Shown: positions 1 to 37,915 of the stretch, in pieces
Layout of the letters: every line of letters starts with the position of its first letter
Numbering within the stretch: position 1 is the first letter of the stretch
From: Candidatus Bipolaricaulota bacterium
GTDB lineage: Bacteria > Bipolaricaulota > Bipolaricaulia > UBA7950 > UBA9294
Length of the DNA stretch: 37,915 nt
NCBI GenBank assembly: GCA_021159055.1
Contig: JAGGSO010000121.1
Span: forward strand, 1-37,915
Direction of reading: 5' to 3'
Notes under the pieces: generated by a model
The model's database searches: none
The model's input: the letters and a program-made list of their open reading frames with translations, nothing else
What the model was told of the DNA's origin: nothing
Position numbers and translations under genes: made by a program

Positions 1-1
1 T

Positions 2-40
2 CAATCGATGGCGGTCTCGATCGAGGTGCACGGAGCGTAA
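2..40 (+). CDS. possible 3' end of an upstream gene (partial)
   Basis: An open frame enters from the left edge and stops with TAA at 38-40, leaving about 12 residues (ending SIEVHGA). A second frame stays open until a TGA at 55-57, overlapping the next start codon. Nothing identifies the product, and the choice of frame is a guess based on the short gap that would leave room for the next ribosome-binding site. Confidence 0.25.
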   Translation, partial: QSMAVSIEVHGA

Positions 41-53
41 GTAAGGGGGCGGG

Positions 54-1331
54 ATGAAAACAGCGTTAGTGGCTATTGGTCTACTGGTGCTCATCGGAAG
101 TTTCGTCTACGGAGCTCCCCTGAGTGGATCCTGGACATTTTCGGTTCGGATGGATCTTCAAACGTTTAGCATGACACCCGAATCGGATATCGAGATCAAT
201 TACTCACTAGGGGGATGGACTTTCTCTTCGACAGCGCTCGCTGATCTTGCGGGTTTGGATAGCGTGTTTTTCGACGCAAAAGGAACCTTGGGCGGATTTG
301 CACTTCGTTCGCTGGTAGATTTCGATGCATCTTCCGCCCAGTTTCGTGCCGGTGTCGCTTCGATCGCCACCGCGATCGGAGGAGTGAACCTATACGCGCT
401 CTCCATGTTGGACAATGTGGGAACTACCCAAACTCCCTCGATGGGAAGCGGGTACACCCTCGGCGGATGGGCGCAGGTGGGTGATCTCTCGTTTTGGGGC
501 CAGATGCGGTTCAACATGACCGACACGTCGAGCTACATCTACAAGTACGGCTACGATTGGTTGCTCGACCACTTCATCTTCAAGGTATGCGATACATGGC
601 TGCTTCCATCATCGTATATCGACGTCCAGACGAGCGGTTGTACCGCTGATTGGACCGGAGCGGATATTTACGTTAAGGTTCCGTTCGACTGTTTCGATCT
701 GTTGACGGAGCTCAGTGTGTCCTGTGCCGGGTTTGAGCACGCGTTGTTCGAGCTCAGCGACATCGAGCTTGGGCTCTCTTGGCTCGATATCAAATGGGTC
801 GACGTAATGTTTACGACCACGTCGAAATCGGTGAATACTGTGTTCGACGTCAGCGTGGGGAACACGGCATGTATAACTCCCTATTTCGCTCTAGAGGGTC
901 TGGGTACTAACATTACCGGATTATCCCTGAAAGCGCTGAAGCTCTCCTATACCTGGGATAACCTTACGTTCAAGGCAGGGGAGTTATTCGACGAGGATGG
1001 TTGGTACCCGTACCTCAACTACACCGGCACCCGTTACTACGGCTGGACGTGGGACGGAGAACTGGCCACCCTTCCGGCTTGTACAGTCACGGAAGGGTAC
1101 GATGAGTATCTTGGTCTGGAAATGTCCGGCGATTCCTGTTGCGGAGGAGCATCGACTTTATCCGCTTTCGCCTGGTTCGATACTGGAAACAGCACGGGAT
1201 TATTCGACTGGGCAGAGACGCGAGTGAAACTCAGCGCGGGGATCGGCTCTAACGTTACTCTTACCTTCGGAATGAGCATTCCCCAAACTGGCACAAGTTG
1301 GTTCCGCCTAGGGATAGAAGTCTACTGGTAA
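54..1331 (+). CDS. secreted, probable outer-membrane beta-barrel protein
   Basis: A 425-residue protein of unknown family. Residues 1-20 form a classical signal peptide: Lys near the start, a hydrophobic core, and cleavage near VYGAP. No lipobox cysteine is present. The mature part has many short stretches of alternating hydrophobic and polar residues rich in Trp, Tyr, Gly, Ser and Thr, with no long hydrophobic helix. The chain ends in IEVYW, a terminal aromatic typical of proteins inserted by the BAM machinery. A G-rich stretch just before the ATG can serve as ribosome-binding site. A strong terminator follows, so this is the last gene of its transcript. The window edge hides what precedes it. 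The barrel assignment is inference from pattern and C-terminus; a secreted beta-rich surface protein is the alternative. The gene looks lower in GC than most of the window. Confidence 0.6.
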   Translation: MKTALVAIGLLVLIGSFVYGAPLSGSWTFSVRMDLQTFSMTPESDIEINYSLGGWTFSSTALADLAGLDSVFFDAKGTLGGFALRSLVDFDASSAQFRAGVASIATAIGGVNLYALSMLDNVGTTQTPSMGSGYTLGGWAQVGDLSFWGQMRFNMTDTSSYIYKYGYDWLLDHFIFKVCDTWLLPSSYIDVQTSGCTADWTGADIYVKVPFDCFDLLTELSVSCAGFEHALFELSDIELGLSWLDIKWVDVMFTTTSKSVNTVFDVSVGNTACITPYFALEGLGTNITGLSLKALKLSYTWDNLTFKAGELFDEDGWYPYLNYTGTRYYGWTWDGELATLPACTVTEGYDEYLGLEMSGDSCCGGASTLSAFAWFDTGNSTGLFDWAETRVKLSAGIGSNVTLTFGMSIPQTGTSWFRLGIEVYW

Positions 1332-1350
1332 CATTTGGTTTGTGTGGATC

Positions 1351-1384
1351 GCCCCGGCTTCCAACCAGCAGCCGGGGCGTTTTT
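1351..1384 (+). terminator. rho-independent terminator after the barrel gene
   Basis: A perfect 9-bp stem pairs 1351-1359 (GCCCCGGCT) with 1370-1378. It has a 10-nt loop and is followed by G and a run of five T at 1380-1384. It lies 20 bp past the stop codon. Confidence 0.9.
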
Positions 1385-1571
1385 ATTCCTCGGGTTCAAC
1401 TGCCAAGTGCCACGGTAACTCGTGTCTTTGTGGGGGTGTCAATGATCGGGTAGATTTCCCCGGTCGAATGGTTGGCTGCATCTCCTCGCCCGGTTTATCG
1501 TGGTCGTGTTGGCTGGAAGTACACAACAATCTCCTCTTCGGTTTACCTAAACCCGTAAGATTTTATCAGAC
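1385..1571. other. intergenic stretch without gene
   Basis: About 190 bp between the terminator and the helicase promoter. Short open frames here have no ribosome-binding site and no coding look. I see no repeat or RNA gene in it. Confidence 0.5.
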
Positions 1572-1599
1572 TTGAATATTTGCTCCGGCCGGGTATAAT
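1572..1599 (+). promoter_or_regulatory. sigma70-type promoter of the DEAD-box helicase
   Basis: TTGAAT at 1572-1577 and a consensus TATAAT at 1594-1599 are separated by 16 bp. The predicted start near 1606 gives a leader of about 105 nt before the GTG at 1711. Long leaders are common for cold-responsive helicase genes. Confidence 0.75.
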
Positions 1600-1680
1600 A
1601 TGTTCAGTTTCCGATAGCAATTTCGTTCGCATCGTAGTTTCAAGACAAATTGCAAACCTAAACAGAGCTGAGAGTGCGAC

Positions 1681-1702
1681 TTGGCTCACCGGAGCCAAGG
1701 AG
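1681..1702 (+). promoter_or_regulatory. leader hairpin touching the helicase ribosome-binding site
   Basis: TTGGCTC at 1681-1687 pairs perfectly with GAGCCAA at 1692-1698 across a 4-nt loop. The last two stem bases are the first two bases of the Shine-Dalgarno AAGGAG (1697-1702), which lies 8 nt before the GTG start. Folding would partly hide the site. The structure also argues that TTG 1681 is not the start codon. Confidence 0.5.
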
Positions 1703-1710
1703 TGTTTTTA

Positions 1711-2946
1711 GTGAGTTTTGAGAAATTTCCGTTCGACCGGCGCATTGTCGCCGGGATCCAAGCAGCCGGGTACATCACCCCCACCCCGATTCAGGACCAG
1801 GCGATCCCGCTCGTGCTCGAAGGGCGCGACGTTCTGGGGATAGCACAGACAGGAACGGGTAAGACAGCGGCATTCATCCTGCCGATCCTGCAGCGCCTGC
1901 TCAGGGAGCGATCGCGGCACGTGCGCGCACTCATCCTTGCGCCGACGCGCGAGCTGGCGGAGCAGATCCATCAGACAGCGGTCGAGCTCGGCCGAGAGAC
2001 GGGCGTGCGCAGCGTCTCCATCTACGGCGGGGTGAGCAAACGTCCTCAGCTTGCCGCGCTGCGCCGCGGGGCGGAGATCGTGGTCGCCTGTCCGGGGCGG
2101 CTTCTCGATCACATGGGCGCGAGGGCGATCGATCTATCGCGTGTAGAGGTGCTGGTCCTTGACGAGGCGGACCGCATGTGCGATATGGGATTCCTTCCCG
2201 ATATTCGTCGGATCATCCGCAGTTTGCCGAAGGAGCGCCAGACCCTGTTCTTCTCAGCGACCATGCCGCCGGATATCCGCGCTCTGGCCGACAGGATCCT
2301 CACGAATCCGGCAACGGTGCAAATCGGGATGATCGCACCGGTGGAGACGGTCTCCCACGCCCTCTACCCCGTGCCGAGCACCCTGAAGAAGGGACTGCTT
2401 GCTGCAATGCTGAAACGGACCGCGACCGGGCGGGTTCTGATCTTCACCCGGACCAAGCACCGCGCTCGCAGCCTTGCCCCATACCTGAAGAAGCAGGGAC
2501 ACCGCGCCGCGGCCCTGCAGGGGGACATGACGCAGAACCAGCGGCAGAACGCGATCAACGGCTTTCGCAGCGGCAAGTACGATATCCTTGTCGCCACTGA
2601 CATCGCCGCCCGCGGGATCGACGTGACGAACATATCACACGTGATCAACTACGACATGCCCGATACGGTCGACGCCTACACCCACCGCATCGGTCGCACC
2701 GGCCGCGCCGAGCGGACTGGGGAAGCGTTCACCCTTGCCACGTACGCGGATGCGTTGATGGTGCGCGATATCGAGAAGCTCCTCGGCGAGAAGCTCGAGC
2801 GACGGCGCCTGGACGGATTTGAGTACGGGGAGTTCGATCCAGAACAGCAATTCCGGGTGGTAAGATCCGCCCAATCGCGTTTGGGTGCCAGGTCCTACCG
2901 CCCCCGCGGGCGGATGCGCGGCCGGAACGCGAAGGCGACCTGGTAG
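1711..2946 (+). CDS. DEAD-box ATP-dependent RNA helicase
   Basis: A 411-residue helicase of the RhlE/CsdA/CshA class, which unwinds short RNA duplexes in ribosome assembly and RNA turnover. Motifs appear in order: Q motif (PTPIQ, about 24-28), Walker A AQTGTGKT (45-52), PTREL (78-82), DEAD (151-154), SAT (182-184), then ARGID and HRIGRTGR in the second RecA domain. The short C-terminal tail is basic and RG-rich (RGRMRGRN), as in RNA-binding tails of this family. An in-frame TTG exists at 1681, but GTG 1711 is preferred. AAGGAG lies 8 nt upstream, and the protein then starts at MSFEKFPF, right before the conserved N-terminal region. The gene is monocistronic with its own promoter. The exact orthologue (deaD, rhlE or cshA) cannot be decided by eye. 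Confidence 0.95.
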   Translation: MSFEKFPFDRRIVAGIQAAGYITPTPIQDQAIPLVLEGRDVLGIAQTGTGKTAAFILPILQRLLRERSRHVRALILAPTRELAEQIHQTAVELGRETGVRSVSIYGGVSKRPQLAALRRGAEIVVACPGRLLDHMGARAIDLSRVEVLVLDEADRMCDMGFLPDIRRIIRSLPKERQTLFFSATMPPDIRALADRILTNPATVQIGMIAPVETVSHALYPVPSTLKKGLLAAMLKRTATGRVLIFTRTKHRARSLAPYLKKQGHRAAALQGDMTQNQRQNAINGFRSGKYDILVATDIAARGIDVTNISHVINYDMPDTVDAYTHRIGRTGRAERTGEAFTLATYADALMVRDIEKLLGEKLERRRLDGFEYGEFDPEQQFRVVRSAQSRLGARSYRPRGRMRGRNAKATW

Positions 2947-2963
2947 GCCAAGATAGTGAGTAC

Positions 2964-3040
2964 CCCTGCGTCCGCACGCCAGCGGGAGCGTCGCGGCGCA
3001 GGGATGCTCAGGAGTTTTACCTGATCTCTTTTCTTATTTC
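2964..3040 (+). terminator. possible weak terminator between convergent genes
   Basis: CCCTGCG (2964-2970) pairs with CGCAGGG (2997-3003). A second small stem TCAGG/CCTGA (3008-3012 and 3020-3024) is followed by a T-rich run to about 3039, inside the end of the convergent ATPase gene. Neither stem is strong, so termination here is uncertain. Confidence 0.35.
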
Positions 3041-4131
3041 GCTCTATGCAGAATGGAGCTTTCCGAATCGGGATCGAATAGATGGATCTTCTCCACGGTC
3101 AGTTTCAAGCCCATGACCGTTCCGACCTCTCCGTTGAAAGGGGCTGGCACCAGTGCCCGGAACTCCTCCTCCCCCAACCGGAAGCTCACCAGGTCCTCCC
3201 GCCCCAACGGTTCGACCACATAGATCTCTGCGTCAAAATTCCCTTCACCAGCCGGGACGATATGCACGTCTTCGGGGCGGATGCCCATGATCACTTGGGA
3301 GGAGACGTTGCTCGGTTCGACCTGAGCGCTCATCTCTTCCGGCAGCCGGATCTTCAATTCCCGCCTCACGAGGTAGAGCCCATCTTCTTCCTGTTTGAGG
3401 GTTGCTTTGAGGAAGTTCATCGGAGGCGAGCCGATGAACCCGGCTACGAACAGAGTCTCCGGATACTCGTATAATTGGTTAGGAGTGCCGTAGGTCTGCA
3501 GTACGCCGTGGTTCATCACCGCGATCCTGTTGGCCATGGTCATTGCTTCTACCTGATCATGAGTTACGTAGATGGAGGTAACACTTAGATCTTCCTGTAA
3601 CCGTTTGATCTCTCCACGCATGCGCAGCCGTAGCTTAGCGTCCAGGTTTGATAGCGGTTCATCGAACAGTAGGATGGCCGGTTCCTTGACCAAAGCCCTC
3701 GCGACAGCCACCCGTTGTTGCTGCCCACCGGAGAGCTGGGCTGGCTTGCGGTCCAGGAGTTCTCCGATCCCCATCATGTCGGCTACTCTCTGAACTCTCT
3801 GTTTCTTTTCCTTTCCGCGTATCTTCTTCAGGGTCAATGGGTAAGCAATATTATCGAAGACGGTCATATGGGGATAAAGGGCGTAACTTTGAAACACCAT
3901 ACCGATGTTGCGTTCCTTCGGCAGCAGGTGGTTCACCACCTTGTCTCCGAATCGGATGTAACCCGAGGTTGGCTTATAGATGCCAGCGATCATGAGGAGG
4001 GTGGTGGTCTTGCCGCATCCTGAAGGACCCAGAAAGGCGACGAATTCCTTGTCATCGATCTCCAGGTTGAGGTTATCCACGGCCTTTACCTTGCCGAAGT
4101 GCTTACATAGATTCTCAATGGTTATTTGCAT
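3034..4131 (-). CDS. sugar ABC transporter ATP-binding protein (MalK/UgpC type)
   Basis: A 365-residue ATPase that energises the two permeases encoded just upstream. Visible motifs are Walker A GPSGCGKTT (35-43), Q-loop near 81, signature LSGGQQQR (133-140), Walker B ILLFDEP (153-159) and the switch His in YVTHDQ. About 125 residues follow as the MalK-type OB regulatory extension, including GIRPEDVHIV. Length and architecture match the MalK/UgpC/MsmX group that serves class I carbohydrate importers. The ribosome-binding site AAGGAG lies just before the ATG. It is the last gene of the operon, 27 bp after the MalG-like permease. The substrate cannot be told from this subunit. Confidence 0.95.
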   Translation of the reverse strand: MQITIENLCKHFGKVKAVDNLNLEIDDKEFVAFLGPSGCGKTTTLLMIAGIYKPTSGYIRFGDKVVNHLLPKERNIGMVFQSYALYPHMTVFDNIAYPLTLKKIRGKEKKQRVQRVADMMGIGELLDRKPAQLSGGQQQRVAVARALVKEPAILLFDEPLSNLDAKLRLRMRGEIKRLQEDLSVTSIYVTHDQVEAMTMANRIAVMNHGVLQTYGTPNQLYEYPETLFVAGFIGSPPMNFLKATLKQEEDGLYLVRRELKIRLPEEMSAQVEPSNVSSQVIMGIRPEDVHIVPAGEGNFDAEIYVVEPLGREDLVSFRLGEEEFRALVPAPFNGEVGTVMGLKLTVEKIHLFDPDSESSILHRAK

Positions 4132-4158
4132 CCAAGGCTCCTTTTTATCATCAGGGGA

Positions 4159-5052
4159 TTATACGCCTCCTTTTTTCCCGCCTCCGTAGATGCTGAGCAG
4201 CGATTCCTGAGTGAACAGGAAGAAGAGCAGCACCGGTATTAACTGGAAAAGCCCAACGGCCGCCACTGCGTTCCACTCAGTCATCACGGACTCGCTGATG
4301 AAATTTTGCAGGTACAGGGACAGGACGGATGAGTGCCCGGTAGCGCCGATGGTGAAGGTAACGGGAATTATGTATGCATTCCATGCAGTCAGAAATGAAA
4401 ATATCGACAACGCTGCGATTCCCGGCTTTATGTTGGGCATCAGGATCTGCCACCATATCTTGATTCGCGATGCTCCGTCGATCATTGCGGAGCGCTCCAT
4501 GTCCCAAGAGATGTTGTCGAAGAATCCCTTCATCACCCAGATGCCGAACGGAAGCTGGAAGGCAACCATAACCAGAGCCACACCACCGAGAGTGTTGTAA
4601 CCGAACCCTCCGATCAGCGGTATTCCACGCCCTATGAAAGGAATCTTCTGAATCCAGAGGAGTACGAAATAAATGGGAATAAGAAGGGTGACGCTGGGAA
4701 AGGCATGAAGGATCAGGGTAAGGGATAGGAATCCTTTTCGACCGGCAAACTTCATCCGGGAGAGGGGATAAGCGGCCAAGGATGCAACTGCAACGACAAT
4801 GGCTGTCATAACAAGCGACATCACAAGGGTATTAAGAGTGACGGGCCAGATGTTGGAATATCCGCCTCCGAAGGGTGATTCCCACAAGAATCGCCAGTTG
4901 GACAGCGTCCATCCGATCGGCTTTAGCCCCTCCGTTCTGGAGGAGAACGAGGCGATGATCAACCATGCATACCCCAGGAGGAGGAACAGGGTGGGGATAA
5001 GCAGCACGATGTAAGCAAGTCCGGCTTTCCACATTCGTTTTATGCTCACCAT
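4159..5052 (-). CDS. sugar ABC transporter permease (MalG type)
   Basis: A 297-residue inner-membrane permease with about six hydrophobic segments. The cytoplasmic EAA loop is visible near residue 190 (AMIDGASRIKIWWQILMPNIKP), where the ATPase docks. The N-terminal region has the usual MalG order: a first helix, a periplasmic loop containing TLSNWRFL, then the core from about residue 70. It starts 10 bp after the MalF-like gene, with AGAGG about 6 nt before the ATG. It pairs with the upstream permease to form the channel. Assignment to the carbohydrate importer family (CUT1) is firm; the substrate is unknown. Confidence 0.93.
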   Translation of the reverse strand: MVSIKRMWKAGLAYIVLLIPTLFLLLGYAWLIIASFSSRTEGLKPIGWTLSNWRFLWESPFGGGYSNIWPVTLNTLVMSLVMTAIVVAVASLAAYPLSRMKFAGRKGFLSLTLILHAFPSVTLLIPIYFVLLWIQKIPFIGRGIPLIGGFGYNTLGGVALVMVAFQLPFGIWVMKGFFDNISWDMERSAMIDGASRIKIWWQILMPNIKPGIAALSIFSFLTAWNAYIIPVTFTIGATGHSSVLSLYLQNFISESVMTEWNAVAAVGLFQLIPVLLFFLFTQESLLSIYGGGKKGGV

Positions 5053-5062
5053 AGTAGACCTC

Positions 5063-6019
5063 TCACAGGGTTTCTATCTTCGGTTCCTGGAGCAGTTCAC
5101 CGAATTTGAACACCCGCATGTAGATAACCGCCATGACGATACCTATGATCACTAGGACAACCGACCACGCTGCTCCGTAGCCCCATTGGGTGTTTCCATA
5201 GTAAGTGGCGAAAGCCCGATGATAGGCCATCAGTGACCAGACCTCTGTCTGGTAGAGCCCGGGGCCTCCGTCCGTAAGGAGCAATATCTGCTCGAACGAT
5301 GTTAAAAGTGATAGCGTCTGATAAGTGGTGACGAACAGAAGGGGCCATTTGATCATGGGAAGCTCAACGTATCGTATGGTCTGCCAGGTGCTCCCGCCAT
5401 CCACCTTGGAGGCGATGATGTAGTCCTTCGGGATCGATTCGATTGCTGAGCTCAAGAGAATCATGCCGAACGACGCCCCGATGAAACCGTTGACCAAGAT
5501 GACAAACACCCATGGATTTGTCATGAGAAGGTATTCTCCTGAGCCGATTCCCAACGGACGCAGGAAATAATCATTTATGATCCCCATCGGTGCCGGCCCC
5601 GCCATCGCTTTCCACATCATGACGTAGACGACCACGGGGGTGATGCGTGGCAGAAGCCAAGCGGCCCGAAATGCAAACCCGGTACGGCGTCTTATGTGGG
5701 TGGTTATCAGGGCGAGGAGCAGTCCCATCCCCACGTTAAAGAAGATCAGAGTCAGCCCTGTGTACATGATGGTGTTGAGCAGAATCTTCGGGAAGAAGTG
5801 GTTGTTGAAGATCCTCACGTAGTTAGTGAGGCTCCAATTCTTGGGATTCCACCACTCGAGGATCCCGAAATTGGTCATGTCGAGATTGGTAAAACTCAAG
5901 ATAAAAACCATGATCAACGGGATCAGGAAGAAGAGGAGTATGAGGATCAGGGACGGCGACAAGAAGAGGTACGGCGAGATTCGGCCGTTTAGTCCTTGCA
6001 GGGTTTTGAATTTTCGCAT
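5063..6019 (-). CDS. sugar ABC transporter permease (MalF type)
   Basis: A 318-residue permease with a basic N-terminus, six or so membrane segments and an EAA loop near residue 205 (IIASKVDGGSTWQTIRYVELP). The N-terminal arrangement (RISPYLFLSPSLILILLFFLIP) is typical of CUT1 MalF/UgpA proteins without the long periplasmic insertion of E. coli MalF. The bases before the ATG are A/T-rich and show no Shine-Dalgarno sequence, unlike its neighbours, so initiation may be weak. A terminator-like hairpin separates it from the binding-protein gene. Low subunit output relative to the binding protein is expected for such systems and fits both signs. Confidence 0.93.
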   Translation of the reverse strand: MRKFKTLQGLNGRISPYLFLSPSLILILLFFLIPLIMVFILSFTNLDMTNFGILEWWNPKNWSLTNYVRIFNNHFFPKILLNTIMYTGLTLIFFNVGMGLLLALITTHIRRRTGFAFRAAWLLPRITPVVVYVMMWKAMAGPAPMGIINDYFLRPLGIGSGEYLLMTNPWVFVILVNGFIGASFGMILLSSAIESIPKDYIIASKVDGGSTWQTIRYVELPMIKWPLLFVTTYQTLSLLTSFEQILLLTDGGPGLYQTEVWSLMAYHRAFATYYGNTQWGYGAAWSVVLVIIGIVMAVIYMRVFKFGELLQEPKIETL

Positions 6020-6024
6020 TTTGA

Positions 6025-6061
6025 TTTTTAAAAAGACAGGGGGGATGAACCCCCCCTGTCT
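6025..6061 (-). terminator. intra-operon terminator/attenuator between binding protein and permease genes
   Basis: An 11-bp perfect stem pairs 6034-6044 with 6051-6061 across a 6-nt loop. Read on the minus strand it is followed by five T (6034-6030, partly in the stem) and an A/T tract. It sits 10 bp past the binding-protein stop and 14 bp before the permease start. Partial read-through would keep the binding protein in excess over the membrane parts. Confidence 0.75.
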
Positions 6062-6071
6062 GAGGTCAAAC

Positions 6072-7445
6072 CTAGCGGATGATCACTTTGTCACCCAACT
6101 CGTTGGTAAGTTGATCCACCACGAAATCCACGGCCTTTTCCGGGGTGAGATCACCCGAGACTACAGCGGCCAGAGCGTTGTAGGTGATGGTCGAATAGGA
6201 TCCCCAGTACGGGTTGTTGGGAAGGAAGGTCGTGTAGTCCAGCATGTACAGAGTATCGCTCAGGAGACGGGACTTCTTGTAGAAGATGTAGTTCGTCTGT
6301 CCCTTGAGGATACCCAAGTGAGTGCTGCTCAGAGCGTGGCGGGTGTTCGGACCGTAGTCGGTGACTTTCGCGATCAACGCCAGTGCCAGATCCGGATACT
6401 TGCACTGGGAGCTGATCATGTATACCAATGGGTGACTCAAAGTGACGGGCTTGCCGCCTTTTTCGGCAGCGGGGATGAGCCCGAATCCAAAGTTCTCCCA
6501 TTCATAATCCTCGCCGCCCTTGTCCTTGAGGTACACCGTACCCCATTCGGCCCACTGCCATGTTCCACCCAACCAGAACAGGACTTTCCCGCTCGTTATC
6601 GTCGGGTGCCAGGCCTCTGACCAGCCCAATCCCAAGCACTTCATCGATCCGTATTTCTGAGCGGCGTCGTAGAAGAACTTGTAGTACTTGAGACCGGCGG
6701 CCTTATCGAAGACCAGCTTGCCGCTCGTCGGGTCGATCGTCTGCCCGCCGAAATCGTAGTAGAAGGCGGTAAAGTCCCCTCCGTTCTTCGGGCGCGTCCA
6801 GAAGCCGTTACCATCCGGGACGATTCCCTTGTCCACGGCTTCCTTGGCGGTCGCCAGCATATCGTCGAGGGTGAATTCACCGTTCTTGATTGCGTCGGGA
6901 AGTCCGGCGATCTTCTCGTCCGACCAGCCGAGCTGCTTCAGCAGGGACTTGTTCCAGTACAGGGGGCGAGCTTCGGTGTCCTGCGGCACCGCCCAGATGT
7001 TCCCCTTATACGTGCAGGACTGCCAAAGGGCGTCGATGACGTTGTTGAACTTCGGAAATTCCTTGAGCAGGTCGTCCAGTGCGATGATGCGGCCCGCCGC
7101 GGCCTGGGTTGCGACGTCCTCATGCCCCGAGAGCCAGATGTCCGGGGACTTGCCGGCGCCGTAACTGAGGACGAACTCCTTCTTGTAGTCACTCCAGTTC
7201 GCATGATCCTGCACGATTTTTACTTCCACTCTCCGCGGATCGCCCGCTGCCTCCAGATCAGCATTGAGCTCTTTTGCTGCCAGGATGAAGTTGTTCCCGC
7301 GCCAATTCTCCATCGGAGGAGTGGCATTGGTGCGGACCGTTATGACGATGGTCTGAGTGTTGTCCTGGGCCAGAGCGGTGAAGAGCATTCCGCTCAGTAG
7401 CAATCCCCCTACCAGTATCAGAATCAGAAGGCCAACTTTCTTCAT
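6072..7445 (-). CDS. extracellular sugar-binding protein of ABC transporter
   Basis: A 457-residue family 1 solute-binding protein that captures the carbohydrate and delivers it to the permeases. Residues 1-26 are a signal peptide ending ALA before QDN. There is no lipobox cysteine, so it is probably a free periplasmic protein rather than a lipoprotein. The mature part shows the usual pattern of family 1 binding proteins: PDIWLSGHED near 105, an aromatic-rich binding region (WPxx/WxxxWGTVY near 290) and KxPDLALALIAKVTD. AAGGAGG lies about 7 nt before the ATG. It is the first gene of the transport operon, under the promoter at 7719-7747. A sugar or polyol is likely; the sequence alone does not say which. 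Confidence 0.92.
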   Translation of the reverse strand: MKKVGLLILILVGGLLLSGMLFTALAQDNTQTIVITVRTNATPPMENWRGNNFILAAKELNADLEAAGDPRRVEVKIVQDHANWSDYKKEFVLSYGAGKSPDIWLSGHEDVATQAAAGRIIALDDLLKEFPKFNNVIDALWQSCTYKGNIWAVPQDTEARPLYWNKSLLKQLGWSDEKIAGLPDAIKNGEFTLDDMLATAKEAVDKGIVPDGNGFWTRPKNGGDFTAFYYDFGGQTIDPTSGKLVFDKAAGLKYYKFFYDAAQKYGSMKCLGLGWSEAWHPTITSGKVLFWLGGTWQWAEWGTVYLKDKGGEDYEWENFGFGLIPAAEKGGKPVTLSHPLVYMISSQCKYPDLALALIAKVTDYGPNTRHALSSTHLGILKGQTNYIFYKKSRLLSDTLYMLDYTTFLPNNPYWGSYSTITYNALAAVVSGDLTPEKAVDFVVDQLTNELGDKVIIR

Positions 7446-7694
7446 TTGTTCCCTCCTTGTGGTTCATTAACTTCGGACGGTTTGGTGCTCATGCCCCTAT
7501 GTCGTTGTAACTTTAATTAAGTCGATTGATCACCTCCTTTGCAAGTGGAATAGAGGTCTTTTGATCTATGAAAGTTGGAACCGAAAAGGAACTTACGGAG
7601 AGGAAGGAGAGCGAGCCCCCACCTTGGACGATTGCTTGGCTCCTATGAATATGCGCTACCTGCTCCATCGGATGGTTCTTCCCTCCAATCTACG
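7446..7694 (-). other. untranslated leader of the sugar-transport operon
   Basis: About 250 bp between the operator region and the binding-protein gene. It contains the ribosome-binding site at 7453-7459 but no believable reading frame and no strong hairpin that I can see. The length is unusual for a plain leader, so a processed or regulatory 5' region is possible but unsupported. Confidence 0.4.
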
Positions 7695-7726
7695 CAAACG
7701 ATAGCATAGCCTGAACAAACGATAGC
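7695..7726 (-). promoter_or_regulatory. tandem operators for the LacI-family repressor
   Basis: CAAACGATAGC occurs twice as a direct repeat, at 7695-7705 and 7716-7726, with a 21-bp centre-to-centre distance (two helical turns). Each copy, as GCAAACGATAGC or close to it, is partly symmetric around a central CpG, the form expected for LacI-family operators. One covers the -10 element and the other lies just past the predicted transcription start, so binding would block initiation. Confidence 0.7.
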
Positions 7727-7747
7727 GCAAAATGGCGGCGTTGTCAA
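7719..7747 (-). promoter_or_regulatory. promoter of the sugar-transport operon
   Basis: On the minus strand, consensus TTGACA (7747-7742) and TATCGT (7724-7719) are 17 bp apart. The -35 element overlaps the stop codon of the LacI gene (7744-7746). The -10 element is inside an operator copy, which makes it a natural target of the neighbouring repressor. Confidence 0.7.
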
Positions 7748-8748
7748 GTGGAAGGCTTGGAAGTAGTGCAACGTACCACCAGATGCGGCTTCAACACGCG
7801 ATGAAGAAGGCGTTGGTGTCTTCCTACTATCGTGGAGATCAGCCAATCTGTGGCGATTTTCCCCATCTCGAATGCCGGTTGAGCGACGGTGGTCAGCTGA
7901 ATTCTGGGGAGTGATGCGTAACTTATGTCGTCATAACCTACGATTGAAAGGTCATCGGGAACGGAAATTCCAAGGTCCTCTGCAGCCTCCAACACCCCGA
8001 GGGCGGTCACATCGTTTGCCGCAAAGATGGCGGTCGGCCTTACGGTGAGGGACAGCATGCGGCGGCCGGCCTCGCGTCCCGCCCGCTGTGTGAAGTCCGC
8101 GTAACGAATCCATTCCTCCTGTGGAGTAAGACCGTGTTCTTGAAGGACCTCCCGGTACGTCTGCATCCGGTCGTTGCTCGATTGCACCGCGGCCGGGCCA
8201 CCGATGAACCCGATCCGCTTGTGGCCCAGGGAGATCAAGTGCTCAACAGCCTGGCGCGCTCCGTAATGATCGTCGCCGATTACATAGGAGGTCTCTATGC
8301 CTTCCCACAGGCGGGAGACAAGAATGAAGGGGGTTTTAGATCCGGCAAGCTGTTTTGCAACCGGATCGTTGCGGGTGGCATTGGTTATGATCAGCCCGTC
8401 CACCCGCTTGCGGCGTAAGAGCCGGATGTAATTCAATCCCCGTTCGAGGCTCTCGGCGGTGTTGCACAGGATCACCCCGTACCCGAAGGCATGGGCTACC
8501 TCGCCCACCCCGCGGGCGATGTCAGCGAAGAACGGGTTGGTGATGTCCGGCACCACCAACCCGATCGCCTCCGAAGTCCCTTTGACCAAGGCGCGCGCCA
8601 ACTCATTCCGCTCGTAACCGAGCCGCTTGGCAACGGCATGCACCTGCTCCTTTGTCGCTTGACTGATGAGCGGGCTGTCGCTCAATGCACGGGAGACCGT
8701 AGATGGTGAGACCCCTACCTCTCGTGCGATATCCTTGATTGTTACCAT
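7744..8748 (-). CDS. LacI-family transcriptional repressor
   Basis: A 334-residue repressor. Residues 1-48 form the helix-turn-helix (VTIKDIAREVGVSPSTVSRALS). The hinge (NELARALVKGTS, about 48-60) has the Leu that inserts at a central CpG. Residues 60-334 are the periplasmic-binding-like sensor, with GLVVPDITNPFF, GFIGGP, AIFAANDVTALG and SIVGYDD. The binding of a sugar or related metabolite is expected to release it from DNA. It lies between the isomerase and transporter genes, all on the minus strand, and its stop overlaps the transporter promoter. Only a weak ribosome-binding site (GAGG) precedes the ATG. Candidate operators lie at its target promoters and a degenerate ACGATA core lies in its own upstream region, so autoregulation is possible. 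Confidence 0.95.
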   Translation of the reverse strand: MVTIKDIAREVGVSPSTVSRALSDSPLISQATKEQVHAVAKRLGYERNELARALVKGTSEAIGLVVPDITNPFFADIARGVGEVAHAFGYGVILCNTAESLERGLNYIRLLRRKRVDGLIITNATRNDPVAKQLAGSKTPFILVSRLWEGIETSYVIGDDHYGARQAVEHLISLGHKRIGFIGGPAAVQSSNDRMQTYREVLQEHGLTPQEEWIRYADFTQRAGREAGRRMLSLTVRPTAIFAANDVTALGVLEAAEDLGISVPDDLSIVGYDDISYASLPRIQLTTVAQPAFEMGKIATDWLISTIVGRHQRLLHRVLKPHLVVRCTTSKPST

Positions 8749-8786
8749 AACTGCTCGCCTCGCTGGCCCGGATTGGCGGAGTTTAT

Positions 8787-8815
8787 ACTATATTATTGAT
8801 CTTAGTACGATAAAG
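8787..8815 (-). promoter_or_regulatory. possible promoter and degenerate operator of the LacI gene
   Basis: The 100 bp before the repressor gene hold an A/T-rich patch with TATAGT on the minus strand (8792-8787). Only a poor -35 match is present. The plus-strand core ACGATA at 8807-8812 repeats the centre of the operators at 7695-7726. Both calls are tentative. Confidence 0.35.
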
Positions 8816-8848
8816 AGGCCCTCGCAAGCGAAGCAGGATACCGCCGGA

Positions 8849-9739
8849 TTATTCCTCCTTCTCCGACTGTGCTTGGGTGATCAGCTCACGCAGGTCTTTT
8901 AGGGCCTCCTTGAGCATGACCGGCCCATCCTCCACAAACCTCTCTTGCAGCTCGAGGATGTAGATTCCCGAGTATCCCGACATGAGCTTGAAGACGTCTT
9001 TGTACGGGATGGTTCCCCATCCGACAGGAAGATGCAGATCCCCGATCCCCATCGGCATCGCTTCGATGTACGGAGGGGCTGATTCAGGCTTTCCCTTGCC
9101 GAAGTTATCGTTCACATGGGCGTGCCGGATGAACGGCTTGGCCATCTGAATCGGCCTGAGGAAGTCGTATCCGAGGGTGCAAGCATTGATGTAGGAGTGG
9201 GCGAAATCGCTGCAGATTTGGACGGAATCTTCATCAACGGCCTTTATCATCTTGACCAGGTGCACGAGCCCGGAATGGATGTTTTCCACGCAGATCGTGA
9301 CCCCCTCTTTCGCAGCCAGGTGTCCAAGCTCGGTCAGTTCGTCGATCTCGATTTCACGCGCCTCTTCCTCAGTGACTCCCTGTCCATTGCTCTTCAGCCT
9401 TCCCTGGTGGTAGACGAGGATCTTCGCCCCGATCTCGGCGGCGAACCTGATGCTCGCTGCGAATACCTTCCGTTGAATTTCCGGATACTCAAAATCTACC
9501 AGGTTGAGCCGATCCGGAGCATGGACGGTGTATTCAAGATCGAAGGTGCGCAAGATGTCTCGTACCTTCTTGGTCCTCCCTTGTCGAAGATGCCCGTTTA
9601 CGATCGCGTCGACCCCGTGAACCGGTATCTCTGCCACATCAGCGCCGGCTTCTTGGATGGCTGCAAGATCCCGTTTCAGCAGCTTGAGGTCCCCATCGAT
9701 CCGCCCCGAATGGATGTTGAGCCCGAGTTTATTCTTCAT
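8849..9739 (-). CDS. sugar phosphate isomerase/epimerase (xylose-isomerase-like TIM barrel)
   Basis: A 296-residue AP_endonuc_2/xylose-isomerase-like TIM barrel that probably interconverts a sugar or polyol taken in by the transporter encoded next door. Candidate metal ligands fall where the family has them: His73 (VHAPD), Glu152 (CVENIH), Asp178 (CSDFAH), His206/His208 (RHAHVND) and Glu263 (ILELQE). Its own promoter contains a site resembling the LacI operators, which ties it to the same regulon although a 100-bp gap and the repressor gene separate it from the transporter. AGGAGG lies 11 nt before the ATG. Related enzymes act on inositol-derived compounds, ketoses and tagatose-type sugars. 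The substrate here cannot be read from sequence. A deoxyribonuclease IV role is less likely given the metal-ligand spacing and context. Confidence 0.85.
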   Translation of the reverse strand: MKNKLGLNIHSGRIDGDLKLLKRDLAAIQEAGADVAEIPVHGVDAIVNGHLRQGRTKKVRDILRTFDLEYTVHAPDRLNLVDFEYPEIQRKVFAASIRFAAEIGAKILVYHQGRLKSNGQGVTEEEAREIEIDELTELGHLAAKEGVTICVENIHSGLVHLVKMIKAVDEDSVQICSDFAHSYINACTLGYDFLRPIQMAKPFIRHAHVNDNFGKGKPESAPPYIEAMPMGIGDLHLPVGWGTIPYKDVFKLMSGYSGIYILELQERFVEDGPVMLKEALKDLRELITQAQSEKEE

Positions 9740-9785
9740 GTCACGCGCCGCCTCCTGCCGCTAAGGCTAAAAATTTATGGCCCGT

Positions 9786-9814
9786 AATATACAACGTTTG
9801 CATCGGTGAAACAA
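9786..9814 (-). promoter_or_regulatory. isomerase promoter with internal LacI-like site
   Basis: On the minus strand TTGTTT (9814-9809) and TATATT (9791-9786) are separated by 17 bp. The spacer contains GCAAACG (minus strand, 9801-9795), the same half-site found in the operators at 7695-7705. This supports joint control by the LacI-family protein. Confidence 0.6.
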
Positions 9815-9826
9815 GGGTGAATTCCT

Positions 9827-9851
9827 GAAGAAACAAGGGCATCTGCCCCTG
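9827..9851 (-). terminator. terminator after asnS
   Basis: On the minus strand CAGGGGC (9851-9845) pairs with GCCCTTG (9840-9834), including one G-U pair, across a 4-nt loop. TTTCTTC follows. It lies about 34 bp past the asnS stop and ends the exporter-asnS operon. Confidence 0.55.
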
Positions 9852-9884
9852 GTTGAGGTCTTCTTTTTCTTCTGTGATGGGAAT

Positions 9885-11180
9885 TTAAGGATAGAGCCGG
9901 TTTATCTGGCGGGGGAACGGGATCGTCTCCCTCACGTGGGGGACGCCGCAGATCCAGGCGATCGTGCGCGCCATCCCGAGGCCGAACCCGGCGTGGGGAA
10001 CGGATCCGTACCGGCGCAGGTCGAGGTACCATTCGTACGGCTCCCGGGGGAGGTTGTACTCCGCAAGCTGCCGTTCGAGCTCCTCCAAGGTATCGACGCG
10101 CTGGCTCCCGCCGATCAGCTCGCCGTACCCTTCCGGCGCGATCAGGTCAGCGGCGAGGGCGACGGATGGGTCATCGGAGGGGCGCTTCATATAGAACGGC
10201 TTCATCCGCGCTGGAAACCGCTCGATGAATACGGGCTTGCCGAAGTGATCCCCGAGTGCGGTCTCGTGCGGGGCGCCGAAGTCGTCCCCGTACTCGATCT
10301 TTTGCCCCGCCTCCTGGAGGATCCTTATCGCCTCGGCGTAGGTCGTCCGCGGGAACGGGAGTTCAACCTCCTCCAGAAGCTTGTCCACGTCGCGCTTCAA
10401 CTGCTTGAGCTCGCGGGCGCGCTCCGCGACGACCGCATTTACCACGTAGTTTATGAGCTCCTCCTGCAGCTTGAGGTTGTCGGCGTGTTCGTAGAACGCC
10501 ATCTCCGCTTCGGCCATCCAGAACTCGGTCAGGTGCTTTCTCGTCTTCGATTTCTCCGCCCGGAACGCCGGACCGATCCAGTACACCTTCCCCAGGGCCA
10601 TCGCCGTCGCCTCCAGGTACAGCTGCCCGCTCTGGCTGAGGTAGGCCTGTTCGCCGAAGTAATCGACCGGGAACAGAGTCGTCGTTCCCTCGACCGACGT
10701 CCCGGTGAGGATCGGCGCTTCGGTCGCCACAAAACCGTGCTCGTGGAAGAATCCGCGCACGGCGCGGAAGACGGCGTCCCGCACCCGCAGGATCGGGACC
10801 TGCCGGCCGGTGCGGATCCAGAGATGGCGGTGATCGAGGAGGAACTGCGGGGTATGCTCCTTCAGCTCGATCGGGAACGGCTCGGTCGGCTCGTGCACGA
10901 CCTCGATCCCGGTGATCCCGAGCTCGCATCCGCCCGGAGCGCGCGGTTCGGCACGCAGGGCTCCGGAGACGATGAGCGAAGTCTCGCGGGGGAGGCGATC
11001 AGCAAGTTCGAACAGATTCGGATCATCGGCTTTGGTGAGCACCCCCTGGATCACCCCTGTCCCATCCCGAAATTCGAGGAACAGGATCTTTCCGCTCGAC
11101 CGCTTGTTGTACAGCCACCCCTTGATGAGGACCTCCTCACCGATGAACCGCGTTCCCTGATCGATCGTGATCGTGCGCAT
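9885..11180 (-). CDS. asnS: asparaginyl-tRNA synthetase
   Basis: A 431-residue class IIb synthetase that charges tRNA-Asn with asparagine. Residues 1-105 are the OB-fold anticodon-binding domain; the catalytic core runs from about 130. Motif 2 is at about 206-226 (FRAEKSKTRKHLTEFWMAE) and motif 3 near 395-413 (HAGFGLGMARTIAWICG). GGSQR near 355 and the C-terminal RETIPFPRQINRL are AsnRS hallmarks and separate it from AspRS, which is encoded elsewhere in this window. The ribosome-binding site AAAGGAG is 5 nt before the ATG. The gene lies 40 bp after the MATE gene with no clear promoter between, so it appears to be the last gene of the efflux operon. That is an unusual place for a housekeeping synthetase. 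A separate promoter within the MATE gene cannot be excluded. Confidence 0.95.
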   Translation of the reverse strand: MRTITIDQGTRFIGEEVLIKGWLYNKRSSGKILFLEFRDGTGVIQGVLTKADDPNLFELADRLPRETSLIVSGALRAEPRAPGGCELGITGIEVVHEPTEPFPIELKEHTPQFLLDHRHLWIRTGRQVPILRVRDAVFRAVRGFFHEHGFVATEAPILTGTSVEGTTTLFPVDYFGEQAYLSQSGQLYLEATAMALGKVYWIGPAFRAEKSKTRKHLTEFWMAEAEMAFYEHADNLKLQEELINYVVNAVVAERARELKQLKRDVDKLLEEVELPFPRTTYAEAIRILQEAGQKIEYGDDFGAPHETALGDHFGKPVFIERFPARMKPFYMKRPSDDPSVALAADLIAPEGYGELIGGSQRVDTLEELERQLAEYNLPREPYEWYLDLRRYGSVPHAGFGLGMARTIAWICGVPHVRETIPFPRQINRLYP

Positions 11181-11220
11181 CGCCTCTCCTTTCGCTGGGG
11201 GAAAGGGTAGAAGATGGGAC

Positions 11221-12645
11221 CTATCTTTGCAAGAGATCCTGCGCCACCGGTTCGGCGGCGATCCCTTCCGGGGCCGCTTCCGGGAGCGGTGCTTCTTTGA
11301 TCACTCGGTGCTTCCAGTTTCCGGTGAGGAAGAACCCGAGCGCGAGCACGGACGCTCCGAGGTTGGAGCCGAACATCGCCCACCACACTCCGTCCGCCCT
11401 CATCCCCCATGTGAATCCCAATAGATACACGAGCGGGATGCGCAGCGCCCACAACCGGAACAGGGCGAAGAACATCGAGTAGACGGTGTGTCCCGCCCCC
11501 TGGTAGGTTCCGATGACCACCTGCAGGATCCCCATGAACGGGAACGCGATCGCCACCACTGCGAACATCTGTGCCCCGAGCGCGATCACCTCGGGGTCGG
11601 CGATGAACAGGTGGACGATGGAAGCGCGCATGATATAGGTGATGATTCCGGCAAGCACCAGGAATCCAGTGGAGATCCCCATCCCGGTCCATGCGACCCG
11701 GGCCGCCCGGTCCGGTGCCTCCGCACCCAGGTTCTGGCCGACCATCGTTGCCGTCGCCTGCCCGAGCCCCATCGCCGGCATGAGGGCGATCGAGATCACC
11801 CGGTTCCCGATCCCGAACGCACTCACCACCGCGGTCCCGAACCGGGCGAGGATCCCGGTCATGATCGAGAATCCGACCGCGGTGCCGGATTGTCCAAGTG
11901 AGGCTGGTGCCCCGATCACGACGATCTGGCGCACCGTCTCCGCCTGCAGGCGCAGGTGGCGGGGACGCAGGTGGAGCCCCACCCGGCCGGAGAACAGGAG
12001 CCACAGGCCGATGACGGCGATCACGCCGCGGGAGATGACGGTGGCGTACGCCGCCCCGGCGATCCCCCACTCCGGGAACGGCCCCCAGCCGAAGATGAGG
12101 AGCGGATCGAGGAGTATGTTCAACCCGACCGAGATCCCCATCAGCTTCATCGGGGTGACCGTATCCCCGATCCCGTTCAGCAGCGCGGTGACGATGAACA
12201 TCCCGAACATCGCCGGAATCCCGAGATAGATGATGCGCAGGTACGTGGTCGCCGGCCCGATCAGGTCCGGTCCGGCGCCCATGAGGACCATCAGCGGACG
12301 GGCGGCGATCGCTCCTCCGGCGGCGAGGACGAGCGCGAGGATCGCGGTGAACGAGAATACCTGGCCGGCGGCGTGGTTCGCCTCCTCGTACCTCCTCGCT
12401 CCCGTGTATTGGGCGACGAGCGCCGTTCCAGCGATCGTCACTCCGGCCCCGAGGGAGATCATGAGGAATACGAGCGGCCAGGCGATCGTCGGTGCGGCGA
12501 CCGCGACCTTCCCCAACCGTCCGAGCCAGAGGGTGTCGACGAGGTTGTACACCGTCTGGAACAGGTTGGAGAGCATCACCGGCCAGGCGAGCTGAAGGAG
12601 CGCCGGGGTGATCGGCCCGGAGGTCAAATCCCTTCTTCTTCTCAT
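11221..12645 (-). CDS. MATE-family multidrug efflux transporter
   Basis: A 474-residue inner-membrane antiporter that exports cationic drugs or metabolites using Na+ or H+. It has about twelve hydrophobic segments in two related halves of the MatE domain, with LAWPVMLSNLFQTVYNLVDTLWLGRLG at the first helix and QNLGAEAPDRAARVAW in the middle. The GTG at 12684 would add 13 poorly conserved residues. ATG 12645 gives the family's normal N-terminus (MRRRRDLTSGPITPALLQ). No Shine-Dalgarno precedes 12645, but TACAAT lies exactly 6 nt upstream, the geometry of a leaderless transcript. It follows the exporter permease by about 50 bp and precedes asnS by 40 bp. The start position is the least certain part. 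Confidence 0.88.
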   Translation of the reverse strand: MRRRRDLTSGPITPALLQLAWPVMLSNLFQTVYNLVDTLWLGRLGKVAVAAPTIAWPLVFLMISLGAGVTIAGTALVAQYTGARRYEEANHAAGQVFSFTAILALVLAAGGAIAARPLMVLMGAGPDLIGPATTYLRIIYLGIPAMFGMFIVTALLNGIGDTVTPMKLMGISVGLNILLDPLLIFGWGPFPEWGIAGAAYATVISRGVIAVIGLWLLFSGRVGLHLRPRHLRLQAETVRQIVVIGAPASLGQSGTAVGFSIMTGILARFGTAVVSAFGIGNRVISIALMPAMGLGQATATMVGQNLGAEAPDRAARVAWTGMGISTGFLVLAGIITYIMRASIVHLFIADPEVIALGAQMFAVVAIAFPFMGILQVVIGTYQGAGHTVYSMFFALFRLWALRIPLVYLLGFTWGMRADGVWWAMFGSNLGASVLALGFFLTGNWKHRVIKEAPLPEAAPEGIAAEPVAQDLLQR

Positions 12646-12694
12646 GTGCGCATTGTATCCAAATGGTGATGGATCTTCCCGCACGGCATCTCGA

Positions 12695-13519
12695 TCACCC
12701 GCTCCGCTTGAGCCGTCCGGTCCGCTTGGCGTAGCGCTCGACCTTGCGGAAGATCACAAGGCCGACCGCGGTCACCCCGATCCCGGCGCCGATCAGCGTG
12801 AACACGGTGGGAAGCAGACTCCCGGTCGACTCGCCGCGCAATAGGCAGCCCCGCATTCCCTCGATCACGTAGGTGGCCGGTGATACGGAGGCGATCGCCT
12901 GCAGCCAGCCAGGCAGGGTGGCGACTGGGTAGTACACCCCAGAGATGAGAAGGAGGATCGCCGCCGCTGTGTTCGTCATCTGCGCCCCCCTCTCTGGGTA
13001 GAGGAGTGGCAGAACCGCGGCCAGGATCCCCAGCCCGACGAACGAGACGCTCCCGGCGAGCAGTAGCAAGACCGCCCCCCCGATGTTCGCCCCGGAAAGA
13101 TCGAGTCGGAAGAACGCGGCCACGATCAGAAGGATCACCAGCGTGCGCAGGATCCCGTATCCGATGGCGAACAGGGTCGTCCCCACGAGATGGGTGAGCC
13201 GGGAGACCGGGGCCATGAACGTGTACTCGATCGTCCCCTCCCACCGCTCCCAGGCGATCATCTCCGAGATCGAGTAGAAGATCACGGAAAGGTACGACCA
13301 GATCAGGGTTCCCACCAGGAGGTAGGTGATGATGTATTGTGTATCCAAGGTCTCTCCGCTGATCCGCTCCATCCCGGCTCCGATGTAGGTGACGGCGAGG
13401 GAGTTGACGAGGGAGGAGATCAGCCAGACGATCTCCCATCCCCAGTAGCGCTTGGTCAGGTTGATGTTGCGCTCGACGAACGCGTACGCCCCGCGCAGCT
13501 CGCGGATCATCCAGTTCAT
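12695..13519 (-). CDS. ABC-2 type exporter permease
   Basis: A 274-residue membrane protein of the ABC-2 family, with six hydrophobic segments. It has the usual cytoplasmic N-terminus, an internal region ERWEGTIEYTFMAPVSR that resembles the ATPase-coupling helix, and the late motif LLISGVYYPVATLPGWLQAIASVSPATYVIEGMR found in drug and polysaccharide exporters. Its ATG overlaps the end of the ATPase gene by 4 bp (13516-13519), so the two are translationally coupled and form one transporter. Substrates of such pairs include antibiotics, lipids and heavy metals. Co-transcription with a MATE pump makes drug or toxin export the best guess. Confidence 0.9.
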   Translation of the reverse strand: MNWMIRELRGAYAFVERNINLTKRYWGWEIVWLISSLVNSLAVTYIGAGMERISGETLDTQYIITYLLVGTLIWSYLSVIFYSISEMIAWERWEGTIEYTFMAPVSRLTHLVGTTLFAIGYGILRTLVILLIVAAFFRLDLSGANIGGAVLLLLAGSVSFVGLGILAAVLPLLYPERGAQMTNTAAAILLLISGVYYPVATLPGWLQAIASVSPATYVIEGMRGCLLRGESTGSLLPTVFTLIGAGIGVTAVGLVIFRKVERYAKRTGRLKRSG

Positions 13520-14334
13520 TCCACGACCTCCTTCTCAGCAAGCGGGTGGCCAGTGAGCTCGAGGAATACCTCTTCCAGTGTGGGGGGTTGTCCGTTCCTC
13601 CATCCGACCTTGGTCTTCAGCCCGGCCGGGGTATCGAGGGCGATGATCTTCCCCTCGTCGATGACCGCGATCCGATCGCAGAGCCGATCCGCCTCCTCCA
13701 TGTCGTGGGTAGTGAGGAGGACCGTTGCGTCGTGCTCGGCCCGGATCTCGCGCACGAACGCCTGTACGTCGCGCTTAGAGTGGGGATCGAGCCCGGTCGT
13801 TGGCTCATCGAGGAGCAGGAGGGTGGGTGAGGTCAAAAATCCGCGCGCAACCGCCACCTTCTGCTGCATCCCGCGTGAGAGCTGCTCCATCGGCTGGGTG
13901 AACGCATCCTCCTTGAGCCCGAGGCGTAAGAGGATCTCGCGCATCCGGATCCGCGCCTCCCGCATCGGCAGCCCGTACAGGCGCGCCGCATAGCTCAGAT
14001 TCTCGAGCGGCGAGAACTTCTTGAAGAACGCGGCGTCGACCGAGACGCGGTTGATCATGCGCTTGACGATCGCCTCCTCCCGCACCACGTCGTGTCCGAA
14101 GACGCGGATCGTCCCACCATCGGGAAGGAGGAGGGTCGATACGAGGCGGATCAGGGTGGACTTGCCCGACCCGTTCGGGCCGAGGACCCCGAAGATCTCC
14201 CCCCGCCCGACCGAAAGGCTCACTCCGTCGAGCGCGACGACCTCGCGTCTAGATCGGGAAAACCGCTTGGCTGAACTCTCTTTTTTGAAGAAGACCTTGC
14301 GTACCTGCACAAGTTCAAGGGCAGGGATACTCAT
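13516..14334 (-). CDS. ABC exporter ATP-binding protein
   Basis: A 272-residue ATPase of the DRA/CcmA class. Walker A is GPNGSGKST (52-60), the signature is LSRGMQQK (LSxGxxQ type), Walker B is LLLLDEPTTGLD, and the switch is LTTHDMEEADRLCDRI. The insertion KKESSAKRFSRSRREV (about 17-32) between the first strand and Walker A is basic and unusual in length. The C-terminus has GQPPTLEEVFLELTG, normal for drug-export ATPases. GGAG lies 6 nt before the ATG. It is the first gene of the operon and sits behind a 137-nt structured leader. It works with the overlapping permease encoded downstream. Confidence 0.92.
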   Translation of the reverse strand: MSIPALELVQVRKVFFKKESSAKRFSRSRREVVALDGVSLSVGRGEIFGVLGPNGSGKSTLIRLVSTLLLPDGGTIRVFGHDVVREEAIVKRMINRVSVDAAFFKKFSPLENLSYAARLYGLPMREARIRMREILLRLGLKEDAFTQPMEQLSRGMQQKVAVARGFLTSPTLLLLDEPTTGLDPHSKRDVQAFVREIRAEHDATVLLTTHDMEEADRLCDRIAVIDEGKIIALDTPAGLKTKVGWRNGQPPTLEEVFLELTGHPLAEKEVVE

Positions 14335-14471
14335 GGTGACTCCTTTTTTGGTGAAAACAAAGACAGGGTAAGGCCTATTCCGCTGCTGTCAGATCGCCTT
14401 GAATAAGGCGGCGGCTAAAGCGTTCTATACCTCATAGCAGTCTTACCCCCGAAGAGAAAAGCGGGAAACTG
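14335..14471 (-). promoter_or_regulatory. structured leader of the exporter operon, possible attenuator
   Basis: The predicted transcript start is near 14471, giving a 137-nt leader. Reading 5' to 3' on the minus strand, three pairings are visible. P1 is GGGTAAG (14448-14442) with CTTACCC (14372-14366). P2 is CTGCT (14440-14436) with AGCAG (14387-14383). P3 is the hairpin CGCCTT/AAGGCG (14410-14405 and 14400-14395). A competing weak stem GACAG/CTGTC (14390-14386 and 14366-14362) is followed by a U-rich TTTGTTTTC. A six-codon mini-ORF lies between P2 and P3. I cannot match it to any known riboswitch class or to a T-box. Confidence 0.5.
14415..14435 (-). CDS. possible six-codon leader peptide MRYRTL
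   Basis: ATG AGG TAT AGA ACG CTT TAG runs from 14435 to 14415, directly after the 5' arm of P2. Arg-Tyr-Arg fits the +X+ pattern (Arg/Lys-any-Arg/Lys) at which macrolide-bound ribosomes are known to stall in erm-type leader peptides. A ribosome halted here would cover P2 and the start of P3. Only a weak G-run lies upstream as ribosome-binding site, so translation is unproven. The codons contain no Asn, so it is not an asparagine attenuator for asnS. Confidence 0.3.
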   Translation of the reverse strand: MRYRTL

Positions 14472-14477
14472 AAAAAC

Positions 14478-14506
14478 AGTATAGGGGAGGACGATTTAAT
14501 TGTCAA
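14478..14506 (-). promoter_or_regulatory. strong promoter of the exporter-MATE-asnS operon
   Basis: On the minus strand consensus TTGACA (14506-14501) and TATACT (14483-14478) are separated by exactly 17 bp. A promoter this good for an export operon argues for control after initiation, in the leader. Confidence 0.85.
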
Positions 14507-14599
14507 CCCGACCGCCCCTGCGCGGCGGAAACGTCAAGGTGATTCCCAAGGGCGGCTTTCCGCCGTATGGACGTTCCCGTTGGTTGGAGAAGGGGGATA
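14507..14599 (-). other. hairpin-rich 3' region after hutU
   Basis: GGAAACGTC (14527-14535) pairs 8 of 9 with GACGTTCCC (14570-14578). Inside lies a 5-bp stem GGCGG/CCGCC (14551-14555 and 14560-14564). No T-run follows on the minus strand, so it is not a normal intrinsic terminator. It could protect the 3' end of the hutU message or halt it weakly. Confidence 0.4.
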
Positions 14600-16612
14600 T
14601 CAATCCCGCAGTTCTCTTTCCACAAGTCGTTCGACGAGGCCCTCCTCCGGGATGAACGGAAGTGTGATGTGCCCACGGTCCTGGTTGAGCTCGTTCCACT
14701 CCGCGGCGACTTGGACGGCGTTTTCGTTCCTTGCCCACGCGCGACGGGCGACTCCACCGATTACATCCCAGGAGATGGCATGCACGATGATCTCGTCCAC
14801 CCGGGCGCTCCCGTCGAGGACGAGCCCGAACCCGGCGTGGATCGCCTTGCCGATCCCCACCCCGCCGCCGTTGCTCATCACCACGAGCGTCATCCCCCGG
14901 GCGGCGTTCCCGGCGAAGTTGTGGGCGGACATGTCGGCCATGATGTTCGATCCATCCTTGATGTTGGCCGTCTCGCGGAACGGGGAATCGGCCGAGCCGG
15001 TGTCGTGATGGTCGCGCCCGATCATCACCGGTCCGATGACGCCGTCGCGCACGAGCTCGTTGAATTTGAGCGCGATCCGCACCCGCGTTGCCTCGTCGGC
15101 GTACAGGATCCGCGCCTGGGAGCCGACGACGAGGTTGTTGCGGTCGGCGTTCTTGATCCACTCGTAGTTGTCGCGGTCCTGCGCCCGCCGCGTCGGATCG
15201 ATGCACTCCATCGCCGCCCGGTCCGTGGCCACCAGGTCCTCGTGCTTCCCGGACAGGCACACCCAGCGGAACGGGCCGTAGCCGTAGTCGAAGTTGAGCG
15301 GTCCCATCAGGTCCTCGACGTACGACGGGAAGATGAACCCATCGCTCGTGTCGCGGCCGTTCTTCGCGATCTCGGTCACCCCGGCGTCGAACACCGCCTT
15401 CAGGAAGGAATTGCCGTAGTCCCAGAACCGGGTGCCGCGGGATACCATCTCGTTGATCAGCTCGAACTGCCGCCGCAGGGACCGGTCGACGCGGCGCTTG
15501 AACTCCTCCCGGTCGGTCCTCAGCAGCTCCCGTCCCTGGGCGAACGTCAGCCCCTGCGGGGTGTAGCCGCCGTCGTACACTGCATGACACGACGTCTGAT
15601 CCGAGGCGAGATCCACTGCGATTTCATGTTCGACGAGGTACTCCCACAGATCGACGATGTTCCCGTGGTAGGCGATCGACACCGCCTCGCCGTTCTTCCG
15701 CGCCGCCTCCATCCAGGCGACGACCTCGTCCAGATCGTCCGACGCCTTGGAGAGCCAACCCTGCTCCATCCGCTGCTCGATGCGGGAGCGATCGACCTCG
15801 GCGATCACCCCGACTCCGCCGGCGATCTCGATCGCCTTCGCCTGCGCCCCGCTCATCCCGCCCAGGCCAGAACTCACGAACGTGCGCCCGCGCAGGTCGC
15901 CGTCGGCCGGGATCCCGAGGAACCGCCGGCCGGCGTTGAGCAGCGTCAGGTACGTCCCGTGTACGATCCCCTGCGGGCCGATGTACATCCAGCCACCAGC
16001 GGTCATCTGGCCGTAGTTCGCCACCCCGAGGGCGGCAGCGCGACGGAACTGCTCGGGGTTGTCGAACATCCCGACCATCAGGGTGTTGGTGTTGATCACC
16101 CGCGGGCTCTCCGGTCGGGACGGGAACAACCCGAGCGGGTGGCCGGACTGGATCACCAGGGTCTGGTGGTCGGTCATCACCTTGAGGTATTCCTTGACCA
16201 GGCGGTACTGCATCCAGTTCTGGAACACCTGTCCGCTCTCCCCGTAGGTGACGAGCTCGTACGGATAGAGGGCGACCTCGAAGTCGAGGTTGTTGTCGAT
16301 CATCACCTGGAGCGCGCGGCCCGCCAGGGTGCGGCCCTCGTACTCGTCCACCGGCCGGGCGTAGATCCGCCCCGGCGGTCGGTAGCGGTAGCCGTAGATC
16401 CGTCCCCGCGTTCGCAGTTCTTCGAGGAACTCCGGGGCGAGCTCTTCGTGCAGCGCGGGCGGGATGTAGCGCAATGCGTTCTTCAACGCGAGGATTGTCT
16501 CCTCCCGCGTCAGGTTGAACCCGCGGTGGGGCGCACGCCGGATCCCCGGCTCGAACTTTGGCGGTGGTGGAAGCTCAGCCGGGAGCCGGATCGCCATCGG
16601 TTCGTCTCTCAT
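14600..16612 (-). CDS. hutU: urocanate hydratase (long form)
   Basis: A 670-residue NAD+-dependent urocanase that converts urocanate to imidazolone propionate in histidine breakdown. Recognisable regions are TAGGWMYIGPQGIVHGT (204-220), the NAD-binding loop GLGGMSGAQ (249-257), the block around GPFRWVC (446-452, with Cys452) and the glycine-rich C-terminal region AHNFAGNAARG and NGGGVGIGKAIHAGFG. At 670 residues it is longer than the roughly 555-residue enzymes of Pseudomonas and Bacillus and matches the longer subfamily known from Bacteroidetes and others. AAGGAGG lies about 5 nt before the ATG at 16612; a second ATG five codons later is possible. No hutH, hutI or formiminotransferase gene is adjacent, so the rest of the pathway must be elsewhere if it exists. 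Confidence 0.95.
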   Translation of the reverse strand: MRDEPMAIRLPAELPPPPKFEPGIRRAPHRGFNLTREETILALKNALRYIPPALHEELAPEFLEELRTRGRIYGYRYRPPGRIYARPVDEYEGRTLAGRALQVMIDNNLDFEVALYPYELVTYGESGQVFQNWMQYRLVKEYLKVMTDHQTLVIQSGHPLGLFPSRPESPRVINTNTLMVGMFDNPEQFRRAAALGVANYGQMTAGGWMYIGPQGIVHGTYLTLLNAGRRFLGIPADGDLRGRTFVSSGLGGMSGAQAKAIEIAGGVGVIAEVDRSRIEQRMEQGWLSKASDDLDEVVAWMEAARKNGEAVSIAYHGNIVDLWEYLVEHEIAVDLASDQTSCHAVYDGGYTPQGLTFAQGRELLRTDREEFKRRVDRSLRRQFELINEMVSRGTRFWDYGNSFLKAVFDAGVTEIAKNGRDTSDGFIFPSYVEDLMGPLNFDYGYGPFRWVCLSGKHEDLVATDRAAMECIDPTRRAQDRDNYEWIKNADRNNLVVGSQARILYADEATRVRIALKFNELVRDGVIGPVMIGRDHHDTGSADSPFRETANIKDGSNIMADMSAHNFAGNAARGMTLVVMSNGGGVGIGKAIHAGFGLVLDGSARVDEIIVHAISWDVIGGVARRAWARNENAVQVAAEWNELNQDRGHITLPFIPEEGLVERLVERELRD

Positions 16613-16635
16613 CTCCTCCCTCCTTTTGCGAGGAG

Positions 16636-16665
16636 AGTATATCTTCCTGTGCCAGCCTGCGACAA
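16636..16665 (-). promoter_or_regulatory. hutU promoter
   Basis: On the minus strand TTGTCG (16665-16660) and TATACT (16641-16636) are 18 bp apart, giving a leader of about 18 nt. The -10 match is good and the -35 moderate. No operator-like repeat is evident. Confidence 0.55.
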
Positions 16666-16732
16666 GCGATACGGGAGTGTTTCACGCGGACTCCGCCGGG
16701 TGTCATTCTTGATTCCATCGGCGTCCTTCATT

Positions 16733-16761
16733 TTGACAGGTGATCGGCCCTGAGCTATAAT
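16733..16761 (+). promoter_or_regulatory. perfect consensus promoter of rplM
   Basis: TTGACA (16733-16738) and TATAAT (16756-16761) with a 17-bp spacer match the sigma70 consensus in all 12 positions. The leader would be about 30 nt, long enough for AAGGAG before the ATG but not for a ribosomal-protein autoregulatory fold. Confidence 0.9.
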
Positions 16762-16797
16762 CACGCCCTAATCGGAGATTGAATTAAGGAGCAGAAG

Positions 16798-17241
16798 ATG
16801 CAACGGACTTACGTGGCAAAGAACGAAGAACGGGGTAAGACCTGGGAACGCAATTGGTACTTGGTCAATGCTGATGGGAAGACCCTGGGGCGGTTGGCGA
16901 GCGAGATCGCGGTGATCCTGCAGGGGAAGCATAAGCCGATCTACACTCCGCACGTCGATACCGGTGATTACGTGATCGTGATCAACGCGGAGAAGGTCGT
17001 CCTCACCGGGAACAAATGGGATCAGAAGCTCTACCAACGGCACTCGGGTTACATCGGCGGTTTGAAAGAGATCCCTTATCGCAAATTGATCGAGCGTCGT
17101 CCCACCCTGCCGGTGCGTGAGGCGGTGCGGCGGATGCTCCCGAAGACGACCCTCGGTCGGCGGATGCTCCGCAAGTTAAAGGTATACGCCGGGCCGACCC
17201 ATCCCCACACGGCACAACGCCCGATCGAGCTTTCGCTGTAA
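16798..17241 (+). CDS. rplM: 50S ribosomal protein L13
   Basis: A 147-residue protein of the large subunit and an early 23S rRNA assembly protein. Diagnostic stretches are [19 protein letters not shown] (about 20-38), the nucleic-acid-facing [16 protein letters not shown] and the C-terminal [27 protein letters not shown]. The N-terminus carries about six residues more than E. coli L13. AAGGAG lies 6-7 nt before the ATG. In most bacteria rpsI (S9) follows within the same operon. Here a strong terminator follows and the next gene is an unrelated secreted protein, so rplM is a single-gene transcript. Confidence 0.98.
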
Positions 17242-17290
17242 CCCTGGGCGTATTCAACCCGGACATTTGTCCGCGGACCTTTAGACAAAC

Positions 17291-17326
17291 CCGGAAGGAA
17301 GCGTCGACACCCTTCCTTCCGGTTTT
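17291..17326 (+). terminator. terminator of rplM
   Basis: An 11-bp perfect stem pairs 17291-17301 (CCGGAAGGAAG) with 17312-17322 across a 10-nt loop. TTTTGCTTT follows. It lies about 50 bp past the rplM stop and shows that no rpsI is co-transcribed. Confidence 0.9.
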
Positions 17327-17387
17327 GCTTTCACATGGCTAGACTCCCTGCACAGAAACAACATCTGAAACGGGTGGTGGGGAGAAT

Positions 17388-18011
17388 ATGGGAACTAAGG
17401 TGCGCAGGATCAGTCTATGGGTGATAGTGGGGGCAATCCTGCTGAGCGCCGTCGTGTCAGTAGCGGGGGAGAAGATCGCGATCTTCGTTCAAGCGGCCGC
17501 TCCGGTCCCGACGGCCGATGTTGAGTTGCTGCAGAACTTCGCGCAACAGCACGGTGCGGTCATAACCGGGGCGCGGGTGTGTTCCACCGGGGAGCTGATG
17601 CACGCCCAGCGGTTGACCAATACCTACATCGGGAATACCCTGTCGGTCGAGGGGATCAGGCGGCTCGCCAACGCGCTGGATGTGGATCATATCATCATCT
17701 TCCGCATCGTCCGCTGGGAGGATCAGCTTTCGTTTCAGCCGGAGAGGTCCCTCCTCATCCTTGGAGCGACCTCGCTCGCTGACAACTCTCTGAAACTCCT
17801 GTTGAGCCCGCTCGGGATCCTCCTTGGCCTGCAGAAGGAATCTACCGTCGGGCTGTTCGCCACCGTGTTCGATCCGAACGGGAACGTACAGTTCACCACT
17901 TCCGTTACCTCCACGGATCAGCCGTTCCTCTCCCTCCTCACCGCCGATCCGCTGGAGGCAGCGAAACAGGCGATCGATACCGCCCTTTATCAGATCGCGG
18001 TGGCCCTATGA
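17388..18011 (+). CDS. secreted protein of unknown function
   Basis: A 207-residue protein. Residues 1-27 form a signal peptide (KVRRISLWVIVGAILLSAVVSVAGE) without lipobox. The mature part, about 180 residues, starts EKIAIFVQAAAPVPTADVELLQNF and looks like a mixed alpha/beta domain. A strand-rich middle (VDHIIIFRIVRW) and the hydrophobic loop LLLSPLGILLGLQ suggest membrane contact or a buried core. I recognise no family. It could be an envelope protein of the type that forms an alpha/beta fold on outer-membrane machines, but that is a guess. A G-rich sequence (GGGGAG) lies very close to the ATG. It is the first of four secreted-protein genes on this strand, with a 123-bp gap before the next. 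Confidence 0.7.
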   Translation: MGTKVRRISLWVIVGAILLSAVVSVAGEKIAIFVQAAAPVPTADVELLQNFAQQHGAVITGARVCSTGELMHAQRLTNTYIGNTLSVEGIRRLANALDVDHIIIFRIVRWEDQLSFQPERSLLILGATSLADNSLKLLLSPLGILLGLQKESTVGLFATVFDPNGNVQFTTSVTSTDQPFLSLLTADPLEAAKQAIDTALYQIAVAL

Positions 18012-18082
18012 GTCCCGGAAGGAGGATCGTGATCGATGTTACAGACTAACGCGGGATTTTATGATAGAGTGGGTACGGACTG

Positions 18083-18097
18083 TTCTGTAAGACAGAA
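18083..18097 (+). promoter_or_regulatory. inverted repeat upstream of the first PKD protein gene
   Basis: TTCTGT AAG ACAGAA is a perfect 6-bp inverted repeat, 37 bp before the ATG at 18135. It lies about 15-20 bp after a possible -10 element (TATGAT, 18060-18065) whose -35 partner is poor. It may be an operator or a small leader hairpin. The rest of the 123-bp gap shows nothing else. Confidence 0.35.
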
Positions 18098-18134
18098 AAT
18101 TGTGGAGAAAATGCTAAGGACAAAGGAGGTAGCA

Positions 18135-20363
18135 ATGAAGTTTCTTAAGCTCGGTCCTTATGGCCTTCCCATCCTGCTGGTGATCGCCGCCCTTCTTCTT
18201 CCGGCGGCGGCCTACGCACAGGGGGAAGGGTATTATACGGTCAGCCAGGGGGCGACGAAGGTGCAGATCACGCCGCTCTCCGGCCCCGGGGATGCCGCCA
18301 GCTTCTACAACATGACGAACAGCCAATCAAACACTGGGTTGGAAGAGGCGAACACAGCGGTTATGTTCCTCTACCGGAATACCGCCACCGGTGCGCTCTC
18401 ACTGTTCGTCCTTTTGAGCGGGCCGAACGGAACGGCCGGGACGGTGACGTTCTCTCTGTCCGGGGTCCCGGCCGGTGCCGGGTTTGAGGTGCAGGACGAC
18501 GGTATGGTCGATTTCCGCGAGACGTGGGAGCTCACCCCTCCGACCGGGACTGTCTCCTGGGCGTGGGACGAGGGGAAATCGGACGGGATGGTCCTCGGGC
18601 CGCTCGGGACTGATTTCTCGCTTACCATCTACCCGCAGTTCACCTCCGGAATCACCGCGGTGAAGTTCCTCTCCGGCGATCGGACGGCGCCCCAGAAGAT
18701 CGACCTCAATTTGACCGATCCGATCATCATCGCTGGCAGCCCGAACGAACCGCCGGTAGCAGCGTTTTCCACCGCGCCGGACAAGCCGCACATCAACGAA
18801 CCGGTGACGTTCGACGCCAGCGCGTCCCATGATCCGGATGGGTCGATCGCGAGTTACGAGTGGGATTTCGATGGCGATGGGGTGTTCGATCAGAAGACGA
18901 CCGATCCGGTCGTCACCCACACCTATGCAGTGGCCGGTACGAAGAGCGTTACCCTCCGGGTTACCGATAACGACGGGATGACCGGCCGCACGACCAATTC
19001 GGTTGAGATCTCCGCTCTTGCTGTGAAGGTGAAGAGGACGATCTCCACCGTCGCTGCTCTGCCCGGGACCACGTTCAAGGTAGTGGTCCGCATCGAGTCG
19101 GAGACCGATCTCGCCGGGGTCGGGCTGCAGGAGAGCCTCCCGGTCGGATGGAAGATCAAGCCGATCGAGAACGCCGGCGCCGCGTTCAAGCGGGCGACAG
19201 TACAATGGGTCTTCGTCGACCAGGTGAAGGCGGGAACAACCAAGGTGATCACCTATGAAGTGACTGTGCCGACGAGCGATCAGCTCGTGGCTACCACCCT
19301 CCCTGCCTGCTTCAAGATCACGGGGACGTTCCAGGCGATGACCCCCTCGCTCTCCATCCCGGTTGAGGGCGACAGCGACATCGAGGTCACCGACGCATTG
19401 ACGATCAAGACGGCGATCGCGCACCTCGTCCCGCGGGTCGGGGATGATTTGGACGATACGATCGACCTGCGCCTGTCGCAGAAGATCGATCCGAACCAGC
19501 TTTCTCGCGCGATCGAGATGTGGCGAGACGACGAACCGGTCCCGTGGACGCAGGGAGCGACGATCGACCTGGAGACGATGAAGGAGCTCGCCGCCTACGC
19601 GTACACCTGCACCGAGGTCGATAACCCGCTGCCAGCAGTACCGCAGGCGAACATCACCGCGGTGCGCACGATCGCCACCCCGGTACCGTGCAACAACGTC
19701 CTCCTCAACTACTACGGACCGGACGGAAATCCGGCGGGGAACACGTTCACGGTGAAGGTGGAGATCAGCGCCGACCAAGATCTATACGGGGTCGGGCTCG
19801 CTGAACAGCTCCCGACCGGGTGGAAGGTCACCCCGATCCAGGACGACGGGTTCACCTACAAGGCATCGAAGGTGGAATGGATGTTCCCGGGCAAGCTGCC
19901 GGCGGGGACCACTAAGACCATCATCTATGAAGTCGAGGTTCCGCAGACCCAGGCGATCGAGCAACCAGCGGACAACCCCTGTTTCGTCAGCTCGAACGAC
20001 CTATTCGGCGTGGTGGACTCCGCCCTCCCATGCCAGGACGTGACCGTCACCGGTGATTCCGCGGTCGACGTAACTGACTCCCTGCCGGTGATCGTCGCCA
20101 TCTCGCGCTGGGACGTGGACAACGATACGATCGACATCAACCTGTCGAACAAGATCTCGTTCCAGCAGGTGCAGCGGGCGATTGCGTTCTGGCTCGAGGA
20201 TGAGGTCGTACCGCGCACCGGTGGCCAGACGGTGGACTACGAGACCCTGAAGGCGATCATCGCCTACTGGCTCACTAACACCGATATCTGCGATCCCCTG
20301 CCGGGGGCGGTTCCCGGCACGTGCGAGCCGTGCAAGCTCCCGTGCCAAGGGGCAACGAAGTAG
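18135..20363 (+). CDS. secreted PKD protein with duplicated GW and W-modules
   Basis: A 742-residue extracellular protein. Start ATG 18135 is set by AAAGGAGGT just upstream and by the signal peptide it creates (residues 1-28, ending AYA before QGE); an earlier in-frame start lacks both. Order: unknown beta-rich N-terminal domain (about 30-200); one PKD domain (204-294, with YEWDFDGDG); module GW1 (299-412, core LQESLPVGWKI); W-module 1 (415-492); GW2 (508-642, core LAEQLPTGWKV); W-module 2 (644-716, ending IIAYWLT); and a Cys-rich tail with four Cys. GW modules resemble DUF11/NEW3-like beta-sandwich repeats. The W-module is helical-looking, with conserved AIxxW, IDL, VPxT and IAYWLT positions, and I know no family name for it. 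It has no membrane anchor or sortase signal. It probably acts on the cell surface or outside. The downstream gene shares both modules. Confidence 0.85.
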   Translation: MKFLKLGPYGLPILLVIAALLLPAAAYAQGEGYYTVSQGATKVQITPLSGPGDAASFYNMTNSQSNTGLEEANTAVMFLYRNTATGALSLFVLLSGPNGTAGTVTFSLSGVPAGAGFEVQDDGMVDFRETWELTPPTGTVSWAWDEGKSDGMVLGPLGTDFSLTIYPQFTSGITAVKFLSGDRTAPQKIDLNLTDPIIIAGSPNEPPVAAFSTAPDKPHINEPVTFDASASHDPDGSIASYEWDFDGDGVFDQKTTDPVVTHTYAVAGTKSVTLRVTDNDGMTGRTTNSVEISALAVKVKRTISTVAALPGTTFKVVVRIESETDLAGVGLQESLPVGWKIKPIENAGAAFKRATVQWVFVDQVKAGTTKVITYEVTVPTSDQLVATTLPACFKITGTFQAMTPSLSIPVEGDSDIEVTDALTIKTAIAHLVPRVGDDLDDTIDLRLSQKIDPNQLSRAIEMWRDDEPVPWTQGATIDLETMKELAAYAYTCTEVDNPLPAVPQANITAVRTIATPVPCNNVLLNYYGPDGNPAGNTFTVKVEISADQDLYGVGLAEQLPTGWKVTPIQDDGFTYKASKVEWMFPGKLPAGTTKTIIYEVEVPQTQAIEQPADNPCFVSSNDLFGVVDSALPCQDVTVTGDSAVDVTDSLPVIVAISRWDVDNDTIDINLSNKISFQQVQRAIAFWLEDEVVPRTGGQTVDYETLKAIIAYWLTNTDICDPLPGAVPGTCEPCKLPCQGATK

Positions 20364-20395
20364 ATGGAACGAGCGACTACTAGGAGTTGATCGCG

Positions 20396-22540
20396 ATGAA
20401 GAGAAGAAACACCGCGGCGGGGGGGATCACCCTCGCCGCATTTTTGATCGTCCTTGCGGTAGGGGGCTCCGCCCTGGCGGGAGGATACATCCAGGTACAA
20501 CAGACAGTCGTTCCCGATGAGGTGTACCTCGCCGGGAGCGGGGGGAGCCCGGAGACTGCGACCCTGACCCTTACCCTGACCGGCACCGGGCCGCGGGGGA
20601 GGTTCCCGATCGATTGTATGCTGGTGATCGACGTATCCGCTACCGCTCAGATTGACGTCGCCAAGGAGGCAGCGTTTGGGATCCTGAGCAAATTTAAAGA
20701 GGGAGATCGGGCCGGGGTGGTGGCATTTGCTACTGAAGCCCACCTGATCGTCCCGTTGACGGATGACCTAACGCGAGTGAAACAAGCGATCTCGGATCTC
20801 TCCCGCGGTGGAAAGTCCGCGTTTGGGGACGCCCTCAAACTCGCGCGCCAGCAACTCACCAATGAAGGACGGCCGGATGCAGTACTTGCCGAGGTCCTCC
20901 TCACCGATGGACAGAGCAACAGCGGGAGCGACCCGGCGATCGAGGGGAAGATGGCCAAGGAGCTGGGAATCAAGCTCATCTCGATCGGGATTGGAAACCT
21001 CATCGATAGGAATCTGCTTGAACAGTTCGCCAGCGAGACCGGCGGGCTGTTCCTCCCTCGACCTCGGGATGATGCTCCGGAGAGGATCATGGCTCGTCTG
21101 GCCGTAACCTCTGCCGGAGGCGAGATAACCGTCAAGAAGATCCTCCCCGCCGGCATCAGCTACGCTGGAGGGGATCCGACGCCGACCCAGATCGATCAGG
21201 GAGCGGATGGGATGACCGTACTCACCTGGCGGGTCGGATCCCTCGGCCTCGGCGCTCGGTGGACCGCCACCGTGCTCCTCAAAGGGACTAAGGTCGGTGA
21301 GTGGGCTACGGACGCCGAATCCGTGGTTACGATGGACGACTTTCGTGGAGTACCGACGACGATCAACATCTCCCCCCTCACCCTGCGAGTCATCGCTCCG
21401 AATGCCGCTCCGATCGCCGCGTTCACGTACGGGCCTGAGGAGCCCTCCACGAGCGAAGCGGTCTCGTTCACCGACGAATCAAGCGATTCGGACGGGAAGG
21501 TAGTGGCGTGGAAGTGGGACTTCGGTGACGGGGAAGAAAGCGAGGCGCAGAACCCGGAGCACCGGTTCGCCGCTCCCGGCACCTACACCGTGAGCCTGAT
21601 CGCGATCGACGACCGCGGGGCACGCTCTGCTCCGGCCAAGGTGGAGATCACGATCAAGAACACTCCGCCCACCGCCTTATTCACGTGCTCCCCCAAGGAG
21701 CCGCGGAGTGGAGTGGAGGCTGTGTTCGACGCGAGCGGTTCCAACGACATCGATGGCCACGTCGTCACCTATTCCTGGGACTTTGACGGGGATGGGGCGT
21801 TCGACAAGACTACCTCAAACCCGCAGGTCAGTTACACCTTCCCGAGTTCCGGTGAAGTGCAGGTGACCCTCGCCGTCACCGATGACTCCGGTGGAACGGA
21901 TACCTACACGAAGGCGATTGAGGTCCTTCCGAGCGTCACCGCGGTGCGGACGATCGACACCTGCCTCCCGGACGACGTGACGATCTCCGGCGGGACGGTC
22001 ACCGTGACCGTTACCATCACCGCCAACACGGAAGTGCACGGCCTAACCCTGCACGAGGAGGTTCCGGCTGGTTGGACGTTCACATCGGTCGATAACGGAT
22101 CCGCCACCCTGCGGGAGGCCTCGCACGACTGGTTGTTCATGGAGACCCTGAAGGACGGGGACCAACGGGCGGTCGTCTATACCCTCACCGCCCCCACCAC
22201 CCCGCTTTCCGATCATGGGCAGGAGCAGGTTTCGCTCACCGGGAACGTGGGGAGCTCATCCCCGCGCCTCTCGCAGATGGTCCTCGGGGAGGACAAGGTG
22301 GCACGGGTGGACACCCTCCCCGTTCTGGTTGTCATATCCCGATGGGATACGGAGAAAAACGCGATCGATCTCTGTCTGCCGCCGCAGGTCGGGTTCGACC
22401 AGATCCAGTACGCCGTTTCTCTCTGGATCTCAGGCGACGAGGTCCCGTATACAAACGGCGCGACGATCGACCTGGCGACGATGCAGGATCTGATCGCGTA
22501 TTGGTTGACTGATACCTCGGTTCACGATCCGCTCCCCTAG
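20396..22540 (+). CDS. secreted von Willebrand A protein with PKD, GW and W-modules
   Basis: A 714-residue protein. AGGAG 9 nt before ATG 20396 chooses this start over a TTG at 20387. Signal peptide 1-28 (SALA before GG). The vWA domain is at about 73-235. Its metal site reads DVSAT (79-83) in place of DxSxS, Thr/Ser in GGKSAFGDAL (138-147) and TDG (170-172), so it is close to a normal MIDAS but with substitutions. Two PKD domains follow (337-421 with WKWDFGDGE, 425-511 with WDFDGDG). Then come a GW module (514-633, core LHEEVPAGWTF) and one C-terminal W-module (638-706, ending LIAYWLT), 60-70 residues, clearly related to both copies in the preceding gene. Metal-dependent adhesion to a protein or glycan partner is the usual role of extracellular vWA domains. 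The gene follows its neighbour by 32 bp and is likely co-transcribed. Confidence 0.88.
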   Translation: MKRRNTAAGGITLAAFLIVLAVGGSALAGGYIQVQQTVVPDEVYLAGSGGSPETATLTLTLTGTGPRGRFPIDCMLVIDVSATAQIDVAKEAAFGILSKFKEGDRAGVVAFATEAHLIVPLTDDLTRVKQAISDLSRGGKSAFGDALKLARQQLTNEGRPDAVLAEVLLTDGQSNSGSDPAIEGKMAKELGIKLISIGIGNLIDRNLLEQFASETGGLFLPRPRDDAPERIMARLAVTSAGGEITVKKILPAGISYAGGDPTPTQIDQGADGMTVLTWRVGSLGLGARWTATVLLKGTKVGEWATDAESVVTMDDFRGVPTTINISPLTLRVIAPNAAPIAAFTYGPEEPSTSEAVSFTDESSDSDGKVVAWKWDFGDGEESEAQNPEHRFAAPGTYTVSLIAIDDRGARSAPAKVEITIKNTPPTALFTCSPKEPRSGVEAVFDASGSNDIDGHVVTYSWDFDGDGAFDKTTSNPQVSYTFPSSGEVQVTLAVTDDSGGTDTYTKAIEVLPSVTAVRTIDTCLPDDVTISGGTVTVTVTITANTEVHGLTLHEEVPAGWTFTSVDNGSATLREASHDWLFMETLKDGDQRAVVYTLTAPTTPLSDHGQEQVSLTGNVGSSSPRLSQMVLGEDKVARVDTLPVLVVISRWDTEKNAIDLCLPPQVGFDQIQYAVSLWISGDEVPYTNGATIDLATMQDLIAYWLTDTSVHDPLP

Positions 22541-22552
22541 GGGCGGATCGTG
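22523..22552 (+). repeat. strong hairpin over the stop codon of the vWA gene
   Basis: CACGATCCG (22523-22531) pairs perfectly with CGGATCGTG (22544-22552), with further CCCC/GGGG pairing inside. The stop codon (22538-22540) lies in the loop region. No T-run follows, so it is not a standard terminator. It may stabilise the message or lower expression of the next gene, which starts 21 bp later. Confidence 0.55.
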
Positions 22553-22572
22553 GGCCCGGGTTTGGAGGGGGT

Positions 22573-23256
22573 ATGAGCAAGAAGAAGGAACTGGTCATTC
22601 TGTTAAGCGGAATACTCGTGATGTTGGGCCTTGCTGTGTTCGGGCAGGGGATCGATTTCGACCCAGCGACCTATAACCCAGCGGTGGGAGAGACAGTGAC
22701 GTTCTCCGCCTGTGAGACGTGCACCTCCGGTGCGGTCAGCTACGAGTGGGACTTCGACGGGGATGGAGTATCCGACCTCTCCGGGTCTGATCCCCTTGTC
22801 GACCACGCGTTTGCCGCCGCCGGCTACACCGAGGTGACCCTGCGCGCCGTCGGGGCCGACGGGCGCGTAACGGCGCGGAGGAAGGGCATCCTCGTCGGCT
22901 CCTCCCCGCTGATCGGGGTCCGCCGTGTCGAAGTGAACCCGGACAGGAGTTTGAACGTGACGATCAGCGTCGTCGCCACCGCCGACCTTTCCGGGGTCGG
23001 GATCGAGGAGACGATCCCCATCGGCTGGCAGGTGAACGCCTCCCAGGCCGGAGGGGTGTTTGTCAAGCGCACCGGGCGGAAGCTCGAGGTCCTGTGGCTG
23101 AACCAGCTCTTCGCCGGGGATACCGCGAGCTTCTCCTATACCCTCTATCCCGGGCAAGGGAACGGGGTTCCGGCGTTTACCGGGACGATCAGCGGCTATA
23201 CCAATGGAGCCCGGGTGAAAAATGAGCTTTGCGGGGACCTCACCGTCCCGTATTAG
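22573..23256 (+). CDS. secreted protein with one PKD and one GW module
   Basis: A 227-residue protein with a signal peptide of about 25 residues (KKKELVILLSGILVMLGLAVFGQG). One PKD domain occupies about 25-108 (YEWDFDGDG). One GW module occupies about 114-223, with core GIEETIPIGWQV followed by LEVLWLNQLFAGDTASFSYTLYP, aligning with those in the two preceding genes. It lacks the C-terminal W-module, so it is a minimal family member. TTGGAGGGGGT directly precedes the ATG. It is the last gene of the secreted-protein set and is closed by a terminator. Lack of the W-module suggests that the GW part is the shared structural unit and the W-module an optional binding or assembly tag. Confidence 0.82.
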   Translation: MSKKKELVILLSGILVMLGLAVFGQGIDFDPATYNPAVGETVTFSACETCTSGAVSYEWDFDGDGVSDLSGSDPLVDHAFAAAGYTEVTLRAVGADGRVTARRKGILVGSSPLIGVRRVEVNPDRSLNVTISVVATADLSGVGIEETIPIGWQVNASQAGGVFVKRTGRKLEVLWLNQLFAGDTASFSYTLYPGQGNGVPAFTGTISGYTNGARVKNELCGDLTVPY

Positions 23257-23278
23257 GACCGAGCTTTGTGAACGGCGT

Positions 23279-23310
23279 GCGGGCGGCTCTGGCCGCCCGC
23301 GTTTCTATTT
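23279..23310 (+). terminator. terminator after the secreted-protein genes
   Basis: GCGGGCGGC (23279-23287) pairs perfectly with GCCGCCCGC (23292-23300) across TCTG and is followed by GTTTCTATTT. Its tail overlaps the last codons of the convergent membrane-protein gene. Confidence 0.8.
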
Positions 23311-23784
23311 GATCGCCCGGCGGAAGAGGAGAGCGAGTCCCCCGAGGACCCCGATCGACACGCCCAGGGCCGGGAGGAATCGGAGGGGAATACGGAGGTT
23401 GACGACGACGGCCGCCAGACCGCCGGTTCCGATGCCGACCAGTGCAAGGAGCGAAAGTACCCGACGCGCGAACCTGGAGCGGTGCTCCTGTGGGAACATG
23501 GCGATCTCGCGGCGGCTCATCCCCGCCTCGAACCCGATGAGGGCGAGCACTTCCCCGGCCAGGATCGGATAGAACCCGGATCCGGTGAACAGGAGAGAAA
23601 GACCGATCCCGCCGGAGATCCCAAGGAGTCCTTCCATCCAGCGTGCTCCCCGCGTGACCACGGCGATCCATGCTCCCGCGCACACCAGGGCGATCGTGCC
23701 GATCACCGGCTCACCATCCCAATACCCGATCGCGGCGAGGACGGCCAACCCGATGGGGTAGATGAACAGCCCGGCCCAGTTCAC
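23305..23784 (-). CDS. small membrane protein at the end of the MoxR cluster
   Basis: A 159-residue protein with about five hydrophobic segments (LFIYPIGLAVLAAIGYW, IGTIALVCAGAWIAVV, LLGISGGIGLSLLF, a segment near YPILAGEVLALIGF, and two close to the C-terminus). The start is GTG 23784, which overlaps the DUF58 stop in GTGA and has AGGAGG 6 nt upstream. A longer frame to 23817 lacks support. I recognise no family by motif. Its position after DUF58 matches the multi-pass membrane protein (DUF7519 type) found in haloarchaeal MoxR-DUF58-DUF4129 clusters; similarity is by context and topology only. Confidence 0.75.
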   Translation of the reverse strand: MNWAGLFIYPIGLAVLAAIGYWDGEPVIGTIALVCAGAWIAVVTRGARWMEGLLGISGGIGLSLLFTGSGFYPILAGEVLALIGFEAGMSRREIAMFPQEHRSRFARRVLSLLALVGIGTGGLAAVVVNLRIPLRFLPALGVSIGVLGGLALLFRRAIK

Positions 23785-25067
23785 CTGAACCTCCTCCCGC
23801 GGCGCGATAGGGCCCAATCGGTGGCGCGGGCGAGGGGCTCGTCGATCCTCCAGTCGACGACCTCCACTCCGATGCGGGCGAGGGTGTCGAGGAGGACGCG
23901 GCGGTCGAGCCGGATGATCCGGGCCGCGAGCTGCAGGCTCGCCGCGTCCGTCTTCCCGGTGTTCGCCTCGCGCCAGCGGTCGAGCGGATCAGGAGCGACG
24001 AGGATCACCTGGTAACCCCGCGTCCGCAGCAGACCGAGTGTCTCCACATCCTCCTCCCCGGCGAGCGGGCTCACCACTACGAGCTGGGAGCGGGAGGGGA
24101 AGAGGCGCGTCGGGATATAACGGAGGTCTTCAAACACCGCCTTGTCCCCGAGGGAGGCGGCGGCGAGGGAATCGAGGATCCGCTCCCGCTGGGTTCGCCC
24201 GAACCCAGGATAGGTCCAGTCGAGGATGTCCCCGTAGATGAGGAGGCCGACCCGGTTCCCCTGCGCGAGGAAGTGCGTCGCGAGGCTCGCCGCCGCATGC
24301 ACCGCTGCCGCGAACGTGTCCGCGGTGGGGGAACAATGATGGGCGCGGGCACGGGCGTCAAGGATGACGTTCACATCGGCGATCCTCTCCTGTTCGTACT
24401 CGTTCACCACGAGCCGTCCGCGCCGGGCGTAGGCACGCCAGTTGATCCGGCGCACATCGTCGCCGGGGACGTAGTGGCGACACCCGAAGAAATCGATCCC
24501 GGCCCCCCCGACGTTCGCCTTCACCGTCCCGGAGTAGACCAGGGTACGGCGGGGGCGGATCACGATCTCCTCAAGCGGCTCTGGCCGGGGGAAGACGAGG
24601 AGAGAGGAGGGGATTTCGATCCTCTCCACCTGCGGTGCGGACGAGAATCTTCCCCACCGCTTGACCACGACCGGTGGGAACTCGTACTCCCCCCGCGAAG
24701 GGCGGATCGTGTACGAGACCTCGATCCTCCCTCCGGTCGGAAGCGGGGCAAGGGCGCTCGTCTCCCCATCGGCGGCTGTCACCCCGTCCGGGAGGACCTC
24801 CTCTAGCCCGAAGCTCGTGATATCCGGACCGTGATTCTCCGCCGTCAGGACTACCTCGATCTCCTCCCCCACCGGGACGCGGGCGGGATGGATCTTGCGG
24901 CGAATTTCGACTTCAGCCTTTCCCGGATGGGAAAGGACGATCCAGGTGAAATAGACGAGGTAAGGGATGGCGAGCCCGAGCACGCGCCCGTCGTGAACGA
25001 CGATCCCGATGCTCACGAACGCCGCGGTCATCCCCGCGGCGACGGCCAACCTGGCGCGATACCCCAT
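23781..25067 (-). CDS. DUF58 protein
   Basis: A 428-residue protein, membrane-anchored by two N-terminal helices (about 5-47). A beta-rich segment (50-130) resembles DUF11-like repeats (FGLEEVLPDG). The DUF58 core block FFGCRHYVPGDDVRRINWRAYARRGRLVVNEYE lies at about 193-225. A vWA-like alpha/beta part follows, with ILDARA in place of the DxSxS metal motif. DUF58 proteins are partners of MoxR ATPases. The start ATG 25067 overlaps the MoxR stop by one base (TGATG); an upstream extension inside MoxR is a shadow. Together with MoxR it probably chaperones or activates a vWA-type target or a large assembly. The target is unknown; the secreted vWA protein encoded tail-to-tail next door is one candidate, but on the other side of the membrane. 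Confidence 0.92.
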   Translation of the reverse strand: MGYRARLAVAAGMTAAFVSIGIVVHDGRVLGLAIPYLVYFTWIVLSHPGKAEVEIRRKIHPARVPVGEEIEVVLTAENHGPDITSFGLEEVLPDGVTAADGETSALAPLPTGGRIEVSYTIRPSRGEYEFPPVVVKRWGRFSSAPQVERIEIPSSLLVFPRPEPLEEIVIRPRRTLVYSGTVKANVGGAGIDFFGCRHYVPGDDVRRINWRAYARRGRLVVNEYEQERIADVNVILDARARAHHCSPTADTFAAAVHAAASLATHFLAQGNRVGLLIYGDILDWTYPGFGRTQRERILDSLAAASLGDKAVFEDLRYIPTRLFPSRSQLVVVSPLAGEEDVETLGLLRTRGYQVILVAPDPLDRWREANTGKTDAASLQLAARIIRLDRRVLLDTLARIGVEVVDWRIDEPLARATDWALSRRGRRFR

Positions 25068-26017
25068 CAGTCGACCTTGGGGACCGGGACGAGACGGAGG
25101 ATGTTCTCCACCACGTCCTGCGGCCCGATCCGCTTCGACCACAGCTCCGGGCTGAGGATCAGTCGGTGGACGAGGGCAGGGACGGCGAGGGTCTTCACGT
25201 CGTCGGGGAGGACGTAGTCGCGCCCGTGCAGGGCGGCCCATGCGCGCGTAAGCTTGAGCAGCGCCAGCGAACCGCGCGGGCTTGCTCCCACGTACACGTT
25301 CGTGTCCGTCCGCGTCCGCTCCACGATCGAGACGATGTACGACTCCACGTCCGGGTCGACGAACACCTCCTCCACCGCCGCTCGCATCGCGAGCAGCTCC
25401 TCAGCGTTCGTCACTGAGGAAAGGACGATCTCGTCCGCCTTCCTCCCCCGCCGTCGCTCCAGGATCTCTACCTCGTCCGCGTGACTCGGGTACCCGACCT
25501 TCAGGCGCATGATGAACCGGTCGAGTTGAGCCTCGGGGAGCGGGAACGTCCCCTCGTACTCGATCGGGTTCTGGGTAGCGATCACGATGAACGGAGCAGG
25601 GAGAGGGATGGTCTCCCCCTCGATCGTCACCTGAAACTCCTGCATCGCCTCGAGCAGGGCCGATTGCGTCTTCGGGGTCGCCCGGTTGATCTCATCAGCC
25701 AGGATCAGGTGGGCGAAGATCGGCCCTTTGGACAGGACGAACTCTCCTTTATCCCGATCGAAGATGTGCGATCCGGTGATGTCACCGGGGAGGAGGTCCG
25801 GGGTGAACTGGATCCGCTTGAACTCTATCCCCAGGACCTGGGAAAAACTGCGGGCGATCAGGGTCTTGGCCAGGCCGGGATAGTCCTCGAACAGGACGTG
25901 CCCTCCGGCGAGGATCCCGGTGAGGACCAGCTCGAGAACCTCCTCCTTCCCCACGATCGCTTTGCTCACTTCGTCGATGATCGCGCGGCCCCGCGCCGCG
26001 GCTTCAGCTATCTTCAT
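25067..26017 (-). CDS. MoxR-family AAA+ ATPase
   Basis: A 316-residue AAA_3/MoxR ATPase. Walker A is EDYPGLAKT (44-52), where Ala replaces the usual Gly before Lys, a variant seen in this subfamily. Walker B is LILADEINR (104-112), sensor 1 is ATQNP (147-151), and the arginine-bearing block is PEAQLDRFIMRL (161-172). The ATP-driven MoxR ring remodels client proteins, often vWA-domain proteins or metal-centre enzymes. It is preceded by the small DUF4129-linked gene with no gap, and overlaps DUF58 by one base, so stoichiometric synthesis is likely. The start is ATG 26017, immediately after the previous gene's stop at 26018. Confidence 0.95.
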   Translation of the reverse strand: MKIAEAAARGRAIIDEVSKAIVGKEEVLELVLTGILAGGHVLFEDYPGLAKTLIARSFSQVLGIEFKRIQFTPDLLPGDITGSHIFDRDKGEFVLSKGPIFAHLILADEINRATPKTQSALLEAMQEFQVTIEGETIPLPAPFIVIATQNPIEYEGTFPLPEAQLDRFIMRLKVGYPSHADEVEILERRRGRKADEIVLSSVTNAEELLAMRAAVEEVFVDPDVESYIVSIVERTRTDTNVYVGASPRGSLALLKLTRAWAALHGRDYVLPDDVKTLAVPALVHRLILSPELWSKRIGPQDVVENILRLVPVPKVD

Positions 26018-26614
26018 TCATACCCCCTGTTCCAGTCTTTCCAGCACTGATATTGCTTTTTCCAATTTGGATTCAAACTCATACACATTCAACCCCGCCG
26101 GCGCGCGGGCACGGGCGAAGAGATCCAACACTTCGGAGTCCGTGCACCAACTCCCGTCCTCGAACCGCTCCCGCGCCGCGGCGAGGGATATCCCCTCGCG
26201 CTTGGCGATGATCCGCACCGCCGTCTTCCCCAGTTCCCGAACGATCATCCTCCGGTAGAACGGGCGACGGCGGGCCCGCGCGATCGCGATCGCCAGCGAC
26301 CGGAGCGGATCGTCCCCTTCCTCCGCTCGCTTTTCCGTTCCCTCCCCTTCTCGTGGGAGAGAACCGATGGCGCGCAAGTAGCTTCCGAACAGGAACGCCG
26401 CCATCACCAGCACTGGGACGAGCCAGATCAGGTACTGGGGGAGGAGGGAGAGGTAGAACCAGAGCCGGTAATAGGCCTGGATGATGGGGATGGCGATCGC
26501 CCTGCGGAACCCCTCCTGCAGGAAGAGGATGAACAGCAGCGTGATCAGCCCGGTCAATCCGATGGCGATGGCGCCGATCAACCATCTCCCGTGCTCGTCC
26601 TTAGGCGTAGGCAT
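26018..26614 (-). CDS. small two-helix membrane protein, resembling haloarchaeal DUF7269
   Basis: A 198-residue protein. The ATG at 26614 follows GGAGGAG at a good distance and overlaps the DUF4129 gene by 14 bp; a longer frame to 26716 is a shadow. Two hydrophobic helices (about 12-33 and 57-80) are followed by a charged linker. A helical C-terminal domain contains ELGKTAVRIIAKREGISLAAARERFEDGSWCTDSEVLDLF. That pattern (basic helix, REGI, AARERxxxGxWxxD) recalls the DUF7269 proteins encoded beside DUF4129 and DUF58 genes in haloarchaea. The comparison is from memory and needs a profile search. Its function is unknown; it probably belongs to the same membrane complex. Confidence 0.7.
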   Translation of the reverse strand: MPTPKDEHGRWLIGAIAIGLTGLITLLFILFLQEGFRRAIAIPIIQAYYRLWFYLSLLPQYLIWLVPVLVMAAFLFGSYLRAIGSLPREGEGTEKRAEEGDDPLRSLAIAIARARRRPFYRRMIVRELGKTAVRIIAKREGISLAAARERFEDGSWCTDSEVLDLFARARAPAGLNVYEFESKLEKAISVLERLEQGV

Positions 26615-27470
26615 CCCTGATCTCCTCCAGGCATGACAGAGCGGCGGCAGCGAACCTGGTCCCCTCGCGGTGGCCGTAGCGGACCTCCTCGAAGATCCCG
26701 GTGAGCCGATCGACATGTTCGTCCCGCATCCCGCGGGCGCGGAGGCGGCGGGCGAACTCGCGCGGGGTGAGGTAGTCGGGGTTCTCCACCTGTCGGGAGA
26801 GGATGTCGCACATCTCTCTATACGCCCTGATTACTACGTCCCGCGGCTCCTCTCCGTGGCGGATGCGGGCCGCCGCTGCCCCTGCCTCTTCCCCCAGCTC
26901 GGACAGGACATCGCGCCCCGCTGTTTCTGACGTGGATCGAAACCGCCGCCACGCCGCGAATCCAATTGCGACGATCCCCGCGGCCACCCCAAGCGCGATC
27001 AGGACGACCGACCAATTGGGCGGGGTTACGGTGGGCGGGACGTATTCCGGGGATGTCCCTTCCATGGGTGGCGCTGCCGTGGTTGGAGGTGAGGGAGGGG
27101 AAAACTCAGCCCGCTTCGGGTGGAAGAACGCGAGGAACACGGTGATGATGAGCAACAGAATCAGAATGGAGGGAAGCTGGCGGAGGAGGAACCGCCGGAA
27201 TTGGGAAGAGACGAGCGCCCCGACCGCGGTGACGGTGGCGGCGAGGAAGAGGATGGCGTAGAGGATGCGTTGAAACGCCGCGGCCAGCCATGTGGGTCGA
27301 TGACCGCCCGTATTCCCGACCTCCGGTGGAGCAAGCGAAGCCCCGTGTGGGACCGGTTTTCCCGGTCGAAATTGGAGGGAGGAGAACCCGCCGCTCAGGA
27401 TCGCGATCCCGGCGAATACGAGCAGGAAAAGCGCCAGGACGAGGGTTTTTTCCCGATCCGTCTCCCTCAC
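26601..27470 (-). CDS. DUF4129 membrane protein
   Basis: A 289-residue protein with several hydrophobic segments (about 9-29, 66-88, 97-115 and 150-170), a Pro-rich linker and a cytoplasmic C-terminal DUF4129 domain (about 205-285). That domain includes VIRAYREMCDILSR, LTPREFARRLRARG and IFEEVRYG, the usual core. DUF4129 is typically fused to or found with transglutaminase-like TgpA proteins in MoxR clusters; here no transglutaminase domain is present. It begins with GTG 27470, overlapping the aspS stop in GTGA, and its end overlaps the next gene, so all are translationally coupled. It could be the membrane scaffold of the MoxR-DUF58 system. Confidence 0.85.
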   Translation of the reverse strand: MRETDREKTLVLALFLLVFAGIAILSGGFSSLQFRPGKPVPHGASLAPPEVGNTGGHRPTWLAAAFQRILYAILFLAATVTAVGALVSSQFRRFLLRQLPSILILLLIITVFLAFFHPKRAEFSPPSPPTTAAPPMEGTSPEYVPPTVTPPNWSVVLIALGVAAGIVAIGFAAWRRFRSTSETAGRDVLSELGEEAGAAAARIRHGEEPRDVVIRAYREMCDILSRQVENPDYLTPREFARRLRARGMRDEHVDRLTGIFEEVRYGHREGTRFAAAALSCLEEIRDAYA

Positions 27471-29215
27471 CCCTCGTCTTTCAGCTTGAGCCCCAGTTCG
27501 TCGAGCTGCGCCGGTTCGACCGGCATCGGGGCCTCGGTGAGGGGGCAGACCCCGGTCGTCGTCTTGGGAAATGCGATCACATCGCGGAGGGATCTCTCCC
27601 CGGCCATCATCATCACCAGCCGGTCGACCCCGAGGGCGAACCCACCGTGCGGCGGCGCCCCGTACTCCAACGCGCGGAGGAAGAACCCGAACCGCAGCTC
27701 CGCATCCTCCGCGGAGATCCCGAGAAGCTTGAAGATCCGCTCCTGCAACGCACGGGAATGGATTCGGATGCTCCCGCTCCCCAGCTCGGTTCCGTTTAAC
27801 ACGAGGTCGTACGCCTCGGATAGGACCGAGAGGGGGTCCGACTCCAACCGGGGTAGGTCATCCGCCCGCGGCGAGGTGAATGGATGATGCTCGCTCGTGA
27901 GTTTTCCCTCCTCATCGAGCCCGAACAGGGGGAAGTCGGTGACCCAGAGGAAGTTCCAACCGTCCTGCGCCAGACCCTCCTTCCGCCCGACCTCGAGCCG
28001 GAGTGCTCCCATCGCCTCCTCGATCCCATCCCCGGCAAGGATGAGGATCAAATCGCCCTGTTTCGCTTCGAGGGCGCGGATGATCCCGGATAGGGCGTCG
28101 GATGAGAGATGCTTCACGATCGGAGACCGTGGTTCGGCCTCCAGCTTGATCCAAGCAAGCCCCTTTGCCCCTTCCCGCCGCGCGACTTCCTGCAGCTTGT
28201 CGATCTCCCCGCGCGAGTACCCGGCACACCCAGGGGCGTTTATCCCCAGTACCTTCCCCCCGGACTCCACCGCGGCGTCGAACACGCGGAACCCGCTTCC
28301 GCGGACGATCGAGGAGAGGTCGTGGATCTCCATCCCGAAGCGCAGATCCGGCTTGTCGGACCCGTAGCGGGCGAGGGCATCTCGGTATGAAAGCCGAGGG
28401 AACGGGGTGGAGAGCTCGATTCCCATCACCTCTCCGAACAGGCGTTGCATCATCCCCTCGAGGATCTCGAAGATCTCGTCCTTTCCGCGCGGGAAGGATA
28501 CTTCAAGGTCGAGCTGGGTAAACTCGGGTTGACGGTCGGCGCGCAGGTCCTCGTCGCGGAAGCACTTCACCAGTTGGAAATAGCGATCGATCCCCCCGAT
28601 CATGAACAGCTGCTTGAACAGCTGCGGTGACTGGGGGAGGGCGTAGAACTTCCCCGGGGCAAGACGGCTCGGGACGAGGAAGTCACGCGCCCCCTCCGGG
28701 GTCGACTTGGTCAGAAACGGCGTCTCGATCTCGATGAACCCATTATCCGAGAAGTAATCACGCATCCCCTTGAACACGCGGTGTCGCAGCCGGAGGTTGC
28801 GCTGCATCCGCTCCCGTCGCAGGTCGACATAGCGGAATCGCAGCCGCGTCTCCTCGGTGGTGTCCGACCCGTCCCCCTCGACGAGGAACGGCGGGGTGAG
28901 GGCACGGTTCAGGACCTCTATTTCCTCCACCTCAATCTCGATCTCTCCGGTCGGCATGTCAGGATTTACGTCCTTCTCCCCCCGCGGCCGCACCTTCCCC
29001 ACCACCGTGATCACGTCCTCTCGGTTCAGGTCATGCCCGATGGAGAGGCGGGGATCGCTTCCAGAGAAGATCAGCTGCACCACCCCGGTCGAATCGCGCA
29101 GATCGACGAACGTCAACCCGCCCAGGTCGCGGCGGCGCTTCACCCAACCGGCCAGCCTGACCCGCCGGCCCACGTCTTCTCCGCTGAGGCGGCCACAATA
29201 ATCGGTCCTGTACAT
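27467..29215 (-). CDS. aspS: aspartyl-tRNA synthetase (bacterial type)
   Basis: A 582-residue class IIb synthetase with the full bacterial layout: N-terminal OB anticodon domain (1-105), catalytic core, GAD insertion (about 285-410) and motif 3 near the end (GGFALGVDRLVMMMAGERSLRDVIAFPKT). Motif 2 is visible around CFRDEDLRADRQPEFTQLDLE (about 216-236). Length is within the normal 580-600 range. A GGAGGAGCGAGGG stretch lies before the ATG. It leads the operon that continues into the MoxR cluster with a 4-bp overlap. With asnS also present, Asn-tRNA can be made directly, which would fit a discriminating AspRS; this cannot be confirmed by eye. Confidence 0.97.
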   Translation of the reverse strand: MYRTDYCGRLSGEDVGRRVRLAGWVKRRRDLGGLTFVDLRDSTGVVQLIFSGSDPRLSIGHDLNREDVITVVGKVRPRGEKDVNPDMPTGEIEIEVEEIEVLNRALTPPFLVEGDGSDTTEETRLRFRYVDLRRERMQRNLRLRHRVFKGMRDYFSDNGFIEIETPFLTKSTPEGARDFLVPSRLAPGKFYALPQSPQLFKQLFMIGGIDRYFQLVKCFRDEDLRADRQPEFTQLDLEVSFPRGKDEIFEILEGMMQRLFGEVMGIELSTPFPRLSYRDALARYGSDKPDLRFGMEIHDLSSIVRGSGFRVFDAAVESGGKVLGINAPGCAGYSRGEIDKLQEVARREGAKGLAWIKLEAEPRSPIVKHLSSDALSGIIRALEAKQGDLILILAGDGIEEAMGALRLEVGRKEGLAQDGWNFLWVTDFPLFGLDEEGKLTSEHHPFTSPRADDLPRLESDPLSVLSEAYDLVLNGTELGSGSIRIHSRALQERIFKLLGISAEDAELRFGFFLRALEYGAPPHGGFALGVDRLVMMMAGERSLRDVIAFPKTTTGVCPLTEAPMPVEPAQLDELGLKLKDEG

Positions 29216-29245
29216 CCCTCGCTCCTCCGTTCGGTTGATGCGCTT

Positions 29246-29273
29246 ATTATAGGAAAGAAAGAAACTGCTGCAA
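29246..29273 (-). promoter_or_regulatory. aspS promoter
   Basis: On the minus strand TTGCAG (29273-29268) and TATAAT (29251-29246) are 16 bp apart. This is the only clear promoter seen for the aspS-MoxR cluster operon. It is back-to-back with the AbrB-PhoU gene promoter. Confidence 0.65.
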
Positions 29274-29290
29274 TGCTATAGCTGATGCAC

Positions 29291-29319
29291 TTGATATAAA
29301 GATTCGATCTTTCTATACT
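29291..29319 (+). promoter_or_regulatory. leaderless promoter with internal palindrome
   Basis: TTGATA (29291-29296) and TATACT (29314-29319) are 17 bp apart. Six bases separate TATACT from the ATG at 29326, so transcription should begin at the start codon. The spacer carries a perfect palindrome AAAGAT TCG ATCTTT (29298-29312), an ideal place for a repressor. The AbrB domain of the encoded protein is the obvious candidate. Confidence 0.65.
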
Positions 29320-29325
29320 TGCGTC

Positions 29326-30318
29326 ATGGAAAATCGGAAAGTGCAGGTAACCGGTGGGGGGACGTACTTCGTCACCCTGCCGAAGCGATGGGCGAATCGG
29401 GTCGGGATGCAGCGGGGAGCGGAGGTAACCCTGGTGGAGAACTCGACCGGGAGCCTCCTCCTTGTCCCGGAAGGGATCGATGCCCGTAACCGCGTCGTCC
29501 TGTCCCTGAGCGGGAAAGACAGGGTGTGGATCGAGCGGGCGATCATCTCCTGTTACATCACCGGGTTCGACGTGATCGAGGTGAACGGGTCGCGGATCAC
29601 CTCGGACCAGCGGCGGGCGGTGCGGGAGACAGCCCAGGCCCTGGTGGGGCTGGAGATCATGGAGGAGCAACAGGATAGGATCATCCTTCATTGCCTTGTC
29701 AGTATGCGCGATTTCGCTGCTGAAGCGACGTTGAAGCGTATCTACTCGATCACCACCGCGATGCTCCATGACGCGGTGCACGCATTCACCGCTCACGATT
29801 CCGAGCTCGCCCGCGATGTGATCGAACGGGACACCGAGGCCGACCGGCTGACGCTCGTCATGTCGCGTGAGCTCGGTCTTCTCCTGCGCGACCTCCTCCT
29901 GGAGCGGGACGTGGGGATGAGCAGGCTCCTGTTCCACGAATACCACGCGGTGGCGAAGACCCTGGAACGGATCGGAGATCATGCCGTCAAGGTCTCCCGT
30001 GCCGCCCTCGACCTCTCCTCTCCCCTCGACGCGGGGGTGATCGCGGAGATCGAGGTCCTGTACTCCGCCGCCCAGGAGGTGATCGAGGGGAGCGTGGAGG
30101 CGTTCTTGGGAGCGGACGTAACGCGGGCGAACTCCGTCCTTGCGGCCCGGGAGGATACCCCTGCCCTGGAGGAGAAGGCTCGCCTCTCCCGCGGGACGGT
30201 GCAGCTCCAGCCGCTCGCCACGATCTTCGACAGCCTGCTGCGGGTGCGGGATTACGCGTTCAACATCGCTGAAAACGCGCTCAACATGGGGGTGCCCGGG
30301 TTCCAGACAGGGGACTGA
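29326..30318 (+). CDS. AbrB-PhoU fusion, phosphate uptake regulator of archaeal type
   Basis: A 330-residue protein. Residues 1-48 form a SpoVT/AbrB swapped-hairpin DNA-binding domain (KVQVTGGGTYFVTLPKRWANRVGMQRGAEVTL). Two PhoU three-helix repeats follow (about 115-210 and 215-325), with paired acidic/charged motifs such as ERDTEADRL and KTLERIGDHAVKVSR. The second motif matches the PhoU metal cluster motif (ExxxD type). In archaea such fusions sit by phosphate transport genes and are thought to regulate them; bacterial PhoU usually lacks the DNA-binding part. No pst gene is present here. No Shine-Dalgarno precedes the ATG and the promoter is 6 nt away, so the message appears leaderless. It converges on the HD nuclease gene with a 2-bp gap. 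Confidence 0.88.
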   Translation: MENRKVQVTGGGTYFVTLPKRWANRVGMQRGAEVTLVENSTGSLLLVPEGIDARNRVVLSLSGKDRVWIERAIISCYITGFDVIEVNGSRITSDQRRAVRETAQALVGLEIMEEQQDRIILHCLVSMRDFAAEATLKRIYSITTAMLHDAVHAFTAHDSELARDVIERDTEADRLTLVMSRELGLLLRDLLLERDVGMSRLLFHEYHAVAKTLERIGDHAVKVSRAALDLSSPLDAGVIAEIEVLYSAAQEVIEGSVEAFLGADVTRANSVLAAREDTPALEEKARLSRGTVQLQPLATIFDSLLRVRDYAFNIAENALNMGVPGFQTGD

Positions 30319-30320
30319 GC

Positions 30321-31349
30321 TCACCCTTCGATGAGCTTCCCCTTGAAGAACTTGCGGCCGAGGAGCTTGTGCCAGTCGGTGAAGTCCCCCTGCTCAGTGT
30401 CCCGTTCGATGTGGAGGCGGACCATGTTCAGCTTTGCCGACAGGTTGTCGAAGTGATAGACCGCGATCGCCTCCGGGGTCTTGGGGACGATCGCCGCTCC
30501 GAACTCGAGCGTCCCGTGATGGGAGATGATGATGTGCTCGAGGAGCTCGGGGAGACGGGGATCGGGCCATGTCAGCTTCTCCGCCGCCTCCCGCACCATG
30601 TCCCGCCCGAGGAGGAGATGGCCGATCAGCTGACCGGATAGGCTGTGGTGCGGGGCGATCGGGTTCTCCAGCTCCCGTACCTTCCCGATGTCGTGCAGGA
30701 TTGCCCCGGCGATCGCCAGTCCCCTGTTCAGGTCGGGGAAGTCATCGCAGAACCGCGCCACTCCCCGTGCCACTTCCAGGGTGTGCTCGAGCAATCCGCC
30801 GAGGTAGGCATGGTGGTACTGGATCGCGGCCGGGAATTTCCGCACCGCCTCTCGGTTCTCCTCCACCAGGTTCTCCGTCAGTTGGCGGAGGGGAGGGGGC
30901 TCGATCTCCGCAATCAATCCCTTGAGCTCCGCCCACATCTCGTCGGGATCGCGCTCGCTCGTCGGGACGAGGAGTGCGGGGTCGAACCCCGGGATCTTCC
31001 CGGACTCGTGTTCGTAGGACTCCAGACGGCGGATCGTCTTCACGATCAGTTGGAGGGAGTTGCGGTAGGTCTCCGTGCTCCCCTCGACGAACACGAAGTC
31101 CCCTTCCTCGAACTGGGAGCCGTAGCGCTGTGTCGCCTCGGCCCATGCCCGGGCGGGGATCGTCCCGGAGCGGTCGGCGAGGACGAGCTCAAGGTACGGT
31201 TCCCCGTTTCGGGTCGAGCGCTGTGTCTTCTGCTTCACCAGGAAGCACTGTGAGATATGCAACCCCTCGCGCATGTCCTGGATCAGGACGTGGGTGAGGC
31301 GGTAGGGGAGCTCGTCCTTCAGGTAATCGGAAAACTTCTCGGCGGTCAT
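30321..31349 (-). CDS. YhaM-like 3'-5' exoribonuclease (OB fold plus HD domain)
   Basis: A 342-residue protein. The N-terminal OB nucleic-acid-binding fold (about 20-110) contains LELVLADRSGTIPARAW. An HD phosphohydrolase domain occupies about 165-330: HH at 179-180, LLEH (186-189), the HD pair at 219-220 in ILHDIGK, and ISHHG near 275. This architecture is that of YhaM/Cbf1, Mn-dependent nucleases that trim RNA and single-stranded DNA 3' ends. AAGGAAGGG lies before the ATG. It lies 42 bp after ftsH on the same strand and may share its transcript. Whether the substrate is RNA or DNA cannot be told. Confidence 0.88.
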   Translation of the reverse strand: MTAEKFSDYLKDELPYRLTHVLIQDMREGLHISQCFLVKQKTQRSTRNGEPYLELVLADRSGTIPARAWAEATQRYGSQFEEGDFVFVEGSTETYRNSLQLIVKTIRRLESYEHESGKIPGFDPALLVPTSERDPDEMWAELKGLIAEIEPPPLRQLTENLVEENREAVRKFPAAIQYHHAYLGGLLEHTLEVARGVARFCDDFPDLNRGLAIAGAILHDIGKVRELENPIAPHHSLSGQLIGHLLLGRDMVREAAEKLTWPDPRLPELLEHIIISHHGTLEFGAAIVPKTPEAIAVYHFDNLSAKLNMVRLHIERDTEQGDFTDWHKLLGRKFFKGKLIEG

Positions 31350-31391
31350 GCCCTTCCTTTCAGGGAGAGTGTACGAGTCCTGGCATGAAAA

Positions 31392-33215
31392 TCAACCGGT
31401 GCCTTTTTCTTCGGCGATGATCTTTTGTATCTCCTCGCCGGATATCACCTCACGCTCCTGGAGGAGCGCGGCGACCCGCTCCAGGGCGGTTTTGTGCTCG
31501 CGCAGGAGGGAGATGGCGCGGGACTGCGCCTCCTCCACCAAGCGGCGTGTCTCCTTGTCGATCAGGTTCGCCGTCTCCGGGCTCACCTCGGGCCGGACGC
31601 CGGTCGGAGCGCCGAGGTATCCGGTCTCGGGGGCGTAGCGCACCGGACCAAGGGCATCCGTCATCCCGAACTCGGTCACCATCCTCCGCGCGAGGTTGGT
31701 CGCCTGGTCGAGGTCATTCGCCGCTCCGGTCGACGCCTCCCCGAACACGAGCAGTTCCGCCGCCCTCCCGCCGAGGAGGACCGCCAATCGCTCCCGCAGC
31801 TCCTCCTCGCTCAACAGGTACTGGTCCTCCTCCGGCCGTTGCAGGGTGTAGCCGAGGGCCCCCTTCGCCGTCGGGATGATGTTCACCTTGTGCACCGGGT
31901 CGGTGTGGGGGAGGAGAGCGGCGACCAGGGCGTGTCCTCCCTCGTGGTAGGCGACGCGGCGCTTGATCTCCGGCTTGAGCGGGACCTTCTTCTCCAGCCC
32001 GGCCACGACCCGCTCGATCGCCCGGTCGAAGTCATCCATCGTGATCGCCTCAGCGTTCCTCCGCACCGCAAGGAGGGCTGCCTCGTTCACGATGTTCGCC
32101 AGGTCAGCTCCGGAGAAACCGGCGGTGATCTGGGCGAGGCGGTCGAGGTCGACGTCAGCGCCGAGCTTGACGTGTCGGGTATGTATCGCGAGGATCTGCT
32201 TTCGCCCCTCCTCGGTGGGGAGCCCGACCTGGATCTGGCGGTCGAACCTCCCCGGCCGCAACAGCGCCGGGTCGAGGACCTCAGGGCGGTTTGTCGCCGC
32301 CATGATCACCACCCCCTGGTTCGGTTCGAACCCGTCCATCTCGGTGAGGAGCTGGTTCAGGGTCTGCTCCCGTTCGTCGTTCGTCCCGATCGCGCCGACC
32401 CCGGTGCGCGCCCGGCCGATCGCGTCGATCTCATCGATGAACACGATGCACGGGGCCTTTCGCTTCGCCTGTTCGAACAGGTCGCGCACCCGCGCCGCTC
32501 CCACCCCGACGAACATCTCCACGAACTCCGAGCCGCTGATCGAGAAGAACGGGACTCCGGCCTCCCCGGCCGTTGCCTTGGCCAGCAGGGTCTTGCCTGT
32601 CCCCGGTGGGCCGACGAGGAGGACCCCCTTGGGGAGCTTCGCCCCCATCCGGGTGAACCGGCTCGGGTCCTTGAGAAAGTCGATGATCTCCCGCAGTTCC
32701 ACTTCCACCTCGTCCACCCCGCCGACGTCGGAGAACTTGATCCCGGTCATCTCCCCCGCGATCTCGTGCGCGCGGCTCTTCCCGATCGACATCACTCCGG
32801 TTCCACCCTGTCCCATCTTGCGAAAGATGTAGTACCAGATCGCCACCAATGGAAGGAGGGGGATCAGCCAGCCGAGGATCGCCGTTCCCAGGCCGCTCGT
32901 CGGTGGCTCTCCTTGGAACCGCACCTTGGCCGCGACGAGCCGATCGATGAGCTGTTCGTCGTCTACGCGGACCGTGTTGTGGACCTCCTCGTGTCCGTCC
33001 TTGTCCACGGTGACGTAGTAGATCCGATTCGTTCCCAGGGTGACGGTCGTGATCCGGCCGGATTCGAGGTCGGAGAGGAACCGACTGTACGGGACCTCGG
33101 TCTGGCGGACGATCATCGGGCGGAACACGAACTCCTGAAAGATCCACATCCCGAGGATTGCGATCAGGACGTAAACCACGGAAAACCCAAGCTGGCGGCG
33201 CTGATGTCTATTCAT
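31392..33215 (-). CDS. ftsH: ATP-dependent zinc metalloprotease FtsH
   Basis: A 607-residue membrane AAA+ protease that degrades misfolded membrane proteins and regulatory factors. Two membrane helices (about 11-29 and 110-131) flank the periplasmic domain. The AAA domain has Walker A GPPGTGKT (202-209), Walker [10 protein letters not shown] (258-265), pore motif FVGVG (235-239) and SRH region [18 protein letters not shown]. The zinc site is HEGGH (424-428), where Gly replaces the usual Ala, with the third ligand Asp in NDLDQAT near 500. GGAGGAG lies before the ATG. The C-terminal tail is short. It is encoded head-to-head with the kinase fusion gene. Confidence 0.98.
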
Positions 33216-33230
33216 CTGCTCTCCTCCACG

Positions 33231-33259
33231 ATTTTACCGGGATGATCGGGTTAAGGGAA
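33231..33259 (-). promoter_or_regulatory. possible ftsH promoter
   Basis: On the minus strand TTCCCT (33259-33254) and TAAAAT (33236-33231) are 17 bp apart. The -35 match is poor, so this is tentative. Confidence 0.4.
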
Positions 33260-33291
33260 GGGGGATTTGGGAAGTAGGCGCAGCCCCGCAT

Positions 33292-33297
33292 TATAAT
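33292..33297 (+). promoter_or_regulatory. -10 element very close to the kinase-fusion start
   Basis: A consensus TATAAT ends 9 nt before the ATG at 33307, which puts the transcript start within about 3 nt of the start codon. No good -35 lies at 16-18 bp. AGGG at 33299-33302 could pass for a short Shine-Dalgarno, but would lie outside such a transcript. Confidence 0.5.
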
Positions 33298-33306
33298 TAG
33301 GGCATC

Positions 33307-34794
33307 ATGGCCGTATTGAATCGGATCGGGAAGGTTAAGAAGCGGAACCATGCCCTGGTGAAGTTCGACCAGGGACGGATCGTGCGCGCGATCGCGCGGG
33401 CGGCGGACTCGATCGGCGGATTCGAGCAGGACTATCTTGAAGGGATCAACGATCGGATATTCGCCGCCGGACGGAACCACACCGGGATCGCGGAGTTCTT
33501 GTCCGACCTCGTCGTCATCGTGTTGAACGGCGACCCCCATCACCTGGTGGTGAACTTTCCCCCCACGGTGGAGGAGATCCAGGACGTCGTCCTTCACGTC
33601 TTGCGTAGCACCGGGTTCACCCGCACCGCCGATGCCTACACCTGCTTCCGCTGGGGGCACCACTGGGTGCGGCAGGGGGCGATCCGGGAGGATCAGTTCG
33701 TGCGTAACGGCTATCCTCCCGCCCATATGGAGCCGCTCATCGAGTGGAACCGGGCCCACGGCTGCGACACGATCGAAGGGCTGAACGAGATCGTGCGCAG
33801 CGGCCGGATCAAGGAACTGATTGACGCCGCGATCGCCACCTACGAACAGGCCCTCGATGACGCCGCCGCCCGGGTGATCTCCCGCATCGAAGCCGGGGAC
33901 GAGATCAAGATGATCTGGGTGAGCGGGCCGTCCTCGTCGGGGAAGACGACGACGACGGTGAAGCTGACCGACCGGCTCCGCCGCCAGGGGCTCAGGTTTC
34001 TGATGCTGAACCTGGACGATTACTTCTGGCCGCTCATCGAGCACCCGACCGACTGGATCAACGACCGCAATTACGAGACCCCGGAGGCGTTGGATATCCA
34101 GCTTCTGAATACGCACTTGAAGGCCCTGCTTGCGGGAGAGACGATCGACAAACCGATCTACAGCTTCAAGGAGGGGCGCAGGGTCGGGACGAAACCGGTC
34201 CACCGCGATCCGGATCAGATCCTGCTGTTGGACTGCCTGCACGGGTTCTACCCTCCGATGGTCGAGGGGATTCCGGAGGAGAACATCTTCCGGCTGTACA
34301 TCGAGGCGATGAACCCGCTGTACGAGAGTGAGGTGATGAAGCCGCTGATCGAGATCGATTGGTCCGGGGAGCGCCTCACTCGGTTCGAGGACGTCCGCCT
34401 CCTCCGTCGCAGTCTCCGCGACTCCGTGCATCGCAATCACTCGCCCCTCGCCACCTTGCTCCATTGGCACTACGTACGTGAGGGAGAGCTGTTCTCGATC
34501 ATCCCGCTTAAGGGACTGGCCGACGCGGTGATCAACGGGGGGATGCCGTTCGACCTCCCGGTCCTGAAGCCGTTCTTCACCGGGAAGGAGAGCATCTGGC
34601 CGCGGCCGGAGGAGCTGGATCAGTATTCCTCGTTCCTCGATGCCCGCATCCGCTACGACCGGATCACGCGGCTCCTCGATTCGATCGAGGGATTGACCAT
34701 GGAGCAGGTGAACGACCTTTCCCTCATCCCGGGCGATGCGTTGGTGCGGGAGTTCATCGGCGGAAGCACGATCGAGATCCCGCACAACGAGTAG
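33307..34794 (+). CDS. ATP-cone fused to uridine-kinase-like P-loop kinase
   Basis: A 495-residue protein. Residues 8-116 resemble an ATP-cone, the allosteric nucleotide-sensing domain of NrdR and class I/III ribonucleotide reductases (KKRNHALVKFDQGRIVRAIARAAD, then VEEIQDVVLHVLRSTGFTRTADAYTCFR). A linker of about 80 residues follows. The kinase part starts with the P-loop GPSSSGKTTTT (207-217), then LNLDDYFWP (235-243), which corresponds to the substrate-binding Asp region of uridine kinase and phosphoribulokinase, and LLLDCLHGFYP. Thermotogae and clostridia have related kinases with a TGS domain; here the TGS domain occurs on the separate GTPase encoded 12 bp downstream. The substrate is unknown. 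A (d)NTP-responsive nucleoside kinase is a reasonable inference. Confidence 0.82.
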   Translation: MAVLNRIGKVKKRNHALVKFDQGRIVRAIARAADSIGGFEQDYLEGINDRIFAAGRNHTGIAEFLSDLVVIVLNGDPHHLVVNFPPTVEEIQDVVLHVLRSTGFTRTADAYTCFRWGHHWVRQGAIREDQFVRNGYPPAHMEPLIEWNRAHGCDTIEGLNEIVRSGRIKELIDAAIATYEQALDDAAARVISRIEAGDEIKMIWVSGPSSSGKTTTTVKLTDRLRRQGLRFLMLNLDDYFWPLIEHPTDWINDRNYETPEALDIQLLNTHLKALLAGETIDKPIYSFKEGRRVGTKPVHRDPDQILLLDCLHGFYPPMVEGIPEENIFRLYIEAMNPLYESEVMKPLIEIDWSGERLTRFEDVRLLRRSLRDSVHRNHSPLATLLHWHYVREGELFSIIPLKGLADAVINGGMPFDLPVLKPFFTGKESIWPRPEELDQYSSFLDARIRYDRITRLLDSIEGLTMEQVNDLSLIPGDALVREFIGGSTIEIPHNE

Positions 34795-34806
34795 AGGAGG
34801 AGAAGG

Positions 34807-35772
34807 ATGCCGGCGAACCTCACCCCGGAGTTCCTCAAGGCACGGGAGCGGTTTCGGGCCGCCCAGACCCCGGAAGAGAAGCTCGCCGCCCTGGAGGAGA
34901 TGCTCGCCACCATCCCCAAGCACAAGGGGACGGACAAGATGCAGGCCGACATCAAGCGGCGGATCGCCAAGCTGCGGGACGCTCAACAGGCGGGGAAGAA
35001 GCGGGGACGCAGGAGTGGACCGGATCACATCGACCGTGAGGGGGCGGGCCAGGTCGTCCTCCTCGGCCCACCGAACTCCGGGAAGTCGAGCCTGCTTGCC
35101 GCCCTCACCAACGCTCATCCCGAGATCGCCGACTACCCGTTCTCGACCATCCTCCCGATTCCGGGGATGATGGAGTTCGAGGATATCGCGATCCAGCTGA
35201 TCGACCTCCCGCCGGTGACCGCCGAGTACACCGAGCCGTGGGTATACAACCTCGTCCGGCAGGCCGATCTCGCTCTCCTCGTCCTCGATCCGACCGAGGC
35301 GGCACAGGCCGCCGCAGAGGAGATCGTGCTGATCCTGGAGGAGCGGCACCTCCGCCTCGTCCCCGCGGAGAGCAGTGTGGAAGACGAGAGGATAAAAGAG
35401 GTTCCCTGTCGAATCGTGGTCAACAAGGTAGACGTCGCCCCTGCTCCCGATGAGCTCACCGAGCTGTTCCCGGTGATCCCGGTGTCGGCCCGGACCGGAG
35501 CCGGGCTGGAACAACTGCGGGCTGAGGTGTTCCAGGCTCTCCGGATCGTGCGGGTCTACACCAAGCTGCCGGGGAAGCCGCCTGATATGACCGAGCCGTA
35601 CACCCTCCCGGAGGGCGCGACCGTCCTTGACGCGGTAGAGGCGGTGCACCGCGAGTTTGCTGAGCGGCTGAAGTACGTGCGGGTGTGGGGCTCGAGCAAG
35701 TTCGACGGCCAGCAGGTCCCTGCCGATCACGTCCTCAAGGACAAGGACATCATCGAGATTCACCTCGCCTAG
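34807..35772 (+). CDS. Obg/DRG-like GTPase with C-terminal TGS domain
   Basis: A 321-residue protein. A helical basic N-terminus (1-75) precedes the G domain: G1 GPPNSGKSS (87-95), G2 Thr in [11 protein letters not shown] (110-120), G4 NKVD (206-209) and G5 SAR (227-229). The C-terminal TGS domain (about 250-321) ends [11 protein letters not shown], as in DRG and Obg-type proteins. The G3 motif, normally DxxG, reads DLPP (133-136). Gly contacts the gamma phosphate, so switching may be altered. DRG proteins bind ribosomes in archaea and eukaryotes. The gene lies 12 bp after the kinase gene, with GGAGGAG between, so they are co-transcribed. Its stop overlaps the end of priA on the other strand by 4 bp. 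Confidence 0.88.
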
Positions 35773-37769
35773 ATCCTTTCGGGATCGATGTCGATCTCTG
35801 CCTTGGGGATCGCCTGTTTTGCGGCGCGGCACGCCTCCTGTAAGGACAGCGGGTTCGGTGCCTTGATCAAGAAGAGCTCCTTTCCCCCTCGTCCGGGCGG
35901 GGAGGAGGGACCGAGGAACTCGACCGGGAATTCGCGCAGCGCCGACTCCAGGGCTGCCCCCTGCCGCGGCGGAAGGATGATCCGGGCGAGGTGGGAGAAC
36001 GGGGGATAAGAGAACGCCCGCCGCGACTCGAGCTCCTGCGAGTAGAACCGAACGTAGTCTCCAGCCAGGGCGGCCGTGATCGCGTAGTGGTCGGGATAGC
36101 GCGTCTGGACGATCAGCCTGCCAGCAGTCAGGCGCGTGGAGAGGTTTGCCAGCAGCTGGTAGGTTCGCTCTCCGGCGCGGAAGTCGGAGGCGGCAAGGAT
36201 CGCGTCGATCCCGACCGCGGCGGCGATGCCGATCTCCGGCAATGCCGTCCCCTTGGCGATGATCGGCGTTCCCACCACAAGCTCGGCCTCGCGTGAAAGG
36301 ACGTCCGTAAGATCGATCCCCGGCCTCCGGCGTACGGCCTCGGCGTCGATCAGTGCCACCCGCGCGGAGGGGAAGAGCGCGTGGAGTTCCGCTTTCACCC
36401 GTTCAAGTCCCGTTCCGAGGAAGCGGAGTGCTCTCCCCCCACAGCTCGGGCAGGTGAAGGACGGGTAGGCACGACCGCACACCCGACAGACGAGCTGCGC
36501 CCGCCTCGCCGCGTACACCAACGGCGTACCGCAGCTCGGACAGCGCAGGATCTCCCCGCAGTTCTTACAGGCCACCGCCTGAAAGTACCCGCGTCGCGGG
36601 ACGACCACGATCCCCTTCCTCCCTGCGTCAAGTACCTGCGCGATTCCCTCTGCTAGGGGTCGAGTTACGACCCCCGGCTCCTTCCGCATGTCGACGCATA
36701 CCCTCTCCACTTCCCGGGACGGCTGCGGAGGGCGGACCAGCGCGATCTCCCCCGCCATGGCCTGATGGTAGGTCTCGACCGCGGGGGCAGGGGATGCGAG
36801 GAGGACGGTCTTTCCCCGCCGCCGGGCCAGGGCGCGGGCATGATAGTAGGGAAGCATGTCGGACTGCTTGTAGCCCCGGTCCTCCTCCCGATCGACGAGC
36901 ACGAGGTCGAGGTCGGGGAACGGGAGGAAGACGGCCGATCTTGTTCCCACGACGATCTTCGCCGTTCCCGCGCGCACCTGTTCCCATATCCGTCCTCTGT
37001 CCCCTTCGGACAGCCCGCTGTGGTAGAGCTCAGCCCTGGGGAAGTGGGGCAAGAGGAGGCGGTGGAGCTCCTTGGCGGCAAGGATCTCTGGGGCGAGGAG
37101 GAGCGCGGTCTCGTGCTTTCCGATCAACCCCGGATAGTCGGCCGCTTGGAGTCCTCCGAACAGGAGAGCAGACCCGCTCTCCGGGACGACGCTGGCCCAA
37201 TCCGGCGGAGGCGGGGCAGGAGTGGCGGGACCGTCGGTGGGGACGAATTCCCGCACCAGGCCGCGCTCGAGGAGCCGGGAAAGCGGGCGGGAGATCCCTC
37301 TCCCCACTCGGGCGGCCAGCTCCTTTTTGGTTACGGGTCCAGCAGCAGTGAGGAGGGCGCGGATCACCTCTGCCTGGCGCGGGGCGCGGGCCTCGAGCTC
37401 GTCCAGGGCCGCGATCGCAGCGGCGAGGTCGATGGAATAGCGTGGTGTCGGTGTCGCCGCAGCGGCCCGGGACGGGAGGATCCGGTTTACAACGATTCCC
37501 GGCGGGGCGATGTACTCCTGCGCCGTCTCCAGCACGAACGCAAGGGCGCGCGTGGAGTACGCCGGCGGGGAGAGGACGGCGATCACCTCCTCCAACGGCC
37601 CAGGGTGGTCGGACTCTGGCCCGAGCCGGACAACGACCCCGGTTCGGGCCGTTCCGGTGAACCTGACCCGCACCCGCTGCCCGACTTCGATCTCGTCCTC
37701 GAGTTCCGGGGGGACGAGGAAGTCGAACCCATGCTCGATCGGGATCGGGAGCAGGACATGTGCGATCAT
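35769..37769 (-). CDS. priA: primosomal protein N' (PriA) with lost helicase motifs
   Basis: A 666-residue PriA, which reloads the replisome at stalled forks. The N-terminal 3'-DNA-binding domain (1-100, [17 protein letters not shown]), winged-helix region, helicase-like core and C-terminal domain are all present. All eight zinc-binding Cys remain (401, 404, 410, 413, 428, 431, 440, 443). The ATPase core is degenerate. The Walker A position (about 204-218) reads [15 protein letters not shown] with no GxGKT. Motif II is VDREED (292-297) instead of VDEEHD. Motif III is ASPAPAVET instead of GSATPALET. Surrounding blocks such as HSGLSEGDR and [11 protein letters not shown] are intact, so this is not frame loss. 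Actinobacterial PriA is known to lack helicase motifs in the same way. It starts 1 bp after the upstream gene's stop. Confidence 0.95.
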
Positions 37770-37770
37770 C

Positions 37771-37915
37771 CTACATCAACCCGAGCTTGATCGCTACGAT
37801 CAGGGCAGCACTCGCCACGAGCAGGCAGGCGAGGGCGGTGAGCGAACCGCTGTGGATCCAGGTGCGGAAGGTGATGGGAGTCTCCGTCCGCTCGGAGATC
37901 GCCACCGTGACCACG
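37771..37915 (-). CDS. C-terminal part of a membrane protein (partial)
   Basis: An open frame enters from the right edge and stops with TAG at 37771-37773, giving the last 47 or so residues. They hold one hydrophobic helix (SLTALACLLVASAALIVAIKLG) preceded by a polar stretch (ISERTETPITFRTW). The stop lies 1 bp before the priA start, so the genes are coupled. The family cannot be recognised from so short a part. Confidence 0.6.
   Translation of the reverse strand, partial: VVTVAISERTETPITFRTWIHSGSLTALACLLVASAALIVAIKLGLM

Follow-up and report, generated by a model that had tools for sequence, protein, structure and literature searches.

A Trp-rich module in a conserved secreted-protein operon of Bipolaricaulota appears to be a loop-dead branch of an EF-hand-bearing domain

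Three adjacent open reading frames, P0001, P0002 and P0003, lie on one strand with short gaps between them on contig 121 of a 1.6-Mb Bipolaricaulota genome (95% complete). The coordinates in the list below are positions in the window, which is the whole 37,915-nt stretch of DNA that was analysed. The proteins share two kinds of module, termed GW and W, and the features of the locus are as follows.

16798–17241, forward strand: rplM (ribosomal protein L13), an upstream neighbour conserved across the phylum
17388–18011, forward strand: P0004, small and secreted, of no known family; lies between rplM and P0001, an arrangement kept in the window's family and in one f3 genome
18135–20363, forward strand: P0001, 742 aa, secreted; N-terminal unnamed domain, PKD, GW1, W1, GW2, W2 (from the open reading frame, Pfam and module boundaries)
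19017–19388, forward strand: GW1 of P0001, a DUF11-like Ig domain (module boundaries and DUF11 match)
19392–19634, forward strand: W-module 1 (W1) of P0001 (profile searches)
19464–19499, forward strand: vestigial EF-hand loop of W1, DLRLSQKIDPNQ, with Gln at position 12; register from ungapped hhalign
19647–20072, forward strand: GW2 of P0001 (module boundaries)
20076–20303, forward strand: W-module 2 (W2) of P0001 (profile searches)
20133–20168, forward strand: vestigial EF-hand loop of W2, DINLSNKISFQQ
20396–22540, forward strand: P0002, 714 aa, a secreted vWA protein; vWA, PKD, PKD, GW3, W3
21929–22306, forward strand: GW3 of P0002 (module boundaries)
22310–22537, forward strand: W-module 3 (W3), at the extreme C-terminus of P0002, stopping at the last codon
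22367–22402, forward strand: vestigial EF-hand loop of W3, DLCLPPQVGFDQ
22573–23256, forward strand: P0003, 227 aa, secreted; PKD, GW4, without a W-module
22909–23247, forward strand: GW4 of P0003 (hhalign and HMM), with no W-module after it
23277–23302, forward strand: terminator-like hairpin just after P0003, with 11 pairs and a T-containing tail (consensus match only)

The N-termini of P0001, P0002 and P0003 resemble signal peptides when judged by eye, and on this basis the operon proteins would probably be located at the cell surface. Pfam searches placed PKD domains in all three proteins (E 1.5e-18, 1.1e-36 and 6.6e-9, respectively) and a vWA domain in P0002. The hairpin that follows P0003 is at most suggestive of a terminator. 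An earlier note on this DNA had described three adjacent genes that share PKD domains and a module with the core ExxPxGW, and a W-module found twice in the first protein and once at the C-terminus of the vWA protein. Both descriptions are borne out, and the boundaries of the W copies fall near the residue ranges proposed there.

The ExxPxGW module (GW) occupies residues 295–418 and 505–646 of P0001, 512–637 of P0002 and 113–225 of P0003. It is not new, and belongs to the named Ig-like family DUF11 (PF01345). The GW module of P0001 matches this family with E 5.5e-8 and 33.6 bits, above the curated cut-off of 24.6, and that of P0002 (E 4.8e-5, 24.1 bits) lies just under the same cut-off. The copy in P0003 is linked to GW by hhalign (96.3%, E 1.5e-9) and by an HMM search (E 1.3e-14). 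The predicted GW structure is an Ig-like sandwich, and the best Foldseek matches of a model comprising GW and W are Ig-like sandwiches that fit the GW half.

The W-module is a Trp-rich segment of ~76 residues, present in three copies within P0001 and P0002. In searches of whole genomes, W copies find one another with E-values of 1e-9 to 1e-22, far above chance. Searches with single copies and with profiles yielded no match in Pfam, NCBIfam or PDB sequences, and a PDB sequence search with a profile of the GW-W dyad likewise gave none. At the level of sequence comparison, these results show that W constitutes a previously unmodelled domain family, in keeping with the initial impression that it has no name. 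Among the papers searched, none connects a domain of this kind with Bipolaricaulota or Fraserbacteria.

The earlier note had also suggested that W is used across the genome, but the window's genome holds only five copies in three proteins, namely P0001, P0002 and a paralogue of P0001 on contig 33. This paralogue (L001:3-2015) carries two GW-W dyads followed by Ig-like repeats, lies near V-type ATPase genes and runs off its contig. The family is nevertheless wider than a pair of paralogues: a W profile built from ten copies of the window's genus matches 96 of 100 Bipolaricaulota genomes, including all 38 of the most complete, and a typical genome of the phylum has two to three copies. In a named genome collection, relatives come from records titled mainly Candidatus Bipolaricaulota, Acetothermia and Fraserbacteria.

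The window's family has the gene order rplM - (P0004) - P0001 - (P0002) - P0003, and rplM also adjoins P0001 in families f3, f5, f8 and f9, with synteny of the operon spanning f1, f3, f5, f8 and f9. The f6 locus examined has the same three genes, with rplM absent from the stretch, and in f3 loci P0002 is missing and P0003 directly follows P0001. P0001 has the architecture GW-W-GW-W in every operon examined, the P0003 homologue ends in a lone GW without W in each operon examined that has one, and W always directly follows a DUF11-type Ig domain in the core operon. Comparison with the nearest relative gives dN/dS values of 0.064 for P0001, 0.032 for W2, 0.19 for P0002 and 0.051 for rplM; P0001 and W2 are under strong purifying selection. 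P0003 of this nearest relative is broken into two frames (L017:8434-9180), perhaps by a frameshift or an assembly error, and the record of the relative is titled Neomarinimicrobiota, yet it groups in the window's genus.

A Fraserbacteria genome (G060) contains five classical W-modules together with many shorter relatives of ~60 residues, hereafter EF-type, and gives 65 matches with the EF-type profile A2. In most of the EF-type copies read in this genome there is a textbook EF-hand loop, such as the SIEQALDTNQNGVIDDSEIKIAITYWVDEFEIPGTGGQIIDDAKVKELIEMWALQLPIS that closes a secreted protein, and Pfam EF-hand models pick up single members (best E 1.4e-4). The W profile A1 recovers EF-type copies, and A2 in turn recovers W copies in 94 of 100 genomes of the phylum. 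An hhalign comparison of W with the EF-type set, which is not fully independent because that set was gathered with the W profile, gives an ungapped alignment of 55 columns (98.8%, E 7e-17); a wider set of 47 W sequences gives 98.6% and E 5.6e-16, and the ungapped alignments extend over 53–55 columns overall. A selection artefact is unlikely because the reverse search succeeds, because members match EF-hand Pfams, and because A2 matches 0 of 289 bacterial genomes outside Bipolaricaulota at E <= 1e-4. Within the phylum, the same profile matches 92 of 100 genomes in this comparison. The genome searches show what appears to be an EF-hand-bearing, dockerin-sized domain, including the W branch, that belongs mainly to Bipolaricaulota.

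Some copies in the Fraserbacteria genome are intermediate, starting with 'AIAQLIPNDPSGG...' as W1 of P0001 does, and intermediate sequences with an 'AIAxLxPNDP' insert connect the W and EF-type forms. Such intermediates bear on whether W might instead be an independent two-helix, Trp-rich repeat whose likeness to EF-hands arose by convergence. This explanation would accord with the lack of any EF-hand Pfam match to W alone and with an empty Foldseek search, but we judge it very unlikely in view of the ungapped alignment of 53–55 columns at E 1e-16 to 1e-17, the reciprocal whole-genome matches and the connecting intermediates. Homology of W to the loop-bearing relatives is instead supported by the reciprocal searches, by hhalign and by the EF-hand Pfam matches of those relatives.

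Position 12 of the loop is Gln in 52 of 53 W copies and Glu in all 24 EF-type copies compared. Other positions of the W loop retain EF-hand character, with I, L or V at position 8 in 52/53 and Asp at position 1 in 41/53. EF-type loops carry N or D at position 3 (21/24) and at position 5 (22/24), and these ligands are mostly lost in W, the second half of which is without a loop. An EF-hand loop is expected to combine Asp1, a hydrophobic residue at position 8 and Glu or Asp at position 12, and W departs from this pattern at position 12. The earlier statement that W has no EF-hand calcium loop was therefore half right: no intact loop is present, but a 12-residue vestige with its key ligands replaced can be recognized. 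Together, the comparisons show W as a probable loop-dead branch of an EF-hand-bearing domain, in which the 12-residue loop and two helices ending in Trp have been kept. A Glu-to-Gln change at position 12 is the standard alteration for disrupting Ca binding in calmodulin (PMC9803350), and W is predicted not to bind calcium because of its Gln12. Ancestral calcium binding that was lost later in W is plausible. EF-loop copies are also present in families f5, f6, f8 and f9.

EF-type copies mostly reside at the extreme C-terminus of signal-peptide-like proteins, and most of the G060 proteins inspected stop no more than 8 residues past the module. Their passengers in this genome include RTX repeats, DUF11, PKD/Ig proteins and many proteins of no known family. 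In eight G060 proteins (L082, L084, L085, L086, L088, L091, L092, L094), the module is followed by a conserved C-terminal tail of ~100 residues that resembles a Por/T9SS sorting domain (PF18962, E 7e-4 in one of them). Two lipoprotein-like proteins of ~100 residues with a lipobox-like Cys (L139:1290-1592 and 4025-4330) contain little besides one EF-type module. A few EF-type modules lie near the N-terminus, directly after the signal peptide (L134, L138, L142, L147), so a description as a C-terminal tag is not universal.

The dockerin-like position and duplication of W, pointed out in the earlier note, are supported by these data. W could accordingly be imagined as a member of the dockerin family that pairs with cohesins, as its size, two-helix layout, C-terminal position and EF-loop relatives might suggest, and both families exist elsewhere in the phylum (20 of 100 genomes over the cut-off for cohesin and 56 of 100 for dockerin). 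Yet comparison with the Pfam dockerin profile, PF00404 (Dockerin_1), gave no match to any W copy, and ten PF00404 dockerins of the same phylum, used as a control, reached only 3% by hhalign against both the W and the EF-type sets. The dockerin matches recovered in the phylum carry two intact loops, whereas W has one vestigial loop. There is no cohesin (PF00963) or dockerin (PF00404) match in the window's genome, at 95% completeness, making a cohesin partner unlikely for W here, and 74 of the 100 phylum genomes, most of them W carriers, have no cohesin match. We therefore rejected W as a Pfam dockerin and consider pairing with cohesins as a dockerin family member to be extremely improbable. True cohesins and dockerins occur in families f5 to f9 (G049–G057, G059–G067; L100–L107), where they may form a cellulosome-like system.

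AlphaFold2 predictions of W alone (pLDDT 86.1, pTM 0.72) place helices at residues 12–17, 36–48 and 62–74, and a prediction of GW plus W reaches pLDDT 96.6 and pTM 0.87. Because confidence in W rises when GW is present, the models suggest that the two pack as one rigid dyad. A Foldseek search with the W model found no match in PDB or BFVD (viral), so the EF-like fold is proposed from sequence. Very small domains often score weakly in Foldseek.

The main rival to a docking role sees W as no more than a cap that helps the DUF11 domain fold, completing the Ig sandwich and making it rigid, with no part in contacts between molecules. W is tied in cis directly after GW throughout the core operon, and fusion to GW greatly raises the confidence of its prediction; we regard such a purely structural cap as possible, if on the whole rather unlikely. 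P0003 carries a GW module without W, and the W-module of P0002 sits exactly at the C-terminus, both of which speak against a cap. Moreover, EF-type relatives are also seen with no GW, either behind linkers or as the ~100-residue lipoprotein-like proteins of L139, implying that the module can stand alone.

We lean, by somewhat better than even chances, towards a joint reading in which W is a loop-dead EF-type branch, GW-W dyads are calcium-independent docking or capping units, and EF-loop versions are separable tags. GW and W would fold as one rigid dyad, as an X-module and dockerin do in type-II cellulosomal scaffoldins, and the dyads of the rplM-linked operon would, without need of calcium, dock or cap long PKD/Ig/vWA proteins and keep them assembled on the cell surface. 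Many secreted proteins of Fraserbacteria-type families may be attached by the EF-loop versions, acting as separable tags. W itself may have a role in attachment or pairing.

Rare relatives of W were found on haloarchaeal plasmids (Halobaculum, Halobellus), with W profile E-values of ~1e-8 as computed for a nominal 10,000-sequence search. On a Halobaculum halobium plasmid (L118:2682-4326), three proteins are encoded in succession: a PKD protein; P0005, a CARDB protein whose C-terminus is W-like and which has no obvious signal peptide; and P0006, a lone DUF11/GW protein, whose gene overlaps that of P0005 and which ends in a PGF-CTERM-like anchor. This layout is close to that of the window's operon, across the domain boundary.

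Another alternative is a donor-acceptor model, in which the unpaired GW module of P0003, one in each operon, engages a W-module on a second molecule, of P0001 or P0002, and the operon self-assembles into a surface lattice. The lone GW that ends P0003 homologues and the succession of P0005 and P0006 are both consistent with it. However, every W-module in P0001 and P0002 already has its own GW in cis, and the haloarchaeal W carrier has no evident signal peptide; we hold this model to be improbable, and more speculative than the cap. Similarly improbable, in our estimation, is a calcium-independent docking surface layer of the phylum as a whole, in which the W-GW core operon beside rplM supplies the layer, the lone GW of P0003 acts as acceptor, and dozens of secreted proteins dock onto it through the EF-loop tags of Fraserbacteria.

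The W-module and its operon matter in two respects. First, W would be a natural case of an EF-hand docking-type domain with Glu12 replaced by Gln phylum-wide, some genomes holding loop-bearing relatives as well. Second, proteins built of Ig-like and helical W modules, present in nearly all genomes sampled from this poorly known phylum, may give an initial clue to how the cell surface is covered or held together, and the syntenic secreted PKD/Ig/W operon, with its strong purifying selection, is a concrete candidate for Bipolaricaulota surface architecture. We take the member described in the first closed-genome study to be Candidatus Bipolaricaulis. That study left undecided whether the envelope is monoderm or diderm and found no flagella, pili, fimbriae or adhesins (PMC6092417), and for this reason the operon is a testable surface candidate for this organism.

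Several known systems provide points of comparison. The GW module belongs to DUF11, and the haloarchaeal P0006 matches both DUF11 and NEW3, but DUF11 models leave out the W-module that is part of the architecture of the operon proteins. Relatives of W in the phylum carry the EF-hand pattern D-x-N-x-N-G-x-I-D-D-x-E of the superfamily (Pfam EF-hand_5/6/7), of which W keeps Asp1 and the hydrophobic position 8 but neither the position 3/5 ligands nor Glu12, and W itself has no Pfam EF-hand match. Haloarchaeal CARDB and malectin proteins share a W-like segment with the operon, and the Halobaculum operon has the order PKD, Ig(CARDB)-W, lone GW; these segments differ in being archaeal, rare in the plasmid collection and degenerate in the loop in another way. 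Dockerin_1 (PF00404) is like W in size, position, presumed attachment role and presence in the same phylum, but has two intact loops with a conserved G-D-V-N-G-D-G and no detectable sequence-profile relation to W. In type-II cellulosomal X-module-dockerin pairs, a hydrophobic interface with an Ig-like module lends stability to the docking module (PMC5141474). GW-W differs from these pairs in lacking a dockerin profile match, in its single vestigial EF loop with Gln12, in its DUF11-type Ig domain and in a genome without cohesin, but both place an Ig-like sandwich directly before a helical module of ~65–75 residues with loop-helix repeats, form one rigid unit (as predicted for GW-W) and lie C-terminally in a secreted, non-catalytic protein (PMC5141474).
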